Shown in pieces: positions 1-64,000 of a stretch of DNA of 64,000 bases. This DNA is from Natrinema amylolyticum (lineage in GTDB: Archaea; Halobacteriota; Halobacteria; Halobacteriales; Natrialbaceae). The notes under the pieces were generated by a model, which ran no database searches, had not been told where the DNA came from, and was given only the letters and a program-made list of their open reading frames with translations. The translations under genes were made by a program, and so were the position numbers. The stretch is from NCBI RefSeq assembly GCF_020515625.1, contig NZ_JAIWPJ010000001.1, positions 744,001-808,000 on the forward strand. Reading direction: 5' to 3'. How positions within the stretch are numbered: the first letter of the stretch is position 1; each line of letters begins with the position of its first letter.

Positions 1-1671
1 ACCATCTACGAGGGGATCACAGCGGTCGCGGCGGCCCGCTCCGACCGTCGAGCCGTCGTCTTCGACGGAGCGACGTGGACGTACGGAGACCTGCTCGCGG
101 AGAGTCGTGCGCTCGCCCGCGGCCTCGCCGACCTCGGCGTCTCGGACGGCGACGTCGTCGCGGTCTGGCTCGGTAACCGCCCCGAGTGGATTGCCTGCCA
201 GCTCGCGACCTCGTACCTCGGCGCGTCGATGGTCGCCGTCAACACCCGCTATCGGACGCACGAACTCGAGTATATGCTCGCGGACTCGGGCGCGAGCGTC
301 CTCGTCACGGAAGACGAACTGCTCGGGCGGGACTACCACGAAATGCTGTCGACGGCCGTTCCCGAACTCGAGGCGCAGTCGCCCGACGAGTTCGATCCCG
401 ACTCGGTTCCGGACCTCGAGGCGGTCGTGAGCCTCGAGCCGTCGACGGACCTGCCGGCGCTTCGGGGCTACGACGACGTTCTGGAAACGGGGCGGTCACG
501 GGTAGGGGACGGCTTCGAGCCGGCGACCGACCCCGAGGCACCGGCGGCGATCTTCTACACGAGCGGGACGACGAGCGATCCGAAGGGGTGTCTCCAGTCG
601 AGTCGGTCGCTGTTGAACCATTCCGCCCACGTGGCGGATCACCTCGGCGTGACCGAGGACGACGTCGGCGTCGCGACGCTGCCGTTTTGTGGTATCTGGG
701 GGTACAATACGCTCTTCAGCGTCCTCGCGACGGGCGGAACGCTCGTCGCGCAGACCCACTTCGATCCCGGCGAGACGATCCGGCTGGTCGACGAGTACGA
801 CGCGACCTATCTCACCGGCCTCGGCGTGATGTTCGAACGGATGCTCGAGCACGACGCGTTCGACGCGTCGCGCGTCGAGACGGTCGACAAGGGGGTCGTC
901 GGCTTCATCAGCAAGGGGTTCGACGAGGCCCTGTTCGAGCGCATCGAGTCGACGTTCGGGTTTCCTGTGGTCCAGCCCTACGGTCTCTCGGAGGCCAATA
1001 GTCAGATCTTCGTCGGCGATCCGGCCGATCCCGCCGAGCGACGAAAACGGGTCGGCGGGCCGCCGATCCATCCGGATATCGAGGCGAAAATCGTCGATCC
1101 CGAGACGCGCGAGGAACTGCCGACCGGCGAGGAGGGGGAACTCGCTATTCGGGGCTATCTCCTCGCGGACGGCTACCTCGGGAAGCCCGAGGCGACCGCC
1201 GAGGCCTTCGACGATGAGGTCCCCGGGAGCGAAGCGACCGGGGAGTCGGAAGACTCGTCTTCCGGAAGATGGTTCTACACCGGCGATCTCGCCGAAATCG
1301 ATGCGGACGGCTACGTCTCCTATCGCTCGCGGCTCGACGACGCGCTCCGAGTACGCGGCTTTCTCGTCGCGCCGCCCGAGATCCAGACCGCGATCGAGGA
1401 CCATCCCGACGTGCGATCGTGCGAGGTCGTCGGCGCGCCGCATCCGCGCCACGGCGAGGTGCCGGTCGCATTCGTCGTTCCCGCCGCGTCCGACGGCGAC
1501 GAGCCGACCGCTGCCGCCCTCGAGACGTTCCTCGAATCCCGCGTGGCCGACTACAAGGTCCCCGAGGCGTTCGAGTTCGTCGAGGCGTTCCCGACGACGG
1601 CGGGACCGAACGGAGAGAAGGTCCGAAAGACGGCGCTCCGAGAGCGGGTGCGAGATCGATTTGAAGCGTAG
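1..1671 (+). CDS. AMP-forming acyl-CoA synthetase, 5' end cut by the window
   Basis: The frame is open from base 1, so the N-terminus lies outside; at least 556 residues are present. It belongs to the ANL (acyl-CoA synthetase / adenylating enzyme) superfamily: the phosphate-binding loop YTSGTTSDPKG, the A5-like GLSEANSQ, the A7 motif RWFYTGDL and a C-terminal GPNGEKVRK that places the thioester-step lysine are all visible. The family activates a carboxylic acid to an acyl-CoA with ATP and CoA in the cytoplasm. It is followed 75 bp later by an acyl-CoA dehydrogenase, a MaoC hydratase and a CoA transferase on the same strand, so it probably feeds a beta-oxidation-like route. The substrate cannot be read from sequence. 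The A8 region SRLDDALRVRG deviates from the usual GR-KD-I pattern. Confidence 0.9.
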   Translation, partial: TIYEGITAVAAARSDRRAVVFDGATWTYGDLLAESRALARGLADLGVSDGDVVAVWLGNRPEWIACQLATSYLGASMVAVNTRYRTHELEYMLADSGASVLVTEDELLGRDYHEMLSTAVPELEAQSPDEFDPDSVPDLEAVVSLEPSTDLPALRGYDDVLETGRSRVGDGFEPATDPEAPAAIFYTSGTTSDPKGCLQSSRSLLNHSAHVADHLGVTEDDVGVATLPFCGIWGYNTLFSVLATGGTLVAQTHFDPGETIRLVDEYDATYLTGLGVMFERMLEHDAFDASRVETVDKGVVGFISKGFDEALFERIESTFGFPVVQPYGLSEANSQIFVGDPADPAERRKRVGGPPIHPDIEAKIVDPETREELPTGEEGELAIRGYLLADGYLGKPEATAEAFDDEVPGSEATGESEDSSSGRWFYTGDLAEIDADGYVSYRSRLDDALRVRGFLVAPPEIQTAIEDHPDVRSCEVVGAPHPRHGEVPVAFVVPAASDGDEPTAAALETFLESRVADYKVPEAFEFVEAFPTTAGPNGEKVRKTALRERVRDRFEA

Positions 1672-1746
1672 ATAACAGGTCTGAAGTGCCGGAAATCGAG
1701 GGGTGGCGGCGCAACGTTTTTCTCCCGACTAAATGAGGATAACCCG

Positions 1747-2952
1747 ATGGCCCGACTCCTGCGCGACGCGGTCGAGCTGACCGAGAGCCAGCAGCTCGTC
1801 CGTTCGAGCATCCACGACATCTGTTCGGACTTCGACCGCGAGTACTGGCGCGAGCGAGCCGACGCCGGGGAGTACCCCCGCGAGTTCGTCGACGCGCTGG
1901 CCGACCACGGCTGGATGGGGATCCTCCTCCCCGAAGAGTACGGCGGCGCGGGAATGGGAACTCGGGAAACGGTCGTTATGATGGAGGAGATCGCGGCGAA
2001 CGGCGGCGGATTCAGCGCCGCGCAGGCGGTCCACGGCGGCGTCTACAACTCCGTGCCGATCGTCGAGTACGCGAGCGAGGACATCAAGCGGGACCTGCTT
2101 CCCGACGTCGCGGCCGGCGACGAATCGATTCAGGCGTTCGGCCTCACCGAGCCCAACGCCGGATCGAACTCGACGGCGATCGAGACGCGCGCGGAGAAGG
2201 AGAACGATGAGTACGTGATCAACGGCCAGAAGATCTGGACCTCCCGCGTCGACGTCTCGGACTACATCGTCCTCGTCGCGCGCACGACGCCGCTCGAGGA
2301 CGTCGAGAAGCGAACGCACGGCATCTCGATGTTCCTCGTCGATCTCGCGGACGCCCACGAGCAGGGCGCACTCGAGATGGAGGCGATCCCCAAATCGGCG
2401 AGCGACTTCGTCCACTCGTTCGAACTCTGGTTCGACGACCTGCGCGTGCCCGCGGAGAATCTGATCGGCGTCGAGGGCGAGGGGTTCTATCAGGTGCTGG
2501 ACGGGTTAAACGAGGAACGGCTCGTCATCGCCGCCGAGTGCATCGGGCTGGGACGGCTGGCGCTCGAGCGGGCGGTCGATTACGCGAACGATCGCGAGGT
2601 GTTCGACCGCGCGATCGGATCGAATCAGGCGATCCAGCACCCGCTAGCGGAGGCCTACGCGCGGCTCCAGGCGGCGAAGCAGTTGACGTACAACGCGGCC
2701 GACCGAGCGGCATCCGACGAGGACGTGGACCTCGGCGCGTACGCGAACGCGGCGAAGTTCCTCGCGGCCGACGCGGCCTACGAGGCGGCCGACGCCGCGG
2801 TCCAGACCCACGGCGGGTTCGGCATCGCGACGGAGTACGACGTCGAGCGCTACTTCCGCGAGGCCCGACTGACTCGGCTGGTACCGATCACGCAGGAACT
2901 CGCCCTGAACTACATCGGCGAGAACGTCCTCGGACTCCCCCGTTCGTACTGA
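1747..2952 (+). CDS. Acyl-CoA dehydrogenase
   Basis: 401 residues, the normal length for a FAD-dependent acyl-CoA dehydrogenase, which makes the alpha,beta-double bond of an acyl-CoA and passes electrons to ETF. Visible family marks are GLTEPNAGSNS (flavin/substrate loop, about residues 132-142), INGQKIWTS and the C-terminal QTHGGFG. The catalytic glutamate used by short- and medium-chain enzymes (IYEGTS motif) is absent; the aligned stretch reads LVPITQ. A glutamate in NEERLVIA (E257) matches the base position of isovaleryl- and long-chain-type enzymes (helix G), so the protein is probably active and of that type. It starts at the ATG soon after the AMP ligase and lies in the same direction as the MaoC and CaiB genes. 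Confidence 0.92.
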   Translation: MARLLRDAVELTESQQLVRSSIHDICSDFDREYWRERADAGEYPREFVDALADHGWMGILLPEEYGGAGMGTRETVVMMEEIAANGGGFSAAQAVHGGVYNSVPIVEYASEDIKRDLLPDVAAGDESIQAFGLTEPNAGSNSTAIETRAEKENDEYVINGQKIWTSRVDVSDYIVLVARTTPLEDVEKRTHGISMFLVDLADAHEQGALEMEAIPKSASDFVHSFELWFDDLRVPAENLIGVEGEGFYQVLDGLNEERLVIAAECIGLGRLALERAVDYANDREVFDRAIGSNQAIQHPLAEAYARLQAAKQLTYNAADRAASDEDVDLGAYANAAKFLAADAAYEAADAAVQTHGGFGIATEYDVERYFREARLTRLVPITQELALNYIGENVLGLPRSY

Positions 2953-2993
2953 GTACCGACACCGGACCGCGAGACCGATCACGACCCATACCA

Positions 2994-3572
2994 ATGACAG
3001 ACGATACCGATACCGACGAAACGGCGGAATCGACCGATAAACGGCTCGTCGAAGGCTGGCACGGCCGCTACTACGAGGACTTCGCGGTCGGCGACGTCTA
3101 CAAACATCCCTTCGGCCGGACCGTCACCGAGACGGACAACGTCTGGATGACGAACGTGACGATGAACCTCAACCCGATGCACTTCAACGAGGCCTACGCC
3201 GCGGAGACGGAGTTCGGCGAGCGCCTCGTCGACGGCACCTTCGTCATCGCCCTGGCCGTCGGGATGAGCGTCATCGACGTCTCCGTGAACGCGACGGCGA
3301 ACCTCGGCTACGACGACATCCGCCACCACGAGCCGGTCTTCCACGGGGACACCATCTTCGCCGAGAGCGAGGTCTTGAGCAAGCGGGAACTCGAGTCCCG
3401 CGATCACGTCGGCATCGTCGAGACCGAACTCCGGGCGTACAATCAGCACGGCGATCTCGTACTCAGCTTAGAGCGCACGCCCATGGTGTTGAAACGCGAG
3501 CACGCGGAGCCCTCGGCGGCGAAGCCGCCGGGCTGGCTCGAGGGAATCGGCACGCAGCCGGAGGATCTGTAA
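2994..3572 (+). CDS. MaoC-type hot-dog enoyl-CoA hydratase
   Basis: 192 residues from the ATG at 2994; an upstream in-frame extension overlaps the dehydrogenase gene and looks non-coding. The hydratase signature NLNPMHFNEAYA corresponds to the D/N-x-N-P-x-H motif of MaoC and (R)-specific enoyl-CoA hydratases, and GRTVTETDNVWMT is the usual N-terminal hot-dog element. The family adds water to a 2-enoyl-CoA, the step after an acyl-CoA dehydrogenase, which is the gene just upstream. Its stop codon shares one base with the start of the CoA transferase gene (TAATG), so the two are likely co-translated. Mesaconyl-CoA-type hydration is possible but not shown. Confidence 0.85.
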   Translation: MTDDTDTDETAESTDKRLVEGWHGRYYEDFAVGDVYKHPFGRTVTETDNVWMTNVTMNLNPMHFNEAYAAETEFGERLVDGTFVIALAVGMSVIDVSVNATANLGYDDIRHHEPVFHGDTIFAESEVLSKRELESRDHVGIVETELRAYNQHGDLVLSLERTPMVLKREHAEPSAAKPPGWLEGIGTQPEDL

Positions 3573-4750
3573 TGCTCGCGCTCGACGATATCACGGTCCT
3601 GAGCCTCGAGAGCGGAATCAGCGCGCCGCTTTGCACCCGGATGCTAGGCGACTTCGGCGCGGAGGTGATCAAGGTCGAGCGCCCCGACGTGGGCGACGTC
3701 AACCGCCACTGGGACTCGGTGGTGGACGGCGACTCCTCGGCCCACGTCTGGGTCGACCGCAACAAGCTGAGCATCGAGTTGAACCTCAAATCCGACGAGG
3801 GGCTCGAAATCTTTCACGAACTGGCCGAGGAGGCGGATATCGTCGTCCAGAACTACTCGCCGGGCGTGGTCGAACGGCTCGGCGTCGGCTACGAGGACGT
3901 CGCCGAGAGCAACGACGATGTCATCTACCTGAACATCTCGGGCTACGGCCGGACGGGTCCCTACAGCGACCGGAAGGCCTACGATATGGTCATGCAAGGC
4001 GAGACCGGCCTGATCCTGATGAACGGCTCGCCGGACGCGCCGGCGAAGATCCCGCTGAGCGTCTGCGACATCAACGCGGCGACCTACGGCACGATCTCCG
4101 CGCTGCTCGCGCTCTTCCACCGCGAGCGGACCGGCGAGGGCCAGGACCTCGACGTCACGATGTTCGGCGGGATGCTCTCGTGGCTCGGCTACTTCCCCCA
4201 GAAGTACTGGCACAACGACGAACTCCCCGAGCGAATCGGGATGCGCCACCACCTGCTGACCCCCTACGGGCCCCACGAGACGGCCGACGATCGGTACGTC
4301 AACTTCGCCGTCCTCAGCGAGGCCCACTGGGAACTGCTCTGCGAGGCCGTCCTCGAGCGACCCGACCTCCTCGCGGACGAGCGCTTCGAGACGAACGAAA
4401 AGCGCGTCGAAAACCGCGAGACGCTCGAGCCGATGCTCGAGGATCTCATCGCCCAAAAACCGCGCGACTACTGGGCCGACCGCTTGACCGAAGCCGGCAT
4501 TCCGTGGGGGGACGTCAACCGGCTCGACGAGGTGCTCGATCACCCCCAGACCGAGCACTTAGACCTCGTGAAGGAACTCGAGACCGAGGCGGGTCCGGTG
4601 CCCTACGTCGATACCCCGATCGACGCCAGCGAGCTCGAGTTCGCCGCCGAGCCGATGCCGGACCTGGGCGAACACACCGACGACGTGCTCGAGGCGCTGG
4701 GCTACTCGAGCGAGGAGCGCGAAGCATTGCGCGAGTCCGACGTGATCTGA
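3572..4750 (+). CDS. CaiB/BaiF-type (class III) CoA transferase
   Basis: 392 residues, typical of class III CoA transferases, which move CoA between carboxylates through an aspartyl-CoA anhydride. The fold signature GDFGAEVIKVERP, the VQNYSPGVVERLGVGY stretch and GYGRTGPYSDRKAYD are present; D138 in the last of these is the expected catalytic aspartate. It is the last gene of the ligase-dehydrogenase-hydratase-transferase run, so it may activate the free acid with CoA from an intermediate or recover CoA at the end. The acid is unknown. The start overlaps the MaoC stop by one base. Confidence 0.9.
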   Translation: MLALDDITVLSLESGISAPLCTRMLGDFGAEVIKVERPDVGDVNRHWDSVVDGDSSAHVWVDRNKLSIELNLKSDEGLEIFHELAEEADIVVQNYSPGVVERLGVGYEDVAESNDDVIYLNISGYGRTGPYSDRKAYDMVMQGETGLILMNGSPDAPAKIPLSVCDINAATYGTISALLALFHRERTGEGQDLDVTMFGGMLSWLGYFPQKYWHNDELPERIGMRHHLLTPYGPHETADDRYVNFAVLSEAHWELLCEAVLERPDLLADERFETNEKRVENRETLEPMLEDLIAQKPRDYWADRLTEAGIPWGDVNRLDEVLDHPQTEHLDLVKELETEAGPVPYVDTPIDASELEFAAEPMPDLGEHTDDVLEALGYSSEEREALRESDVI

Positions 4751-4819
4751 ATCGGCGAGCGCGATACCCGAGCGATTCGCGCCGCCGGCCGCGAGAGACG
4801 TCGTTCGGGGCGGGGTGCG

Positions 4820-4984
4820 TTACAGCGGGATGGCTGCGACCTCTTCCGAACCGCACGACGGGCACGCGCGATCCCGTCTCGAGAGCGTCGTTCCACACCG
4901 GCGGCACTCGTAGTGGACGGCCGTTCGCTCGGTCGATTCGCGACCGATCCCGATTTTGTCGAGGAGTTCATCGAAGACAGACAT
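4820..4984 (-). CDS. Zinc-ribbon microprotein, 54 aa
   Basis: A 54-residue frame starts at the ATG at 4984 and stops at 4820. It has two zinc knuckles, ECRRCG and CPSCGSEE, preceded by an amphipathic start MSVFDELLDKIG. This layout (short helix, CxxC, about 10 residues, CxxC) is common among haloarchaeal single-zinc-ribbon microproteins, most of unknown function. An A/T-rich stretch with a TATA-like aaatatgc lies at about 5029-5036 on the minus strand. It resembles in layout the protein at 26673-26882 (helical start, one ribbon near the C-terminus). Confidence 0.75.
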   Translation of the reverse strand: MSVFDELLDKIGIGRESTERTAVHYECRRCGTTLSRRDRACPSCGSEEVAAIPL

Positions 4985-5247
4985 TCGTTACTTCGAATGA
5001 ATTCTGTCGATCCGCCCGGCAAATACTTTGTGCATATTTATTGTACTTATCGTTCTAGAACTAGACATTTGTCTTTTTAATCTGGATATTACTAGCATTT
5101 GTCGTTCCAATGTCCGTTCCGAGCCGGGCCGCCGATCGGAGCCTCGGGCGGAATTTCGACGCGGCCTCGAGCGAGACTCACTGCCGCGAGGGCGGGCACC
5201 GAGAGACGGGGACCACGATTATAACGCTCCTCGGTAGACGAACAGCT

Positions 5248-6591
5248 ATGACAGACACAAGCGGCGTTACCGCCGATCTCGCGGCGTTCGTGAGTTCGCT
5301 CTCGGACGACGACGTTCCCGACGACGCGCATCGGCTGGCCGAACGCGCGATCCTCGATACCGTCGGCGTGACGCTCGCGGGAGCGGGCGCTGACGGGGGC
5401 GAAATCGCGACTGCGACCGTCGACACCGGAATCGGAGAGACGACGATCCTCGGCCGGGACGAACGGGCACCGCTGTCCGACGCCGTCTTCGCGAACGCGA
5501 CCGCCGGTCACGCGCTGGACTTCGACGACGTCGCGCTGGCGGCGATGGACGGCCACCCGAGCGTCCCCATGGTCGCGCCGCTGCTCGCCGTCGGCGAACG
5601 GGAGGGCGCGACGGGACGAGAGCTGCTGACCGCATTCGTCGCCGGTTTCGAAGCGCAGAACTACCTCTCGAGACCGATCAGTCCCGGCCACTACGAGGGC
5701 GGCTGGCACGCCACCGCGACGATCGGCCTCTTCGGCGCTGCGGCGGCCGTCGCGAACCTGCTCGGACTCTCGCCCGAACGCACGCTCTCGATCGCCGCCT
5801 CGATGCCGGCCGGTCTCAAGCGTAACTTCGGGACGACGACCAAGCCGATCCACGCGGGCCAGGCCGCCCGCTCGGGGACGACCGCGGCCCTGCTCGCCGC
5901 CGAGGGCGCGACCGCAGATTCGCGAGCGATCGACGGCGACCGTGGCTTCTTCGACCTCTATCGGGGCGACGGCGAGCCGGATCTCGAGCGACTCCCCGAC
6001 CTCGGCGAGCGGTGGGCGCTGCTCGAGGACGGTATCGACGTCAAGAAGTATCCGTGCTGTTACTACACCCACGCTGCGATCTACGCCGCGATCGGACTCG
6101 CCGAGGAGTGCGATCTCGGGGCCGACGAGATCGACGACGTGGTCGTGACCGCGTCCCGGGGCGCGGCCGACGCGCTCGCCCACGACGACCCCGACACGGG
6201 GCTCGAGGCGAAGTTCTCGATGCCGTACCTGATCGGGAGCGCGATCGCCCGTCGTCGGGTCGGACTCGCCGCCTTCGACGAGGAGGCGATCGACGAGTCG
6301 GCGGTCCAGACCGTCCGCGAACGGGTCTCGCTGACCGTCGACGAGGACCTGCCGTACGATTCCAACGCCGCCCGCGTCGCGGTGACGACCCGCGACGGCG
6401 AGACGGACGAGCGCACGCGAGAACGGCCGCCGGGAACGCACGACGATCCCCTCTCCGACGAGGAACTGCGCGAGAAGTTCCGAATGTGCGCCGAGCGCGC
6501 GCCGGGTTCGGTCGCGGTCGACGACGCGCTGGCGGCACTCGACGACCTGCGCACCGTCTCGGACGTGGGCGACGTCCTGGAGTCGCTCTGA
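5248..6591 (+). CDS. MmgE/PrpD family protein
   Basis: 447 residues from the ATG at 5248, close to the family norm. MmgE/PrpD members include 2-methylcitrate dehydratase, cis-aconitate decarboxylase and related enzymes. Visible family features are AERAILDTVGVTLAG near the N-terminus, GHALDFDDVALAAMDGHPS, the helical GLSPERTLSIAAS and KYPCCYYTH. It lies 500 bp after the CoA-transferase gene on the same strand, separated by the oppositely oriented zinc-ribbon gene, and may serve the same catabolic route. An in-frame ATG at 5110 would add 46 residues with no family match, so the internal start is preferred. Confidence 0.85.
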   Translation: MTDTSGVTADLAAFVSSLSDDDVPDDAHRLAERAILDTVGVTLAGAGADGGEIATATVDTGIGETTILGRDERAPLSDAVFANATAGHALDFDDVALAAMDGHPSVPMVAPLLAVGEREGATGRELLTAFVAGFEAQNYLSRPISPGHYEGGWHATATIGLFGAAAAVANLLGLSPERTLSIAASMPAGLKRNFGTTTKPIHAGQAARSGTTAALLAAEGATADSRAIDGDRGFFDLYRGDGEPDLERLPDLGERWALLEDGIDVKKYPCCYYTHAAIYAAIGLAEECDLGADEIDDVVVTASRGAADALAHDDPDTGLEAKFSMPYLIGSAIARRRVGLAAFDEEAIDESAVQTVRERVSLTVDEDLPYDSNAARVAVTTRDGETDERTRERPPGTHDDPLSDEELREKFRMCAERAPGSVAVDDALAALDDLRTVSDVGDVLESL

Positions 6592-6674
6592 GCTACCGCT
6601 CCCGAAGTGTCTGCTCGGTCCCCGCCTCGAGCGCTTCGAGACGTTTACCTGTCGGCCGCCCCCACGTCCCGACA

Positions 6675-7745
6675 ATGACGCTGTATTCGCGGGTTCGCCC
6701 CCTCGCGTTCAAACTGCCGGCCGAGACGGCCCACGACCTGGGCAAACGGACGCTCCGGGCGGCGCAGTCGACCCGGGCGACGCGGACGGCGCTGTCCTAC
6801 GCCTACGGGTACGAGGATCCCGCCCTGGAAGTCGATCTGTTCGACACGACGTTTCCGAACCCGGTCGGTATCGCCGCCGGCTTCGACAAGAACGCCGAAG
6901 TGACCCACGCCCTCGAGGCGCTCGGCTTCGGCTTCGTCGAGATCGGGACCGTCACGCCCTATCCTCAGGAGGGGAACGACCGGCCCAGGCTCTTCCGCCT
7001 GCGCGAGGACGAGGCGATGGTCAACCGAATGGGGTTCAACGGCCAGGGGATGGAACGCGTCAAATCGCGCCTCGAGGACGACGGGACGCCGCGGTTCCCG
7101 CTCGGCGTGAACATCGGAAAGATGAACTCCTCGACCGAACGGGAGGCGATCGAGGACTACCGCCGCGTCTTCGATCGGCTCTCGCCCTTCGCCGACTACG
7201 TCGTCGTGAACGTCTCCTGTCCGAACACGCCCGACGAGTTCGACGAGGGATCGCCCGAGCACCTGCGGGCAATCTTCGAGACGCTCGAGGCGGAAAACGA
7301 CCGGAACGTGCCGATCCTGGTCAAGATCGGCCCCGACGAGCCCGAGGAGTCCGTCTTCGATCTCGTTGACATCGTCCGCGAGTTCGACCTCGACGGGATC
7401 GTCGCGACGAACACCTCGACGAGCCGCGACGGCCTCGCGTCGCCCCGCCAGGAGGAGTGGGGCGGACTCAGCGGGAAGCCGCTCGCGGATCGCTCGACGG
7501 CCGTCATCCGTTCGCTCGCGGAGTACACTGACGGCGAGCTGCCGATCATCGGCGTCGGCGGCGTCGACTCCGCCGAGAGCGCCTACGCGAAGATCCGCGC
7601 CGGTGCCTCGCTCGTCCAGTTGTACACCGGGTTCGTCTACGAGGGGCCGTCGACCGCGACGCGGATCAATCGGGGGCTGGTGGCGCTGCTCGAGCGCGAC
7701 GGGTTTTCGTCGGTCGAAGACGCTGTGGGTGCGGACCTCGAGTGA
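6675..7745 (+). CDS. pyrD: Dihydroorotate dehydrogenase, class 2 architecture
   Basis: 356 residues. The enzyme oxidises dihydroorotate to orotate with FMN in de novo pyrimidine synthesis. The N-terminal helical region (VRPLAFKLPAETAHDL) and the core signatures PVGIAAGFDKNAE, GTVTPYPQEGNDRPRLFR and NRMGFNGQGM are those of membrane-associated, quinone-dependent class 2 enzymes; GLSGKPLADRS and GVGGVDSAESA are the C-terminal flavin-binding elements. The catalytic-base motif reads VNVSCPNTP. Class 2 enzymes such as E. coli and human PyrD normally carry serine (SSPNT) there, and cysteine is typical of class 1. An amidohydrolase of dihydroorotase type lies about 700 bp further on, on the opposite strand. 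Confidence 0.93.
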   Translation: MTLYSRVRPLAFKLPAETAHDLGKRTLRAAQSTRATRTALSYAYGYEDPALEVDLFDTTFPNPVGIAAGFDKNAEVTHALEALGFGFVEIGTVTPYPQEGNDRPRLFRLREDEAMVNRMGFNGQGMERVKSRLEDDGTPRFPLGVNIGKMNSSTEREAIEDYRRVFDRLSPFADYVVVNVSCPNTPDEFDEGSPEHLRAIFETLEAENDRNVPILVKIGPDEPEESVFDLVDIVREFDLDGIVATNTSTSRDGLASPRQEEWGGLSGKPLADRSTAVIRSLAEYTDGELPIIGVGGVDSAESAYAKIRAGASLVQLYTGFVYEGPSTATRINRGLVALLERDGFSSVEDAVGADLE

Positions 7746-7896
7746 CTGCGCATCGTGGTCGTCTTCCCTGTCCCGTCCCGTTCGGGCCGAGAAACCCGTA
7801 GACCGTTCTCTGGTCGACGGCGACCGTGTTCCCGAACCGTTTCCGCAGACCGGTCGCGTCGATCGCAAACTGAGCGGCGGACACCAGACGCGTCAT
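7745..7896 (-). pseudogene. Relic of an ABC-transporter ATP-binding protein
   Basis: On the minus strand the first 50 or so codons read AIDATGLRKRFGNTVAVDQ then TVYGFLGPNGTG, which is the A-loop region and Walker A of a drug-export-type ABC ATPase. Three lesions are visible. About eight residues normally lying between AVD and the TVYGFLGPNG stretch are missing. The frame shifts inside Walker A, since KTTTMR continues in another frame. The homology then stops where the pyrD gene ends. It is therefore a decayed N-terminal fragment, probably left by a deletion whose edge is the pyrD 3' end. The flanking A/T-rich 7897-7950 stretch could be its old promoter. Confidence 0.7.
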
Positions 7897-8036
7897 ATCT
7901 GTTCACGTTTACTGTACTTGAGTTTTTACTACCATTATACATAGTTTCACAGGAGAACGCGACCGTCGGCCCGGTACCGACGGACTCGAGACAGTGAGAT
8001 CCATCGAGGGACCGTCACAGGGTCGGGCGGGATCGA

Positions 8037-8282
8037 TCAGACGGGTTCCGGGTCGTCGATCGCGTCGTCGAGTCCGTGGTGTTCCGCGGGGCCGACGACC
8101 TCGTCGCTTCGGTCCTCGCGGATTTCCCGCGTGCGGGAGTCTTCGTGCTGTGATTCGACGACCGGTTCGGCGTCACCGTCGGTGACGGAGAGGAACACCG
8201 ATCTGAGTCGCTCGGTCTTGTCCGTCTCGGTCGTCTCGTCCGATTCGTCTCGCTCGTTCGGTTCGGAGGCTGCGTCAGTCAT
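8037..8282 (-). CDS. Small acidic haloarchaeal protein of unknown function
   Basis: 81 residues, rich in Glu and Asp, with a short less acidic core LRSVFLSVTDGDAEPVVE and an acidic tail ending DDAIDDPEPV. No family is recognised with certainty and no membrane segment or signal peptide is seen. A TATA-like GTTTATATTC sits at 8321-8330 on the minus strand. The first ATG after it, at 8298, opens a 7-codon frame whose stop lies inside the start of this gene (see the finding on leader frames). The acidic composition and compact position between two unrelated genes fit a genuine small soluble protein. Confidence 0.6.
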   Translation of the reverse strand: MTDAASEPNERDESDETTETDKTERLRSVFLSVTDGDAEPVVESQHEDSRTREIREDRSDEVVGPAEHHGLDDAIDDPEPV

Positions 8283-8450
8283 GGCGAGCGGTCCTCATCG
8301 AGAGCAGACGGATGGCACCCGAATATAAACCGACCGCGACTTTCACGAACTGAAAACCATCGAAGTGAGCTGAGAGAAACGATCCGTGATCGGAAACGGC
8401 GACCGTCCCCGCGATCGATTGCTGTCGATCGCGCGACCCCGGAGCGGGCC

Positions 8451-9818
8451 TCAGTCGATGTCGACGCGCGTCCCGTATCCAGACTCGCCGACGACCGTCC
8501 CGTCCTCGGCCACGACCTCGCCGCGAACGACCGTCGCGACCGCTTTCCCGGTGAAGGACTCGCCCTCGAACGGCGTCACGCAGTTTTTCGAGTGCAGTTC
8601 CGTTCGGTCCTCGAGCGTCCACTCGAGGGCCGGATCGACGACGGTGAAGTCGGCGTCGGTACCGACCTGCAGCGACCCCTTCTGTGGGTACATCCCCCAG
8701 ACCTGCGCCGGCCGCGCCGAGTGGCGGCGGACCCACTCCTCGAGCGTGAACCGCCCCTGATTTACGAAGCTGAGCATGGCCGGGACCTCGGTCTCGAGGC
8801 CGACGAACCCCGAAATGGCGTCCCAGGTGTTGCCGAATGGGTCGTCGACCATCTTCTCCTCGGGCGTGTGGGGGGCGTGGTCGGTGGCGATACAGTCGAT
8901 CGCGCCGTCGTCGATGCCGGTCTCCCAGAGTCGGTCGCGCTCCTCGGCGTTCCGAATCGGCGGCTGGACGCGCGCGACGTTGCCCTTCTCGCGCATGACG
9001 TCCTCGGTGAACCAGAGGTAGTGGGGGGTCGTCTCGGCGGTGACGTCGACGCCGCGGTCCTTGCCGCGGGCGACGGCCTCGGCGGCCGAGCCAGACGAAA
9101 CGTGGAACATGTGGATCTTCGCGCCCGTCTCTTCGGCGAAGGTAATCATCCGCTCGACGGCCTCCTGCTCCGCGATCACGGGTCGCGAGTGGGAGTGGTC
9201 GATCGGCTCGTTTCTCCCCTCTGCCTGGAACTGCTCCGTGTAGTGGTCGATTATCTCGCCGTTCTCCTCGTGGAATCCCAAGCGCTTGCCCGTCTCGCGG
9301 ATGTGCTCCATCGCCTCGATGATCTCGCCGTCGTTCGGCGGCGGGACGTCGCCGACCGTCGACCCCAGGAAGATCTTGAACCCGAGCGGGCCGGTCTCGT
9401 CGATCTCGGGAATCAGCTCGAGGTTCTCCGACGTGACGACGGCGTAGCTCTGGAAGTCGACGTGGGCCGACGCCTCGCCGCGTTCGAACTTGAGGTCGAG
9501 GTGCTCGGGACGGTCGATGACCGGATCCGTGTTGGGCATCCCGACGACGGTCGTCACGCCACCGGCGGCGGCCGCTCGCGTCGCGGACTCCCAGTCTTCC
9601 TTGTACTCGAGGCCGGGTTCGCGGTTGTGGATGTGACAGTCGACGATACCCGGCACCAGGACGTTCCCTTCGGCGTCGAGGACGCGGTCCGCCTCGGGAA
9701 GCCGGTCGCTCCGACCGACGGCGACGATGGTGCCGTCCTCGACGGCGACGCCCGCGTCGGGCGTCCGCCCCGCGGGCGTGACGACGGTACAGTTGCGCAC
9801 GACGAGATCCACAGTCAT
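8451..9818 (-). CDS. Dihydroorotase-family cyclic amidohydrolase
   Basis: 455 residues from the ATG at 9818; a longer in-frame start at 9989 adds non-conserved sequence. It is a metal-dependent amidohydrolase of the dihydroorotase/allantoinase/hydantoinase group. The first metal motif DCHIHNREPG, the carbamylated-lysine region LGFKIFLGS, the second-metal histidine regions and TTPHYL, and the last aspartate in ATDHAPHTPEEK are all present. HxHxREPG favours dihydroorotase (carbamoyl-aspartate to dihydroorotate), in keeping with pyrD near by, but allantoinase cannot be excluded. It is transcribed towards pyrD and appears monocistronic. Confidence 0.85.
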   Translation of the reverse strand: MTVDLVVRNCTVVTPAGRTPDAGVAVEDGTIVAVGRSDRLPEADRVLDAEGNVLVPGIVDCHIHNREPGLEYKEDWESATRAAAAGGVTTVVGMPNTDPVIDRPEHLDLKFERGEASAHVDFQSYAVVTSENLELIPEIDETGPLGFKIFLGSTVGDVPPPNDGEIIEAMEHIRETGKRLGFHEENGEIIDHYTEQFQAEGRNEPIDHSHSRPVIAEQEAVERMITFAEETGAKIHMFHVSSGSAAEAVARGKDRGVDVTAETTPHYLWFTEDVMREKGNVARVQPPIRNAEERDRLWETGIDDGAIDCIATDHAPHTPEEKMVDDPFGNTWDAISGFVGLETEVPAMLSFVNQGRFTLEEWVRRHSARPAQVWGMYPQKGSLQVGTDADFTVVDPALEWTLEDRTELHSKNCVTPFEGESFTGKAVATVVRGEVVAEDGTVVGESGYGTRVDID

Positions 9819-10012
9819 TGCCGTGGAGTTGCCGAGGGCGGCGCATATAGCTTCCCCAAACGGCTCGTCTCCGCGCCGATTCGAGGACCACGCGATTACG
9901 AGAAATCGACGCTCGAGCCCCCGCTTGCGGACCGGTCGCCCGAGAGTCACTGTCGACGGCGACGGTAGTGTGGTGGTGGTTCCGATCACAGCGCCGACCG
10001 ACCGGGTGGCCG

Positions 10013-10037
10013 CCGAGGGTTCGAACGCGACCCTCGG
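10013..10037. terminator. Perfect 8-bp stem-loop directly after the zinc-ribbon stop codon
   Basis: CCGAGGGT at 10013-10020 pairs with ACCCTCGG at 10030-10037 across a 9-nt loop. It begins immediately after the stop of the minus-strand gene at 10038. There is no T-tract behind it on the minus strand, so it may act as an RNA 3'-end stabiliser rather than a terminator. Confidence 0.4.
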
Positions 10038-10211
10038 TTAGTCCTCACGCAGATCTGCGAGCAGACCTGGCGGGACCGAACAGCCACAGGGGCCGACGGT
10101 CCCGGTATGCGGGCCGGTGGCAACGGAGACCAGGACCGGGTCACCACAGCGCGGGCAGGCGGGGAGCGAGGACGGTTCGTCGCCGTCGCTCGCCTCACGG
10201 TCGCTACACAT
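10038..10211 (-). CDS. Zinc-ribbon-like microprotein
   Basis: 57 residues from the ATG at 10211; an ATG at 10223 would add four residues. It contains the knuckle ACPRCGDPV and a second cysteine group GPCGCS, a reduced zinc ribbon of the kind common in haloarchaeal microproteins. No function is known. A TATA-like gatataaac on the minus strand at about 10286-10294 lies some 70 nt upstream. The gene is followed at once by a perfect hairpin. The intergenic stretch upstream of it (to 10458) holds a complex inverted-repeat structure reported separately. Confidence 0.65.
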   Translation of the reverse strand: MCSDREASDGDEPSSLPACPRCGDPVLVSVATGPHTGTVGPCGCSVPPGLLADLRED

Positions 10212-10290
10212 CTCGATCACCACTCGCCGTCCGTATCGGACTCGAGGCTAGTCGCGTCGGGCGATTCTGTCGCCGTGCGGGACGTTTATA

Positions 10291-10398
10291 TCTCGCTAGA
10301 ATGTACGCAATCATGGCTTGCAAACGGGTCGTGTTTGGAAGCCAAGTCTCGGGTGTCCCCAGCACCCGGGACGTTTGCGAATCGTCCCGTTCTAGAGA
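10291..10398. other. Nested inverted repeats: candidate structured RNA
   Basis: An outer pair CTAGAA (10296-10301) / TTCTAG (10390-10395) encloses GCAAACG (10320-10326) / CGTTTGC (10372-10378). That in turn encloses two hairpins, TTTGG-AAG-CCAAG (10334-10346) and CGGGTG-N7-CACCCG (10350-10368), giving a three-way junction. A TTTATAT box at 10285-10291 would place a plus-strand start near 10315. No convincing protein is encoded here. The strand and the existence of a transcript are unproven. Confidence 0.35.
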
Positions 10399-10458
10399 CC
10401 GGCTTCCGTTCTATCCGTTGACTTGTCTATCCTTATATCTACTAGAAGTCAGGTGAAA

Positions 10459-10839
10459 TCAGTCCATCGAGTCGGAATCCAGCCGGTCCTGATACGCAGT
10501 TCTGACTGCCGCCGGAGCGCGATAGTCGCGACGTTCCGCGAGCGCCGTCGCGACGATCAGAAACGCGAGCAACGCTGCAGCTATCGACTTCGAATCGGTC
10601 GGGTCGATCCGGTCCCACGTGCGGTGCAGCCAGAACAGATCCATTGCAGGGGAGGTCCGATGGAGTTCGCGCAGTCGCTCCGCTGCGATCGGGCTGGCCC
10701 AGTGGAAGTCGGGAATCATCGCCCACCCGCCGCCGAACAGAATCACCGTCCGCGGATACCGGTCGGTCGGAACGAGATACGTGACAACCAGCGTCGTCAT
10801 CGCCGCCCCGAACGCGAAATGGCCGATCGCGATTGACAT
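10459..10839 (-). CDS. Small integral membrane protein of unknown function
   Basis: 126 residues. The N-terminal half has the pattern IGHFAFGAAMTTLVVTYLV, then VILFGGGWAMIPDFHW, recalling the YdjM/DUF457-type membrane proteins that start with a GH motif in the first transmembrane helix. A third hydrophobic segment SIAAALLAFLIVATAL lies near residue 90, and the C-terminus is charged. Three membrane segments are likely. It stands alone on the minus strand, 150 bp from the divergently transcribed epimerase gene. No function can be assigned. Confidence 0.65.
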   Translation of the reverse strand: MSIAIGHFAFGAAMTTLVVTYLVPTDRYPRTVILFGGGWAMIPDFHWASPIAAERLRELHRTSPAMDLFWLHRTWDRIDPTDSKSIAAALLAFLIVATALAERRDYRAPAAVRTAYQDRLDSDSMD

Positions 10840-10990
10840 CCCTCGTAGTCGACGAGCGCTCTGACTGATACGTTATCGCGATCGACACCGACGGTCGGAG
10901 CCGTAGGCACTGCCTTCTCCTCGAGTGAGCACCGGAGCGGCGAGGGTACGAGTGTGATACTAAACAGCGAGGAACTGGTCGTGTCCAGAA

Positions 10991-11980
10991 ATGGACTCGC
11001 CAGCGATACGCGACAGCACGATCCTCGTGACCGGCGGTGCGGGCTTCATCGGCAGCCACCTCGTCGAGGCCCTGGTCCCTCACAACGAGGTCAGAGTGCT
11101 CGACGACTTCACGACCGGTGACCGCGACTATCTCCCCGACGACGTGACGGTCATCGAGGGCGACGTTCGCGACCCGATAGCCCTCCAGGAGGCGGCCCGC
11201 GGCGTCGACGTGATCTTCCACCACGCCGCGCTCGTCAGTGTCACCCAGAGCGTCGACGACCCGCGCCAGAGCAATCGGACGAACCTCGAGGCGGGACTAT
11301 TAGTCCTCGAGCAGGCCCGTCAGGAGGACGCGCGGGTCGTCGTCGCCTCGAGCGCGGCCGTCTACGGCCACCCCGAGGAGTTGCCGGTGCCGGAGACGGC
11401 ACCGACGAACCCGACCTCGCCCTACGGCGTCCAGAAGCTCGCGCTCGACCAGTACGCCCGCCTCTACGAGGAGCTGTATGGGCTCGAGACCGTCGCGCTT
11501 CGGTATTTCAACGTCTACGGGCCGCGCCAGCAGGGGCCCTACAGCGGGGTAATCTCGACGTTCCTCGAGCAGGCGCGGGCGGGCGAGCCGATCACGATCG
11601 AAGGCGACGGCCAGCAGAGCCGCGACTTCGTCCACGTCAGCGACGTCGTCCGGGCGAACCTGCGGGCGGCGACGACCGACGCGGTCGGCGAAGCGTACAA
11701 CATCGGCACGGGGCAGCGAACGACGATTCTGGACCTCGCCGAGACGGTCCGCGACGCCACGGACTCAGCCTCGACGATCGCCCACCGCGACCCTCGCTCC
11801 GGCGACATCAGACACAGCGGCGCGGACACGTCGAAAGCGAGCCGCGATCTCGGGTTCGACGCCAACGTCGGCCTCGAGTCCGGAATCCGGTCACTGGTCG
11901 GCAGCGGCCGGCCGGAACTGGCCGAGACGGAGACCGGGGCCCCGCTCGAGCCGAACCGAGGCGGCGGGTCGTATAGCTGA
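10991..11980 (+). CDS. NAD-dependent sugar-nucleotide epimerase (GalE-like, extended SDR)
   Basis: 329 residues. The NAD-binding TGGAGFIGSHL, the catalytic SSAAVYG and YGVQK (YxxxK) and the substrate region RYFNVYGPRQ are those of UDP-glucose / UDP-N-acetylglucosamine 4-epimerases and related extended SDR enzymes. It probably interconverts a UDP-hexose or UDP-hexosamine used for surface glycans, although the nearest glycan operon is 9 kb away. A TATA-like ATACTAAAC ends about 25 nt before the ATG, consistent with a leaderless transcript. The last 20 residues are a Gly/Pro-rich tail outside the domain. Confidence 0.88.
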   Translation: MDSPAIRDSTILVTGGAGFIGSHLVEALVPHNEVRVLDDFTTGDRDYLPDDVTVIEGDVRDPIALQEAARGVDVIFHHAALVSVTQSVDDPRQSNRTNLEAGLLVLEQARQEDARVVVASSAAVYGHPEELPVPETAPTNPTSPYGVQKLALDQYARLYEELYGLETVALRYFNVYGPRQQGPYSGVISTFLEQARAGEPITIEGDGQQSRDFVHVSDVVRANLRAATTDAVGEAYNIGTGQRTTILDLAETVRDATDSASTIAHRDPRSGDIRHSGADTSKASRDLGFDANVGLESGIRSLVGSGRPELAETETGAPLEPNRGGGSYS

Positions 11981-12454
11981 GGCGACTCGACCGGTACTCT
12001 CACAGTCGTCGATCGCGTTCGCTCGTCGTATTGGACTGGCACAGGAGAGCGAAACCCGACGCAGAGGCCACCGAATCGGCGGTACGGTCGGTCGTGTTCG
12101 CTCGAGAGAGAATCAGGCCAACGTTTTCTTACCGGCTAAATCCGGGCTGAATCCGCGCTAGCCGTTCCAAACGTCCGGTTGCGTTTATTCAGTCTGTCGA
12201 GCAAAGGCTCCCTATACCATGACAGGCGAGTGTTTCATTAGCGTGCCCTCGAGTCGCCACGGACTGATCCCACCGCCGAGGGGAGTTGTGACTCCGGAGC
12301 AGCCCGCGGGGTGCGATCCGTCGTTCGCATTGAACTCACAGTTGTCGTGATATACCGGTGAACTGCTAACAGAATATGTATTATAAAAAACAATTTGTAG
12401 ACCGATCACGACGGTACAGGACATGAATCACGCGATGATAGACCGTTCACAGCC
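11981..12454. other. Intergenic region with a strong A/T-rich promoter and an 11-codon frame
   Basis: No convincing gene was seen. An A/T-rich tract at 12368-12405 includes ttataaaaaa (12381-12390). The next ATG, at 12423, opens an 11-codon frame (MNHAMIDRSQP) whose TGA overlaps the ATG of the regulator at 12455. A 43-codon frame at 12220 has no recognisable features. Confidence 0.4.
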
Positions 12455-12955
12455 ATGAGCAGTCGACGACGGGGTTCCACTCTTCGCGACGCGTACGAGT
12501 CGTCGAGCAGTGGTGCGGTCGCGTCCACGATCACCGCGAGTTCGTGGTCCGGATTCCTCCCGGGATTCGGCCGGCCGCTCCAACTGGACGGGAGCGCTCA
12601 TCTCGCGGCCCTCGCCGGCATGGTCGCGCTCGCAGTGCTCGGTGGGATACTCGTCGCTCGCAACCGATACGAGGAGCCGGCATCGCTCGCGAACGAACCC
12701 GAGCCGACTCGCGAGGAGTTCGTGACCGATCGAGAGCGGGTTCAGCAACTCCTCCGAGATAACGGGGGACGGATGAAGCAGTCGAATATCGTCGACTCGG
12801 TCGACTGGTCGAAAGCCAAGGTCAGCCGGCTACTCGCCGATCTCGAGGAGGACGGCCAGATCACGAAACTACGGCTCGGACGGGAGAATCTGGTCTGTCT
12901 GCCGGGTCACGAACCGACGGCGTCGAAGTCACCCGAACAGGCGAACGACGACTAG
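12455..12955 (+). CDS. Membrane-anchored winged-helix regulator
   Basis: 166 residues. A Ser-rich N-terminus is followed by one transmembrane segment (AALAGMVALAVLGGILVA, about residues 50-67). The cytoplasmic winged helix has the sequence VQQLLRDNGGRMKQSNIV, SKAKVSRLLADLEEDGQI and LGRENLVCLPG. This architecture is frequent in haloarchaea, where the HTH is MarR/IclR-like and targets are mostly unknown. Its stop is 220 bp upstream of the secreted repeat protein, so that gene is a natural candidate target. The start overlaps the stop of an 11-codon leader frame (ATGA). Confidence 0.8.
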   Translation: MSSRRRGSTLRDAYESSSSGAVASTITASSWSGFLPGFGRPLQLDGSAHLAALAGMVALAVLGGILVARNRYEEPASLANEPEPTREEFVTDRERVQQLLRDNGGRMKQSNIVDSVDWSKAKVSRLLADLEEDGQITKLRLGRENLVCLPGHEPTASKSPEQANDD

Positions 12956-13179
12956 CGTCGACGCCAGCGTCTGCGGGGAACCGATGGCGGCGGGCCGGTG
13001 GTCTCGCCCATTCTGATGAGAGATAGCGGGGATACGAGCGCCGGTCGTTCCTATCAGCAATCGTTGTTTTCCGTACTCGGAGACGGCACTGTCGGGCCGT
13101 AGTATCCGATTTCTCAGCGTAATGGTTCCGCCGGTTTATCCACTGAAACCACGACGGGATAGATGCCTTCACGGCAACC

Positions 13180-15105
13180 ATGAACGCACGCAAACAGTTA
13201 CTCGTCGTACTTACCGCGCTGATGGTCGTTAGCTCTGGCGGGGCGATGGTGACAGCCGCGACAACCGGTGACACCGTCGAGCAGGGCGACGACGTCAGCG
13301 AGGACGAGTACGATGGAACAGACACCGAAGCGACGGACGAATCAGTAGCTCAGGACGAGGATAGTACAGACACGGCGACCGGACTCCAGGACAACGAGTC
13401 CGACGACGGCGAGATCGAACCGGATAATGAATCCGACGGTCAACAGGCCGCGTACGTGACGTTTACCGACCAGGCGGTCGAGGACGACACGGTCGTCGTC
13501 GAGAACGCCACGCTCGCGAGCGGTGGCTTCGTGACGATTCACGACAGTAGCCTCCTCGTCGGCAACGTCTTCGAGAGCGTCATCGGTACCTCGGCGTACC
13601 TCGAGGCGGGAACGCACGAGAACGTCGAGATCACGCTCGACGAGCCGCTCGAGGAAGACGAGACCCTGATCGCGATGCCGCATCGCGACACGAACGATAA
13701 CGAGGCGTACGATTTCGTCGAGACCGAAGGGGCAGCCGATGGACCGTACCTCACGCCCGATAACGAACCGGTGACCGACGATGCAGCGGTCACCGTCGAC
13801 GGAGCGGACGATGAAGCGCCCGTCGACGAAGAGCCGGTCGACGACAACGAAACCGATGAACTACCCGTCGACGAAGAACCGGTGACGGAAGAGCCGGTCG
13901 ATAACGAGACCGACGAGGAACCGGTCGCAGAAGAACCGGTTGACGAGGAACCGGTCGACAACGAGACTGACGAGCTCCCCGTCGAAGAGGAGCCAGTTGA
14001 CGAAGAGCCAGTCGATAACGAGACCGACGAACCGGTCGTAGAAGAACCGGTTGACGAGGAACCCGTTGCTGAAGAGCCGATGGACCAGATGCCCATCGAT
14101 GCCGATGAGCGTCCGGTCTTCGTCACGGTAGAGAACCTCACTGTCGAAAACCTGAACGTCGAGAACGCAGCCGTTTACGTTCTCGTCGTGGGTGAAAATA
14201 TCAGTGACGACGAACTCCCGGACGAGATCGATACTATCACCGAGGAGCCAGTCGATAACGAGACCGACGAAGCACCGGTCGACGATAACGAAACCGACGA
14301 AGATCTATTCGACGATAACGAGACCGACGAAGAGCCGGTCGACGATAACGAAACCGACGAGGATCTATTCGACGACAACGAGACTGACGAAGAGCCAGTC
14401 GACGACAACGAAACTGACGAAGATCTATTCGACGACAACGAAACTGACGAAGCACCGGTCGACGACAACGAAACCGACGAAGAGCTGGTCGATGATAACG
14501 AGACCGACGAAGCACCGGTCGACGACAACGAAACTGACGAAGATCTATTCGACGATAACGAAACCGACGAAGAACCGGTCGACGACAACGAAACCGACGA
14601 AGAGCTGGTCGACGATAACGAGACCGACGAGGAACCGGTCGACGAAGAAGTGACGGCCGGGGCCTTCAACGTCAGTGATCTCGAGGCTCCCGAGAGCGCC
14701 ACGGTCGGTGAGACCATCACCGTGACGGCGACGGTCGAGAATCCGGAGGACGAGGAGCGTGTCGATAACATCCAGTTCCGGATCGACGGTGACCTCGTCG
14801 CCGAACAAGACGTGACGCTCGAGGGCGACGAGAGTACCGATGTCGGGTTCGAAGTCGACACGAGCGGCCTCGAGGCCGGCCAGTACATTCACATGGTGTT
14901 GGCCAATCAGTCCGGTGAGGTCGCGGTCCTCGAACTGACCGAGGAGACCGATACCGACACTGACGATACCGAATCGGACGGTATCGGGGACGAGACTGAT
15001 GACACGAACGAGACCGAAGACGGTCTCAACGAAACCGACGAGACCGAAGACGGCCTCAACGAAACCGACGAGACGAACGAGAGTGACGACGGCCTGACGG
15101 CCTAA
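13180..15105 (+). CDS. Secreted DUF7282-type surface protein with acidic NET-sequon repeats
   Basis: 641 residues. A signal peptide (residues 1-27, ending TAA|TT) is followed by a linker and a DUF7282-like beta domain (about 89-208: AYVTFTDQAVEDDTVVVENA to AVTVDG). Next come acidic EEPVDNETDE-type repeats, a short VENLTVENLNVENAAV domain, thirteen more 10-residue repeats (DDNETDE plus three residues), a CARDB-like domain (ESATVGETITVTATVENP) and an acidic tail with GLNETDETED. No C-terminal membrane anchor is seen. I count 27 N-x-S/T sequons, nearly all in the repeats, so the repeats look like glycan attachment arrays. A TTTAT box at 13135-13139 precedes a 6-codon frame whose stop overlaps this ATG. 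Confidence 0.8.
   Translation: MNARKQLLVVLTALMVVSSGGAMVTAATTGDTVEQGDDVSEDEYDGTDTEATDESVAQDEDSTDTATGLQDNESDDGEIEPDNESDGQQAAYVTFTDQAVEDDTVVVENATLASGGFVTIHDSSLLVGNVFESVIGTSAYLEAGTHENVEITLDEPLEEDETLIAMPHRDTNDNEAYDFVETEGAADGPYLTPDNEPVTDDAAVTVDGADDEAPVDEEPVDDNETDELPVDEEPVTEEPVDNETDEEPVAEEPVDEEPVDNETDELPVEEEPVDEEPVDNETDEPVVEEPVDEEPVAEEPMDQMPIDADERPVFVTVENLTVENLNVENAAVYVLVVGENISDDELPDEIDTITEEPVDNETDEAPVDDNETDEDLFDDNETDEEPVDDNETDEDLFDDNETDEEPVDDNETDEDLFDDNETDEAPVDDNETDEELVDDNETDEAPVDDNETDEDLFDDNETDEEPVDDNETDEELVDDNETDEEPVDEEVTAGAFNVSDLEAPESATVGETITVTATVENPEDEERVDNIQFRIDGDLVAEQDVTLEGDESTDVGFEVDTSGLEAGQYIHMVLANQSGEVAVLELTEETDTDTDDTESDGIGDETDDTNETEDGLNETDETEDGLNETDETNESDDGLTA
14251..14640 (+). repeat. 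13 tandem 30-bp units encoding DNETDE decapeptides
   Basis: 390 bp are exactly thirteen 30-bp units inside the secreted protein gene. Each unit encodes a D-N-E-T-D-E core followed by DLF, EPV, APV or ELV and carries one N-glycosylation sequon. Third positions differ between units, so the array is not a very recent expansion throughout. Confidence 0.95.
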
Positions 15106-15315
15106 GCGAGGAGACCCCCACGGACAGAGCGTCTTTTCGTGCCGTCGCAGTCGATACGGCGGCGATGCGCTTCGACTGAACGCAACTGATGATCGATTTC
15201 TTCGGTACTAATTCACGGCTCCGAGAGTCCCCACCAGCTCTCGGGAAAGGACGCAGTTACGGTGCCCAGGGCGGCCTCTATCGGTTACGAGAGAGCCGTG
15301 GGGCAGTCCGACGGC

Positions 15316-15819
15316 TCAGCCGAGTAGTCGATAGAGACTGCTCGCGGCGACGGCGAGGAAGACGAGCACGCTCGAGAGCACGGGATCGACGCTCGAGACG
15401 ACCGGGAGGCCGAGTCCGGCCAACGCGATGACGGCGAGGCCGAGTATGCAGAGTCCGAGATGGAGTTGCAAGACCTGTGAGTGATCGGCGGTGTGGCCGT
15501 CGACGTACTGGAGGACCTCTTCGAAGTGATGACCGGATTGAATCGTCTTCGCGTCGGAGTCGTACTCGATGACGGCGTCTTCCTCGAGCTGGGGGAGATG
15601 CGTCTGCTGGAGGGAGACGTAGACGCTCTTGTAGAGGTTGTTCGGGACGGGCGTCGTGTCGGATTCGGTGGCAGCGATCTCGCTTGCAACGTCGGAGACG
15701 TCGATCTGCCCACCCTCTTCTGCGAGCAGCTGCACGATGGCACGCCGTCTGTCGTTGCCGAGGATGTGAAACACTTCACTCTCCGCGAGTGGCTCAGTTC
15801 TGTCCGTTTGAACTGACAT
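15316..15819 (-). CDS. DUF7344-type membrane-linked winged-helix regulator (1 of 3)
   Basis: 167 residues. The N-terminal half is a winged helix (FHILGNDRRRAIVQLLAEE, VYVSLQQTHLPQLEEDAVI), and the C-terminal third has two hydrophobic segments (LGLCILGLAVIALAGLG and VLSSVLVFLAVAASSL). This is the layout of haloarchaeal DUF7344 proteins. Paralogues with the same motifs lie at 19967-20503 and 50472-51068. The HTH is predicted to face the cytoplasm. Targets are unknown; neighbours are the secreted repeat protein (convergent) and small regulators. Confidence 0.82.
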   Translation of the reverse strand: MSVQTDRTEPLAESEVFHILGNDRRRAIVQLLAEEGGQIDVSDVASEIAATESDTTPVPNNLYKSVYVSLQQTHLPQLEEDAVIEYDSDAKTIQSGHHFEEVLQYVDGHTADHSQVLQLHLGLCILGLAVIALAGLGLPVVSSVDPVLSSVLVFLAVAASSLYRLLG

Positions 15820-16172
15820 CGATTAGGGAGAAGGGACGAGAGTTTTCGAGGGGCAATCCACCACCAGTGACCATGTATCCCCACTTCACTCACCACTAAC
15901 TTTAACTTTTGCAGGTTACGCCATCGGTCGGTTCGAACCGCGAGCACGAGTGTCGCATCCGTCTCCGTAGGGTGCGGATACAGTCGTCAGCGAGAGAGAC
16001 CTCTCGAGAGGGGCATCTTTCCCGTGGCCGAATAGGTTCGCCGCCGAGAACGGAGGGCGGAAGCGGGGGCGGATCCCGCAGCAGCCGCTCTCATGTGGCG
16101 TCGGCAGGAAAGGGGGAGCGAAGTGGTCAACCGGTGTGGAAGCGTTGGAAATCGACAGTGCGATGGCGACGT
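15820..16172. other. Intergenic region, no gene seen
   Basis: An A/T-rich run ctaactttaacttttgc at 15896-15912 could be a promoter, but no reading frame behind it looks coding. The long plus-strand frame here is Arg-rich and runs antisense through the zinc-ribbon gene. Confidence 0.4.
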
Positions 16173-16364
16173 TCAGTCGCCCGGGAGGTGACCGCCCGAC
16201 TGCATCTCCCGATAGGTCGTACAGGACGGACAGCCATGGACGATGTCGCCGTTGTCACCGAAGACGCGAGCGAACTGCTGTGTGACGTGCGTCCCGCAGT
16301 TTCGACAGCGGGCACCGGCTGTCGACGATTCCATGGGCTTCCAGTCGTGTTGTGTGGATTTCAT
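16173..16364 (-). CDS. DUF7563-type zinc-ribbon microprotein (1 of 2)
   Basis: 63 residues. The core CRNCGTHVTQQFARVFGDN followed by DIVHGCPSCTTYREM has two CxxC knuckles separated by about 25 residues. A near-identical core is found in the microprotein at 63382-63591 (CVNCGNQVTRQFARVFGDN, CPDCATYREM), so the two are paralogues of one haloarchaeal family (DUF7563). The function is unknown; such small zinc ribbons are often regulatory or nucleic-acid-associated. The gene stands alone. Confidence 0.8.
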   Translation of the reverse strand: MKSTQHDWKPMESSTAGARCRNCGTHVTQQFARVFGDNGDIVHGCPSCTTYREMQSGGHLPGD

Positions 16365-16817
16365 GGGTTGTGGGGGTGTACTCGGACGGGTCGCGATCGA
16401 TTACGCCGTCGGCCGGAGACGGTCCGTTCCGTCCGTGGTCCCGGCGGCCGGCGCTACCACCGATCCGTCACGATACCCGTCCGGGCATCATCGAATCAAG
16501 GGGAGCAAATGCGAATAAAGGACGCTGACCGTTCACCCGGAGCGCTGGTCTGAGAACCGAGAAACCGCTGCTTTACGGTCGATATGAAGGGAGAGGCCGT
16601 GTGAAACGTCGGCTTCCGGAATAGATCTGCGAGTGATCTCAATCCGAGTTCAACCGTGTTGGGCAGTATTCGGCGCTCAAACGGGGAATTTATACGTTCG
16701 GTAGGCGGCCGAAAGCCGGAGTTTCCGGATCGAAATCCGATCTTACGTCGGACGACGAGATGGCGGCAGGGAATAAGGTACATCGTTATAAAATACCACT
16801 ATCGCTTACCGATTTCC
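16365..16817. other. Intergenic region with a leaderless promoter at its end
   Basis: No gene was seen in the first 400 bp. A clear TATA box TTATAAAAT at 16786-16794 lies 24 nt before the ATG at 16818, which opens the 36-codon leader frame of the next regulator. Confidence 0.45.
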
Positions 16818-16928
16818 ATGCCGGAATGTAACGGTGGTGCCCCCGACAGCGGTGGCCCGACTGCCGCCCGTCTCGTATCGTCACCTCTCACGGAGAGCGA
16901 ACGGAGCCTGCCCGTCTCGGACGGGTGA
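16818..16928 (+). CDS. 36-codon leader frame coupled to a winged-helix regulator
   Basis: The frame opens at the first ATG, 24 nt after TTATAAAAT (16786-16794), as expected for a leaderless transcript. Its TGA (16926-16928) overlaps the GTG (16925) of the next gene as GTGA. The product (MPECNGGAPDSG start, SLPVSDG end) has no recognisable domain. The arrangement favours translation of the regulator by termination-reinitiation. Confidence 0.4.
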   Translation: MPECNGGAPDSGGPTAARLVSSPLTESERSLPVSDG

Positions 16929-17269
16929 CCACGACTATGTCAACACAAGCGAGTAACACGCGATCGGAATCGACTGCCGACCACGCGGCCCAGCTCGACG
17001 TCCTCGGGGACGACTGTGCCCGGACGATCCTCGTCGCGACGAGCGAGGGGCCGAAGACGGCAAAGGAACTGACCGAACGAACGGATAGCTCGTCGGCGAC
17101 CGTCTATCGCCGAATCAATAACCTCCTCGAGAGCGATCTCATCGCGGAGTGCGTACGCTTCGACGACGACGGCTCACACACGACTGCCTACGAAGCGACC
17201 GTCGACATCCTCCGCGTCCGAATCGACGCCGACGGAATCGACGTCGTGGTTTCGGATACCGAAGAGTAA
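16925..17269 (+). CDS. Small winged-helix (ArsR-like) transcription regulator
   Basis: 114 residues if the GTG at 16925 is used; the ATG at 16937 gives 110. The GTG overlaps the stop of the leader frame, so it is preferred. The helix-turn-helix reads LDVLGDDCARTILVATSEG, TAKELTERTDSSSATVYRRI and NNLLESDLIAE, a standard ArsR/GntR-like wing for DNA binding. The C-terminal beta strands (ILRVRIDADGIDVVVSD) form the tail. No effector-binding cysteines are seen. It lies in a run of small regulators with the PadR gene downstream. Targets are unknown. Confidence 0.82.
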   Translation: MTTTMSTQASNTRSESTADHAAQLDVLGDDCARTILVATSEGPKTAKELTERTDSSSATVYRRINNLLESDLIAECVRFDDDGSHTTAYEATVDILRVRIDADGIDVVVSDTEE

Positions 17270-17452
17270 CGCCGTCGACAGATCGCAGGTGAACGACTCG
17301 GACCGTCGGAACGGACGGCGGATGCTGGCGCGAACGCGCCGCTCGAGTACGGCGACAGTCGTCCGTTCGAAACCGCGTGACCGGTCGGAGAACAGTCAGT
17401 TTCGCACGAGTAAGCCAGTTTAAATCCGGCTGGCAGTCCCTGTATGATACGG

Positions 17453-17462
17453 ATAACAAATA
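17453..17462 (+). promoter_or_regulatory. Possible ATAACAAA-type promoter element before the PadR gene
   Basis: ATAACAAATA shares the first eight bases of the ATAACAAAGC element and ends 34 nt before the PadR start. It also lies inside a 14-codon frame (17444-17488) behind a TTTAAA box. The match is weak and may be an ordinary TATA region. Confidence 0.3.
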
Positions 17463-17495
17463 TCTACTCAGTAGAACGGTCAGTGTGATTGAGCA

Positions 17496-17771
17496 ATGCA
17501 TGATCTGACCGGCTTCCAGCGCGATCTGCTGTACGTGATCGCAGGTGCTGACCGACCGTCGGGCCAGACCGTCAAAGACGAAGTCGAGAAGTACTACAGT
17601 TCGGAGATCAATCACGGACGGCTGTATCCGAACCTGGACACGCTCGTCAATAAGGAGCTGGTCGAGAAGGGGCAACTCGACAGGCGAACGAACTACTATG
17701 CGATCACTGAGTCCGGTCAACAGCGGATCGAAGAGCGCCGGGAGTGGGAGGAGCAGTACGTCGACTTCTAG
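17496..17771 (+). CDS. PadR-family transcription regulator
   Basis: 91 residues, a single PadR winged helix: LTGFQRDLLYVIAGADRPSG, the recognition region INHGRLYPNLDTLVNKELVEKG and the wing RRTNYYAITESGQQRIEER. PadR proteins of this short type bind DNA as dimers and respond to small molecules or act constitutively. It is followed by the DUF1616 membrane protein gene on the same strand 200 bp on, and stands at the edge of the glycan region. A 14-codon frame (17444-17488) ends 7 nt before its ATG. Confidence 0.88.
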   Translation: MHDLTGFQRDLLYVIAGADRPSGQTVKDEVEKYYSSEINHGRLYPNLDTLVNKELVEKGQLDRRTNYYAITESGQQRIEERREWEEQYVDF

Positions 17772-17876
17772 GTGCTCGAATGCGATCGGGCAGCCGCGCG
17801 CGGACCCGACGTAGCATCTCGCTTCTCGTCCGGCCGAGAACCGATCAGTCAGCCGGTTTCCATCGGTAACGCGGCC

Positions 17877-17886
17877 ATAACAATGA
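17877..17886 (+). promoter_or_regulatory. Variant ATAACAAAGC-type element before the DUF1616 gene
   Basis: ATAACAATGA matches eight of ten bases of the ATAACAAAGC element. It ends 28 nt before the ATG at 17914, which opens a 21-codon leader frame coupled to the DUF1616 gene. The spacing is the same as at the exact copies. Confidence 0.4.
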
Positions 17887-17913
17887 ACCGATGAGTGGTT
17901 CGATCCGACGAGA

Positions 17914-17979
17914 ATGCCACTCGCCTCGTCCGTACGGATATCGAACACCGACCAGCGAACGCCGGTGTATCGTCGATGA
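17914..17979 (+). CDS. 21-codon leader frame coupled to the DUF1616 gene
   Basis: The frame runs from ATG 17914 to a TGA that overlaps the ATG at 17976 (ATGA). The product starts MPLASSVRIS and has no recognisable domain. It lies 28 nt behind an ATAACAA-type element. Confidence 0.35.
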   Translation: MPLASSVRISNTDQRTPVYRR

Positions 17980-18962
17980 GCCACGAAACGAGCACCTGGA
18001 CCAGGTTCGGAGCCGTTCGTCGCTACCCGTTCGACCTCGCGGCCGTCTCGGTCGGTGCGCTCGTCGCCTACCTGCTCGCGACATCGTTGGCGAGCGAGAA
18101 CGCGCTGCGGCTGTTCGTAACCCTTCCGCTCGCCCTGTTTCTGCCGGGCTATGCGCTCGTCTCGGTCCTCTTTCCGGCCGGCGAACGGGGCGCACGCGAG
18201 ACGGCGGCGACGGCCGCCGAGCGCCGGCCCGGTGGGATCGACGTGACCGAACGCGCGGGACTCTCGTTCGTCCTGTCGCTGGCGATCGTTCCCCTGATCG
18301 TCCTGGCGGTACCGCTCGTCGGGATCGGACTGACGACGACGTCGATCGCAGCGGGGCTCGCTCTCTTCACGATCGCCATCGCACAGCTCGGCGTCGTCCG
18401 GCGGCTCCGAGTGCCGGACGGCGATCGCTTTACCGTCTCGCCGCTCGAGCGCGTCAGTGCTCTCAGCGGCGAAAGCGCGACTGCGACGGTGTCGTCGGTC
18501 CTGCTCGTTTTGGCGATCGGGACGGCGGTCAGCGCGTTGCTCGTCGCGTTTCTGGTGCCCGCGTCGGCGGGCGGCTTCACCGAACTCGCGCTTTACAGCG
18601 AGGACGAGGACGGCGAAGTCGTCGCCGGCGAACTCCCGAGCGAAGTCGAGCCGGGCGAGTCGATTCCGCTGACGATCGCCATCGAGAACCAGGAGGGTGC
18701 CGATCGGGACTATACGGTCGTCGTGCAGGAACAGTCCCTCGAGGACGGATCGGTCGTCGATCGGACGGAGTTACGGCGGATCGACGCGACCGTCTCGGAC
18801 GGTGCGACGGGGACCGGGGAGCGGTCGATAACACCGACCGCAGAGCCGGGCGAAACGGTTCGGATCAGCGTCTTGCTCTACGAGGACGAGCCGCCGGCGA
18901 CGCCGACGAACGAGAACGCTGCAGAGGAGACTCACTTCTGGGTCACGGTGACCGGGGAGTGA
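17976..18962 (+). CDS. DUF1616 membrane protein
   Basis: 328 residues from the ATG at 17976. The N-terminal two thirds hold four transmembrane segments including YPFDLAAVSVGALVAYLLA, LPLALFLPGYALVSVLFP (the DUF1616 signature), AGLSFVLSLAIVPLIVLAV and a further pair. The C-terminal third, after LLVAFLVPASAGGFTEL, is an extracellular beta domain (TIAIENQEGADRDYTVVVQE). DUF1616 proteins of archaea tend to sit in polysaccharide gene clusters; their biochemical role is unknown. The start overlaps a 21-codon leader frame, and an ATAACAA-type element lies upstream, which would tie it to the glycan genes further on. Confidence 0.82.
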   Translation: MSHETSTWTRFGAVRRYPFDLAAVSVGALVAYLLATSLASENALRLFVTLPLALFLPGYALVSVLFPAGERGARETAATAAERRPGGIDVTERAGLSFVLSLAIVPLIVLAVPLVGIGLTTTSIAAGLALFTIAIAQLGVVRRLRVPDGDRFTVSPLERVSALSGESATATVSSVLLVLAIGTAVSALLVAFLVPASAGGFTELALYSEDEDGEVVAGELPSEVEPGESIPLTIAIENQEGADRDYTVVVQEQSLEDGSVVDRTELRRIDATVSDGATGTGERSITPTAEPGETVRISVLLYEDEPPATPTNENAAEETHFWVTVTGE

Positions 18963-19240
18963 CTCACCGTTCCGGACTGGCGACTGGGGCGTCGCTGCGA
19001 GTCCTCTCGGACCGACCGTGTCTCGGGGCCGGCCTCATGCCGGTTCGAGCGATGGATCCGACTCGAGGGGCGGAACGACGCGGCGGGACGGCAAGACAGT
19101 CGGTCGGCGACCGTCGGCCGATGCCGGGAGAGCAGCGACGCGGTGGAAGTCGCTGTCAGTAGTCGGGAATACGGTTGCATTATTCAGAGCGGTCTGTGAA
19201 ACCCGCGTTCAGTATCGGTACTGGAATCACCTGAATCCGA

Positions 19241-19681
19241 TCAGTCCTCTCGCATAATTGCTAACCGGAACTCTTCGAACGATCGGATCAACGCCACGAA
19301 CTCGCCGGGATCAACCGGTTTTTCGAGGACTGCATCTTCGTCCGCGTCGTGATCAAGGTCACGAGATTCGATCAAATCGTCGTCCAGTCCGGTCAGGACG
19401 ATTACTGGAACGTGACCCAGTTCGGGATGGTGTTTGATTTCGTGAAGAACGTCTTCACCGTCCACTTTCGGCAGGTTCAGATCGAGGAGCACTATGTCCG
19501 GTCGGCGCGCCTCCTCGTACTCTCCGCGTCGATTGATGAAGTCGAGCGCTTCTTGGCCATCAGAGACGACGTTGAGTGAGTTTGCGATGTTTCCGTCCGA
19601 GAACGCTTCTTCGATGAGACGAATATCTCCTGGACTGTCTTCTACCAGCAGTATCACCGCCTCTGATGACCCATCTCCCAT
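19241..19681 (-). CDS. Stand-alone response-regulator receiver protein
   Basis: 146 residues from the ATG at 19681. It is a single CheY-like receiver domain with the acidic pair in LLVEDSPGDIRLI, the phosphoacceptor aspartate in IVLLDLNLP, the conserved threonine in VIVLTGLDDD and the lysine in VLEKPVDP. No output domain is attached. The Rcp1-like VEDSPGD start is typical of haloarchaeal receivers that work with soluble PAS histidine kinases. One such kinase lies at 36054-37451, but pairing is only a guess. Confidence 0.9.
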   Translation of the reverse strand: MGDGSSEAVILLVEDSPGDIRLIEEAFSDGNIANSLNVVSDGQEALDFINRRGEYEEARRPDIVLLDLNLPKVDGEDVLHEIKHHPELGHVPVIVLTGLDDDLIESRDLDHDADEDAVLEKPVDPGEFVALIRSFEEFRLAIMRED

Positions 19682-19966
19682 AGCGGGATGAATCGAGTCA
19701 CGTGTATAAGAGTTCGCAGAGACGTTCAATCGACAGAGTGTCACCCCACCAGCGTCGGGATCGATGCTGAGCAGTTACCGGACCGCCCGGTTCCGTTTCA
19801 ACCGCGTTTCGGGATAAACGAATCGGCCTCCGGACTGCTTCTATTGGCAAGTTATCGACACACGAGAGTGACGGGAGTCGCATGCGCGACGAGGAGAGAG
19901 GGCGCTGACGCACCGAATACCGTGGTACCTGACGGATACCGTGTGGAGAGCGGGCACGGACGGTGA

Positions 19967-20503
19967 CTATCGGCTCGGACGCCCGAACGGGAGGTCGATT
20001 CCCGGGCGACGCGAGACGTACTGTGCTGCCGAGAGAACGAGGATGAGAGCACAGACTACCAGCGCGACGACCGGTGCGACGGTCGTCGTCAGCGGGCCGA
20101 TCGCGAGCGCGGAGAGTCCGAACGCGACGACGCCGGCCGTCGCCACGGCCGCATAGAGGCGATGCCACGGCCGCTGATCCTCGAGGTGCCGATCGAGATA
20201 CGGTTCGAAGCGATCCTCGCTCGGCAGGAGTTCGATCTCGTGACCGTCCGGATCCCAGTCGACGATACCGTGATCCTCGAGCATCGGCAGGTGGGTCTGG
20301 TACAGCGAGATGTAGACCCGCCTGCGCTGCGTTCGGGTCACGTCGTCGGGGTCAGTGTCGTTCTCCCAGGCGGCCACCTGCTCGACGAGCGGTGCGAGAT
20401 CGCAGGTGCCGCCCTGTCGTTTCAGGTACTGGACCGCTCGCCGCCTGCGCGCGTTGCTGAACACGTCGAACAGTTTCGCTTGCGTGAGCTCGCTGTCAGC
20501 CAT
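19967..20503 (-). CDS. DUF7344-type membrane-linked winged-helix regulator (2 of 3)
   Basis: 178 residues. The winged helix (LFDVFSNARRRRAVQYLKRQ, VYISLYQTHLPMLEDHGIVD) is followed by two hydrophobic segments (VATAGVVAFGLSALAIG and VVALVVCALILVLSAAQ). It shares AAWENDTD and the YQTHLP motif with the copy at 50472-51068, making these two the closer pair. It lies directly upstream of, and divergent from, the large nucleotide-sugar operon that starts near 20848, which makes that operon a possible target. The upstream region is shared with the ATAACAAAGC element at 20788. Confidence 0.85.
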   Translation of the reverse strand: MADSELTQAKLFDVFSNARRRRAVQYLKRQGGTCDLAPLVEQVAAWENDTDPDDVTRTQRRRVYISLYQTHLPMLEDHGIVDWDPDGHEIELLPSEDRFEPYLDRHLEDQRPWHRLYAAVATAGVVAFGLSALAIGPLTTTVAPVVALVVCALILVLSAAQYVSRRPGIDLPFGRPSR

Positions 20504-20787
20504 GTGTGCCCTCCTCGTATCGGATCGGATCCCGGTCCCGTCTGACGGGTGTGGTCGGATTCCTCACAGCATACGATGCCAGACTGTGCCACTTTACTAT
20601 CGCTCGGCTACCCACCCGAAAGGGAATTGTACCAGTTAGCGGCCGTGACTGACGCCTAACTCGACGTTTCGCGGATCCAGGGCGATTCGATCGGCCGCTC
20701 GCGGCCGCACGCGGAGGTTCCCGGCGACCGTCGATCGTCCGGCACACTGACGCTGTAGTTCGCGTCTACGGACCCTGCAGGCCGGGG

Positions 20788-20797
20788 ATAACAAAGC
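20788..20797 (+). promoter_or_regulatory. ATAACAAAGC element before the nucleotide-sugar operon
   Basis: An exact copy in the intergenic space between the divergent DUF7344 gene and the acetyltransferase operon. The first ATG behind it (20848) is 51 nt away and opens a 41-codon frame coupled to the operon. The spacing is longer than at most other copies, so a short untranslated leader is likely here. Confidence 0.6.
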
Positions 20798-20847
20798 CTC
20801 GTTACCGGCTGTTTCAGCACGACTGCCCACGCGGGTATCGATTCACT

Positions 20848-20973
20848 ATGAGACGAATACGCGACCAACCACGATCTCGAGTAGCGGTCCGAACGGACGC
20901 GGCGACGCGCCGTCGCGTTCGCTCGAGCGACAACTGGGGCAACCCCCGTGCGGACGGTGGTGGTCCCCAATGA
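20848..20973 (+). CDS. 41-codon leader frame of the nucleotide-sugar operon
   Basis: The frame opens at ATG 20848 and its TGA overlaps the ATG of the acetyltransferase (20970) as ATGA. The product is basic (MRRIRDQPRSRVAVRTD start), unusual for a haloarchaeal protein, and ends Gly-rich. No domain is recognised. It is probably a leader that couples translation of the first sugar gene. Confidence 0.4.
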   Translation: MRRIRDQPRSRVAVRTDAATRRRVRSSDNWGNPRADGGGPQ

Positions 20974-21560
20974 GCGAGACAGTGCGCGACGTCGTCCGCG
21001 GCGACGGGTGTACGATCGACGACGAGGCGACGGTCGGCTACGGCGAGTTCGACGCGCCGACCCGGATCGGCGATGAGGCGACGATCAGAGCGGGCTCGAT
21101 CGTCTACGGCGACGTGACGATCGGGGACGAGTTCGCGACGGGCCACGACGTCCTGGTCCGCGAAGGGACGACGATCGGCGACGACGTGCTCGTCGGGACC
21201 AAGACGGTCATCGACGGGCAGACGACGATCGGCTCGCACGTCAGCCTCCAGACGAACGTCTACGTCCCGACGGAGACGACGATCGGTAGCAACGTCTTCG
21301 TCGGTCCGGGAGCCGTGCTGACTAACGACGAGTATCCCGTCCGGATCGACGACGGCCTCGAGGGGCCCACGATCGAGGACGGCGTGTCGATCGGCGCGAA
21401 CGCGACGCTGTTGCCGGGCGTGACGATCGGCGAGAACGCATTCGTCGCGGCCGGAGCCGTCGTCACGGAGGACGTTCCGGCCGATAGCCTGGCCGTCGGG
21501 ACGCCGGCGACCGTCCAGGAGCTACCGGACCCGCTCGAGGGGGCGAACCAGCTCGCATGA
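20970..21560 (+). CDS. Hexapeptide-repeat N-acetyltransferase (WbpD/WlbB-like)
   Basis: 196 residues of left-handed beta-helix hexapeptides (TIGDDVLVGTKTVIDG, TIGSHVSLQTNVYVPTE, SIGANATLLPGVTIGENAFV) ending VGTPATVQELP. The closest known activity for such proteins next to an aminotransferase, a UDP-sugar oxidase and a 6-dehydrogenase is acetyl-CoA-dependent N-acetylation of UDP-3-amino-GlcNAc-uronate. That is the last step to UDP-2,3-diacetamido-glucuronate. The gene is first of a six-gene operon with 1-8 bp overlaps and starts on the stop of the 41-codon leader. Confidence 0.85.
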   Translation: MSETVRDVVRGDGCTIDDEATVGYGEFDAPTRIGDEATIRAGSIVYGDVTIGDEFATGHDVLVREGTTIGDDVLVGTKTVIDGQTTIGSHVSLQTNVYVPTETTIGSNVFVGPGAVLTNDEYPVRIDDGLEGPTIEDGVSIGANATLLPGVTIGENAFVAAGAVVTEDVPADSLAVGTPATVQELPDPLEGANQLA

Positions 21561-22780
21561 CCGACACCGAAACGAATCCCGAGACCGACGCGGGTATCGA
21601 TGCCGCTACCAGCGCCGACGCGGGGACCGAGGCGGCGGACGCCGAGACCGAACTCGACCGCGACGGCGCGTCGACGCCGGTGCCGATCGCCGACCCCGAG
21701 CTCAGCGCCGACGCCATCGAGCGCGCCGAGTCGGTCCTCGAGGACGGCCGGCTCGCCGACGGGCCGGAAGTCAGGGCCTTCGAGGAGGAATTCGCCGGCT
21801 ACTGCGGGACGGACGAGGCGGTCGCGACCGCCAACGGGACGACCGCCCTCCACGCGGCGCTCGAGGCCATCGGGCTCGAGGACGGCGACGCGGTGATCAC
21901 CTCGCCGTTTTCCTTCGTGGCGAGCGCGAACGCGATTCGGCTGGCGGGAGGCACCCCCGTCTTCGCCGATATCGATCCCGAGACGTACACGCTGGACCCG
22001 GCCGACGTCGAACGCGTCCTCGGCGAACGGGACGATATCGTCGGAATCCTCCCCGTTCACCTCTACGGTCTCCCCGCTGACATGCCGGCGCTGTGCGAGC
22101 TGGCCGACGAGCACAACCTGTTCGTCGTCGAGGACGCCTGCCAGGCCCACGGGGCGAAGATCGACGGCCGGCGCGTCGGCGAGTTCGGCGACGCCGCCTG
22201 TTTCTCGTTTTATCCGACGAAGAACATGACCACCGGCGAGGGCGGGATGATCGTCACCGACCGCGACGACATCGCTGCGCGGGCGGCGAGCTACGTCAAC
22301 CACGGCCGGGACGCGGACGGGACCGGCGGCTACGAGCACGTCGACCTCGGCCACAACTACCGGCTGACGAGCGTTGCGGCGGCGATCGGCCGCGTCCAGC
22401 TCGAGCGCCTCTCGGAGTCCAACCGCGCCAGGCGCGAGAACGCGGCCTACTACGACGACCGGCTCGCCGACCTGCCCCTCGAGACGCCGACGGAGCCGAC
22501 GGACTCCCGACACGTCTACCACCAGTATACGGTTCGGACCGACGATCGGGACGCCCTCGAGTCGACCCTCGCCGAGCGGGAGGTCGGGACCGGCGTCTAC
22601 TACGAGACGCCGATCCACCGGCAGCCGGCCTACGAGACCGTCAGCGCCGCCGCGGCGTCGTTGCCGGAGGCCGAGCGAGCAGCCGACGAAGTCCTCTCGC
22701 TGCCCGTCCATCCCGGGCTGACCGAGCGCGACCGACGGACCGTCGTCGAAGCAGTGCGCGATCACTTCACCACCCAATGA
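21557..22780 (+). CDS. DegT/DnrJ/EryC1/StrS sugar aminotransferase (WbpE-like)
   Basis: 407 residues. After an acidic, alanine-rich extension of about 40 residues comes a PLP fold type I sugar aminotransferase: TANGTTALHAAL, SPFSFVASANAI, VEDACQAHGA (D193 for the pyridine nitrogen) and FYPTKNMTTGEGG (K222, Schiff base). In this context it would transaminate UDP-3-keto-GlcNAc-uronate with glutamate to the 3-amino sugar. It overlaps the acetyltransferase by 4 bp and the oxidoreductase by 4 bp (ATGA), indicating coupled translation. Confidence 0.9.
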   Translation: MTDTETNPETDAGIDAATSADAGTEAADAETELDRDGASTPVPIADPELSADAIERAESVLEDGRLADGPEVRAFEEEFAGYCGTDEAVATANGTTALHAALEAIGLEDGDAVITSPFSFVASANAIRLAGGTPVFADIDPETYTLDPADVERVLGERDDIVGILPVHLYGLPADMPALCELADEHNLFVVEDACQAHGAKIDGRRVGEFGDAACFSFYPTKNMTTGEGGMIVTDRDDIAARAASYVNHGRDADGTGGYEHVDLGHNYRLTSVAAAIGRVQLERLSESNRARRENAAYYDDRLADLPLETPTEPTDSRHVYHQYTVRTDDRDALESTLAEREVGTGVYYETPIHRQPAYETVSAAAASLPEAERAADEVLSLPVHPGLTERDRRTVVEAVRDHFTTQ

Positions 22781-23802
22781 GCACGGACTACCGAGCGGAC
22801 GCGACGATCGAGGAACCGATTCGGGCCGGCGTTATCGGCGTCGGCTCCATGGGCGAGAACCACGCGCGAGTCTACGGCGAACTGCCGAGCGTCGAACTCG
22901 CCGGCGTCACCGACCGCGACGACGAGATCGCCGAGCGCGTCGCCGACCGATACGAGACCGAATCGGTCGCCCTCGAGACCCTACTCGAGCGCTGTGACCT
23001 CGTGACGGTCGCCGTTCCGACCCGCGCCCACTACGAGACGGTCTCGACCTGTCTCGAGGCGGGCGTTCACGTGCTGGTCGAGAAGCCGATCGCGGAGACC
23101 GTCGAGCAGGGCCACACGCTGGCCGAGCAGGCCCGCGAGGCCGGACTGGTCCTACAGGTCGGTCACATCGAACGGTTCAATCCGGCGGTGCAGACGGTCG
23201 AGGACCTGATCGACGATCTGGACGTGATCAGCGTCGAGGCCGAGCGCCTGGGCCCGCCGATCGATCGGACGGCCCCGGGCAACGTGATCTTCGACCTGAT
23301 GGTCCACGACGTCGACGTCGTCGGCTCGCTGCTCGACGACAAGCCGCACTCGCTGGCCGCGATGGGGACCGACAACGGGCAGTACGCCACCGCGACCATC
23401 GAGTACGACGACGTCATCGCGACGGTGACGGCGAGTCGCCTCACGCAGAAGAAGGTCCGAAAGCTCACCGTCACCGCCCGCGAGTGTCTCGTCGAGGTCG
23501 ACTACCTCGAGCAGTCGGTGTTGATTCACCGCGATTCCTACCCCGAGTACGTCGCGGACGACGGCCGGCCCCGGTACCGCCACGAGAGCGTCGTCGAGCG
23601 GCCCCGCGTCGACAGCGGCGAACCGCTTCGCAACGAACTCGAGTCGTTCGTCGAGGCCGTTCGGACCGGGTCCGAGCCCGAGGTCACCGCCGAAGACGGC
23701 ATTCAGGCCCTCGAGACGGTCCAGTTGATCGACCGGCTCGCGACGGGGCCGTCGGAGGAGACGGACGACGAACCGCCCCGAGAACGAGAGGTGGAGGCCT
23801 GA
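22777..23802 (+). CDS. Gfo/Idh-type sugar oxidoreductase (WbpB-like)
   Basis: 341 residues. The N-terminal Rossmann motif AGVIGVGSMGENHARVY and VLVEKPIAET (E102-K103-P104) are the hallmarks of Gfo/Idh/MocA enzymes; GHIERFNPAV and HDVDVVGSLL follow in the C-terminal domain. Beside an aminotransferase, an acetyltransferase and a UDP-sugar 6-dehydrogenase, it most likely oxidises C3 of UDP-GlcNAc-uronate, as WbpB does. It starts inside the stop of the previous gene and ends one base into the next start (TGATG). Confidence 0.88.
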   Translation: MSTDYRADATIEEPIRAGVIGVGSMGENHARVYGELPSVELAGVTDRDDEIAERVADRYETESVALETLLERCDLVTVAVPTRAHYETVSTCLEAGVHVLVEKPIAETVEQGHTLAEQAREAGLVLQVGHIERFNPAVQTVEDLIDDLDVISVEAERLGPPIDRTAPGNVIFDLMVHDVDVVGSLLDDKPHSLAAMGTDNGQYATATIEYDDVIATVTASRLTQKKVRKLTVTARECLVEVDYLEQSVLIHRDSYPEYVADDGRPRYRHESVVERPRVDSGEPLRNELESFVEAVRTGSEPEVTAEDGIQALETVQLIDRLATGPSEETDDEPPREREVEA

Positions 23803-25301
23803 TGGCGGAACGTTCGATCGACACCGAGACGGCCGACGGAACCGGCGGGTCCGATGCCCGGGCCACTGGCGGGCTCTATGGCTCGAGCCAGTCCGCGGAG
23901 CGGCAGCGCGACCGGCTGACGAGCGGCGAGATACCGGTCGCCGTCTACGGCCTCGGCAAGATGGGCCTCCCGCTAGCGGCGGTGTACGCGGAGACGACGG
24001 GCGACGTGACCGGCGTCGACGTCGACCCCGCCGTCGTCGAGTCGATCAGCGGCGGCGAGAGCCACGTCGTCGGCGAACCCGGCCTCGACGACCTCGTCGC
24101 CGACCAGGTCGACGCCGGCCGACTCGAGGCGACGACCGACGGCGAGGCGGCGGCCGAGACGGCGCGGATTCACGTCGTCATCGTCCCGACGCTGCTGGAC
24201 GACGAGAACGAGCCGGACTTGACGACCGTCGAGTCGGTCGCCGGCGACATCGCCGCCGGGCTCGCCCCCGGCGACCTGGTGATCGCCGAGTCGACGCTCC
24301 CGCCGGGGACCTGTCGCGACGTCCTCCGGCCCCACCTCGCGAGCGAGAGCGGGCTCGCACCCGACGAGTTCGGGCTCGCGTTCTGTCCGGAACGCACGTC
24401 CTCGGGGACGGCGCTGCGGGACATCCGCGGCCAGTACCCGAAGGTCGTCGGCGGCGTCGATGCGGAGAGCACTCGCGCCGCGGCAGTCGTTTACGACGAG
24501 CTCTCCGACAACGAGGTTCACCCCGTCTCGGACGCGACGACGGCGGAGGCGATCAAGGTGTTCGAGGGGATCTACCGCGACGTGAACATCGGTCTGGCGA
24601 ACGAACTCGGCCGGCTCGCGGACGAACTTGACATCTCCGTTCGCGAGGCGATCGACACGGCGAACGACCTGCCGATGTGCCAACTCCACGATCCCGGTCC
24701 GGGCGTCGGCGGCCACTGCATTCCCTACTACCCGCACTTCCTGCTCGGCCGGACCGAGGAGCCGATGGCCGTGACGGAGACGGCTCGCCGGGTCAACGAC
24801 GAGATGCCCGCAGTCGTCGTCGACCGCCTCGAGCGGGAACTCGAGCGAACGGGGACCGACCTCGCGGACGCCTCGGTCGTCGTCCTCGGGATCACGTATC
24901 GACCCGGCGTCGAGGAGACCCGCGCCTCGCCCGCGCTGGGGATCATCGACGGACTCCGCGAGCGCGGTGCGGACGTCGCCGGCGTCGACCCGCTCGTCGA
25001 TCCGGCCGACTACGGCGCGCGACCGGTCGCGATCGATGAACTGGCCCAGGAGTCGTTCGACGCCGCCGTGATCGTGACGCCCCACGCGGCGTTCGATCGG
25101 ATCGACTGGGACGCCCTCGAGCCGATGACGGTCGTCGACGGCCGGGACGCGGTCGACCTCTCGGAGACCGCCCATCGGGAGTACGACCTGGCCGGTTCGA
25201 GCGACGGACGGCCGCCGCGAGGAGCGCGCGACGGCGACGACACCGAACGCGACGGATCGAGACCGATGAACGCGACTACCGACGGAGGAACCGATGTATA
25301 A
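23802..25301 (+). CDS. UDP-N-acetyl-sugar 6-dehydrogenase (WbpA/WecC-like)
   Basis: 499 residues. The UDP-glucose/GDP-mannose dehydrogenase fold shows VAVYGLGKMGLPLAAVYAE, the lysine/asparagine stretch EAIKVFEGIYRDVNIGLANE (K252) and the catalytic cysteine in GVGGHCIPYYP (C306). The enzyme makes a UDP-N-acetyl-hexosaminuronate from a UDP-HexNAc with two NAD+. The HCIPYYP form is typical of the HexNAc branch. It supplies the first step of the diacetamido-uronate route encoded here. The C-terminus carries about 40 extra acidic/Arg-rich residues, and its end overlaps the glycosyltransferase by 8 bp. Confidence 0.92.
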   Translation: MAERSIDTETADGTGGSDARATGGLYGSSQSAERQRDRLTSGEIPVAVYGLGKMGLPLAAVYAETTGDVTGVDVDPAVVESISGGESHVVGEPGLDDLVADQVDAGRLEATTDGEAAAETARIHVVIVPTLLDDENEPDLTTVESVAGDIAAGLAPGDLVIAESTLPPGTCRDVLRPHLASESGLAPDEFGLAFCPERTSSGTALRDIRGQYPKVVGGVDAESTRAAAVVYDELSDNEVHPVSDATTAEAIKVFEGIYRDVNIGLANELGRLADELDISVREAIDTANDLPMCQLHDPGPGVGGHCIPYYPHFLLGRTEEPMAVTETARRVNDEMPAVVVDRLERELERTGTDLADASVVVLGITYRPGVEETRASPALGIIDGLRERGADVAGVDPLVDPADYGARPVAIDELAQESFDAAVIVTPHAAFDRIDWDALEPMTVVDGRDAVDLSETAHREYDLAGSSDGRPPRGARDGDDTERDGSRPMNATTDGGTDV

Positions 25302-26373
25302 GGGAGAACGGATCGGGGTCGTCGTCACGGCGTACGACGAGGCATCGTTCGTCGGTCGCGTCATCGAGACGGTGCCCGACTTCGTCGATCGGATCTACGC
25401 CGTCGACGATCAATCGCCCGACGAGAGTTGGACGGTCATTCAGCGGATCGCCCGGCAGGTCAACGAGGCGGCTGACAGCGAGGCCGCCCCGGAACTCGCG
25501 ATGGCCGACGGCGGCGACGACCGACGCGTCGTTCCGATCCGCCACGAGGAGAACCGCGGCTACGGCGCGGCGGTCAAGACCGGCTACCGCCGCGCCGCCG
25601 AGGACGGGATGGACGTCGTCGCCGTGATGAACGGCGACGGGCAGATGGATCCGGCGATCCTTGATCGGATCGTCGACCCGGTCGTCGCGGGCGAGGCCGA
25701 CTACGCCAAGGGCAACCGGCTGCTCCGCCCCGAGGACCGCGCGGACATGTCGACGTTTCGCTTCGTCGGGAACGCGATTCTCACCGGCCTCTCGAAGTTC
25801 GCCTCGGGCTACTGGTCGATCGGCGACCCGCAGAACGGCTACACCGCCATCTCGCGGGAGGCGATCGAGGAACTCGATCTCGAGTCGGTCACCGACCAGT
25901 ACGGCTTCCTCAATCACCTGCTGACCCACCTCAACGTGGCCGGCTTCCGGGTCGCGGACGTTCCCATGTCGGCCGTCTACGGCGACGAGGAGAGCAGCAT
26001 CAAGTACGTGCCGTTCGTTCGGTTCGTCTCCCTCCTCTTGCTCCGGAGTTTCTGCTGGCGGCTCATGAACCGGTACGTGATCCGATCGTTCAATCCGGCC
26101 GTCGTCTACTACGGTGCCGGGACGCTGGGTCTGGCCGGCGGACTGGCGGGGCTCGTCGGCTCGGCCGTCCGGACGGCTCGAGGCGAGGACGGCGTGACGG
26201 GAGCGATCGCGGCGATCATCGCTACCCTGCTCGGGCTCCTCTCGCTCGGCACCGCGATCCGGCTCGACGCCGAGGCGAACGAGGACCTCGAGTCGCCGTG
26301 TGACGATCGGGCGAGGGCGGACCGGGATCGGGAGCGCGAGGAACGAGCGCCGGCACGTAGCGACTCGCGGTAA
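25294..26373 (+). CDS. Family 2 glycosyltransferase with C-terminal membrane segments
   Basis: 359 residues. The GT-A domain has VVVTAYDEASFVGRVIE, RHEENRGYGAAVKTGY and the metal-binding NGDGQMDP (D115), with the acceptor region GDPQNGYTAISR. Two hydrophobic segments follow (YYGAGTLGLAGGLAGLVGSA and AIAAIIATLLGLLSLGTAI), after a cationic patch, as in dolichol-phosphate-mannose-synthase-like enzymes. It probably transfers the sugar made by the upstream four enzymes to a lipid or growing chain at the inner membrane face. It is the last gene of the operon. Confidence 0.88.
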   Translation: MYKGERIGVVVTAYDEASFVGRVIETVPDFVDRIYAVDDQSPDESWTVIQRIARQVNEAADSEAAPELAMADGGDDRRVVPIRHEENRGYGAAVKTGYRRAAEDGMDVVAVMNGDGQMDPAILDRIVDPVVAGEADYAKGNRLLRPEDRADMSTFRFVGNAILTGLSKFASGYWSIGDPQNGYTAISREAIEELDLESVTDQYGFLNHLLTHLNVAGFRVADVPMSAVYGDEESSIKYVPFVRFVSLLLLRSFCWRLMNRYVIRSFNPAVVYYGAGTLGLAGGLAGLVGSAVRTARGEDGVTGAIAAIIATLLGLLSLGTAIRLDAEANEDLESPCDDRARADRDREREERAPARSDSR

Positions 26374-26491
26374 CCACCCCTCGACGACGCCGAAATCGTA
26401 CGAATCCGTCGCGGCTTCGCGGCGACGGGAGACGGTCGATAGCACTTTTCTCCGGGAACGAGGGTCGGCATAGTCACTCGAGAGTGGAAGA

Positions 26492-26568
26492 GCAGTGCGG
26501 CTATCGGTGAGCAATGGTGCTATCGACGTAGCAGTGCGGTTATCGACGAGCGATGCGGCTATCGGCGC
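26492..26568 (+). repeat. Four imperfect 19-20-bp tandem repeats
   Basis: Units begin at 26492, 26511, 26531 and 26550 with the consensus GCAGTGCGGYTATCGRCGA. They lie in the intergenic space behind the glycosyltransferase operon, just after the near-palindrome CACTCGAGAGTG at about 26475. The function is unknown. Confidence 0.6.
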
Positions 26569-26672
26569 GGACGGCGGTCCCGCTCGCGGTCAGGTCGATC
26601 GAGTCGAGACCTGCGGGTCGAACGCGAGGAACCGATCGGTATCTGCGGGCGGAACAGACCGAAGCGGTTCAC

Positions 26673-26882
26673 TTACTCGATCGAGTACGTGACGATGTCC
26701 TCGCTCTCGCAGGCGGGACAGTGGGTCGTTCCGGCCGAGACGTTCGTCCCACAGTCGCGGCACTCGTGGACGACCGTGACCGACGGGACGGTGTCACTGG
26801 CGTCCTCGCGGGGGGTTTCGGGGGAGTCGGTCGCGGACTCCGACCCGGAGAACAGGTGACTAAGGAGTGTGGAGAGACTCAT
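26673..26882 (-). CDS. Zinc-ribbon microprotein, 69 aa
   Basis: 69 residues from the ATG at 26882. A short helical start MSLSTLLSHLF, an acidic Pro/Thr linker and a C-terminal ribbon with HECRDCGTNVS and HCPACESED. It is like the protein at 4820-4984 in plan (helix, linker, one C-terminal ribbon) but longer. The function is unknown. It stands between the nucleotide-sugar operon and the DUF354 gene, separated from the latter by an A/T-rich stretch. Confidence 0.78.
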   Translation of the reverse strand: MSLSTLLSHLFSGSESATDSPETPREDASDTVPSVTVVHECRDCGTNVSAGTTHCPACESEDIVTYSIE

Positions 26883-26992
26883 AGAATGGGGGCTAGTCGC
26901 CACTTTTCCGGAGATGAATAAAAGTGTTTTGTGTGCAGCAGTACAACATTATCGTTTATGAAGAAATGGAGAAGAGTGGAAACGGTGCCTCG

Positions 26993-28093
26993 CTACATCG
27001 ACCGCGAGCGGGGCTGTAGGACGCGTTTCGTCGATCGATCGAGTCGGTCGAGTTCGCCGCGAGACCGCGCCACGTCGACGAGCAGGTCGGTGAGGTTCAC
27101 GAGGTCGTCCGCGTACTCGCGTCGCCGCGCCTGCCAGCGATCGTTCGCATCGCCGTCAGCGAGGATCTCGAGAGAGCGGTCGCGGACCGCGTCGTACTCG
27201 TCGAACTGCTCGGCCAAGCCGGCGCGCTCGAGTTCACGGAACTCGCCGTACTCATGGTCGTCGGTGCCCCGATAGCGGAAGGCGGGCGTGCCGAGCAGCG
27301 CGGCCTCGTTGACCATCGTTCCGGTGTCGGCGACCAGCAGCGAGGCCTCGGCCATGGCGTCGTGGATCAGGGCGGGGTGGAGATCGTAGGACCGGGCGGG
27401 GAGGTCCCGGAGGTCCATCTCACCGCCCTCGTCGGAGACGAAGACGGTCGCCTCCTCGCTCAGGCGCTCGATCAGGTCCCGTCGCTGCTCGGGACGGAAC
27501 CCCTCGAGATCGGCGTCGTGGAGCGCGTCGAGGGCGTTGAACCGGACCAGAACGTACGGCTCGTCCAGATCGACGTCGAGGTACTCGCGGACGTCGTCGT
27601 TCGCCTCGAAGACGTCGGGGTGGAGATAGGCGCACTCCTTGAAGCCGTCGAAGGTGTAGTGTGCGTCGCCGAGATCGCGGCGCGTCACTTCCGGGGAGAT
27701 GATACAGTCGGCGAACGGTCGCGACACGGTGTGGTTGAAGTCACCGGGTTCGTCGTCGAGGACGAGGACGACCGGCGTCCGCGAGAGCGTCCCGGCGTAG
27801 GCCGCGTAGGGCCCCCGGCCGAGGACGACGTCGGGATCGAACCGGACCGCTTCGGTCCCGATCGTCAGGAACTGGCCGCCCAGCTCGCGGGCGAACCCCA
27901 ATTTCGAGTAGCCCTCGGTTTCGTGGTCGCCGTACACTCGGTATGGCATGTCGAAGTAGTCGAGTAGGTCGGTCGTACAGGCGTACTCCCGGGTGAGCAC
28001 GAGCACGTCGTGTCCCGCCCGCTCGAGGCGGTCGACGGCGTGTCGATACAGGTGGACGTGTGCGGGCGTATTGGCCAAGACGAGGATCCGCAT
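26993..28093 (-). CDS. DUF354 protein, GT-B-like
   Basis: 366 residues. The start MRILVLANTPAHVHLYRHAV and the later VLVLDDEPGDFN, LVADTGTMVNEAALLGTPAF are typical of archaeal DUF354 proteins, which have the fold of UDP-N-acetylglucosamine 2-epimerases and GT-B glycosyltransferases. They sit in archaeal glycan clusters. Because the neighbouring operon encodes a WbpA/B/E/D-like set without a 2-epimerase, this protein could be that epimerase; glycosyltransfer is the alternative. It is divergent from the GT4 gene at 28256 and has its own ATAACAAAG-like element 25 nt before its ATG. Confidence 0.8.
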   Translation of the reverse strand: MRILVLANTPAHVHLYRHAVDRLERAGHDVLVLTREYACTTDLLDYFDMPYRVYGDHETEGYSKLGFARELGGQFLTIGTEAVRFDPDVVLGRGPYAAYAGTLSRTPVVLVLDDEPGDFNHTVSRPFADCIISPEVTRRDLGDAHYTFDGFKECAYLHPDVFEANDDVREYLDVDLDEPYVLVRFNALDALHDADLEGFRPEQRRDLIERLSEEATVFVSDEGGEMDLRDLPARSYDLHPALIHDAMAEASLLVADTGTMVNEAALLGTPAFRYRGTDDHEYGEFRELERAGLAEQFDEYDAVRDRSLEILADGDANDRWQARRREYADDLVNLTDLLVDVARSRGELDRLDRSTKRVLQPRSRSM

Positions 28094-28117
28094 CGACGTC
28101 GACTACCGCACGTTGAC

Positions 28118-28127
28118 CCTTTGTAAT
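28118..28127 (-). promoter_or_regulatory. Variant element ATTACAAAGG before the DUF354 gene
   Basis: Eight of ten bases match ATAACAAAGC, and it ends 25 nt before the ATG at 28093, the spacing of the exact copies. It is divergent from the exact copy at 28217. Confidence 0.5.
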
Positions 28128-28216
28128 AGCATCGCTACGGGGGGCTTCGCTCGGAAGCCCCCGTATACGGTCCGCTCGTCTAGGTGTACGTGAAGAAAAC
28201 TCGCGCGCCCTCGCGG

Positions 28217-28226
28217 ATAACAAAGC
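28217..28226 (+). promoter_or_regulatory. ATAACAAAGC element before the GT4 glycosyltransferase
   Basis: An exact copy (GGATAACAAAGCGG in context) ends 30 nt before the ATG at 28256. It lies inside the longer frame that would start at 28184, which argues for 28256 as the true, leaderless start. Confidence 0.65.
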
Positions 28227-28255
28227 GGCTCCGGTGCGTCGACTCGGCCACCGAG

Positions 28256-29245
28256 ATGCACGTCCTCACGCTCACGACGAACGCCGACGCTCCCTTCATG
28301 ACCCAGCAGCTGGCGGCGCTCGAGGAGCGGGGCGTCTCGTTCACCACGGTACCGGTGGCCGGCGAGGTCGACGCCGACACCGATCGGTCGCCGACGGATT
28401 ACGTGCGGACCGTCCCGAGGGTCGTCCGGGAGGCGGGAAACGGCTACGACCTGATCCACGCCCACTACGGCCTGACGGCACCGATGGCGCTCGCACAGCT
28501 CCGGCAACCGGTCGTCCTCTCGCTGTGGGGGTCCGACGTTCACGGCCCCATCGCGCCCGTCAGCAAGCTCTCCGCGCCGTTCTGTGACGAGGTCGTCGTC
28601 ATGTCCGAGGAGATGCGCGAGACTCTCGGCCGCGACTGTACGGTGATTCCCGACGGGGTCGACCTCGAGAAGTTCCGGCCGGAACCACAGGACAAAGCGA
28701 AAACCCGGGTCGGTTGGGACGACGAGGACGCGTACGAGGTGTTGTTTCCGTACTCGCCCGCACGCGGGGTGAAGAATTATCCGCGGGCCGAGCGCGTCGT
28801 GTCCGTGGTCGACAACCTCCTCAAGCGGCCGGTGCGGCTCCGGACCGTCCACGGCGTCGACCACGATGCCGTCTCGGACTACATGAACGCCGCCGACGCG
28901 CTCCTGTTGACCTCCGACAGCGAGGGATCGCCGAACTCGGTGAAGGAGGCCTTGGCCTGCAACCTCCCCGTCGTCGCCGTCGACGTCGGCGACGTTCGGG
29001 AGCGCCTCGCCGGTGTCGATCCCTCGCACGTCGCCGCGAGCGACGAGGACCTGATCAGCGGCCTGATCGACGTCCTCGAGCGCGGGGAGCGGTCGAACGG
29101 TCGCGAGGCCGCCCGCGAAGTGAGTATCGACCGAACGGCAGATCAGATGCTCCAGGTCTACGAGCGAGTCGCCGGCACCGTGATCGAGACCGAAGCCGGC
29201 AGCGAGACGCGGCGCGTGGAGGGTGCGGCGGGTCGGCTCGAGTGA
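28256..29245 (+). CDS. Family 4 glycosyltransferase
   Basis: 329 residues from the ATG at 28256. GT-B features are visible: LIHAHYGLTAPMAL, LSLWGSDVHG, VIPDGVDLEKFRP and the donor-site SEGSPNSVKEALACNLPVVA with the EX7E arrangement. It would transfer a sugar from an activated nucleotide sugar onto a glycan chain in the cytoplasm. The start was chosen because the ATAACAAAGC element ends 30 nt upstream and the residues coded before it do not resemble the family. The gene is monocistronic and divergent from the DUF354 gene. Confidence 0.9.
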   Translation: MHVLTLTTNADAPFMTQQLAALEERGVSFTTVPVAGEVDADTDRSPTDYVRTVPRVVREAGNGYDLIHAHYGLTAPMALAQLRQPVVLSLWGSDVHGPIAPVSKLSAPFCDEVVVMSEEMRETLGRDCTVIPDGVDLEKFRPEPQDKAKTRVGWDDEDAYEVLFPYSPARGVKNYPRAERVVSVVDNLLKRPVRLRTVHGVDHDAVSDYMNAADALLLTSDSEGSPNSVKEALACNLPVVAVDVGDVRERLAGVDPSHVAASDEDLISGLIDVLERGERSNGREAAREVSIDRTADQMLQVYERVAGTVIETEAGSETRRVEGAAGRLE

Positions 29246-29293
29246 GTCTCCGAACGTGATCGCTCAGTTCGAGAGAGTGTGGAACGAACGTCG

Positions 29294-29665
29294 CTAGTTC
29301 TCGGTTTCGGGTTCGAATGCAACGCGATCGATCTCGATCGTCTCGAAGGCCTGGTCGCTCGAGAGAATCGCATCGTTCGCGAGCGCTGCGTGGAAGGCGT
29401 CGAACGTGTTCAGTCCATCATCGATATACGCCGACGCCTGGAAGACGATATCCGGGTCGACGTCCGTCTCGGCGAGTTCGAGTATCGAGAGCGTCGCTTC
29501 CTCGCGATCGAAGCCGAACTGTTCTTCGATCAGGAAGAGTTCGATGAACGTCGCCAGCGAGACCTCGAGCTCGTCACGATGCTCCTCGAGTTGCGATTCG
29601 GCTCGGTCAGCGAGCCAGTCGTCCGCTTTGAGGAGCGCGAGCCAGAAATCAGTATCAGCGTACAT
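29294..29665 (-). CDS. vapC: PIN-domain toxin of a VapBC pair
   Basis: 123 residues. The acidic residues of a PIN ribonuclease are in place: D4 in MYADTDFWLALL, a glutamate in ATFIELFL, an aspartate in LNTFDAFHAALA and one in AILSSDQAFE. It overlaps the AbrB-type antitoxin gene upstream by 11 bp, as usual for VapBC modules, whose toxins cleave specific RNAs. The pair sits between two glycan operons and is not obviously related to them. Confidence 0.9.
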   Translation of the reverse strand: MYADTDFWLALLKADDWLADRAESQLEEHRDELEVSLATFIELFLIEEQFGFDREEATLSILELAETDVDPDIVFQASAYIDDGLNTFDAFHAALANDAILSSDQAFETIEIDRVAFEPETEN

Positions 29666-29900
29666 GCTCGGTCGCTTGCTCCCGTCCTTCCTCGAGGCCG
29701 GCCTCGCGAAGGTCGTCCATGGATGCGTCTTTCAGTTCGTCACTGGCGGCGTTCCGCAGTGACTCGAGCGGGTCATCCGGAACGGGCATGAGTTTGATAC
29801 CGTCTTCCAGTTCGACGAGTCGATATCGTTCTCCGAAGCGCTCACGGACTTCCTTCGGTATGGTAATCCGTCCCCGCTCGTCCGTCGTAATCTCGGACAT
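29655..29900 (-). CDS. vapB: AbrB-type antitoxin of the VapBC pair
   Basis: 81 residues. The N-terminal swapped-hairpin fold SEITTDERGRITIPKEVRERFGE... matches AbrB/MazE-like antitoxins; the acidic C-terminal helix (DDLREAGLEEGREQATE) is the likely toxin-binding part. Such antitoxins usually repress their own operon by binding the promoter, here the TATA-like cattatatagg just upstream. It precedes and overlaps vapC. Confidence 0.9.
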   Translation of the reverse strand: MSEITTDERGRITIPKEVRERFGERYRLVELEDGIKLMPVPDDPLESLRNAASDELKDASMDDLREAGLEEGREQATEHVR

Positions 29901-29939
29901 ACCTATATAATGACGACGAGCGGGAAGAGAATAAATCTG

Positions 29940-29966
29940 TTCCCACTGTTCCCCCTTCAGTGGGAA
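29940..29966. terminator. Perfect 9-bp stem-loop between the epimerase operon and vapB
   Basis: TTCCCACTG (29940-29948) pairs with CAGTGGGAA (29958-29966) around a 9-nt loop. On the minus strand it lies about 95 nt after the last gene of the 33084-to-30060 operon and is followed by a T-rich CAGATTTATTCT. It could end that transcript. Confidence 0.5.
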
Positions 29967-30059
29967 TTTCGGGTTGCGGTGGTCCGACCGTTTCGAACGA
30001 AGTCTGAAAGACGATCTGAGGGCGTTTTGGGTACCGGTCAGTCAGACTGCCAGTCGTGA

Positions 30060-31040
30060 CTACCTGACTTCCGTTCGATACCACTCCATCGCCTCGGGCA
30101 GGTGGGCCTCGATCGGCCGGTACTCGTAGCCGAGTTCCTCGCTGGCCTTGCGCGAGGTGTAGAACAGCCGCTGGGTCGCGAGGCTGGCCATCTCTCGGTC
30201 GAAGGGAAACATTCGGCGATCGGCGACGGCGTCGACGACCTCGGCCACGGGACCGGCGGCCTGGATCGCCGCGGCCGGGACGCGGATTCGCGCGGGCGAG
30301 CCGTCGACGGCGTTGGCGATCCGGGAGACGGCGCTGTCGTAGGTGAGGTTCTCGCCGCCGAGGATGTAGTGCTCGCCGGCGGTCCCGCGTTCATAGGCCG
30401 CCATGATGCCGTCGACCACGTCCGAGACGCCGACGATGCTCAGTCCGCCGGGGAGGTGGGCGGGCATCGTCCGCTCGACGCCCATCGAGAGCAGTTGCGC
30501 GGTGAACGCCTCGTCACCGGGGCCGAAGATCGAGGTCGGATGGACCGTGACGGCGTCGCCGTCGGTTTCGGCGTATCGATCGACCAGGTCCTCCGCCTCG
30601 GCTTTCGAGGCCTGATAGGCCCCGATCGGTTCCGCGACGTCCGTCTCGTCCGCGAAGTCGTCGTCGCCCTGCGGACGGCGCGTCCCGGCCGTGCTGGTGA
30701 ACACGACGCGGCCCGCGTCGCCGTCGCGACAGGCCTCGAGCACTCGTTCCGTGCCGTCGCGGTTGACCGCCCAGACGGTCTCGGGGCCGGCGTCCCAGAG
30801 GCCAACCCCTGCGAGGTGGAAGACGGCGTCGGCCCCGTCGACGAGCTCCCGCAGCGTCTCGACGTCGAAGATGTCGCCGACGTACCAGTCGACGCCGTCG
30901 AGGTCGCCCCGATCCGAGGTCGGCCGGCTGAGCCCGCGGACCGTCCAGCCCTCCTCGAGCAGGCGGTCACAGAGCCGCGAGCCGAGGAACCCGGTCGCGC
31001 CGGTGACCGCTGCCGTGCGCGATTCGGTCGTCGCAGTCAT
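30060..31040 (-). CDS. NAD(P)-dependent epimerase/dehydratase (extended SDR)
   Basis: 326 residues. AAVTGATGFLGSRLCDRL at the N-terminus is the nucleotide-binding motif, GVGLWDAGPETVWAVN and VFTSTAG the middle, and YQASKAEAEDLV the YxxxK catalytic pair. The sequence is closer to the dihydroflavonol-reductase / 3-beta-HSD-like branch than to GalE. It is the third gene of an operon with a Gfo/Idh enzyme and a DUF362 protein (4-bp overlaps), so it probably reduces or epimerises a sugar intermediate. The exact reaction is unknown. Confidence 0.82.
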   Translation of the reverse strand: MTATTESRTAAVTGATGFLGSRLCDRLLEEGWTVRGLSRPTSDRGDLDGVDWYVGDIFDVETLRELVDGADAVFHLAGVGLWDAGPETVWAVNRDGTERVLEACRDGDAGRVVFTSTAGTRRPQGDDDFADETDVAEPIGAYQASKAEAEDLVDRYAETDGDAVTVHPTSIFGPGDEAFTAQLLSMGVERTMPAHLPGGLSIVGVSDVVDGIMAAYERGTAGEHYILGGENLTYDSAVSRIANAVDGSPARIRVPAAAIQAAGPVAEVVDAVADRRMFPFDREMASLATQRLFYTSRKASEELGYEYRPIEAHLPEAMEWYRTEVR

Positions 31041-31966
31041 CGGTCGCCCTCGAGTTGCGGCGGGACGGCGTCGCCGGCCACCGCCGCGTAGACGCGGTAG
31101 GCGGTCGACACGGCGGGATGGGTGTCGTCCGGCGGCGGCAACTCGCCGTCGGGAATTCGCGCTCGAAGCGCCTCGAAGTCGGCGTCGCCCTCGACAGAGA
31201 TCGGCCCCCGGTCACCGCGAGCGGTCTCGAGCGCCCCATCGCTCTCGAGCGATCGGCCGAGCAGAGCGGTCGCGACGGCGTCGACGGCGGGCGCCGAGCC
31301 GGCGAACAGCGCGTTCCCCGCGACGGGGTCGCCGCCGTACGCGGTCGTCGCGTCGAGGACGGCGACCTGGGGGTCGACGGCCCGCGTCGCCGCGACGGGA
31401 GCCAGATCGGATCCCGCGTCGCAGTCGACGAGGGCGGCGAGCGTTCGCATCGCGCCTGCGACCGGCCCCTCCTCGGTCGGCCGGAGCGACGGCACGGCGA
31501 TCACGGCCCCCTCGTCGAGGCGGTTCGGGACCGAGAGCGCGACCGGATCGTCCTCGACCGCACAGAGGTCGCCGGTTCGGGGTTCGTCGGCCAGATCGAC
31601 GAGCTCCGCGTCGAACCGCTCGAGCAGGCTCTCGTAGCCGAGGTAGGCGGCGGTCCGGTCGAACGAGATGTCCTCGTCGCTCGCGCCGGCGACCGCGACA
31701 TCGGCCTCGGTCTCCCGCTCGAGGAGCGCGACGATCGAGCCGACCGCAGCGGGGTCGGTGACCATACCCGAAGAGGGATGGAACGGGTAGTGTGCGTCCG
31801 GAGCGAGGGTGATTCGGTCGGCCTCGGCGAGCGACTCGAGGACGGGCTCGAGGACGTTCCGAACCGGCGACCGGAGCGCGGCCATACGGGCGTCGACGTC
31901 GGGAACCCAGCCGCCGCGGCGTTCGGCGGCGTCGACGGCGGCCGCGCGGACCGGTGCGGTGCTCAC
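31037..31966 (-). CDS. DUF362-like protein
   Basis: 309 residues. HYPFHPSSGMVTDPAAVGSI, VAVAGASDEDISFDRTA and VIAVPSLRPTEEGPVAGAM correspond to the conserved blocks of DUF362 proteins, found in many prokaryotes without a settled role. The iron-sulfur cysteine cluster present in some members is not seen. It lies between, and overlaps by 4 bp with, a Gfo/Idh oxidoreductase and an SDR enzyme, so it is probably needed for the same sugar-modifying step. Confidence 0.65.
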   Translation of the reverse strand: MSTAPVRAAAVDAAERRGGWVPDVDARMAALRSPVRNVLEPVLESLAEADRITLAPDAHYPFHPSSGMVTDPAAVGSIVALLERETEADVAVAGASDEDISFDRTAAYLGYESLLERFDAELVDLADEPRTGDLCAVEDDPVALSVPNRLDEGAVIAVPSLRPTEEGPVAGAMRTLAALVDCDAGSDLAPVAATRAVDPQVAVLDATTAYGGDPVAGNALFAGSAPAVDAVATALLGRSLESDGALETARGDRGPISVEGDADFEALRARIPDGELPPPDDTHPAVSTAYRVYAAVAGDAVPPQLEGDR

Positions 31967-33084
31967 GGGGACACCTCCGGGACCTCGAGGCCGTCCGGAT
32001 CGTCCGCGTCCGCCTCCGCTTCCGCCGCGGCGAGGTCGTAGGCCGTTTCGGCGAGCTCGAGCGTTCGCCGGCCGTCTTCGCCGTCGACCGGCGGCCGCTC
32101 GTCCTCTCGAATCGCGTCACAGAAGTCTTCCAGGGCGTCGTAGTGGGCCTGCAAGTAGAAGGTCGGCCCGAAGACGTCCGGTTCGTCGCCAGTGAGCCGG
32201 CTCGCGACGTTCGACAGCGCGGACTTCGCCGCGCCGCCGTAGAAGTTCGCCGGCAGGTGGTCCCGATTGCTGATCGTCCCCGTCACGCCCTCGAGGCGCA
32301 GCCGGGTGTTGACCTCCGGCAGTTGCTCCCACTGGTAGGTGCCACAGTGGAGCGTGATCGTCGTGTCCGTCTCCGGCGCTTCCATGAGCACGGTCGCGGC
32401 GTCCTCGGCGTCGGTCTCGAGCGTTCGCCCCATCGACGCGTCTCTGACCTCGAGGTCGCCGAACAGCCACTCGAGGACGTCGAAACAGTGGACGCCGAGT
32501 TCGACGAGGGAGCCGCCGCCGGCGGCGTCGGGGTCCATGGGCCACTCCGGCGGCGCGTCGTCGGCCGGCGGCCGACCGAGCGGGTGGTCGTTGAGCCGCG
32601 TGATCGAGGCGTAGGGAACGTGGCCCACGCCGCCCTCGTCGTAGGCCTCCTTGACGCCCGCCATATCGGGCTGGTAGCGCAGCGTGTGATCGACGCCGAC
32701 GGCGATGTCCGCCTCGCGGGCGGTCTCGAGCAGCCGATCGGCTTCCTCGGTCGAGCGAGCGAGCGGTTTCTCGACGAAGACGTCGACGCCGGACTCGGCG
32801 GCCCGTTCCACCGCGTCGGCGTGGAGGAAGGGGGGCAAGGCGACGACCGCTGCGTCCAGGTCTTCGGACTCGAGCAGCGTCTCGTAGTCATCGTAGGTGC
32901 GCGAAACGCCGGCGTTCCGGGCTCGGTCGCGGTTCGCGGGAACGGCGTCGGCGGCCGCGACGACCTCGACGTCCGGCATCGCGACTGCGGACTTCAGGTG
33001 TACCATGCCGATGTTGCCGACGCCGAGCACCCCCAGCGAGAGGGCGCTCGAGTCGGTCCATCGATTCAGAAGCGGTAATGCCAT
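31963..33084 (-). CDS. Gfo/Idh/MocA-family oxidoreductase
   Basis: 373 residues. SLGVLGVGNIGMVHLKSA is the Rossmann motif, VDVFVEKPLARS the EKP motif, and GGGSLVELGVHCFDVLEWL the C-terminal sugar-binding region. It probably oxidises or reduces a nucleotide sugar with NAD(P). The start at 33084 adds 17 residues before the domain, but it is the ATG placed 26 nt after the ATAACAAAGC element, so it is kept. It is first of a three-gene operon with the DUF362 and SDR genes. Confidence 0.87.
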   Translation of the reverse strand: MALPLLNRWTDSSALSLGVLGVGNIGMVHLKSAVAMPDVEVVAAADAVPANRDRARNAGVSRTYDDYETLLESEDLDAAVVALPPFLHADAVERAAESGVDVFVEKPLARSTEEADRLLETAREADIAVGVDHTLRYQPDMAGVKEAYDEGGVGHVPYASITRLNDHPLGRPPADDAPPEWPMDPDAAGGGSLVELGVHCFDVLEWLFGDLEVRDASMGRTLETDAEDAATVLMEAPETDTTITLHCGTYQWEQLPEVNTRLRLEGVTGTISNRDHLPANFYGGAAKSALSNVASRLTGDEPDVFGPTFYLQAHYDALEDFCDAIREDERPPVDGEDGRRTLELAETAYDLAAAEAEADADDPDGLEVPEVSP

Positions 33085-33109
33085 CTGCCCGAAACGGGGC
33101 CGGCTGCGG

Positions 33110-33119
33110 GCTTTGTTAT
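33110..33119 (-). promoter_or_regulatory. ATAACAAAGC element before the Gfo/Idh-DUF362-SDR operon
   Basis: An exact copy on the minus strand; it ends 26 nt before the ATG at 33084 and drives a three-gene operon. Confidence 0.65.
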
Positions 33120-33194
33120 CGTCGCCATACCCTCTCGAGCGGGCGAGTAGCGGGTGCCTTCGGTCGCTACTGGCAAGTCGCCCGGAGCCAGCGA

Positions 33195-34127
33195 TCAGCT
33201 CCAGCTCGCCGTCGCCCGCTCGGCGCTACTCGGAGGTCCCGCGACGCGACGGGCGACGTCGGCCATCGTCTCGACGGTGAGATCGGCCGCCGACCGCTGG
33301 CGCTCGAGGTGCGACAGGATCGCCCGCATGCGACGGTCGTCCCGCTCGTGAGTCAGGTTGTTCGGGTGGAGCCACATGTGGAAGAGCCCGTCAGTGCGCG
33401 CGGCCTCGTCGATCCCGCGGCGAGCCAGCGCGACCATCGGGTCCTCCCAGATCGACTCGGCGACGGTCCGTGCCGGGCCCTCGAACCCGAAGAGGAACAT
33501 CGACGCCGGCACGTTGACCAGGCCGTACTCGTCGACGGTCGGTTCGACCAGCATCGACTGGTCACGGATCGTCGAATCGAAGACCCCCCGGACGCCGTCT
33601 CTGGTCGGCGACTTCCCCCGATAGGCCGTGACACCGTGGTCGGCTAATACGTCTCGATGACCCACGTCGTTTCGCGGATAGATGAACGAGTCGATCGACT
33701 GGTTCCAGTCGGCCGCGAGTTCGCGGCTGCGCTCGAGTTCGGCGTCTGCGAGCTCGCGGTCCGTCTCCGGGCGGCCGAACAGCACGTGCGAAAAGGAGTG
33801 GCTGGCGAACTCGTGATCGGCCTCGGACTCGAGCACGTCGGTGACGAGGTCGCGACCGAACCGGAGATCCTCGCGATCGGCCCACTCGCCCCGTTCGCGC
33901 TCGAACCAGCCGTCGGGGGCCGGATGCTCCGCGTGCACGCTATCACAGGAATCGAGCATGAGGTGGCCGACGACGGCCCACGTCGCCGGCACGTCGAATT
34001 CCTCGAGTAACTCGACCATGGCCGACCAGCCGCGGCGGCCGGCCTCGACGCGTTCCGTCGGCGGCTCGACGAGGTCGTGAAATCCCCAGCCGAGCTCGGC
34101 GTCGAGGGAGATTACGACGCTGCCCAC
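33195..34127 (-). CDS. Polysaccharide deacetylase (NodB-like)
   Basis: 310 residues from the GTG at 34127; GTGs at 34136 and 34139 are alternatives. NodB features are VVISLDAELGWGF (aspartates of motif 1), ASHSFSHVLF (metal-binding histidines), SIDSFIYPRNDVGH and the late HMWLHPNNL. Such metal-dependent enzymes remove N-acetyl groups from polysaccharide. No signal peptide is seen, so it may act on lipid-linked or nucleotide precursors in the cytoplasm. The first ATG behind the ATAACAAAGC element at 34180 opens a different, 14-codon frame that overlaps this start. Confidence 0.85.
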   Translation of the reverse strand: MGSVVISLDAELGWGFHDLVEPPTERVEAGRRGWSAMVELLEEFDVPATWAVVGHLMLDSCDSVHAEHPAPDGWFERERGEWADREDLRFGRDLVTDVLESEADHEFASHSFSHVLFGRPETDRELADAELERSRELAADWNQSIDSFIYPRNDVGHRDVLADHGVTAYRGKSPTRDGVRGVFDSTIRDQSMLVEPTVDEYGLVNVPASMFLFGFEGPARTVAESIWEDPMVALARRGIDEAARTDGLFHMWLHPNNLTHERDDRRMRAILSHLERQRSAADLTVETMADVARRVAGPPSSAERATASWS

Positions 34128-34156
34128 GGATCCCACCACGATTGAATGCGTCTCAT
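34112..34156 (-). CDS. 14-codon leader frame at the deacetylase start
   Basis: ATG 34156 lies 24 nt after an exact ATAACAAAGC element and opens MRRIQSWWDPWAAS, ending TAA at 34112-34114. The GTG start of the deacetylase (34127) lies inside it in another frame. Tryptophan-rich; no similarity recognised. Confidence 0.4.
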   Translation of the reverse strand: MRRIQSWWDPWAAS

Positions 34157-34179
34157 ATCCGGACGGTCGTGTTTGGGTG

Positions 34180-34189
34180 GCTTTGTTAT
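34180..34189 (-). promoter_or_regulatory. ATAACAAAGC element before the deacetylase
   Basis: An exact copy on the minus strand, 24 nt before the ATG of the 14-codon frame. It is divergent from the copy at 34332. Confidence 0.65.
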
Positions 34190-34331
34190 GGACGTCTTGT
34201 CGGGACGGCGACCGGCGACCGCGAGGCACTCGAGCCGAGCGGGAGTCGACGAGAGACCGTCGCGGAGGGCCCGACGGGTTAACGCCACCGAACAGCGACG
34301 GCTCGAGGCGGTCAAGCCCTGAAACCTCTCT

Positions 34332-34341
34332 ATAACAAAGC
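34332..34341 (+). promoter_or_regulatory. ATAACAAAGC element before the first phosphodiesterase gene
   Basis: An exact copy, 56 nt before the ATG at 34397. No ATG lies between, so this transcript would carry a 5' leader of about 30 nt. Confidence 0.6.
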
Positions 34342-34396
34342 GCTCATCGGGCAACCTACGGGACAGCAGGCGTCTTCGACGTCTCATACAATAATC

Positions 34397-35989
34397 ATGA
34401 GCGGATCTACGACTCCCTCCGAGCGAGCGTTCGTGCTCGGACTCGACGGCGTGCCGTGGAGACTCATCGAGCAATGGAGCGACGAGGGTGAACTCCCGAA
34501 CTTCGCCCGGATGCGCGAGGAGGGTGCGTCCGGAACGCTCGATAGCACTCGCCCTCCGACGACGCCGCTCGCGTGGCCGTCGATCGCTACGGGAGTGTGG
34601 CCGGACAAACACGGGATCTACGGCTTTCAGAACCTCTCCTCGGAATACAGCCACGAGATGTACACGAGTCGAGATCTCGCACAGCCGGCCCTCTGGGACC
34701 AGCTCGGACCGTCCCACGTCGGAAACGTCCCGATGACGTATCCGGCCCGCGAGATCGACGGCACCATGGTCACGGGGATGATGACGCCCTCGACGGACCG
34801 GGAGTTCACGCATCCACCGGACCTGCAAGACGAGATCGATTCCCGGATTCCGAACTATAACATCAGCCTCGACTATCCCGAGTACGCCGATCGGCTGGAC
34901 GACTTCGAGGTCGCCGTCGACGACATGCTCACGAAACGTCGCGAGCTGATGGAGATCCAGATGGACCGCGCCGGCGACGACTGGCAGCTGTTCTTCTTCG
35001 TCTACACCGCGCCCGACCGGTTCCAGCACCTCATCTGGGACATGGACCGACTGCTCGCTCACTACAAGAAACTCGACGAGATACTCGGCGAGGTCATGGC
35101 GTACACGGACGAGCACGACGCGGACCTCTACGTCGTCTCCGACCACGGCTTCGGTCCGATCGAGGAACTCGTCTACGTCAACCGCATCTTGGAGCAGGAG
35201 GGCTACCTGTTCCGACGCGAGGACGAGGGAACCCGCGGGGCGCTCGCGAGCCTGGGAATCTCTCGAGACGCCATCACCGGGGCGCTCAATCGGGTCGGCA
35301 TCACCGAGGAGACCCTCGTCCAGTCGCTGCCCCGGCGGCTGGTCGACTCCGTCGCCGAACAGATCCCCGGTGATCACGCCCTCTACGACGTCGACTACGA
35401 CCGCACCGTCGCCTTCGTCCACGACACCGGCAACTGCTATATCAACGACACCGAGCGCTTCGACAGCGGCGTCGTCTCGCCGCGGGAAGTCCCCGAGGTG
35501 AAGGCCGATATCAGGGCCGCGTTCGAGTCGGCGACCGACGACGACGGCGACCCCCTCCTGGTCGTCCACGACGGGGACGACCTGTTCCCGACGGACGAGG
35601 ACTCGCCGGATCTCGTGGTCGGCGGCCGCGGCGTCTACGAGTCCCGGAGCGGGATGTCAGACGAAATCCGCGGCGATACGGGGACCTACGACGCGAGCCA
35701 CCGCAGCGAGGGGATCGTCCTCTGTCGCGGCCCGTCGATCGCCCCCGGCGCGACCCTGCGCGGGGCTCGAGTGGTCGACGTCGCGCCGACGCTGCTGCAC
35801 GGAATCGGCGAGCCCGTGCCGGAAAACGCCGACGGACGGGTACTCTTCGACGCCTTCGACGAGGAGGGCACGCCGGCGGCGACCAAAGTCGAGCGGACGA
35901 CGGTGGGCCGGATCGAGAACGGCGAGAAGGTCGACGAGGACTTCGACGACGTCGAGGACCGGCTGAAGGGGCTCGGCTATATGGAGTGA
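34397..35989 (+). CDS. Alkaline-phosphatase-superfamily phosphodiesterase (1 of 2)
   Basis: 530 residues. The nucleotide pyrophosphatase/phosphodiesterase fold shows FVLGLDGVPWRLIEQW (first metal aspartate), TTPLAWPSIATGVWPDKHG (nucleophile region), LYVVSDHGFGPI (second DH pair) and a late VAPTLLHGIG. No signal peptide is present, so it should act in the cytoplasm. A paralogue with the same motifs is at 58488-60116, also behind an ATAACAAAGC element and also among glycan genes. The family hydrolyses phosphodiesters or phospho-sugars; transfer of phospho-groups onto glycans is another possibility. Confidence 0.85.
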   Translation: MSGSTTPSERAFVLGLDGVPWRLIEQWSDEGELPNFARMREEGASGTLDSTRPPTTPLAWPSIATGVWPDKHGIYGFQNLSSEYSHEMYTSRDLAQPALWDQLGPSHVGNVPMTYPAREIDGTMVTGMMTPSTDREFTHPPDLQDEIDSRIPNYNISLDYPEYADRLDDFEVAVDDMLTKRRELMEIQMDRAGDDWQLFFFVYTAPDRFQHLIWDMDRLLAHYKKLDEILGEVMAYTDEHDADLYVVSDHGFGPIEELVYVNRILEQEGYLFRREDEGTRGALASLGISRDAITGALNRVGITEETLVQSLPRRLVDSVAEQIPGDHALYDVDYDRTVAFVHDTGNCYINDTERFDSGVVSPREVPEVKADIRAAFESATDDDGDPLLVVHDGDDLFPTDEDSPDLVVGGRGVYESRSGMSDEIRGDTGTYDASHRSEGIVLCRGPSIAPGATLRGARVVDVAPTLLHGIGEPVPENADGRVLFDAFDEEGTPAATKVERTTVGRIENGEKVDEDFDDVEDRLKGLGYME

Positions 35990-36053
35990 GCGCTCCGACT
36001 GCCCGACGTTCGAGTCGGTCACCGGGCGAGACCGGTCATCGCGAGGGACCCGA

Positions 36054-37451
36054 TCAGGTCCGGCCGCGCGGAAGCGACACGGTGATCGTATTCCCGCTCT
36101 CTGATCGTTCGAAGGAGATCCGACCGTTCGAGAGATCGACGGTCCAGTAGACGAGCCACAGACCCAGTCCGGACGTGTGATAGACGTCGTCCATCTTCCA
36201 GTCGCCGGTCAGGACGCGAAACTCGACCTCCGGAATCGGCGGACAGTTGTCTCGAAAGACGATATCGACCGTCTCGGGAGTGGTCCGGACGGTAACCGAT
36301 AGCGCCGACAGCCCGTCGCGTTCGTGTCGCACCGCGTTCTCGAGGAGTTCCGTCACGGCCAACTCGATCTCGTGGAGGGTGCTCGCGGTCGCCGACGCCG
36401 GGAACGTCGCGTCGATCGTCGCGTTCGGATACCGCTCTCGGACCGTTTCGACCGCGTCAGTGACGACCGGAACGAGATCGAGCGACTCGGGAACCGCTCG
36501 TTCAGTGAGTAACTCGATGATCTCGCGCTGCTTGTCGGCACTCTCGAGGAGCTCCCGTCCCTGCTGACGGATGATCTCCGCGCGCCCGCGAGACGGATCG
36601 TCGGCCTCCCGCGCGATACACTCGGCGTTGCCGAGGACGATGGACATGTCGTTTCGCAGGTTGTGACGGAGCAGGTTGTCCATGACGGCGAGCTGGCGTT
36701 CGCGCCGCCGCCGATCGGTGATGTCTCGAGAGAAGCCGACGATTCGGTCGACCTCGCCGTCCTCGACGATCGGCTCGGAGCGGACCCAGACCCAGCGACT
36801 GTACTCCGTGTCCGGGTTGACGCGATACTCGACGTCGACGGACTCCCCGTTCGAGGCGCGATCCATGGCCTCCCGGACGCAGGACACGTCGTCGGGGTGG
36901 ACGGCCTCGAGGAACTGCTGGGGGTCGGCCTCGAGATCGGCGACGGACTGGCCGAAGACGTCCTCGTAGGCGGGGTTGACGAACAGCAGCTCCGACCAGT
37001 CGCCGTCGAACATCCACAGGACGTCGCCGACGGTGCCGGCGATCGTCTGCAGTCGGCTCTCGGCGTCGCGGCGTTCCCGTTCCGCGGTCACCTGATCGGT
37101 GATGTCCCGCGAACTGATGACGTAGCCGTCGAGGGCGTCGTCCGGCAGGTCCGTCACGCGACTCTCCAGCCACACCCATCCGCCGTCCGCGGTCGCGTGG
37201 CGATAACGGACCGTCACCGACGACGCCGTCGACGAACGGACCTGCTCGAACCGGTCCGCGACCGCCCGCCTGTCGTCAGGATGGACGTACTCCTGAGACT
37301 GCTCGCCGACGAGCCGGTCCGGTTCGTAGCCGAGAATGGGATCGCTCGCCGCGTTGACGTAGACGTACGTACCACTTTCATCGACGATGGCGAGTTTGTC
37401 TTGGGCGTGTTCGAGCAGGACCGAGGCCAGGTCGTCGATTTCGACGGTCAT
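36054..37451 (-). CDS. PAS-PAS sensor histidine kinase
   Basis: 465 residues from the ATG at 37451. Two PAS domains (about 10-125 and 140-260; YVNAASDPILGYEPDRLVGE, FVNPAYEDVFGQSVADLE) each end in the PAC-like RDITD. They are followed by the H-box MDNLLRHNLRNDMSIVLGN and an ATPase domain with ELLENAVRH (N-box) and SGLGLWLVYW (G-box). No membrane segment is seen, so it is a soluble sensor, of the common haloarchaeal kind. Partner and ligand are unknown. It is convergent with the phosphodiesterase gene. Confidence 0.92.
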   Translation of the reverse strand: MTVEIDDLASVLLEHAQDKLAIVDESGTYVYVNAASDPILGYEPDRLVGEQSQEYVHPDDRRAVADRFEQVRSSTASSVTVRYRHATADGGWVWLESRVTDLPDDALDGYVISSRDITDQVTAERERRDAESRLQTIAGTVGDVLWMFDGDWSELLFVNPAYEDVFGQSVADLEADPQQFLEAVHPDDVSCVREAMDRASNGESVDVEYRVNPDTEYSRWVWVRSEPIVEDGEVDRIVGFSRDITDRRRRERQLAVMDNLLRHNLRNDMSIVLGNAECIAREADDPSRGRAEIIRQQGRELLESADKQREIIELLTERAVPESLDLVPVVTDAVETVRERYPNATIDATFPASATASTLHEIELAVTELLENAVRHERDGLSALSVTVRTTPETVDIVFRDNCPPIPEVEFRVLTGDWKMDDVYHTSGLGLWLVYWTVDLSNGRISFERSESGNTITVSLPRGRT

Positions 37452-37593
37452 CGGGCTATTGTGGTACCGTTTCCCGCACCGGGGAGAAAAGCGTGGCGGC
37501 GGTATACGGACGGGAGCGAATCGTCGGAACCGATCGGCTGACGGGGCGACGCAGCTCAAGGGGGCTCCTCGAGCGAGCCGACGGAGGCGACGG

Positions 37594-38901
37594 CTATCGA
37601 CCGGTACGGATGCGCCGCAGGCCGGTTTTCGCCGTGACCCAGGCCGGATAGACGGTGTTGTAGACGGGAGCGGGAGCGTTTCTCACGCCGGCACGGAGCA
37701 GTCGGTCGGTGAGCGGCGGTTCGGACTCCGAGATCAAGTCGTCCAGATCGACGCCCTCGAGCCACTCGAAGAAGGTCCGCTCGGCCGGCGTGGCGGGTTC
37801 CGTTTCGCGGGCGCGCTCGCGGATGTCCGCCCACATGTGGCGCTCGTCCTGTCCCAGCACCCAGTCGCCGCGCTCGAGGGAGCGCCGGAGCCGACGGTAG
37901 TCCGAGTCGGCGAACGGATAGCCGTGGTCTGCCGGCTCGAGGCCCGAGAGGCGAAGCCCGACGGCAGTGCGGTAGCACTTTTCGCACTCGCCGCAGTTGC
38001 CGTCCATCCGATCGTTACAGGTCTGGAGTTGGAGCGTCGGCTCCTCGCTGCGGACGTAGTCGGCGATGCGGTCGACGCGCTCCTGGCGGGTGAGTTCGTC
38101 GCCGTCGTGGTGACACTGCGTCCCGGTCCACCGAACGTGATCATCGATGTCGGGGCGCGAGCCCCACTCGAGGTCGATCCCGTCCCAGTGGGTCGCGGCG
38201 ACGTAGAGATCCGTCATCCCGCGCGCGTAGGCCATCGGCGCACAGAGGCCGAGCAGCCCCAGCCCGTGGCCGACGGAGCTGTACCAGCCGCCGTCGACGT
38301 GGCGCTTGTAGTGGGCCAACAGCATCGGATGGTCGAGGAACGAAAGCATGTTCGACTCGACGAACGCGGTCTCGCAGTCGTGGTCGTCGGCGAACCGCGA
38401 GACGCGCGTTCGCAGCGCGTCCCACTTCCCGTCGTCGGCGGCGTTCGGGGTGATCGTCCAGCCCCGGATACTGATCAACGTCGGCGACTCCTCGCGGTGG
38501 CGGACGTACGAACACGTCGAGTCGACGCCGCCGGTGAAGAGCAGTCCGCTCTCGTCGCCCGGTTCCGGCTCCGGATCGATCGTCCGGCGCGCGTAGAGGG
38601 TCCCACCCTCGAGGAAGTCGTGCATCTCGCACAGCGACGCTTTCACGTCCTCGAGGGCCCGCGCGAAGGTCGCGTCGACCTCGTCGACGTAGACGTCGGC
38701 CCCGTTGGCCCACGCGACCGGACAGACCTGCGCGAGGATCGGAATCGTGAGCACGCCGTCGGGAACGTCCTCGATCGGAACGTCGTAGTCGGTTCGGAAC
38801 GATTCGTCGGTGAAGAACCGCTCGAGGTCGGCCGTGGATCGAATCGAACACTCGAGGGTTCCGTCGTCGGCGGTGAGCCGGTCGATGATAATCGATGACA
38901 T
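37594..38901 (-). CDS. PP-loop ATP-pyrophosphatase-type enzyme of a glycan cluster
   Basis: 435 residues. LLFTGGVDSTCSY is a PP-loop (SGGxDS-like), as in enzymes that adenylate a carboxylate, carbonyl or tRNA base; a later cysteine cluster CNDRMDGNCGECEKCYRT looks like a zinc or iron-sulfur site. I do not recognise the exact family. PP-loop proteins beside sugar genes include WbpG-like N-acetyl-sugar amidotransferases, which turn a diacetamido-uronate into its amide or amidine. That role would fit the uronate pathway at 20970-25301, but the sequence is not a typical WbpG. It is monocistronic between a kinase and a large membrane protein. Confidence 0.65.
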   Translation of the reverse strand: MSSIIIDRLTADDGTLECSIRSTADLERFFTDESFRTDYDVPIEDVPDGVLTIPILAQVCPVAWANGADVYVDEVDATFARALEDVKASLCEMHDFLEGGTLYARRTIDPEPEPGDESGLLFTGGVDSTCSYVRHREESPTLISIRGWTITPNAADDGKWDALRTRVSRFADDHDCETAFVESNMLSFLDHPMLLAHYKRHVDGGWYSSVGHGLGLLGLCAPMAYARGMTDLYVAATHWDGIDLEWGSRPDIDDHVRWTGTQCHHDGDELTRQERVDRIADYVRSEEPTLQLQTCNDRMDGNCGECEKCYRTAVGLRLSGLEPADHGYPFADSDYRRLRRSLERGDWVLGQDERHMWADIRERARETEPATPAERTFFEWLEGVDLDDLISESEPPLTDRLLRAGVRNAPAPVYNTVYPAWVTAKTGLRRIRTGR

Positions 38902-39188
38902 GATGAAGGACGGGTCGCTCTCGAGTCAGCGGACCACGACCGCCTACAAAAACCATCAGAACCGTTGATTGATCAGCACTCGAGAAAGCAATTCATAGCT
39001 GACAGTCTGCAACCGATAGGGGCGGCATACTCGGGCGGTGAGTGTCACGGGTCACCTCGTTCATACCGAGACGTGACGCGGATCGCTCGCTCGAGGGCCA
39101 CGGTCGGCGAGAGCGGAAACCGAGGCGGTATTTCGGCGGTATAGGCGTGCAAATCACCCCCATACCTGGTTTTGAGGGTAGGAGCCGG

Positions 39189-39198
39189 ATAACAAACC
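39189..39198 (+). promoter_or_regulatory. Near-exact element ATAACAAACC before the GT-C-like gene
   Basis: Nine of ten bases match ATAACAAAGC. It ends 29 nt before the ATG at 39227, which opens a 14-codon leader frame coupled to the membrane protein gene. Confidence 0.55.
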
Positions 39199-39226
39199 CC
39201 GCCAGCGCCGACGAGGAGAGCAAGAC

Positions 39227-39271
39227 ATGCGTATCGAGACTGGCCCGGACGAACGCGGTGAGACGGTATGA
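39227..39271 (+). CDS. 14-codon leader frame of the GT-C-like gene
   Basis: MRIETGPDERGETV; its TGA overlaps the ATG at 39268 (ATGA). It lies 29 nt behind the promoter element. The product is acidic and has no recognisable similarity. Confidence 0.45.
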   Translation: MRIETGPDERGETV

Positions 39272-41061
39272 GACGGTCGACGCTCAACGTGACGGTCGCG
39301 ATCGGATTTATCGCGGTCGCGATCGGGATTTTAATCGCGAGAGCGAACCCGGCGACCGCCTACGAGTCGTCGGTCTACGTGGGCTCGCCGACGACCACCT
39401 GGGCCGTATTCGCACTCGCGCTCGCCGTCGCAGTCGGGACGACCCTCTCCTGTCGCGGTCGCCAACAGGGGTACGGGATCGCACTCGGCGGGACGACGGT
39501 GACGGCCATCGTGAGCCTCCCCGTGATCCGGAACTACCGTTTCGCCGGGATGGGCGACGCGATGACGCACTTGGGCTGGACGCGAGACATTATCTCCGGA
39601 GGAACCGCACCCCACGAACTGTTCTATCCGGGACTACACGCTATCGCGACGGTGTTTTACTTCGTCGGCGGCGTTCCGATCGAACGCGGACTCCTGATCG
39701 GCATGGTCGTTCTCTTCGTTCCGTTCGTTCTCTTCGTCCCGCTGGCCGTCCGCGACATGGCCGGCGGCGGACTAGCGGTCGGACTCGCCGCGATCGTCTC
39801 CTGGATGGTGCTACCGGTCAACAACATCGCGACGTTCATGGGCGTCCACACCAACTCGAACGCCCTGTTTCTCGTCCCCGCCGTCGTCTTCGCGATCGTC
39901 GCCTATCTTCGACGCCGGTCGACGGTCGAACGACTCCCGCTCGGACTGTCGCCGTTCAGCGCGCTCGTCTATCTCACTAGTCTCGCGCTCCTGTTGGTCC
40001 ACCCCCAACAGATGTTCAATATCATCGTCCTCGTCGCCGCGATCAGCGGCGTTCAGTTCCTCGCTCGCCGACGGTTCGACGATCACCCGATGCTCGAGCA
40101 CCCGACGACGTACGCGCACACGATCGTTCTCGGTGGAATGTTCGGGCTCTGGGCGCTGGGGAACGAGCGGTTCAGGAGTGCCGCGTCCGGACTCGTCTAC
40201 GGCCTGCTCGCCCAGGACATCGGTGCCGGGACCGAGGTCGATCAGCGGGGGTCGTCGCTGACCGATATCGGCGGGAGCCTCGCCGAACTCTTCGTGAAGA
40301 TGTTCCTCGACGCGGCGATCATCGGGCTCCTCGTCGGCCTGCTCATCCTGGCCGTCTGGCTTGGGCGAACGAGCCTCGACGCCGAGAGCAGGTCCTTCGT
40401 CAACTACGTCGGGTTCGGGTTCATCCCGCTCGGCGGCCTGTTCGCCGTCTACTTCGTCGGAACGCCGACGATGGCGTTTCGACAGGTCGGCTTCATCTAC
40501 GTCCTCATCACGATCCTCGCTGGAATCGCGCTGGCGCAGTTCACGGGCGGGCTCTCGAGGTTGCTCACGCGACCGGGAGCGAACGCGGTCACGGCCCTGG
40601 TACTCGGCTGCTGTCTGGTGCTCGGCCTGATGACGGTGTTCGCGTCGCCGCTGATCTACAATCCGGGCCAGCACGTGACCCCCGAAATGATGAGCGGCTA
40701 TGAGGACGGCTTCGATCACGGGGCCGAGGGCGTTCCCTACGCGGGTATGGGGTACGACCCCTACCGGTACGATCACGGAATCAACGGTATCTCCGGCGGC
40801 GGCGATACCATCGGTGGCGCGTCGGCGTCCACCGGAACCGTCAACGCGAGCGTCTTCTCGTCGGGCAACTACAGCGGGGCCTATCCGACCGACGAGTACT
40901 ACTTCGTCGTCACGGAGTGGGACAAGACGAAAGAGATCGACGTCTACCAGGAACTCAACTACCGCAGAGCCGCAGTCGAGGGACTCGACACTCACCCGGG
41001 CGCGAACAAGGTCGTCTCGAACGACGAGTTCGAGATGTACGCCGTCAGTAGCGAACCGTAG
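39268..41061 (+). CDS. Large multi-spanning membrane protein, GT-C-like
   Basis: 597 residues with about eleven transmembrane segments and a soluble, presumably extracellular, C-terminal 130 residues (after LVLGLMTVFASPLIYNPG). The first long outer loop contains GMGDAMTHLGWTRDI, an acidic patch resembling the catalytic loop of GT-C lipid-linked glycosyltransferases. It could be a polyprenyl-phosphate-dependent glycosyltransferase, a polymerase or a ligase. The assignment is from topology and position only. It is co-ordinated with the other glycan genes by an ATAACAAA-type element and a 14-codon leader. Confidence 0.6.
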   Translation: MRRSTLNVTVAIGFIAVAIGILIARANPATAYESSVYVGSPTTTWAVFALALAVAVGTTLSCRGRQQGYGIALGGTTVTAIVSLPVIRNYRFAGMGDAMTHLGWTRDIISGGTAPHELFYPGLHAIATVFYFVGGVPIERGLLIGMVVLFVPFVLFVPLAVRDMAGGGLAVGLAAIVSWMVLPVNNIATFMGVHTNSNALFLVPAVVFAIVAYLRRRSTVERLPLGLSPFSALVYLTSLALLLVHPQQMFNIIVLVAAISGVQFLARRRFDDHPMLEHPTTYAHTIVLGGMFGLWALGNERFRSAASGLVYGLLAQDIGAGTEVDQRGSSLTDIGGSLAELFVKMFLDAAIIGLLVGLLILAVWLGRTSLDAESRSFVNYVGFGFIPLGGLFAVYFVGTPTMAFRQVGFIYVLITILAGIALAQFTGGLSRLLTRPGANAVTALVLGCCLVLGLMTVFASPLIYNPGQHVTPEMMSGYEDGFDHGAEGVPYAGMGYDPYRYDHGINGISGGGDTIGGASASTGTVNASVFSSGNYSGAYPTDEYYFVVTEWDKTKEIDVYQELNYRRAAVEGLDTHPGANKVVSNDEFEMYAVSSEP

Positions 41062-41540
41062 CGGCGGTCCCGGTCGGCGTTTCGGTTTCTCCTCGCGAGC
41101 CGAAGTTCTAGATACCGCGTCGGCGCTGCGCTCGCGAACTATCGACCGACGGTTCGAGACTGATCGCGTCGCTCGCTCGAGGCCGCCATCGATCTCCGTC
41201 GCTCGAGACCACTCGTCCTCTGTCGAACCCTGTCTTCGCGTGGTCCCTCTGAGAGGGGCCGAAACGGCCGGTAATAGACTATTACGACTTGAGAAAGACG
41301 ATACTGTCCGTCCGAAACGGTGTCGTCGATACCGAACGGTCGATCCGAGCGTCCCGCCGGGTTCGGCACTGAGATCGGCTCGCTGCGGGACATGCCCTCG
41401 TTTCCTCGGCAAAGAGTCGATTACAGCCACGAGGTCTGTCATCAATTCGTTCGTATATTCGTGAACGAATATCGATAGATTGTGTCTCGATCTACAGTGT
41501 TAGAAATATATTCCGTAAATTTAAGCCATAGCTCCAAGAA
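41062..41540. other. Intergenic region; holds one copy of the 15-bp palindrome
   Basis: No gene was seen. It contains GTAATAGACTATTAC at 41271-41285 and turns A/T-rich after 41450, ahead of the beta-helix promoter. Confidence 0.45.
41271..41285. promoter_or_regulatory. 15-bp palindrome GTAATA-N3-TATTAC (1 of 4)
   Basis: GTAATA GAC TATTAC, a perfect 6-bp inverted repeat with a 3-base spacer, 292 bp upstream of the beta-helix gene at 41577. Confidence 0.6.
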
Positions 41541-41552
41541 AAAGTTTATGAG
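41541..41552 (+). promoter_or_regulatory. Promoter AAAGTTTATGAG of the first beta-helix gene
   Basis: The box ends 25 nt before the ATG at 41577, as in leaderless haloarchaeal promoters. The paralogue at 43183-45252 has AAAGTTTATAGG at exactly the same distance. The spacing decides the start at 41577 over the GTG at 41562 and ATG at 41595. Confidence 0.65.
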
Positions 41553-41576
41553 TGTAAGAAGGTGTTACGGACATGT

Positions 41577-42527
41577 ATGGCGCAGAACCCCCGTATGTCC
41601 GAGACGGAATCTACTCCGACTGCAGGCCGTAATAGCGGATTAAGCCGCCGTAACTACGTTCGCTCGCTCGCCGCGGTGGCGACCGCGGCGACCGCGATCG
41701 GCGGAGCCGGCACGGCCGCCGCTCAGGACGACTACGAGGTCATCGAAGCCGAGGGACAGACGATCACCATCGACGCCGGTGAGACGTGGGAAAACAAGCT
41801 CATCGACATGACGACCGGTCAAGATATCATCATCACCGCCCACAGCAGCGACTGGACGATCCGAAACATCGGCTTCAAGGGCGAGAACACCTCCGGTACC
41901 GGGTCCGCCACGTTCGGTATCTCCGATACGGGCAACGGCACCAGTACCGTCGAGAACGTCTACCTGGGCGACGGCTCGAGCACCGGTAACGGCAATCCGA
42001 ACGGTCACGGGCAGACGGCCTTCTGGGTCGCGCCGGACCACAACGGTCACATCGACTTCGAGAACGTCAACATCCAGAACTTCGCGGACAACGCGATCTA
42101 CGGCTCCGCACCCGGCAACAAGGGCGGCGGGACGATCCACATCGACAGCAGCTTCGCCGCGAACTGTTACGTCTCGCACTTCCGACTGGCCACCGAAGGG
42201 AGCAAAGTCACGAACTCGAGCGTCTACGTCGACGAGAGTCACGGTTACGTCGGCCGCGGTATCTGGGGCTGGGCCCCGGGGACGATCGAGGTCGAGGGCT
42301 GCCAGATCGAGATGAACGGCCAGAACAACGCCATCGTCGCCGGTGCGAACGGCAACCCGACGGAGATCACCGTCGCGGAAACCGACTACGATGAACAGGC
42401 CGGGATTTCCGAAGAGGCCGGATCGAACGTCCAGCTCGGCGACAGCGTCGGCACCGACCCCGAGGCGTTCATCCCGCAGGGCGTCCCGACGAGTCCCGAG
42501 GAAGCGGCGTCCGGTTCGCAGGAGTAA
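41577..42527 (+). CDS. Tat-secreted right-handed beta-helix protein (short paralogue)
   Basis: 316 residues. A twin-arginine signal LSRRNYVRSLAAVATAATAI, cleaved near TAAAQDD, precedes a pectate-lyase-like parallel beta-helix (about 60-290) with repeated rungs such as WTIRNIGFKGEN, STVENVYLGDGS and HIDFENVNIQNFADNAIYG. The C-terminus ends PTSPEEAASGSQE. It is probably a surface or secreted polysaccharide-binding or -cleaving protein; no lyase catalytic residues can be called. The same domain, with a longer C-terminus, is encoded in the opposite direction at 43183-45252. Confidence 0.82.
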   Translation: MAQNPRMSETESTPTAGRNSGLSRRNYVRSLAAVATAATAIGGAGTAAAQDDYEVIEAEGQTITIDAGETWENKLIDMTTGQDIIITAHSSDWTIRNIGFKGENTSGTGSATFGISDTGNGTSTVENVYLGDGSSTGNGNPNGHGQTAFWVAPDHNGHIDFENVNIQNFADNAIYGSAPGNKGGGTIHIDSSFAANCYVSHFRLATEGSKVTNSSVYVDESHGYVGRGIWGWAPGTIEVEGCQIEMNGQNNAIVAGANGNPTEITVAETDYDEQAGISEEAGSNVQLGDSVGTDPEAFIPQGVPTSPEEAASGSQE

Positions 42528-42552
42528 CGCCGCGCTCGGTCCTCGAGCGGTC

Positions 42553-42651
42553 CCGCTGACGCGAATTCGCCTTCCCCCGCTGACGCACCGTCCGCCCCGC
42601 TGACGCATCCGTCCCCCTCCCCACGCACGCCGTTCCGACCCCCGCTGACGC
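42553..42651 (+). repeat. Four direct CCGCTGACGC repeats in a C-rich tract
   Basis: Exact copies at 42553, 42577, 42597 and 42642, and a near copy CCGCGTGACGC at 42663. They lie in the C-rich space between the two convergent beta-helix genes. Confidence 0.75.
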
Positions 42652-42971
42652 GACCCCCTCCGCCGCGTGACGCTCGAGACGCGGACTCCCCGCGTGCGAC
42701 CGTTTTTGCGGCTCGTTTTCGCGATTTTTACGAAATAGACCGTATCGACGACTGTCGCGCCTCTCCGCGGCCCGTCTCGGTCTCGGCTCGAACGCGAGAC
42801 GGGTCCGTTCGACGCCACGGACCCAGCGGACGGCCGTCGATCCGCGGGCGGCGTCGAGAACGAATCGCCGCGATCGATCGCGCTTCCCTCTCGATCGGTT
42901 GCGGTCGACGAGATCGGAAAACGGAGACCACACTGACTGCAACTGCTGCGAGAATCAGTCGAAGAACGGCG

Positions 42972-42986
42972 GTAATATCGTATTAC
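42972..42986. promoter_or_regulatory. 15-bp palindrome GTAATA-N3-TATTAC (2 of 4)
   Basis: GTAATA TCG TATTAC between the convergent beta-helix genes, 445 bp after one stop codon and 197 bp before the other. Not a promoter position for either gene. The rest of 42528-43182 holds the direct repeats and no gene. Confidence 0.55.
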
Positions 42987-43182
42987 TTTCGGATTCAGGC
43001 CGGATCTCGACGATAAGAGGAGCGCGCTCGCGTAATCCAGTTCTCTGAATCAACGACGTCCTCGAGCCGCGTCCGAGACGCCGAGCGCCGTGATTGAGAT
43101 GATTCTCGAGCGGTGAGAGTCGGGACGAAAAGGCGAACCAGTGACTCGAACGAGTCGAACCGGGTATCGGCGCCGCGTCGCG

Positions 43183-45252
43183 TTATTGTTCGCGTGCGTT
43201 GTACTGGACGTCGACCGTCGCGTCGCCGAGGATCGTGAAGTCCTCGATGTCGCCGTCGAACCAGTAGGCGTCGAGCCAGTTACCGACACCGCCGCGGACC
43301 GTTGTGTCCTCGACGATATCGTCCTCGTTGACCGATGCGTCGCGGTACTCGGCCTGGATGACCTTCCCGGCGACGCGGAACGAATACGTGCTCGGTTCGG
43401 ACGTTTCGGTCCCGTCGAAGACGATCGCGTGAGGAAGCAGTTCGGGGTCGCCGTACTCCTCGAGGTCGATCTCCTCGCCGTCGACCGTAATCGTGGGCGT
43501 CCCGTTGGTCAGCGTCACGTCGGTCAGCGTTCCGGAGAACCGGAATCGGAGGCTGTCGTCGGTGACGGTGCTCTGGACCGTCGATCCGGAGATCGTCGTC
43601 GCTTCGTCTTCGGGCTCCTCGTCGGAGGCGAGTTCGACCGTGCCGTCGACCGTGATCTCGAAGCCGACCGGCTTCCCCGGCCCCTGTACCTCGAGGACGT
43701 GCGGGAGGTCGTCGCCGAAGTCGGCGGGATCGACCTGCTCACCGTTGACCGAAACCGTGCCCGGCCCGTCGACGGTCAGCTCTTCGATCTCGCCGCTGAA
43801 CAGGAACGCGTCCTTCCAGTCGGCGACGCTGCCGTAGACGGTGCCGCCCTCGATGGCGTCCTCGTCGTCGATCGAGGCACCGTCGTAGCTGCTCCGTTCG
43901 GCCTCGCCACTGACGGTGAACTCGTAGCGGGTCGCGTCCTCGTCGCTCCCGTTAATGAGGATGACGTTGTCCAGGATATCGTCGATGTCTGCGGGGTCGA
44001 TCTCGACGCCGTTGACCCGGACGGTCGCGTTGCCGTCGACCGACAGGCGCTCGATCTGGCCGTCGAAGCGGAACGCGTCGAGGTAGTCGGCGACGGTGCC
44101 GCTGGCGCGGTTGCCGTCGACCGAGGCCGCCTCGTCGATCGTCGCGTTTTCGTCGGTGCTCGGTTCGACGGCCTCGCTGACGACGAACTCGTAGCTCGTG
44201 GCGTCCGACGTGCCGTTCCCGTCGAAGACGATCGTGTTCGCCAGCGACGAGTCGTCGGAGTCGTCGGTCGCGGATTCGTCGCTGGGCGGGCTCCCGGACG
44301 AGCCGCCGCTCGCGGCCTCCTCCGCGGAGGTCGGAACGCCCTCGGGCATCGAGAGATCGGGGTTCGAGCCGAGCCCGTCCCCGCGCGTAAGTCTGACGTC
44401 ACCGCGCTGGCTGATGCCATCGAACTGCGTGTCCTCGATGGAGATCCGCGTCGTCTCGCCGTTCCGACCGAGGTGGATCGCGTCGTTATAAGAGCCGGAA
44501 CTGAAGTCACAGCCCGAGACCTCCATCCGTCCGGGGTTCCAGCCCCAGAAACACCGACCGTTGTACCGGCCGTTGCCGTCGTTGTACGCGACGGAGTCCG
44601 TACACTTCGAGCCGTCGGAGCTGAGACGGAAGCTCGAGACGTAGTTGTTCGCCGCGTAGCAGCGATCGATGTGGACCGTGCCGCCGTTGCCGTTGTATCC
44701 GGGTGCGGACGCGTAAATCCCGTTGTTGGGCCAGTCCTGGACGTTGCAGTGTCGGATATCGATGTGACCGCTGTGCTCCGGCGCGACCCAGATCCCACAC
44801 TGCCCGTGGGAACTGTAGCTGCTCGGGCGCACGCAGCCGTCGCCCATGTAGACGTTTTCGATCGTCGACGTGTTGCCGTCGACGTCGGCCACCGCGATCG
44901 CGTGCCTGTCGTAGCTGTGGGTGCCGATGAAGCCGACGTTCCGGATCGTCCAGTTCGTCGACTCTCGAGCGTAGAGCCCGAACCAGTTGCCGTTCGAGAA
45001 GTCGATGATCTTGTTCTCGAAGACCTCACCGTCGTCGATGGTGTACCACTCGTTGGAGGCTTCGATGACCTCGTACTCCTCCGCGGCGGCCGCGGTGCCA
45101 GTCGCGAGACCACCGCCGACCACGGACGCCGCGCCCGTCAGCTTCAGATACGATCGGCGATCGATTAAGATACTATTACCGCTCGTATCCCCGCTTTCGG
45201 GGCCGCTACCCGCAGAACCGCCGTCATCCAATACCGAATTGTCGCGTGCCAT
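43183..45252 (-). CDS. Tat-secreted beta-helix protein with four C-terminal repeats (long paralogue)
   Basis: 689 residues. The twin-arginine signal IDRRSYLKLTGAASVVGGG is followed by a beta-helix closely like that of the 41577 gene (WTIRNVGFIGTH, STIENVYMGDGC, HIDIRHCNVQDW, then PEGVPTSAEEAASGG). After a Ser/Asp linker, four related domains of about 80 residues follow. Each opens with a strand of the type NTIVFDGNG / NVILINGS / HVLEVQG / HAIVFDG and ends near VNGxxxDPAD. These repeats look like wall- or glycan-attachment modules. It is convergent with its paralogue and has the same promoter box 25 nt before the ATG. Confidence 0.83.
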   Translation of the reverse strand: MARDNSVLDDGGSAGSGPESGDTSGNSILIDRRSYLKLTGAASVVGGGLATGTAAAAEEYEVIEASNEWYTIDDGEVFENKIIDFSNGNWFGLYARESTNWTIRNVGFIGTHSYDRHAIAVADVDGNTSTIENVYMGDGCVRPSSYSSHGQCGIWVAPEHSGHIDIRHCNVQDWPNNGIYASAPGYNGNGGTVHIDRCYAANNYVSSFRLSSDGSKCTDSVAYNDGNGRYNGRCFWGWNPGRMEVSGCDFSSGSYNDAIHLGRNGETTRISIEDTQFDGISQRGDVRLTRGDGLGSNPDLSMPEGVPTSAEEAASGGSSGSPPSDESATDDSDDSSLANTIVFDGNGTSDATSYEFVVSEAVEPSTDENATIDEAASVDGNRASGTVADYLDAFRFDGQIERLSVDGNATVRVNGVEIDPADIDDILDNVILINGSDEDATRYEFTVSGEAERSSYDGASIDDEDAIEGGTVYGSVADWKDAFLFSGEIEELTVDGPGTVSVNGEQVDPADFGDDLPHVLEVQGPGKPVGFEITVDGTVELASDEEPEDEATTISGSTVQSTVTDDSLRFRFSGTLTDVTLTNGTPTITVDGEEIDLEEYGDPELLPHAIVFDGTETSEPSTYSFRVAGKVIQAEYRDASVNEDDIVEDTTVRGGVGNWLDAYWFDGDIEDFTILGDATVDVQYNAREQ

Positions 45253-45276
45253 GCGTTCGGTTAAGGATAATATGTC

Positions 45277-45288
45277 CCTATAAACTTT
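45277..45288 (-). promoter_or_regulatory. Promoter AAAGTTTATAGG of the long beta-helix gene
   Basis: The box ends 25 nt before the ATG at 45252, matching the paralogue's promoter in sequence (10 of 12 bases) and distance. Confidence 0.65.
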
Positions 45289-45729
45289 CCCCTTATCTCT
45301 GTATAAAATAAACTGATTATAATAGATTCGTCCATATTTGTTGTTTAATATATTGTATCTCGGTACGTATGTCTTATATTGGAATCAGGATACGGCGGCG
45401 AGGTAATAGCGTATTACCGTCGTTTCGTCCGTACGCATTGACACTCTCGACTGTCGATCAGTCAAGTATTACTGACATCGAACACGTACCGCTTTAAGAC
45501 CACCTGCGAATATTCGAATTGGTTCTCTGCAGTTACGGATTCGTCACGGAATACATCAGAGAACGGTACGGAACGCGGAGCCGTCGCACTCGGAAGACAA
45601 CGATCGGGTCGCACCGTCGTCGGGACGGCGACGGACCGGTTCGGCAGTCGGCTCGAGCGAGTCCGGTCAAATCGACCGCGACGGCGGCGCGAAAACCGAC
45701 TCGTCGCTCGCCCGCGGTCGGCGAGACAG
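45289..45729. other. A/T-rich intergenic region
   Basis: No gene was seen. It is strongly A/T-rich from 45300 to 45380 and contains the third palindrome copy. It separates the long beta-helix gene start from the end of the flippase gene. Confidence 0.45.
45403..45417. promoter_or_regulatory. 15-bp palindrome GTAATA-N3-TATTAC (3 of 4)
   Basis: GTAATA GCG TATTAC, 151 bp upstream of the long beta-helix gene start. Confidence 0.6.
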
Positions 45730-47193
45730 TCAGATATGGGCCTTGATCTCGTAGAGATCAACGAGGCCGCTCGCGACGGAGAGCACTGCCCAGACCGTGA
45801 CGCCAGCGGCGATAACGGCGAGCAGGGTGACGAGTCCGGTGACGAACGGCTGTAACGCGACGACGGCGGCGGTCATCGCGACCGTCACGCCGCCGGCCGC
45901 CGCGATCGATGTCACGAGTCGCCGCCAGTGCAGTTCGAGTTCCCGATCGATGAGATAGACGTTGTAGCACACCATGAGCCCGTAACAGAGCGCCGTCGAC
46001 GTCGCCGCGCCGACGACGCCGATCGCCGGGATCAACACGAGGTTCAGCCCGAAGTTCAACGCGCCGGTGAGCCCCTTCCCGATCGCGCGCTCGGTCGCCC
46101 GGCCCAGGTAATCGAGGCTATCGTTGGTGATCTTATCGATCGCCTGAAACAGGACGAAGACGCTGAACACCTGCAGAACGGGCGCGGCACCGGTGTACGA
46201 GTCGCCGAAGACGAACCGAACCCCGGGTTCCGCCAGGAGAACGATCCCGGCGACCGCCGGCAGGTACAACAGGAGAACGTACTCGAGCGACCGCTCGTAC
46301 ACCCGAGCGGCGCGGTCGAGTTGCTCGGACGACTGGTGCTCGCCGAACGTCGGCGCGACGGTGAAGCCCAGCGAGTCAGCGGGAGCGATCACGAACGTGG
46401 AGACCTGTTTGGCGAGTTCGTAGAAGCCGACCGCGACCGGCGTCAGGAAGAACCCGACCATCAGCGTGTCGACGCGCTTGTAGAGGACGTTCGCGCCCTG
46501 CGAAGCCGTCAACGGCAGACTGTACCTACCGATTCGCTTCGCGAGGCCGGGCTCGGCGGACTCGGACGCGGGGTACGACGAGAGGATCCGGTAGAGGAAG
46601 TAGCCGCCGACGGCCACGGACACCAGATAGCCGGCGACGAAGCCGGCCAGCGCGCCGTACGCCCCGAAGCCGGCGGCCAAGAAGAGCACGATGAAGCCGA
46701 GTCTGCCCACGCTCGAGACGGTACTGGTCGCGGCGGTCAGGGTGACCTCGCCGAAGCCCTGAAACGCGATCAGCAGGTAGCCGTGGGCGACCTTGACGAC
46801 GATGAAGACGATCCCGAGCGCCAGCAGCGGCTCCAACCGCGGCTCGCCGTACGCGGCCGCGATCGCGTCGCGAAAGAGGACGAACAGGACGCAGACGAGT
46901 CCGACGGTGACGACGTTGAACGCGATCGACGAGCGGACGATATGGCGGATCTGGGAGTCGTCCGTTTCCCGGTACTCGGTGACGAACTTCGCCATCGATT
47001 TCGGAATCCCGAGGGTCCCGAAGAGGGTCGCGATCGAGAAGACCGCGATGGCGAGGAAGATGAGACCGTACTCGTTGGGCGAGAGGAACACCCGCGTGAG
47101 CAACAGGGTGATGGCCCCTTGCGCGCCGAGTCGAAGCAGTTCAGCGCCGAACGTGGCCTTGACTCCGCGGACGATGCGCTGTGAGAGTGACAT
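45730..47193 (-). CDS. Polysaccharide flippase (Wzx / MATE-like)
   Basis: 487 residues with twelve to fourteen predicted transmembrane segments. The start SQRIVRGVKATFGAELLRLG with TLLLTRVFLSPNEYGLIFLA is typical of lipid-linked oligosaccharide flippases of the MOP superfamily, and the middle YSLPLTASQGANVLYKRVDT is the second-half start. It would move lipid-linked sugar units across the membrane to the outer face. It lies 36 bp after an oxidoreductase gene in the same operon. No polymerase of recognised Wzy type was seen; the GT-C-like protein at 39268 is a candidate. Confidence 0.9.
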   Translation of the reverse strand: MSLSQRIVRGVKATFGAELLRLGAQGAITLLLTRVFLSPNEYGLIFLAIAVFSIATLFGTLGIPKSMAKFVTEYRETDDSQIRHIVRSSIAFNVVTVGLVCVLFVLFRDAIAAAYGEPRLEPLLALGIVFIVVKVAHGYLLIAFQGFGEVTLTAATSTVSSVGRLGFIVLFLAAGFGAYGALAGFVAGYLVSVAVGGYFLYRILSSYPASESAEPGLAKRIGRYSLPLTASQGANVLYKRVDTLMVGFFLTPVAVGFYELAKQVSTFVIAPADSLGFTVAPTFGEHQSSEQLDRAARVYERSLEYVLLLYLPAVAGIVLLAEPGVRFVFGDSYTGAAPVLQVFSVFVLFQAIDKITNDSLDYLGRATERAIGKGLTGALNFGLNLVLIPAIGVVGAATSTALCYGLMVCYNVYLIDRELELHWRRLVTSIAAAGGVTVAMTAAVVALQPFVTGLVTLLAVIAAGVTVWAVLSVASGLVDLYEIKAHI

Positions 47194-47229
47194 TGTGAGC
47201 GAGGAACGGCTGGGACTGAGAGCGGTCGT

Positions 47230-48417
47230 TTAGAGGTCGGTCGGGGCGGACTCGGCGTCGGTCACCGTCTCCGCCGCTTCGGTTTCGTCCGCCGCTTCGG
47301 TTTCGTTCACCGCGTCCGCGACCGCCGCTGTGTCCCTTGCCTCCGCCGTGTCCCCGTGGGGCTGTGCGGCGTCGCGGATGGTCTCCATGATGCGGATCGT
47401 CCACTTCGACTGCTCGAGGGGCACTGGGACGTCGGCGTCGCCCTCGATCGCGTCGACGAACCCGTCGAAGATCGCACAGTGGGAGTTCGTCGCCGTCTCC
47501 GCCTCCCAGCTGTCGTCGAACCGGGAGGTAGCGACGGACTTCGCGTTCTCGAGCGTGCTGGTGACCTGAGCCAGCGAGACGTCGAGGCTCTTCTTCGAGC
47601 GGGCGATGACCGAGGAGGTGTAATCCTCGTCGACCTCGTAGAGCGACTGGTTGATCTCGTCGACGACGAGGGACTTCTCGGAGCCGGTGATCACGTGAAG
47701 GCGCTGGGGCAACGTCCCCGAGAGCATCGTCACGTTACAGAGCGCACCGTCTTCGGAGACGTACTGGGCCTGTGCCTGATCGTACTCGAAGTCCTCCTCG
47801 TAGTTCTCCGAGAGAACGGTCTGTGCGGAGACGTCGTCGTCACGTTCGGGCCAGCCGCCGATACCGAGAATCGAGTAGATCGGGTGTGGCAGTCCCTCCT
47901 CGAACTCGCCGCCGGGCAGCTCGAACACCCACGAGCCCCGGTTGACCTGATCGGGCGGCGTCAGTCCAGCGTAGAGCGTGTCGACGGACTTGACGTGGCC
48001 GAGCTCGCCGGCGTCGATCAGCTCCCGAGCCTTGCGGACCGCCGGATAGAACAGGTGGTTGTGGATGACCGTCACGGGCGTCTCGTGCTCTCGAGAGAGC
48101 GCCTGGAGCTGTTCGACCTCCTCGGCGGTGACGGTGGCGGGTTTCTCGATGATGACGGCGACGCCGGCCTCGATCGCCCGTCGAGCGATATCGAAGTGCG
48201 TCTGGACCGGCGTGCACACGTGGAGACAGTCGAGTTCGTCGAGGAGTTCCGTGAAGTCCGTGACGGCCATCGTCCCGAACTCCCGGGCTCGTTCCCTGGC
48301 CAGTTGCTCGTCGAGGTCACAGACCGCGACCAGTTCCATATCGGGGTTGTTCTGCGCTCCCGCGAGGTGGGCCCGCGAGACGGTTCCTGCGCCGACGACT
48401 GCGGTTCGAACGACCAT
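47230..48417 (-). CDS. Gfo/Idh/MocA-family oxidoreductase
   Basis: 395 residues. TAVVGAGTVSRAHLAGAQ is the nucleotide-binding start, VAVIIEKPATVTAEEV the EKP motif and HNHLFYPAVRKARELI the start of the sugar domain. The C-terminal 40 residues are an Ala/Glu/Thr tail with repeated NETEAADETEAAE-like sequence. It is first in an operon with the flippase, so it probably makes a nucleotide sugar for the exported unit. It is a third Gfo/Idh enzyme of the window, less like WbpB than the one at 22777. Confidence 0.87.
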   Translation of the reverse strand: MVVRTAVVGAGTVSRAHLAGAQNNPDMELVAVCDLDEQLARERAREFGTMAVTDFTELLDELDCLHVCTPVQTHFDIARRAIEAGVAVIIEKPATVTAEEVEQLQALSREHETPVTVIHNHLFYPAVRKARELIDAGELGHVKSVDTLYAGLTPPDQVNRGSWVFELPGGEFEEGLPHPIYSILGIGGWPERDDDVSAQTVLSENYEEDFEYDQAQAQYVSEDGALCNVTMLSGTLPQRLHVITGSEKSLVVDEINQSLYEVDEDYTSSVIARSKKSLDVSLAQVTSTLENAKSVATSRFDDSWEAETATNSHCAIFDGFVDAIEGDADVPVPLEQSKWTIRIMETIRDAAQPHGDTAEARDTAAVADAVNETEAADETEAAETVTDAESAPTDL

Positions 48418-48421
48418 GAAA

Positions 48422-48453
48422 GAGCGGACAGTACTCCGCTCATTAGTTTTAGT
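48422..48453 (-). promoter_or_regulatory. Promoter and possible operator of the oxidoreductase-flippase operon
   Basis: ACTAAAACTA (minus strand, 48453-48444) ends 27 nt before the ATG at 48417. Between it and the ATG lies a perfect 7-bp inverted repeat GAGCGGA (48422-48428) / TCCGCTC (48435-48441), over the expected start of transcription, where a repressor could bind. Confidence 0.45.
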
Positions 48454-48653
48454 CCGATTACTTCACGAACGCTAACTCGCCCTCGAAACGCCGACCGGGT
48501 ATGGACCTGTTACCGAAAATGACGGTCATCCGCGTCGATACCGAACAGGACGTTACGGCGGGATCGGCGTCCGTGAAACGGTCACCCAGTCGGGTCGCGA
48601 CTCGAGACGAATCGATCCGAGACGGGGAGTCTCAACGGACGAATTGACATCCT

Positions 48654-48673
48654 CCCGCGCCTAAAGACGCGGG
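48654..48673. repeat. Right-end hairpin of the TnpB element
   Basis: CCCGCG cctaaaga CGCGGG, a 6-bp stem about 35 nt after the tnpB stop codon. It is nearly identical in sequence to the left-end hairpin. Confidence 0.7.
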
Positions 48674-48706
48674 AATCCCACGGCACCGCACCGCTGGGTT
48701 GGGATA

Positions 48707-50026
48707 TTACGGTTTGCAGTCTACCACTTGTTCCTGCGGTTGGAATCCGCTGGACAAGTCGTGAAGGTAGACTCCGGGCTGTGCCAACCAGCCGGTACTC
48801 CTATCCCCACCCGAACTGGGTACAGACTCGGAGTTACTTTGATTCAAATCGAGACGGATGTTTTCCGCTCCGTTCACGTCAGCGTTGAACGCAGCGTCAC
48901 ACTCCTCACACACATACAAACCACGTTTAACGCGCTGATTCTCATCTTCCATACCACAGACGCAGCACGTCTTGCTCGTGGCGCGTTCGGACACCTCTAC
49001 GACCTCGATACCCTCAACCTTCGCCTTGTACGCGAGAATCGAAGTGAAGCGGTCGAACGCCCACCCATGCAGGTCGAGGTTTCCGTGCCGACCCCAGTTC
49101 TTCGACTCGCCGCTCTCATCCTCTCGGATACCAGCGAGTTTCCCGACGTTGATGCGACCAACGCCACGCTCAATACACTTCTCTACGATATGCTTGGCGA
49201 GGCTATGGAAAAAGTGGGTACGGCGCTCCGACCACTTGTCGTGAAGTCGAGTAGCTGTTTCGCCGCCTGAATCGTCGCATTTGGCGATTTCTTTCGGGAA
49301 GTAGTACCCGTCTTGTTTCAGGCGATTGCCGGGATACAAGTCGGCCTCTTCGGTGCTGTACGCAACAGCGGCGAAGTTACAGATACCAAGGTCGATACCT
49401 GCCGTTTCGTTGCCGGGTACGGGGGATGTCTCGATTTCGTCTTTGCAGACGAGGTGCAGTTCCCATTGACTCTTCGCTCTGTCATAGACAGCACGAACCT
49501 GTTGCAGGTTCTCAACCGTCACGCCGGGGCGCGTTTCATACTCGACAAGGATGTATTCCCACGCTCTCGGGTGTTCCTTGTGATTTGCCCCTTTTGAGAG
49601 ACGAACCCGGTTGTTCTTGGTGTCGTGCCGGATGCCGTTCTGTTTCCACGTCACCGTGCTACGCGGGTGTTCTTCGTGGACGCGACGGCCTTTCGAGTCG
49701 TAGTAGTTTTTCTTGCGGTAGCCGGGCGGATTCGCTCGACTGTCTGACTTCCTCTTGCCATACCACGAGTTGAAGGCTTCAGCGAGTTCCTCCAGAACGC
49801 GCTGACTGGACTGTGAGTGCAGTCCCTTGTATTTGGTGTGACCTTTCAACTCGTCTTTGAGGACGTCATGGTCAGGAATCTCGCCCGAGTCTTCCCACAC
49901 TTGACGGGAATGATAGTTTGCGACGTTCCAGAGTTTGCTGGCCGACCACCCGTGCAGGTCGAGCGAATCCTCTACCTGCGAATGGTTACTGATTTTCGCT
50001 CGGTGAGTCCGGTGGACTTCCAGCAT
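48707..50026 (-). CDS. tnpB: RNA-guided nuclease TnpB (IS1341-type)
   Basis: 439 residues, full length. The RuvC-I aspartate is in TAGIDLGICNFA, the zinc finger in TCCVCGMED and VCEECDAAF, and the RuvC-III aspartate in NADVNGAENIR. The C-terminal tail STGWLAQPG and EQVVDCKP is usual for haloarchaeal members. The RuvC-II position, normally a glutamate in a V-E-D-L-like motif, reads INVGKLAGIRED, so the catalytic glutamate is displaced or missing. TnpB proteins are guided by an RNA from the 3' end of the element; such overlapping RNAs are known for IS1341-type genes in haloarchaea. Confidence 0.93.
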   Translation of the reverse strand: MLEVHRTHRAKISNHSQVEDSLDLHGWSASKLWNVANYHSRQVWEDSGEIPDHDVLKDELKGHTKYKGLHSQSSQRVLEELAEAFNSWYGKRKSDSRANPPGYRKKNYYDSKGRRVHEEHPRSTVTWKQNGIRHDTKNNRVRLSKGANHKEHPRAWEYILVEYETRPGVTVENLQQVRAVYDRAKSQWELHLVCKDEIETSPVPGNETAGIDLGICNFAAVAYSTEEADLYPGNRLKQDGYYFPKEIAKCDDSGGETATRLHDKWSERRTHFFHSLAKHIVEKCIERGVGRINVGKLAGIREDESGESKNWGRHGNLDLHGWAFDRFTSILAYKAKVEGIEVVEVSERATSKTCCVCGMEDENQRVKRGLYVCEECDAAFNADVNGAENIRLDLNQSNSESVPSSGGDRSTGWLAQPGVYLHDLSSGFQPQEQVVDCKP

Positions 50027-50144
50027 CGTGAAACGTCTGTATAATCGCTTATTTTCGCTCCTCCTGTAAAGGCTCGAATTGAAAACGGTGGAATATCCGG
50101 CCCGGCTATCGACGGTGGGTTGTGGAGTGGGGTGTCGGATTCAT

Positions 50145-50164
50145 CCCGCGCCTAAAGGCGCGGG
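50145..50164. repeat. Left-end hairpin of the TnpB element
   Basis: CCCGCGCC TAAA GGCGCGGG, a perfect 8-bp stem with a 4-nt loop, 119 bp upstream of the tnpB start. Confidence 0.75.
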
Positions 50165-50170
50165 TATTCT

Positions 50171-50471
50171 CCTTGCTCTTTATAATGCGGTTCGAAAGGC
50201 GGCTCCCGCGCCGGGAACAGCTGCTGGCACGCGACTGCTCCGGTATCGGATGACGGTCGTCGGGAGCCAGTTGAACGTACGTAACCGGGTGATAAAAACC
50301 CTTCTCAGCGATCCGAGATGACGGTGGCCGAAAGTCGACGGCCGGCGATCGCGTCGGGCACTCGACGAATCAGTGACTCAATGAGCGATCGACTCGCGGG
50401 GCTCGAGCGGACGAGCGGAGCAGGAATAGTCGTCGTGAGTTCGGACACTGGACACGGTCGCGAACGTCGCG
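50171..50471. other. Intergenic region after the IS element, no gene seen
   Basis: It contains a TATA-like gataaaaac at about 50291-50299 with an ATG at 50318, but the frame behind it soon becomes an Arg-only antisense shadow of the DUF7344 gene. Confidence 0.4.
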
Positions 50472-51068
50472 CTACTCGATTCGGGACAGTTTGCCGTCGA
50501 CGTTGCGTTCCTGCGAGCGGTTCCGGACGACGTGAGCGATCGAGAGACAGAAGAAGGCGGCGACGACGGCGCCCGCGAGGGCGAGCATCGGGACGGCCGA
50601 TAGCAGCGGCGCGCCGAGAACCGCCGCGCCGAGGAGGGCGGCACCGACCACGCTGAGGCCGGCGTACCATCGGTCCCACCGGTCCTGACGGTGGCTGTCC
50701 GTGTCGAGATACATCATCAGCAGGTCGGCGTTGTCGGCCAGCGAGATCAGGCCCCGATCCTGATCGTACTCGACGATGCCGGCGTCGTCCATCTTCGGCA
50801 GGTGGGTCTGGTAGAGGGCGACGTAGACGCGTTTCCGTTGGTCGGAACTGAGCGCGCTGACCTCGGTGTCGTTCTCCCAGGCGGCGATCTGTTCGGCGAG
50901 TTCACCGAGCGTGACCGTTTCGTCGGCTTCGAGCAAGTACGCGAGGACTTCCCGGCGACGGCGATTCTTTAGGAGCTCGAAAATGACGTCCTTCGAGAGG
51001 CGCTCGTCCTCGTCGGCGTCGGCGACCGAGGCGATCTCGTCGGGCAGCGACGTATCGATCGAAGACAT
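50472..51068 (-). CDS. DUF7344-type membrane-linked winged-helix regulator (3 of 3)
   Basis: 198 residues from the ATG at 51068; a GTG at 51074 adds two. After an acidic start comes the winged helix (VIFELLKNRRRREVLAYLLE, VTLGELAEQIAAWENDTE, VYVALYQTHLPKMDDAGIVE), then two transmembrane segments (SVVGAALLGAAVLGAPLL and LALAGAVVAAFFCLSIAHVV). It shares AAWENDTE and YQTHLP with the copy at 19967. It is divergent from the TFB gene across an 850-bp gap. Confidence 0.85.
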   Translation of the reverse strand: MSSIDTSLPDEIASVADADEDERLSKDVIFELLKNRRRREVLAYLLEADETVTLGELAEQIAAWENDTEVSALSSDQRKRVYVALYQTHLPKMDDAGIVEYDQDRGLISLADNADLLMMYLDTDSHRQDRWDRWYAGLSVVGAALLGAAVLGAPLLSAVPMLALAGAVVAAFFCLSIAHVVRNRSQERNVDGKLSRIE

Positions 51069-51920
51069 TACCACGACCCTCCGGTTGTAGTGACTCCATT
51101 CGAGCTCGGTGCCCTCCGGACCCGCTCCACGTCACCGGAGCATCGTCCCGACGGCGACCGCTGTACGTTCGAACGGCGAGTCGAAATCACGATTGACACA
51201 CCAGGTTGTACACCAACAGAGATACTCTTAAACACGGCCACGTTTCGCACCGTCTGCAAAGGAGGTACGGAACGACTTCTCGACGGCGTCCTCGCGACGG
51301 CCGACCGGCGCCGCGGCGGGCGGTTTCGAACGGCCTCGAAGTCGATCAGTATCTGCCGATTGCGCCCGTGTATCGACGGCGTACGAGCGGCCGGTTCGCC
51401 GAGAGGACGAGTACGAGCGCAGTCCGGAGGATTGATTCCCAACACGGTGCTGATACCGACGGTTCGGACCAGCCAACATAAAATCGAGCGACAGTTCACA
51501 GCCGAATAACGGATTTACTCCGTGAACGTTCGATTTACGCCGCTGACTCGTCACAACGATCGTCACGTTTCATGTGGCGTGTGGACATTGGTCACGATGG
51601 GTCGAAGCGACCGATCGGCGGTCGGTTCGCCCGGACACGACCGATGGGACACGGTCTCGATGCGGCCGCCATCCCTGTTTGCTCGAGGCAGCGGGCGGTC
51701 GCATCGACCATCTTCCTTTCTCTCTTCGGACGGTGATGGCCATACTGTCGGCCGGTTTCGGTCATATGAGCGGTCACCCGCCGTAACTGGGTACGTAATT
51801 CACTGCGATCCGTCCGGAGAACCGTCACGCGGACTGACAGCCGGCGGCGTCGTAAGTCGGTGTTTCCCGCGAAACCATGTGAACCCCTTACAGTGCCGGC
51901 ACGGTTTCCTCCGGCTACTG
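51069..51920. other. Long intergenic region upstream of TFB
   Basis: No convincing gene was seen in 850 bp. The TFB frame is open upstream to 51522, but the residues before 51921 are Ser/Arg-rich and unlike any TFB N-terminus. A regulatory leader or a decayed gene could lie here. Confidence 0.35.
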
Positions 51921-52880
51921 ATGACGCGGTCTATCATCGATCAACACAGCACCGAATCACAGTCCGAGGAGGCCGAGACCGGTCTGTGTCCCGACTGCGA
52001 GACCGACACGATCGTCCACGATCCGGACCGCGGTGAGCAAGTCTGTGAGGAGTGCGGCCTCGTCCTGACCGAGGATCCCATCGATTACGGGCCAGAGTGG
52101 CGGGCGTTCAACGCACAGGAACACGACGAACTGTCGCGGGTCGGCGCGCCGCTAACCCAGTCGATGCACGATCGGGGGCTGACGACGACCATCGACTGGC
52201 GCAACAAGGACGCGAACGGCCACTCGATGTCGGCCGACAAACACGGGCAGCTCCATCGACTCCGGGTCTGGCAGGAACGAATCCGAACGAAGAACGCGGG
52301 CGAACGGAACCTCAAGTACGCACTCTCGGAGATCGACCGGATGGTGAGCGCGCTAGGCGTCCCCAAGCCGGTCAAGGAGACCGCGAGCGTCATCTATCGA
52401 CAGGCGCTCGAGCAGGACCTCATCCGAGGCCGGTCGATCGAGGGCGTCGCGACCAGCGCGCTCTACACCGCGTGTCGGAAAGAGGACATTCCGCGCAGTC
52501 TCGAGGAAGTAACGTCCGTTTCACGAGTCGATCAGCGAGAGATTGGACGGACGTATCGCTACATTGCGGACGAGCTGGACATCAATCTCGAACCGACGAA
52601 CCCCCGGCAGTTCGTCCCGCGGTTCTGTTCGGAACTGGACGTCGACAAGGACGTCGAGACGAAGGCGATCGAAATCATCGATCGGACGACCGAACAGGGA
52701 CTCCACTCGGGGAAATCACCGACCGGGTTCGCCGCCGCGGCCATCTACGCCGCCGGCCTGCTCTGTGACGAGACCATCCCGCAACGAGCGGTCGCCGACA
52801 CCGCCCAGACGACCGTCGTCACTGTTCGGAATCGGTATCGCGAGCAGCTCGAGGCGATCGATCAGCAGCCCGCTACATGA
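51921..52880 (+). CDS. tfb: Transcription initiation factor B (TFB)
   Basis: 319 residues. The N-terminal zinc ribbon has C23-x2-C26 and C42-x2-C45 (CPDC, CEECGLVL). The B-finger/linker region YGPEWRAFNAQEHDELSRVG is followed by two cyclin-like repeats beginning NAGERNLKYALSEIDRMVSA and PRQFVPRFCSELDVDKDVET, with the HTH in the second repeat (QRAVADTAQTTVVTVRNRY). TFB recruits RNA polymerase and contacts the BRE next to the TATA box. Haloarchaea carry several TFBs with different promoter preference, so this copy may serve a subset of promoters. It is adjacent to an XPB-like helicase gene. Confidence 0.95.
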   Translation: MTRSIIDQHSTESQSEEAETGLCPDCETDTIVHDPDRGEQVCEECGLVLTEDPIDYGPEWRAFNAQEHDELSRVGAPLTQSMHDRGLTTTIDWRNKDANGHSMSADKHGQLHRLRVWQERIRTKNAGERNLKYALSEIDRMVSALGVPKPVKETASVIYRQALEQDLIRGRSIEGVATSALYTACRKEDIPRSLEEVTSVSRVDQREIGRTYRYIADELDINLEPTNPRQFVPRFCSELDVDKDVETKAIEIIDRTTEQGLHSGKSPTGFAAAAIYAAGLLCDETIPQRAVADTAQTTVVTVRNRYREQLEAIDQQPAT

Positions 52881-53061
52881 TCGACCGCTCGTCCTCGCCG
52901 CCGCCCTCGGTGTAGAGGGCCTCGTCTGCCAGCGCGTGGAGGTTCGCGTAGGGGACGAACGCGATGAACGAATCGTCGTCGTCGTAGAGTTCGACGCCGT
53001 TCTCCGTGTGGTCGTACCGTTCGCATTCGATCTGTCCTTCGGGGAGGATTGCACGGTACAT
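52873..53061 (-). CDS. Small conserved-type haloarchaeal protein of unknown function
   Basis: 62 residues. A compact beta-rich sequence (MYRAILPEGQIECERYDHTE, VELYDDDDSFIAFVPYANL) with an acidic helical tail. No family is recognised. Its 3' end overlaps the end of the TFB gene by 8 bp in convergent orientation. The regular strand pattern supports a real gene. Confidence 0.65.
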   Translation of the reverse strand: MYRAILPEGQIECERYDHTENGVELYDDDDSFIAFVPYANLHALADEALYTEGGGEDERSIM

Positions 53062-53189
53062 ACTGGGATTCGATGTCGTGCAGTCAAATATAGCTATCCG
53101 GGCTCGAGGAACGAGTGAGAACGGACGCTCGAGTACGTGGTGAGCGCCGAACGAAATCGGTTTACCCGCACCGCCGTTACGACTCGCCA

Positions 53190-55115
53190 GTGACCGACGA
53201 ACGTTCTTCGGAGCCTACCGACGAACAGCGAAGCGAGCCCACAGCGTCGGGTGACGCGGACCCGACCGACGCCGGCGAGGAGAACGACACAGGCGACCGG
53301 AACGACACCGACGACGAGTTCACGATCGCCGACTTCCACGACGCCAGCCAGCGCGAGGGGCGGCCGGTTCTCACCGCCGCGGCCGTTTCCCGCGCGCTCG
53401 AGATTCCTCACGAGGAAGCCAACAATCGGCTCGAGGCCCTCGCCGAAAAAGGTGACCTCGAGCGCCACGCCGTCTCGACGGATCCGGTGGTCTGGTACCC
53501 GACCGAACTCGAGGATCTCACGGATCGCGAGCGGGTGGTCGTCTTTCCGAAGCGCCGGGAGATCATCGTCGATCGGCCCGACCAGTTCACCCGCGCGCAG
53601 CTCTCCCAGTTCGCCCACTTCGCGGACGGCAACGGCGAGCAGGGCTACCGCTACGTCGTCCGGCCGGAGGACGTCTGGGGAACCCCCCACGACTCGTTCG
53701 AAGATCTCGCGCGGACGATGCGGCAGGCGCTCGGCCAGCGCTCCGAGGACCTCGAGGACTGGGTCGAGAGCCAGTGGGATCGGGCCCACCAGTTCCGGCT
53801 CGTGAGCCACGAGGACGGCTACACGGTGCTCGAGGCCCAGAGCCCCGAGATAATGGGCAACGTCGCCCGCCAGAAACTCGACGAGGAACACGTCCACGCG
53901 CCGATTTCGGAAACCGAGGACTGGGTGCAAGAGGGCTCGGAGGCCGCGATCAAGCGCATCCTCTACGAGGCCGGCTATCCGGTCCAGGACCACCGCGAAC
54001 TCGAGTCCGGCGAGGAGCTGCCGATCGATCTCGAGGTTCGGCTGCGCGACTACCAGCGGACCTGGGTCGATCGCTTCGCCGAGGCCGGCGAGGGCGTCTT
54101 CGTCGGCCCGCCGGGCAGCGGGAAGACCGTGGCCGCGATGGGCGCGATGGCCCACGTCGACGGCGAGACGCTCGTGCTCGTGCCGAGCCGTGACCTCGCC
54201 CAGCAATGGGCCGACACGATCGTGGAGTACACCTCGCTCGAGCCCCACCAGATCGGCCAGTACCACGGCGGTCGGAAGGAGGTGCGGCCGGTGACGATCG
54301 CGACCTACCAGATCGCGGGGATGGACCGCCACCGCTCGCTGTTCGACGACCGCGAGTGGGGGCTGGTGATCTTCGACGAGTGCCAACACGTCCCCTCTGA
54401 CGTCTACCGGCGCAGCACGCATCTCCAGTCAAAACATCGACTCGGGCTCTCCGCCAGTCCGATTCGAGAGGACGACCGCCAGAAGGAGATATTCACCCTC
54501 GTCGGGCCGCCGATCGGCACCGACTGGGAGGCGCTGTTCGACGCGGGCCACGTCGCCGAACCCGAACTCGAGATCCGTTACGTCCCGTGGGGTGACGACG
54601 AACAAGCGAACGCCTACGGCTCGGCCGACGGCCGGGAGAAGTACCGAATCGCCGCCCGCAACCGGGGCAAGATCGACGAGGTCCGGTACCTCCTGTCGGC
54701 CCACCCCGACTCGAAGGCGCTCGTCTTCGTCGACTACTTAGAGCAGGGCCGGGAGCTGTCCGAGGCGCTCGACGTCCCCTTCCTCAGCGGCGAGACGCCC
54801 CACCACGAGCGCCGGCGGCTGCTTGAGGAGTTCCGGCGCAACGAGCGCGACCTGTTGCTCATCTCGCGGGTCGGCGACGAGGGGATCGACCTGCCGACGG
54901 CCGATCTCGCCATCGTCGCCTCCGGACTAGGCGGGTCCCGCCGGCAGGGCACGCAGCGGGCCGGCCGGACGATGCGGCCCGCGGGCGGCGCGCTCGTCTA
55001 CGTGCTCGCGACGCGAGGCACGCGCGAGGAGGACTTCGCCCGGAAACAGCTCCAGCATCTGGGTCGCAAGGGGATGACGATCCGCGAGCAGACCGTCGAC
55101 CGCGACGAGGACTGA
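53190..55115 (+). CDS. XPB/Rad25-like superfamily 2 DNA helicase
   Basis: 641 residues from the GTG at 53190; an in-frame ATG at 53115 adds 25 residues that look non-coding. After an acidic N-terminus there is a winged-helix-like region, then the helicase: Q/R motif RDYQRTWVDRF, Walker A FVGPPGSGKTVAAM (about residue 306), motif II VIFDECQHVP (about 395), LGLSASPIRED, and motif VI GTQRAGRTMRP. The order and the short RecA pair are those of archaeal XPB-like helicases, linked with excision repair or transcription opening. It is followed by a HerA-like ATPase 155 bp on. Confidence 0.9.
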   Translation: MTDERSSEPTDEQRSEPTASGDADPTDAGEENDTGDRNDTDDEFTIADFHDASQREGRPVLTAAAVSRALEIPHEEANNRLEALAEKGDLERHAVSTDPVVWYPTELEDLTDRERVVVFPKRREIIVDRPDQFTRAQLSQFAHFADGNGEQGYRYVVRPEDVWGTPHDSFEDLARTMRQALGQRSEDLEDWVESQWDRAHQFRLVSHEDGYTVLEAQSPEIMGNVARQKLDEEHVHAPISETEDWVQEGSEAAIKRILYEAGYPVQDHRELESGEELPIDLEVRLRDYQRTWVDRFAEAGEGVFVGPPGSGKTVAAMGAMAHVDGETLVLVPSRDLAQQWADTIVEYTSLEPHQIGQYHGGRKEVRPVTIATYQIAGMDRHRSLFDDREWGLVIFDECQHVPSDVYRRSTHLQSKHRLGLSASPIREDDRQKEIFTLVGPPIGTDWEALFDAGHVAEPELEIRYVPWGDDEQANAYGSADGREKYRIAARNRGKIDEVRYLLSAHPDSKALVFVDYLEQGRELSEALDVPFLSGETPHHERRRLLEEFRRNERDLLLISRVGDEGIDLPTADLAIVASGLGGSRRQGTQRAGRTMRPAGGALVYVLATRGTREEDFARKQLQHLGRKGMTIREQTVDRDED

Positions 55116-55270
55116 TCGGGCGAGGGCGGGCGGCCAGCGGGGTCCGCCGTCGCGGTGATCACTATTTACGGGCCGAAATCGACCGCGGGAGCGAGGCCAA
55201 TATTGAAGGTCACGTGTTCGGACTGTACTGATAGTATGAACGAGTCGCGCACGATCGGGGTGGGCGGTCG

Positions 55271-57082
55271 GTGAGCGACGGCTCCCGACAGCGACAGATC
55301 CACGTCGGCGAGACCGACGACGGTTCCGACCTGAAGCTACCGGTCGTCGAACTCCTCACCGGTCGCGGGTTCGTCACCGGCAAGTCCGGGTCGGGGAAGT
55401 CCAACACCGCGTCGGTGATCGCCGAGGAACTGCTCGAGGCCGGCTACCCGCTCCTCATCGTCGACACGGACGGCGAGTACTACGGACTGAAAGAGGAGTA
55501 CGAGATGCTCCACGCCGGGGCCGACGAGGAGTGCGACATCCAGATCGGACCGGAACACGCCGAGCAGATGGCCACGATCGCGCTCGAGGAGAACGTGCCG
55601 GTCATCCTCGACGTCTCGGGGTATCTCGACGAGGACGTGGCGGACGAGCTCCTTCGGGAGGTCGCCCGCCAGCTGTTCGTCAAGGAGAAGAAGATGAAGA
55701 AGCCCTTCCTGCTGGTGGTCGAGGAGGTCCACGAGTACATTCCGGAGGGCGGCGGCGTCGGCGAGACCGGCAATCTGCTGATCAAGATCAGCAAGCGCGG
55801 CCGCAAACACGGGCTGGGCATCGTTGGCATCAGCCAGCGGCCGGCAGACGTCAAGAAGGACTTCATCACGCAGGCGAACTGGCTGGTCTGGCACCGGCTG
55901 ACCTGGGACAACGACACGAAGGTCGTCGGGCGGATCATCGACACCGAGTACTCCGAACTCGTGGCGGATCTCGGCGACGGACAGGCGTTCGTCCAGACCG
56001 ACTGGACCGAGGTCGACGTCCGGAAGATCCAGTTCCGCCGGAAGCGGACCTTCGACGCCGGAGCGACGCCCGGACTCGACGACTTCGAGCGCCCCGAACT
56101 CAAGTCCGTCTCCGACGCCCTGGTCGGCGACCTCCAGGACATCTCCGAGCGCAAGGAACGGGAACAGGACCGGATCAACGAACTCGAGAACGAACTCGAG
56201 AAAAAGGAGACGCGGATCGAGACGTTGGAGGACGAACTCGCCTCGGCGCGGGACGTCTCGAGCGCGGCCAGACAGATGGCCGACGCCTTGCAGAACACGG
56301 ACACGATCCAGTCGCAGCTCCCGGGGTCCGACGAGGACCTGCGCCGGTTACACGAGGAGATCGCGGAGCTCGAGACCGAACGGGACGAGCTCCGGGAGGA
56401 ACTCGCCGCGCGCGACGACCGCATCGAGAGTCTCGAGGAGCAGCTGGCGGGTCGAACGGCGGAGGTCGATCGCCTCCGAAGCGAGAACGAGCAGTTACGC
56501 GAGGTCGTCCGCGACCTCGAGCGTGAGGGACGTGCCGAGCAGGGGACCGACGACGTGCCGGGCGGGGACAAGAGGAGCAACGATGCGTCGAGCGGAGACG
56601 GGGGAAGCACTGATGCGAGCGACGGAAACACCGACGCGGACGGGGAAAGCGACGACTCGGACGACGGGTCGTCGATCGTCCAGGCCGGCGGTGACGCCAT
56701 CGAGTTCGGATACACGCCCGTCGACGAGGACGCGGAGTCGGCGACGGACGCCGCGGACGAGTCGGGGTTCGTCGTCGCGGACGAGGAACGCGACCTGGCG
56801 GAACTGCTCGAGATTCCGTGGATCGGCGATCGCGTTTCCCGCGCATGCGAGGGATCGCAGTGTTCGACCGACACGGCCGAGGAAATTCTCGGCGTGTTCG
56901 CTCGAAACGGGTCGCTCGAGACGGTGACCGTCGCCGCTCGGGTCGATCGGTCGCGGGTCGCGGTCCAGAGTCTCGTCTCGGAGCTCCGAACTGAGGGGCT
57001 ACTCGAGCGGTCCGGCGAACGGGCGTACGCGCTGGCCGAGGACGTGCGGGCGGAACTACCGGCCGCGGCCGCGGGCGAGTAA
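55271..57082 (+). CDS. HerA-like (DUF87) ATPase with long coiled coil
   Basis: 603 residues from a GTG. The ATPase domain has Walker A GFVTGKSGSGKSNTASVI (about 33-50), Walker B PFLLVVEEVHEYIP and SQRPADVKKDFITQANW. A coiled coil follows (about 285-430, heptads such as RINELENELEKKETRIETLE), then an acidic linker and a C-terminal winged-helix-like region (AEEILGVFARNGSLETVTVA). HerA-type proteins are hexameric DNA translocases linked with end resection or plasmid maintenance. No NurA nuclease gene is adjacent. It follows the XPB-like helicase and may be co-regulated. Confidence 0.88.
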   Translation: MSDGSRQRQIHVGETDDGSDLKLPVVELLTGRGFVTGKSGSGKSNTASVIAEELLEAGYPLLIVDTDGEYYGLKEEYEMLHAGADEECDIQIGPEHAEQMATIALEENVPVILDVSGYLDEDVADELLREVARQLFVKEKKMKKPFLLVVEEVHEYIPEGGGVGETGNLLIKISKRGRKHGLGIVGISQRPADVKKDFITQANWLVWHRLTWDNDTKVVGRIIDTEYSELVADLGDGQAFVQTDWTEVDVRKIQFRRKRTFDAGATPGLDDFERPELKSVSDALVGDLQDISERKEREQDRINELENELEKKETRIETLEDELASARDVSSAARQMADALQNTDTIQSQLPGSDEDLRRLHEEIAELETERDELREELAARDDRIESLEEQLAGRTAEVDRLRSENEQLREVVRDLEREGRAEQGTDDVPGGDKRSNDASSGDGGSTDASDGNTDADGESDDSDDGSSIVQAGGDAIEFGYTPVDEDAESATDAADESGFVVADEERDLAELLEIPWIGDRVSRACEGSQCSTDTAEEILGVFARNGSLETVTVAARVDRSRVAVQSLVSELRTEGLLERSGERAYALAEDVRAELPAAAAGE

Positions 57083-57127
57083 CGGAACGCGGTCCCGACC
57101 GGACCGAGGCGAGCGGACGGAGCGAAC

Positions 57128-58243
57128 TCACTCTCGAAGTCGATCGCCGACCGCCTTGATGGCCGACGGCTCGATTCCCTGGTGGACGGGGAGCGCGACG
57201 AGGTCGTCCGCGAGCCGGACCGAGGTCTCGTAGGCGTCGTCCTCGCGAACGGCCTCGCGGAGGATCGGCCAGGAGTGGGCACCGACGACGCCCAGTTCTT
57301 CGAGTTCCGCGCGAAACGAGTCCGGGTCGGTCGCCCGGACCGGGTACTCGTACGGACTGATTCCCGCCGGAAGCCGCTCGTAGAGCGGCGTCACGTCCCC
57401 GCGACCGTCCAGAACTCGCTGCCAGGCCCGGAAGTTCTCCCGGCGGGCGGTCCGGATCGCGTCCGGATCGGCGGCGTCCGCGACGACCGCCGAAACCTTC
57501 GACATCGGAATTTTGGCGGCCTCGTATCGCCCCTCGGGATCGACGGACGAGGAGTCGTCGGCCCCGTCGGCGAGGACCGTCTCGACCGACTGGTACAGCG
57601 ACGGGCTGGTCTGGAGGACGCTTTCGGCGACCGAGGTGGCCACGAATCGGCAGTCAGTCGTGGCGACGCGATCCGACCGACCGGCCAGCGATGAGGGGGA
57701 GAACCGTTCTCTGATCGTCTCGTCCGTCCGATAGAGGACGGCACCGTCGGGAACCGGGAGCAGTTTCCGCAGCGTCGTGATGCCGAGGTCCCCGTGCGTT
57801 CCGAGCAGGGTCCCATCGTGGACGCTGAGCGGCGAATGCGCGTTGTCATCGACGTGATAGCAGTCGTACTCGTCGGTCAGCGCGGCGATCCGCTCGAGAC
57901 CGGGTTGGGGGAAGCCGAAGTAGTTGACCGACACGACCGCAGCGGTGTCGTCGTCGATCCGCGCCTCGAGGTCGTCGAAGTCGGGCGCGAGCGACTCCTC
58001 GACGGCGTAGTACCGCGCCTCGAGGCCGAGTTCGCGGAACGGTTCGACGACGGCGGGCGAGAGGTAGGCGGGAACGACGACGTTTTCGCCGGGCTCGACG
58101 ACTCCGGCGAGGCCGTCCCGGAGCGCGGCCTTCCCCGACCCGTAGTACGTGTACGCGCTGTCGGGCACGTGTCGGTCGATGAACGCGTCGATCCCCGGCT
58201 CCGAGAGCGACGCGTCGAACACGGAGGGGGTCGCATCGATCAT
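57128..58243 (-). CDS. DegT/DnrJ-like PLP-dependent aminotransferase-fold protein
   Basis: 371 residues. TYYGSGKAALRDGLAG, VVVPAYLSPAVVEPF, the pyridine aspartate in YHVDDNAHSPLS (D132) and the Schiff-base lysine in ITTLRKLLPVPDG (K160) are visible. The sequence is a divergent branch of sugar aminotransferases. It is divergent from the phosphodiesterase-FemAB operon. An element ATCACTAAGG lies upstream, and the first ATG behind it opens a 14-codon frame ending on this start (ATGA). Confidence 0.8.
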   Translation of the reverse strand: MIDATPSVFDASLSEPGIDAFIDRHVPDSAYTYYGSGKAALRDGLAGVVEPGENVVVPAYLSPAVVEPFRELGLEARYYAVEESLAPDFDDLEARIDDDTAAVVSVNYFGFPQPGLERIAALTDEYDCYHVDDNAHSPLSVHDGTLLGTHGDLGITTLRKLLPVPDGAVLYRTDETIRERFSPSSLAGRSDRVATTDCRFVATSVAESVLQTSPSLYQSVETVLADGADDSSSVDPEGRYEAAKIPMSKVSAVVADAADPDAIRTARRENFRAWQRVLDGRGDVTPLYERLPAGISPYEYPVRATDPDSFRAELEELGVVGAHSWPILREAVREDDAYETSVRLADDLVALPVHQGIEPSAIKAVGDRLRE

Positions 58244-58284
58244 AGAGAGCGGCGGTGTGGGAAGTCAGTCGTAGAGACGATCAT
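58240..58284 (-). CDS. 14-codon leader frame of the aminotransferase gene
   Basis: MIVSTTDFPHRRSL; its TGA overlaps the ATG at 58243 (ATGA). The ATG is 26 nt behind ATCACTAAGG. Same length and position as the leaders at 39227 and 34156. Confidence 0.45.
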   Translation of the reverse strand: MIVSTTDFPHRRSL

Positions 58285-58309
58285 CGACGTAACACGGAAA
58301 CGGGCGCGG

Positions 58310-58319
58310 CCTTAGTGAT
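58310..58319 (-). promoter_or_regulatory. Variant element ATCACTAAGG before the aminotransferase
   Basis: Seven of ten bases match ATAACAAAGC. By sequence alone it would not count, but it lies 26 nt before the first ATG, which opens a 14-codon leader, as at the better copies. Confidence 0.35.
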
Positions 58320-58454
58320 AGGGGCGATACAGCCCGCGATCGGCGGGCCAATCGGATATTAGAGATATCGGCGGCGAGCAACAGTCACGCCGCCTGAACT
58401 GCTATTCCGACCGTAGAGCACCCAGCACGAGCTTACACTCCGCCAGCAAGTCGC

Positions 58455-58464
58455 ATAACAAAGC
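58455..58464 (+). promoter_or_regulatory. ATAACAAAGC element before the second phosphodiesterase operon
   Basis: An exact copy, ending 24 nt before the ATG at 58488. Confidence 0.65.
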
Positions 58465-58487
58465 ACGGGCGAACGGACAACGCTTCC

Positions 58488-60116
58488 ATGGCAGGTTCGA
58501 CCGACGATAAAGACCTTCGTCTGCTCGTCGTTGGGTTAGACGCCGGCTGTCGGCCGGTGCTCGAGCCGTTGTTCGAGTCGGGCGAACTTCCCACTCTGCG
58601 GGGGCTATTCGATCGCGGGGTCGCGGGGCCGCTCGAGTCCCAGATTCCGCCGTGGACGGCGAGCGCCTGGCCGTCGCTGTACACCGGCAAGAATCCGGGC
58701 AAACACGGCGTCTACGACTTCCTCTCGTTCGACGGCTACGAGTGGAACGTCGTCAACGCGACCCACGTCAGGGCGCGACCGGTCTGGGAACTACTGAGCG
58801 AGCACGGGCTCTCGAGCGTCGTCGTCAACGTGCCCGTGACCCATCCCGCCCGGGAGTTCGACGGCGCATTGATCCCGGGACTGACCGCTCCCGAGGACCC
58901 GGACTGCCATCCCGAGGGGATCCTCGAGGACGTAAAACTCGCCTGCGGTGGCGAGTACTGGGTGTATCCACAGAGCGGGCCGGCACCGGATCGGTCGATC
59001 GAGGGGTACGAGCGGACGATCGAACTCCGGGGGCAGGCGTTTCGGTACCTCTGTCGCAGAATGGCGCCCGACTTCGGCTTCCTCCAGTTCCAGCAGACCG
59101 ACTCGGTGTTTCACGAGCGGCCCGGGGACAAGCGGGCGATCGAAGCGGTCTACCGCGAAGTCGACCGCCAGCTCGCCGAAACGATCGAACGGACCGAGCC
59201 GGAGAACGTCCTGGTCGTCAGCGACCACGGGATGGGGAAAGTGACCGGCGACGAGTTCCGAGTCAACGAATTCCTCCGCGACCGCGGCTACGTGACCGCT
59301 CGAAGCGACGGCGGGGGGATGCCGAACTGGTCGAAGTCCTGGGAGAACGACCTCCTCGAGGGGGCCGAAGCCGACGGTCACGAGCCGAGTCCGCTCGAGC
59401 GAGCAATAAATCTCGCTGCGGGCGTCGGGCTCACGACCCAGCGGGTCGCGAGTGCGCTCGACCGCGTCGGTCTGAAGGAACCGATCGGCAAGCGAGTTCC
59501 GAACGACGTGATCCGAGCGGCGAGCGAACAGGTCGACTTCCCGGCGTCGAAGGCGTACGTCCGCTCGAAGAGCGAGCTCGGCGTCCGGATCAACCTCGCG
59601 GGCCGCGAACCGGACGGGCAGGTGTCGCCAGCGGAGTACGAGAGCGTCCGCGAGGAACTCGTCGAGACGCTGTCGGCCGTCCGGACGCCGGACGGCGAAC
59701 CGATGTTCGACGCCGTCGAACCCAGAGAGACCTATTTCGCCGGTCCACACGTCGACGAGGCACCCGATGTCGTGACGGTGCCGCGAGGGTTCGACACCGC
59801 GATCGACGCCGACCTCGGGAAGGCGACGTTCGGCGAGCCGATGGAGCCGTGGAATCACAAGCGAACCGGCGTCGTCGCGGCCGACGGGCCGGCGTTCGAC
59901 GAGGCCGCTTCCCTCGAGGGAGCGACGATCTTCGACGTCGCGCCGACGATCTGTTCGCTCTTCGACGTCCCGATCGACGCCGCGATGGACGGTGTCCCGA
60001 TCACGAGCATCGACGGGAGCGCGGAGCGATCGTACCCGACCTACGATTCGAACCGGATCGTCGCGACCGACGACGGAGCCGTCGAAGACAGACTGTCCGA
60101 CTTAGGCTATCTATGA
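58488..60116 (+). CDS. Alkaline-phosphatase-superfamily phosphodiesterase (2 of 2)
   Basis: 542 residues. LLVVGLDAGCRPVLEPLFE, PPWTASAWPSLYTGKNPGKHG, VLVVSDHGMGKV and the late FDVAPTICSLF are the metal- and nucleophile-bearing motifs, in the same order as in the paralogue at 34397-35989. The middle region (residues 250-400) differs. No signal peptide is seen. It overlaps the FemAB-like gene by 4 bp (ATGA), so the two act together, possibly in modifying a glycan or lipid-linked intermediate. Exact substrate unknown. Confidence 0.85.
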   Translation: MAGSTDDKDLRLLVVGLDAGCRPVLEPLFESGELPTLRGLFDRGVAGPLESQIPPWTASAWPSLYTGKNPGKHGVYDFLSFDGYEWNVVNATHVRARPVWELLSEHGLSSVVVNVPVTHPAREFDGALIPGLTAPEDPDCHPEGILEDVKLACGGEYWVYPQSGPAPDRSIEGYERTIELRGQAFRYLCRRMAPDFGFLQFQQTDSVFHERPGDKRAIEAVYREVDRQLAETIERTEPENVLVVSDHGMGKVTGDEFRVNEFLRDRGYVTARSDGGGMPNWSKSWENDLLEGAEADGHEPSPLERAINLAAGVGLTTQRVASALDRVGLKEPIGKRVPNDVIRAASEQVDFPASKAYVRSKSELGVRINLAGREPDGQVSPAEYESVREELVETLSAVRTPDGEPMFDAVEPRETYFAGPHVDEAPDVVTVPRGFDTAIDADLGKATFGEPMEPWNHKRTGVVAADGPAFDEAASLEGATIFDVAPTICSLFDVPIDAAMDGVPITSIDGSAERSYPTYDSNRIVATDDGAVEDRLSDLGYL

Positions 60117-61123
60117 GCGTGGAAATACGCGTCCTCGATTCACGAACCGATGCGGACGAGTGGAACCGCTACGTCGAACGATCCGACGGAACGAACCCGT
60201 TCTTCCGGGCCGAAGCGCTCCGGTTGCAGGCCGAAGACACCGGATCAACGCCCCACCTGCTCGCCGGCTTCAAGGGCCAGGAGCCGATCGGCGTCTTTCC
60301 CGTCTTCGAGTACACGCGGGGGCCGGTCACCGGTGCCTTCTCGCCCGCTCCCCACTCGTGGACGTCGTACCTCGGCCCCTCGATGTTGAACGTCGACAAA
60401 CTCAAACAGCGCAAGGCCGACCGCCGGACCAAACGGTTCCTCGAGGGCTGTCTCGAGTGGATCGAGGACGAAATCTCGCCGCTGTACAGCAAGTTCGTCA
60501 CGGCGGAGTTCGACGACATCCGGCCGTTCGTCTGGAACGAGTACGACGTCGAACCCGGCCACACGTACGTCGTCGATCTCGAGGGGACCGAAGAGGAGTT
60601 GCTGAAACGGTTCAGCAGCGACGCGCGGAGTAATATCCGGAACGCCGACGAAGACGGCTATACGATCGAGGAGGGCGACAACGACGACGTCGCGCGAATC
60701 ATCGAGAAGGTCCGCGAACGCTACGAGAGCCAGGACCAGCCGTTCCAGTTGAGTACCGACTTCGCACAGTCGCTCCACGAGACGCTTCCCGACGGTGCGA
60801 TCCGGCCCTACGCCTGTCGTGTCGACGGCGAGTTCCTCGGCGGCATCTTAGTCGTCGAGTCCGATCGAACGCGGTATCGGTGGCAGGGCGGCGTCAAACC
60901 GGACGCCGACGTCGACATTGCGATCAACGACTTGCTCGACTGGCACGTCATGCGCGACGGCCTCCACGGCGACGTCGACGAGTACGACCTCGTCGGGGCC
61001 GGCGTGCCGAGCATCAACCGGTACAAGGCGAAGTTCAACCCGCGCCTCGAGACCCACTACGAGATCACGGCCGGGTCGTTCGGGATCGATCTGCTGGTCG
61101 ATCGGTATCAGAAACACCGGTAG
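60113..61123 (+). CDS. FemAB-like GNAT acyltransferase
   Basis: 336 residues. The double-GNAT plan is seen: SDGTNPFFRAEALRLQAEDT, an acceptor region SSDARSNIRNADEDGYTIE, and the C-terminal GNAT with GEFLGGILVVESDRTRYRW and INDLLDWHVMRDG. FemAB-like proteins move aminoacyl or acyl groups onto cell-wall precursors or exopolysaccharide. In archaea without murein such a protein points to acylation of a surface glycan or lipid. It starts in the stop of the phosphodiesterase gene. Confidence 0.85.
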   Translation: MSVEIRVLDSRTDADEWNRYVERSDGTNPFFRAEALRLQAEDTGSTPHLLAGFKGQEPIGVFPVFEYTRGPVTGAFSPAPHSWTSYLGPSMLNVDKLKQRKADRRTKRFLEGCLEWIEDEISPLYSKFVTAEFDDIRPFVWNEYDVEPGHTYVVDLEGTEEELLKRFSSDARSNIRNADEDGYTIEEGDNDDVARIIEKVRERYESQDQPFQLSTDFAQSLHETLPDGAIRPYACRVDGEFLGGILVVESDRTRYRWQGGVKPDADVDIAINDLLDWHVMRDGLHGDVDEYDLVGAGVPSINRYKAKFNPRLETHYEITAGSFGIDLLVDRYQKHR

Positions 61124-61147
61124 CATACCCGTCAGCGTCCGATCGTC

Positions 61148-61231
61148 GACCGTTCTGCCGTCCGCTCGTTCGTCAGCGTTCGACCGTTCTGCCATCCGAC
61201 CGTTCTGCCGTCCGCCCGTTCGTCACCGTCC
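61148..61231 (+). repeat. Two 34-bp direct repeats with a 16-bp partial unit between
   Basis: Units starting GACCGTTCTGCC at 61148 and 61198 run 34 bp each; a shortened copy is at 61182-61197, and a further GACCGTTCG lies at about 61239. They lie just behind the FemAB gene. Confidence 0.7.
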
Positions 61232-61259
61232 GATAACCGACCGTTCGTCGCGAGTCTCC

Positions 61260-61583
61260 TCACTCCGGGAGCCGATACTTCGACTGGCGCGCGTCCTCGA
61301 GACAGGCGCGACTGGTGACCAGCTCCTGTTCCTCGAGTTTCCCCAGCGCGTAGCGGACCGTCCGGGGACAGAGCCTGGACTCGGCCGCGATCGACTCCTG
61401 GGTCAACGGCGCCTCGTACTCGAGGACCTTGTAGACCAGTTTCGCGCTGGGCGGGAGGTCGGAGAGCACACTGTTACGGTCCCGATCCTGCTCATCGCTG
61501 CCCTCGGTGTGATCGCCGGGCTCCTCGCGCTCGTCGGTCTCGCCGTTGCCGTCGATTTCGGCGTCGGGTTCGGTCGCACTCAT
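61260..61583 (-). CDS. Winged-helix (MarR/TrmB-like) regulator
   Basis: 107 residues from the ATG at 61583. An acidic N-terminal 45 residues precede the DNA-binding domain: LPPSAKLVYKVLEYEAPLTQ, ESIAAESRLCPRTVRYALGK and LEEQELVTSRACLEDARQSKY. No effector domain is attached. It is convergent with the FemAB operon and lies 390 bp from glmM, in the opposite direction. Targets are unknown. Confidence 0.82.
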   Translation of the reverse strand: MSATEPDAEIDGNGETDEREEPGDHTEGSDEQDRDRNSVLSDLPPSAKLVYKVLEYEAPLTQESIAAESRLCPRTVRYALGKLEEQELVTSRACLEDARQSKYRLPE

Positions 61584-61972
61584 CGGGACTGGCCCCCGCA
61601 TTCGGTCCGCGTGGGGTCGACGCGCAGCACTCGCGGTGACGGGCGATCGACGCTCGTCGCGTCGGTCAGTGGGAGCCACGTCGCGGTTCCGTCGGCCGCC
61701 GGAGTCCGTCCGGCGGCGGTAGGATCTGCCGGTATCATTCTCACTCGAGCGTACTGGTGCGAGTCATATATACAGAACAGACAGTTCAGAAATATAGGGA
61801 GGGGCTAACGAGTTGTCGTCGCCGTCGGATCGACCCACGCCGTCTCGCGCAGCGACCACCAGACGACGCTCGAGACGACGCCACGACGACGATTTCGAGT
61901 CCGAAACACAGCGGTACGATCGCCGTGATTAACCCGTGCATAGTAAGGCAGTCGCCGCCCTCAGAGGCGGAT
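61584..61972. other. Intergenic region; possible decayed small membrane protein
   Basis: On the minus strand from 61940 the frame reads MHGLITAIVPLCFGLEIVVVAS and then runs into Arg-rich nonsense. A one-base frame change would restore SSVVWWSLRETAWVDPT, a plausible end of a one-helix membrane protein. It could be a broken gene or chance. Confidence 0.25.
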
Positions 61973-63298
61973 ATGTTCGGAACCAGCGGCATTCGCGGAC
62001 GGGTCGGGAGCGAGGTGACGGCGGAGCTGGCACTGTCGGTCGGCCGAGCGGTCGCGTCGGAGGGATACGATCGCGTCGTCGTCGGCCGCGACGTCCGCGA
62101 GAGCGGATCGATGCTCGTCGACGCGGTCGGCGCGGGACTGCGCGAGTGCGGGGCGGACGTGCTCACGGTCGGCGTCGAGTCGACGCCGACGGTCGCGCGG
62201 GCGATCGACCACCTCGAGGCTGACGCGGGCGTCGTCGTCACGGCATCACACAATCCGGCAACGGACAACGGGATCAAGCTCTGGAATCCCTCGGGCAAGG
62301 CCTTCGGCCCCGACCAGCGCGAGGCGATCGAGCGGCGGCTCCGCGAGGACGACTACGCGTTGGCCGAGTGGGACGGCGTCGGCGATCGGTCGCATCGGAC
62401 GGGCGTTCGAGACCATCACGCCGAATCGATCCGGAACGCGGTCGACCTCGAGCGGTCACTGAGCGTCGTCGTCGATATCGGCAACGGTGCCGGCGGCGTG
62501 ACGGCGGCGGTCCTGGACGATCTCGGGTGCCGAGTTCAGACGCTGAACGGGCAGGAAGACGGCTCGTTCCCCGGCCGGCCCAGCGAGCCGACCGAGGAGA
62601 CCCTCGAGACCCTGTCGACGCTCGTCGCGGAGACGGACGCCGAGCTGGGAGTCGCACACGACGGCGACGCCGACCGAATGATGGCGGTCGACGAGACGGG
62701 AACGTTCGTGCCGAAAGACGCGTTATTCTCCCTCTTCGCTCGGGACGCGGCGGGCGAGGGCGATCGCGTCGCCGCTCCGGTCGACACCAGTCTCGCCGTC
62801 GACGACGTGCTGTCCGGCGTCGGCGCGTCGCTGACCCGGACGCGAGTCGGTGACGTCTACGTGGCGGAGCGGACGACCGAACCCGACGTCGTCTTCGGCG
62901 GCGAACCGAGCGGTGCCTGGATCTGGCCCGCCGAGACGTGCTGTCCGGACGGCCCGCTGGCGGCCTGTAAACTGGTCGAACTGGTCGCCGAGGGGGAGTC
63001 GCTGTCCGACCTCGTCGCCGGGATCGATCGGTATCCGATCCGGCGAACGTCCGTCGAAGTCGCGGATAAAACGGCGGTTATGGCCGACGTGACCGACCAG
63101 GTTAGGGCCCGATACGACGAGGTCGACACGCTCGACGGCGTCAGAGTCGAGACCGAGGACGGCTGGTTCCTGCTTCGCGCCAGCGGGACACAGCCACTGA
63201 TCCGGGTGACCGCGGAGGCGCGGTCGGAATCAGACGCAGCGGAGCTGTTCGAGACCGCACAGGAACTCGTCACCGAGACGACTGCAATGGATGCCTGA
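61973..63298 (+). CDS. glmM: Phosphoglucosamine mutase / phosphohexomutase
   Basis: 441 residues from the ATG at 61973. MFGTSGIRG, the phosphoserine loop VVTASHNPATDNG, the metal loop AHDGDADRMMAV, the sugar loop FGGEPSGAW and the phosphate loop LRASGTQPLIRV define an alpha-D-phosphohexomutase; GEPSG favours GlmM or a glucosamine/mannose-type enzyme over phosphoglucomutase. It supplies glucosamine-1-phosphate for UDP-GlcNAc, the starting sugar for the diacetamido-uronate route at 20970-25301. It is monocistronic. Confidence 0.9.
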   Translation: MFGTSGIRGRVGSEVTAELALSVGRAVASEGYDRVVVGRDVRESGSMLVDAVGAGLRECGADVLTVGVESTPTVARAIDHLEADAGVVVTASHNPATDNGIKLWNPSGKAFGPDQREAIERRLREDDYALAEWDGVGDRSHRTGVRDHHAESIRNAVDLERSLSVVVDIGNGAGGVTAAVLDDLGCRVQTLNGQEDGSFPGRPSEPTEETLETLSTLVAETDAELGVAHDGDADRMMAVDETGTFVPKDALFSLFARDAAGEGDRVAAPVDTSLAVDDVLSGVGASLTRTRVGDVYVAERTTEPDVVFGGEPSGAWIWPAETCCPDGPLAACKLVELVAEGESLSDLVAGIDRYPIRRTSVEVADKTAVMADVTDQVRARYDEVDTLDGVRVETEDGWFLLRASGTQPLIRVTAEARSESDAAELFETAQELVTETTAMDA

Positions 63299-63381
63299 GG
63301 CAGCAGCGAGGAGTACCGAATCAGTTCGACAGCGGGACGACGTAGCAGACGGCGCTCGAGGCGGACGGCAGAACGAACCGG

Positions 63382-63591
63382 CTATCTGGCTTCCTTGGGA
63401 ATGAAATCGGAGGTCTTCATCTCGCGGTACGTCGCACAATCGGGACAGGCGTGGACGACGTCGCGGTTGTCACCGAAGACGCGGGCGAACTGACGAGTCA
63501 CCTGGTTCCCACAGTTGACACAGCGAGGGGCGCTCGTTTGCGATCGGGACGACATCGGCGTCCACTTCGCGGATTGATCCGTCGACATCAA
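63382..63591 (-). CDS. DUF7563-type zinc-ribbon microprotein (2 of 2)
   Basis: 69 residues. CVNCGNQVTRQFARVFGDN and VVHACPDCATYREMKTSDF are near-copies of the ribbon in the protein at 16173-16364, with a different N-terminus. Function unknown. The 15-bp palindrome lies 157 bp upstream of its start, a distance close to that seen at the long beta-helix gene. Confidence 0.82.
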   Translation of the reverse strand: MMSTDQSAKWTPMSSRSQTSAPRCVNCGNQVTRQFARVFGDNRDVVHACPDCATYREMKTSDFIPKEAR

Positions 63592-64000
63592 CAGCCCGTA
63601 CCGACAGAACGGTATTTACTATAGACAGCATAATCGACGGGATAGCCGTTAGTCAGTGATTTCGCCCGCAATGTCCCCGTGAGAAAGAGACTCCGAATAT
63701 AGAGAGTTTCGGCGCCTCGTTCGCGAGAAATAGAATGTTTCTCTCGAGTAATACGATATTACGCGGCCGTAATACCGGATACCGGCGGGGAACCGGGAGC
63801 CTCGAACAGGCGATTGGTGATCCGTAACGGTCATCTCGTTCCGCCGCCGACCGAAGCGATGGGACTACCGGCGACGGTGGGGGAGTCTCGCCGATGGCCC
63901 TCGCTACCGCCGGGGCAACCGCGACACCCGCCACCTCCGACGGAGCCGATACCACCCGAGCCAGTGTCCCGCTCGAGCGACGGTCCGTCACCGTCGAACG
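63592..64000. other. Window end: regulatory region, no gene seen
   Basis: The stretch 63640-63780 is A/T-rich and holds the fourth palindrome and a further GTAATA half-site at 63769. Two minus-strand frames through it are unlike known proteins. Confidence 0.4.
63748..63762. promoter_or_regulatory. 15-bp palindrome GTAATA-N3-TATTAC (4 of 4)
   Basis: GTAATA CGA TATTAC, 157 bp upstream of the DUF7563 microprotein start, with an extra half-site GTAATA seven bases further on. Confidence 0.6.

Follow-up and report, generated by a model that had tools for sequence, protein, structure and literature searches.

The window, a 64,000-nucleotide stretch of the Natrinema amylolyticum genome, contains an open reading frame (ORF) at 13180-15105 whose product is probably a Sec-exported, disordered, polyanionic spacer with repeats that act as an array of N-glycan acceptors. 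The ORF encodes 28 N-x-S/T sequons (22 NxT and 6 NxS), with 13 in a tandem array and 15 elsewhere; a preliminary description of this DNA had given 27 in total and 14 outside the array. Such arrays are kept up across lineages that use different repeat units, the locus is syntenic, and the genome encodes the oligosaccharyltransferase (OST) AglB.

Architecture and genomic setting

The features of the gene and its surroundings are as follows.

10991-11980, forward strand: NAD-dependent sugar epimerase/dehydratase (PF01370, E=3e-62; synteny)
12455-12955, forward strand: membrane protein, single-pass by inspection, whose cytoplasmic domain is a winged helix of the DUF7343 family (PF24034, E=6e-29)
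13180-15105, forward strand: predicted secreted acidic-repeat protein, 641 residues, 28 sequons (ATG ORF; orthologues in 29/29 genus genomes)
13180-13257, forward strand: putative Sec-type signal peptide, residues 1-26, AxA-like cleavage (by inspection and orthologue comparison)
13450-13794, forward strand: DUF7282 domain, residues 91-205, β-sandwich with an EF-hand-like DTNDNxxYDF loop (PF23951, E=3.7e-43; AlphaFold)
13795-14097, forward strand: first acidic repeat region (EEPVDEEPV...), four NETD sequons, 57-bp period
14110-14214, forward strand: short module between the repeat regions (FVTVENLTVENLNVENAAVYVLVVGENIS), two sequons
14248-14637, forward strand: 13 x 30-bp array, decapeptide [VF]DDNETDE[EDA][PL], one sequon per unit (TRF, unit listing)
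14656-14937, forward strand: C-terminal Ig/CARDB-like β domain, residues 493-586, two sequons (sub-threshold Big_3_5 match, structure model, alignment)
14938-15102, forward strand: acidic C-terminal tail, four sequons, with no transmembrane or PGF-CTERM segment
15316-15819, reverse strand: DUF7344 protein, predicted regulator, convergent (PF24035; synteny)
17895-18962, forward strand: DUF1616 membrane protein, start of a glycan cluster (PF07760; order shared with Haloterrigena plasmids)

The product is strongly acidic, with 38% Asp plus Glu, six Lys/Arg residues and no Cys. Its N terminus is, by inspection, a typical Sec-type signal peptide (MNARKQLLVVLTALMVVSSGGAMVTA, predicted to be cleaved before Ala), and the pattern MNARxQ...GAMV.A is conserved in the signal peptides of orthologues. 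The predicted signal is followed by an acidic linker, the DUF7282 domain, acidic repeats with the four NETD sequons, the short module (a similar segment of which is present in most Natrinema orthologues), the 13-unit array, the Ig/CARDB-like domain and the acidic tail. The match to PF23951 scores 146.7 bits against a curated cut-off of 27, placing the protein within that family. No NCBIfam model matched the product, and a Pfam match to Extensin_1 (35 bits, cut-off 105) was rejected as a low-complexity artefact.

An AlphaFold model of the DUF7282 domain built from 43 sequences is a β-sandwich (pLDDT 93.9). A search of the PDB found no sequence relative of the domain, a fold search returned weak immunoglobulin-like matches only (TM 0.5 or less) that indicate no function, and the literature searched holds no published function for DUF7282. 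In a model of the whole protein, made with two sequences only, the repeats have a pLDDT of ~40 and no secondary structure, and the C-terminal β domain forms seven strands with pLDDT near 80 (up to 82); the stretch that aligns with this domain carries a CARDB annotation in Halobellus. Since an OST acceptor must be extended and unfolded (PMC7226087), disordered repeats would offer the extended acceptor that the enzyme needs. The AglB encoded in the genome (869 bits, with the WWDYG motif) lies ~400 kb from the window. The protein combines two features expected of an AglB-dependent N-glycoprotein, namely an export signal (by inspection, conserved in orthologues) and, in its 28 sequons, usable N-x-S/T sites (X not Pro) together with a genomic OST. 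A second STT3-like protein, scoring 96 bits and so far below the AglB cut-off, is encoded ~92 kb downstream of the window (G000 C1:900521-902593; L042, L043), and STT3-like proteins of this sub-cut-off kind recur in many genomes of the family.

No membrane anchor, whether lipobox, PGF-CTERM or transmembrane segment, was found in the product. The C terminus (...NETDETNESDDGLTA) has none of the PGF motif, hydrophobic segment and basic tail of an ArtA/PGF-CTERM substrate, and a haloarchaeal lipobox Cys is absent, as is Cys anywhere in the 641 residues. The earlier proposal of a surface-bound molecule is therefore not supported.

The orthologue of the ORF is present in all 29 Natrinema genomes searched, in one of them truncated, and the epimerase and membrane-HTH genes lie upstream of it in 29/29 genus loci. 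The convergent DUF7344 gene was found in genus loci wherever the fetched flank extends that far. The locus order recurs on plasmids of Haloterrigena, Natronorubrum, Halosolutus and Halomontanus, with an equivalent of the membrane-HTH gene annotated in 5/6 plasmid loci and none listed in the Halomontanus record. Relatives of the N-terminal part (E <= 1e-20) occur in 104/121 family genomes and 26/29 genera, some of them being other DUF7282 proteins. The truncated Natrinema copy (L039, genome G010) is a broken orthologue of 276 residues that ends within DUF7282 and continues into unrelated sequence. By its description the DUF7343 membrane protein, encoded immediately upstream of the spacer in each genus locus, is similar to HVO_1944 of Hfx. 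volcanii ('transmembrane glycoprotein/HTH'), and it may pair with the spacer protein as a surface sensor. Downstream of the ORF the glycan cluster comprises DUF1616, acetyltransferase, DegT aminotransferase and glycosyltransferase genes; with AglB ~400 kb away, the suggestion that this nearby cluster feeds the sequon protein did not find support.

Sequon arrays and their turnover

The array at 14248-14637 has an exact 30-bp period with NETD once in each of its 13 units, as the preliminary description had stated, although its copies are not exact as had also been stated: 11/13 of the 30-mers are distinct, identical pairs number 2/78 and the mean pairwise identity is 24.9/30. These, like the total of 27, are minor errors within a sound observation. 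TRF called the array at 14253-14645 (period 30, 13.1 copies, 81% matches, 0 indels). At the peptide level there are seven variants (e.g. VDDNETDEDL, FDDNETDEEP and VDDNETDEEL), all of which share the D-N-E-T-D-E core at positions 3-8, whose codons vary synonymously; the variation lies at the PV/LF/LV positions and in synonymous codons. Four extra NETD units with a 57-bp period lie 5' of the array, and a short 30-bp repeat lies at the gene end.

The repeat region holds 19 sequons, compared with a mean of 1.6 and a maximum of 6 in 1000 shuffles. Genome background came from a sample of 464 kb of this genome, in which a crude acid-bias gene caller gave 307 ORFs: those lacking a signal average 0.24 sequons per 100 residues with 10% of Asn in sequons, and signal-bearing ones average 0.91 per 100 residues with 25% of Asn in sequons. 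The ORF at 13180-15105 reaches 4.4 per 100 residues with 72% of Asn in sequons, and has the highest sequon count among the 307 ORFs. Elsewhere in the genome, a second DUF7282 protein of ~232 residues (L072:17429-18127; C1:167429-168127) is denser, with 19 sequons (8.2 per 100 residues), many in loops of the domain itself, and similar short proteins are present in other Natrinema genomes. A 691-residue frame with five tandem DUF7282 copies (G000 C1:957773-959512; L003-L007) was also observed, and other haloarchaea have multi-copy DUF7282 forms, some with a PGF-CTERM-like anchor.

By itself the array proves little, because unit copying alone would spread a sequon; the comparison of orthologues decides. 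The 28 usable Natrinema orthologues have 18-58 sequons each in wholly different repeat units (DDNETDEDLF, DEEPFDDNETDEDEL, LDDEEDNVTDEEPV, DDEEDNITDEEPL and EEDNETVVDEEPV), and orthologue repeat cores include NET, NVT, NIT, NAS, NDT and NLT, with sequon spacing from 3 to >20 residues. In the repeat regions of 27 of these orthologues, 449/530 Asn (85%) start a sequon, compared with 5% for the control pattern D-x-S/T, 15% for Q-x-S/T and 3.6% for the reversed sequon. That so high a fraction persists despite lineage-specific units supports selection acting on the sequon. Over 44 sequon-rich Natrialbaceae orthologues, with identical contexts collapsed within species, 82% of the distinct Asn contexts have Ser/Thr at +2, against 2-19% for other offsets, and 1016 sequons were observed against 159 ± 12 in shuffles; as the rich class is itself defined by sequon density, the genus figure (449/530) is the cleaner one.

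The middle residue of the sequon varies freely (E, V, I, D, L and A), with one restriction: N-P-S/T does not occur in the repeats of the orthologues, though Pro makes up 6% of linker residues, and was found only in folded modules (the CARDB-like domain and the short module). This agrees with the archaeal OST, which does not accept Pro at X and is otherwise largely unselective (PMC8342417). In the DUF7282 domain the sequon at N109 is kept in 28/28 Natrinema orthologues with X variable (column count). Retention of N and T/S with X free is the pattern expected of an OST recognition signal. Asn has been lost from some units in one Natrinema clade (DDVTEE for DNVTEE).

Repeat copy number shifts quickly between closely related species. 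Over the 1.3 kb from the membrane-HTH gene to DUF7282, the loci L031 and L033 share 97.6% identity, yet they have 2 and 6 EEDNET units; L028 and L036, at 96.4% identity, differ by 85 residues. The earlier expectation that repeat number would vary thus holds between close species.

Sequon loading outside Natrinema is lineage-specific. Units that bear sequons vary with the lineage (EEPNETEEPV, EEPVNETPTEE, PVDNESVDEEAAD and ENVTEENVTEE), and 20/64 orthologues in the tree set form a sequon-poor class, most with 0-5 sequons, built of units such as PVEEEPVEEEP, PEETPEET and PEETPEETPEET. In sequon-poor copies Asn is 2.1% of linker residues and 28% of Asn are in sequons; in sequon-rich copies the figures are 6.3% and 84%. 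A tree of the folded parts, with repeats left out, requires eight state changes by parsimony, at least two of them forced by well-supported branches, and two Natronorubrum species have 2 and 15 sequons at the same locus. The occurrence of both forms despite near-universal AglB indicates loading that was gained or lost more than once, so that the acidic repeat scaffold is the constant and the N-glycan sites the added, repeatedly changed feature. Since sequon-free acidic repeats are common in sister genera with AglB, the protein's basic role does not depend on glycosylation. AglB loss was rejected as the reason why some orthologues lack sequons: each of the 111 family genomes of good quality has at least a partial AglB match, nearly all above the cut-off. 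Nor do the named examples support alkaliphily, judged from species names only, as the cause: sequons number 34 in Haloterrigena alkaliphila, 2 in Natronorubrum bangense and 15 in N. aibiense. In one Natrinema genome rated 100% complete (G017; L030), AglB and both AglB flanks are absent and the orthologue has 25 sequons; the absence is possibly an assembly gap.

Proposed role and alternatives

In the mechanism we propose, the unfolded chain would emerge at the outer face of the cell, where AglB would load lipid-linked oligosaccharides onto N-x-T/S sites ~10 residues apart, giving a mucin-like brush, extended, hydrated and negatively charged, that may serve in hydration or shielding. The small folded β domains (DUF7282 on the N side, Ig/CARDB-like on the C side) may tether the brush to, or contact, the cell surface or matrix. 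Attachment is the weakest step of this proposal, the protein being without lipobox, PGF-CTERM or transmembrane segment. Tandem slippage and duplication would remodel the repeats, with selection retaining a sequon in each new unit.

The repeats could instead form a disordered acidic spacer or haloadaptive brush that depends on its charge, the sequons being by-products of repeat expansion that mostly stay unoccupied. The constancy of acidic repeats across Natrialbaceae, the 20/64 sequon-poor orthologues and the fact that copying a unit also copies its sequon fit such a brush, but copying fails to explain why nearly all independently arisen units, with different flanks and different X, contain N-x-S/T, and it explains neither the threefold higher Asn content where sequons are present (6.3% versus 2.1%) nor the lack of N-P-S/T; we consider this account unlikely. 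The same N-x-S/T grammar and the tolerance of hydrophobic X are left unexplained if the protein is a matrix protein that binds divalent cations (Ca2+/Mg2+), with D/E/N-rich repeats mediating cell-cell or matrix contacts and glycans being secondary. Its 38% Asp plus Glu, the acidic repeats of all orthologues and a conserved DUF7282 loop of EF-hand-like pattern (DTNDNxxYDF; in alignment A1, H83, D85 and Y92 are invariant) are compatible with cation binding, but the repeats match no known cation-binding repeat family in Pfam, and we regard this role as improbable.

The fast change in repeat unit and number (2 versus 6 copies at 97.6% identity) also bears on a released exoprotein glycoprotein that would titrate halovirus or predator adhesins as a decoy, an arms race driving repeat turnover. 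The lack of a detectable anchor, the adjoining surface-glycan cluster and the plasmid-borne copies in several genera are consistent with a decoy, but any tandem array should turn over fast, and the locus is conserved genus-wide. We consider it very improbable. The preferred reading, an exported spacer bearing N-glycan acceptors, accords with the dedicated glycan carrier or mucin-like molecule envisaged in the preliminary description insofar as sequons outlast replacement of the unit, the repeats have no Pro at X and the genome encodes an AglB with WWDYG; sequon loading is no fixed trait of the protein, however, given the 0-5 sequons in the equally acidic repeats of many related-genus orthologues.

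Relation to known glycoproteins and significance

The heavily glycosylated haloarchaeal surface protein is a known idea. S-layer glycoproteins are abundant and lattice-forming, with an ArtA-processed anchor. Haloarchaeal S-layer glycoproteins are likewise exported and acidic, and are N-glycosylated by AglB (PMC8241124); the Natrinema protein differs in that it lacks an ArtA-type anchor and matches no S-layer domain in Pfam. In Haloferax volcanii, one study reports 39 N-glycoproteins, one of which, the secreted HVO_2160, has 19 mapped AglB-dependent N-glycosites and belongs to a cluster that includes a DUF1616 protein, itself N-glycosylated (PMC8241124). HVO_2160 is larger than any other Hfx. 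volcanii protein and is predicted to be an ArtA (PGF-CTERM) substrate; the sites of the Natrinema protein, by contrast, lie in short acidic tandem repeats, and no anchor was found in it. Halomucin (Hmu1) of Haloquadratum walsbyi is likewise exported and repeat-rich and is proposed to form a glycosylated, hydrated negative shield (PMC1544339). It has 9159 residues and mucin-type domains; the proposed sites of the Natrinema protein differ in being N-linked sequons within an acidic repeat. The β domain is shared with DUF7282 (PF23951) proteins of Haloferax, Halorubrum and Haloglomus. Multi-domain members have several tandem copies (that of L053 has a PGF-CTERM-like anchor and few sequons), unlike the Natrinema type with its one DUF7282 domain and long acidic repeats.

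With long tandem repeats predicted to be disordered, densely spaced predicted acceptor sites and variable repeat number, the protein has the features of a mucin-like molecule. Classical mucins are densely O-glycosylated on Ser/Thr/Pro-rich repeats, whereas these repeats are D/E/N/T-rich, with Ser plus Thr at 10% of repeat regions over Natrinema; the protein may thus be mucin-like in function, yet no classical mucin. The literature searched (DUF7282, archaeal sequon or mucin arrays) holds no report of a conserved acidic-repeat protein with a re-invented N-sequon array. In silico, trypsin yields peptides of 164, 142, 216 and 107 residues, and the array would be nearly invisible to standard glycoproteomics because it lies inside the 216-residue peptide, which carries 16 sequons.

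If its sites are used, the protein would be a natural, regularly spaced archaeal N-glycan array, a mucin built on N- and not O-glycans, in which copy number would act as a dial for evolution. That a single syntenic locus has orthologues both with and without sequon loading, in genera of which nearly all have AglB, makes the value of dense N-glycosylation on a polyanionic spacer testable. A broader reading, somewhat less likely than not, is that of an archaeal 'N-mucin', a family-wide acidic spacer that has acquired arrays of N-glycan sites several times independently, with a new unit in each lineage. If so, N-sequon arrays would represent a convergent alternative route to mucin-like brushes, tuned by copy number.
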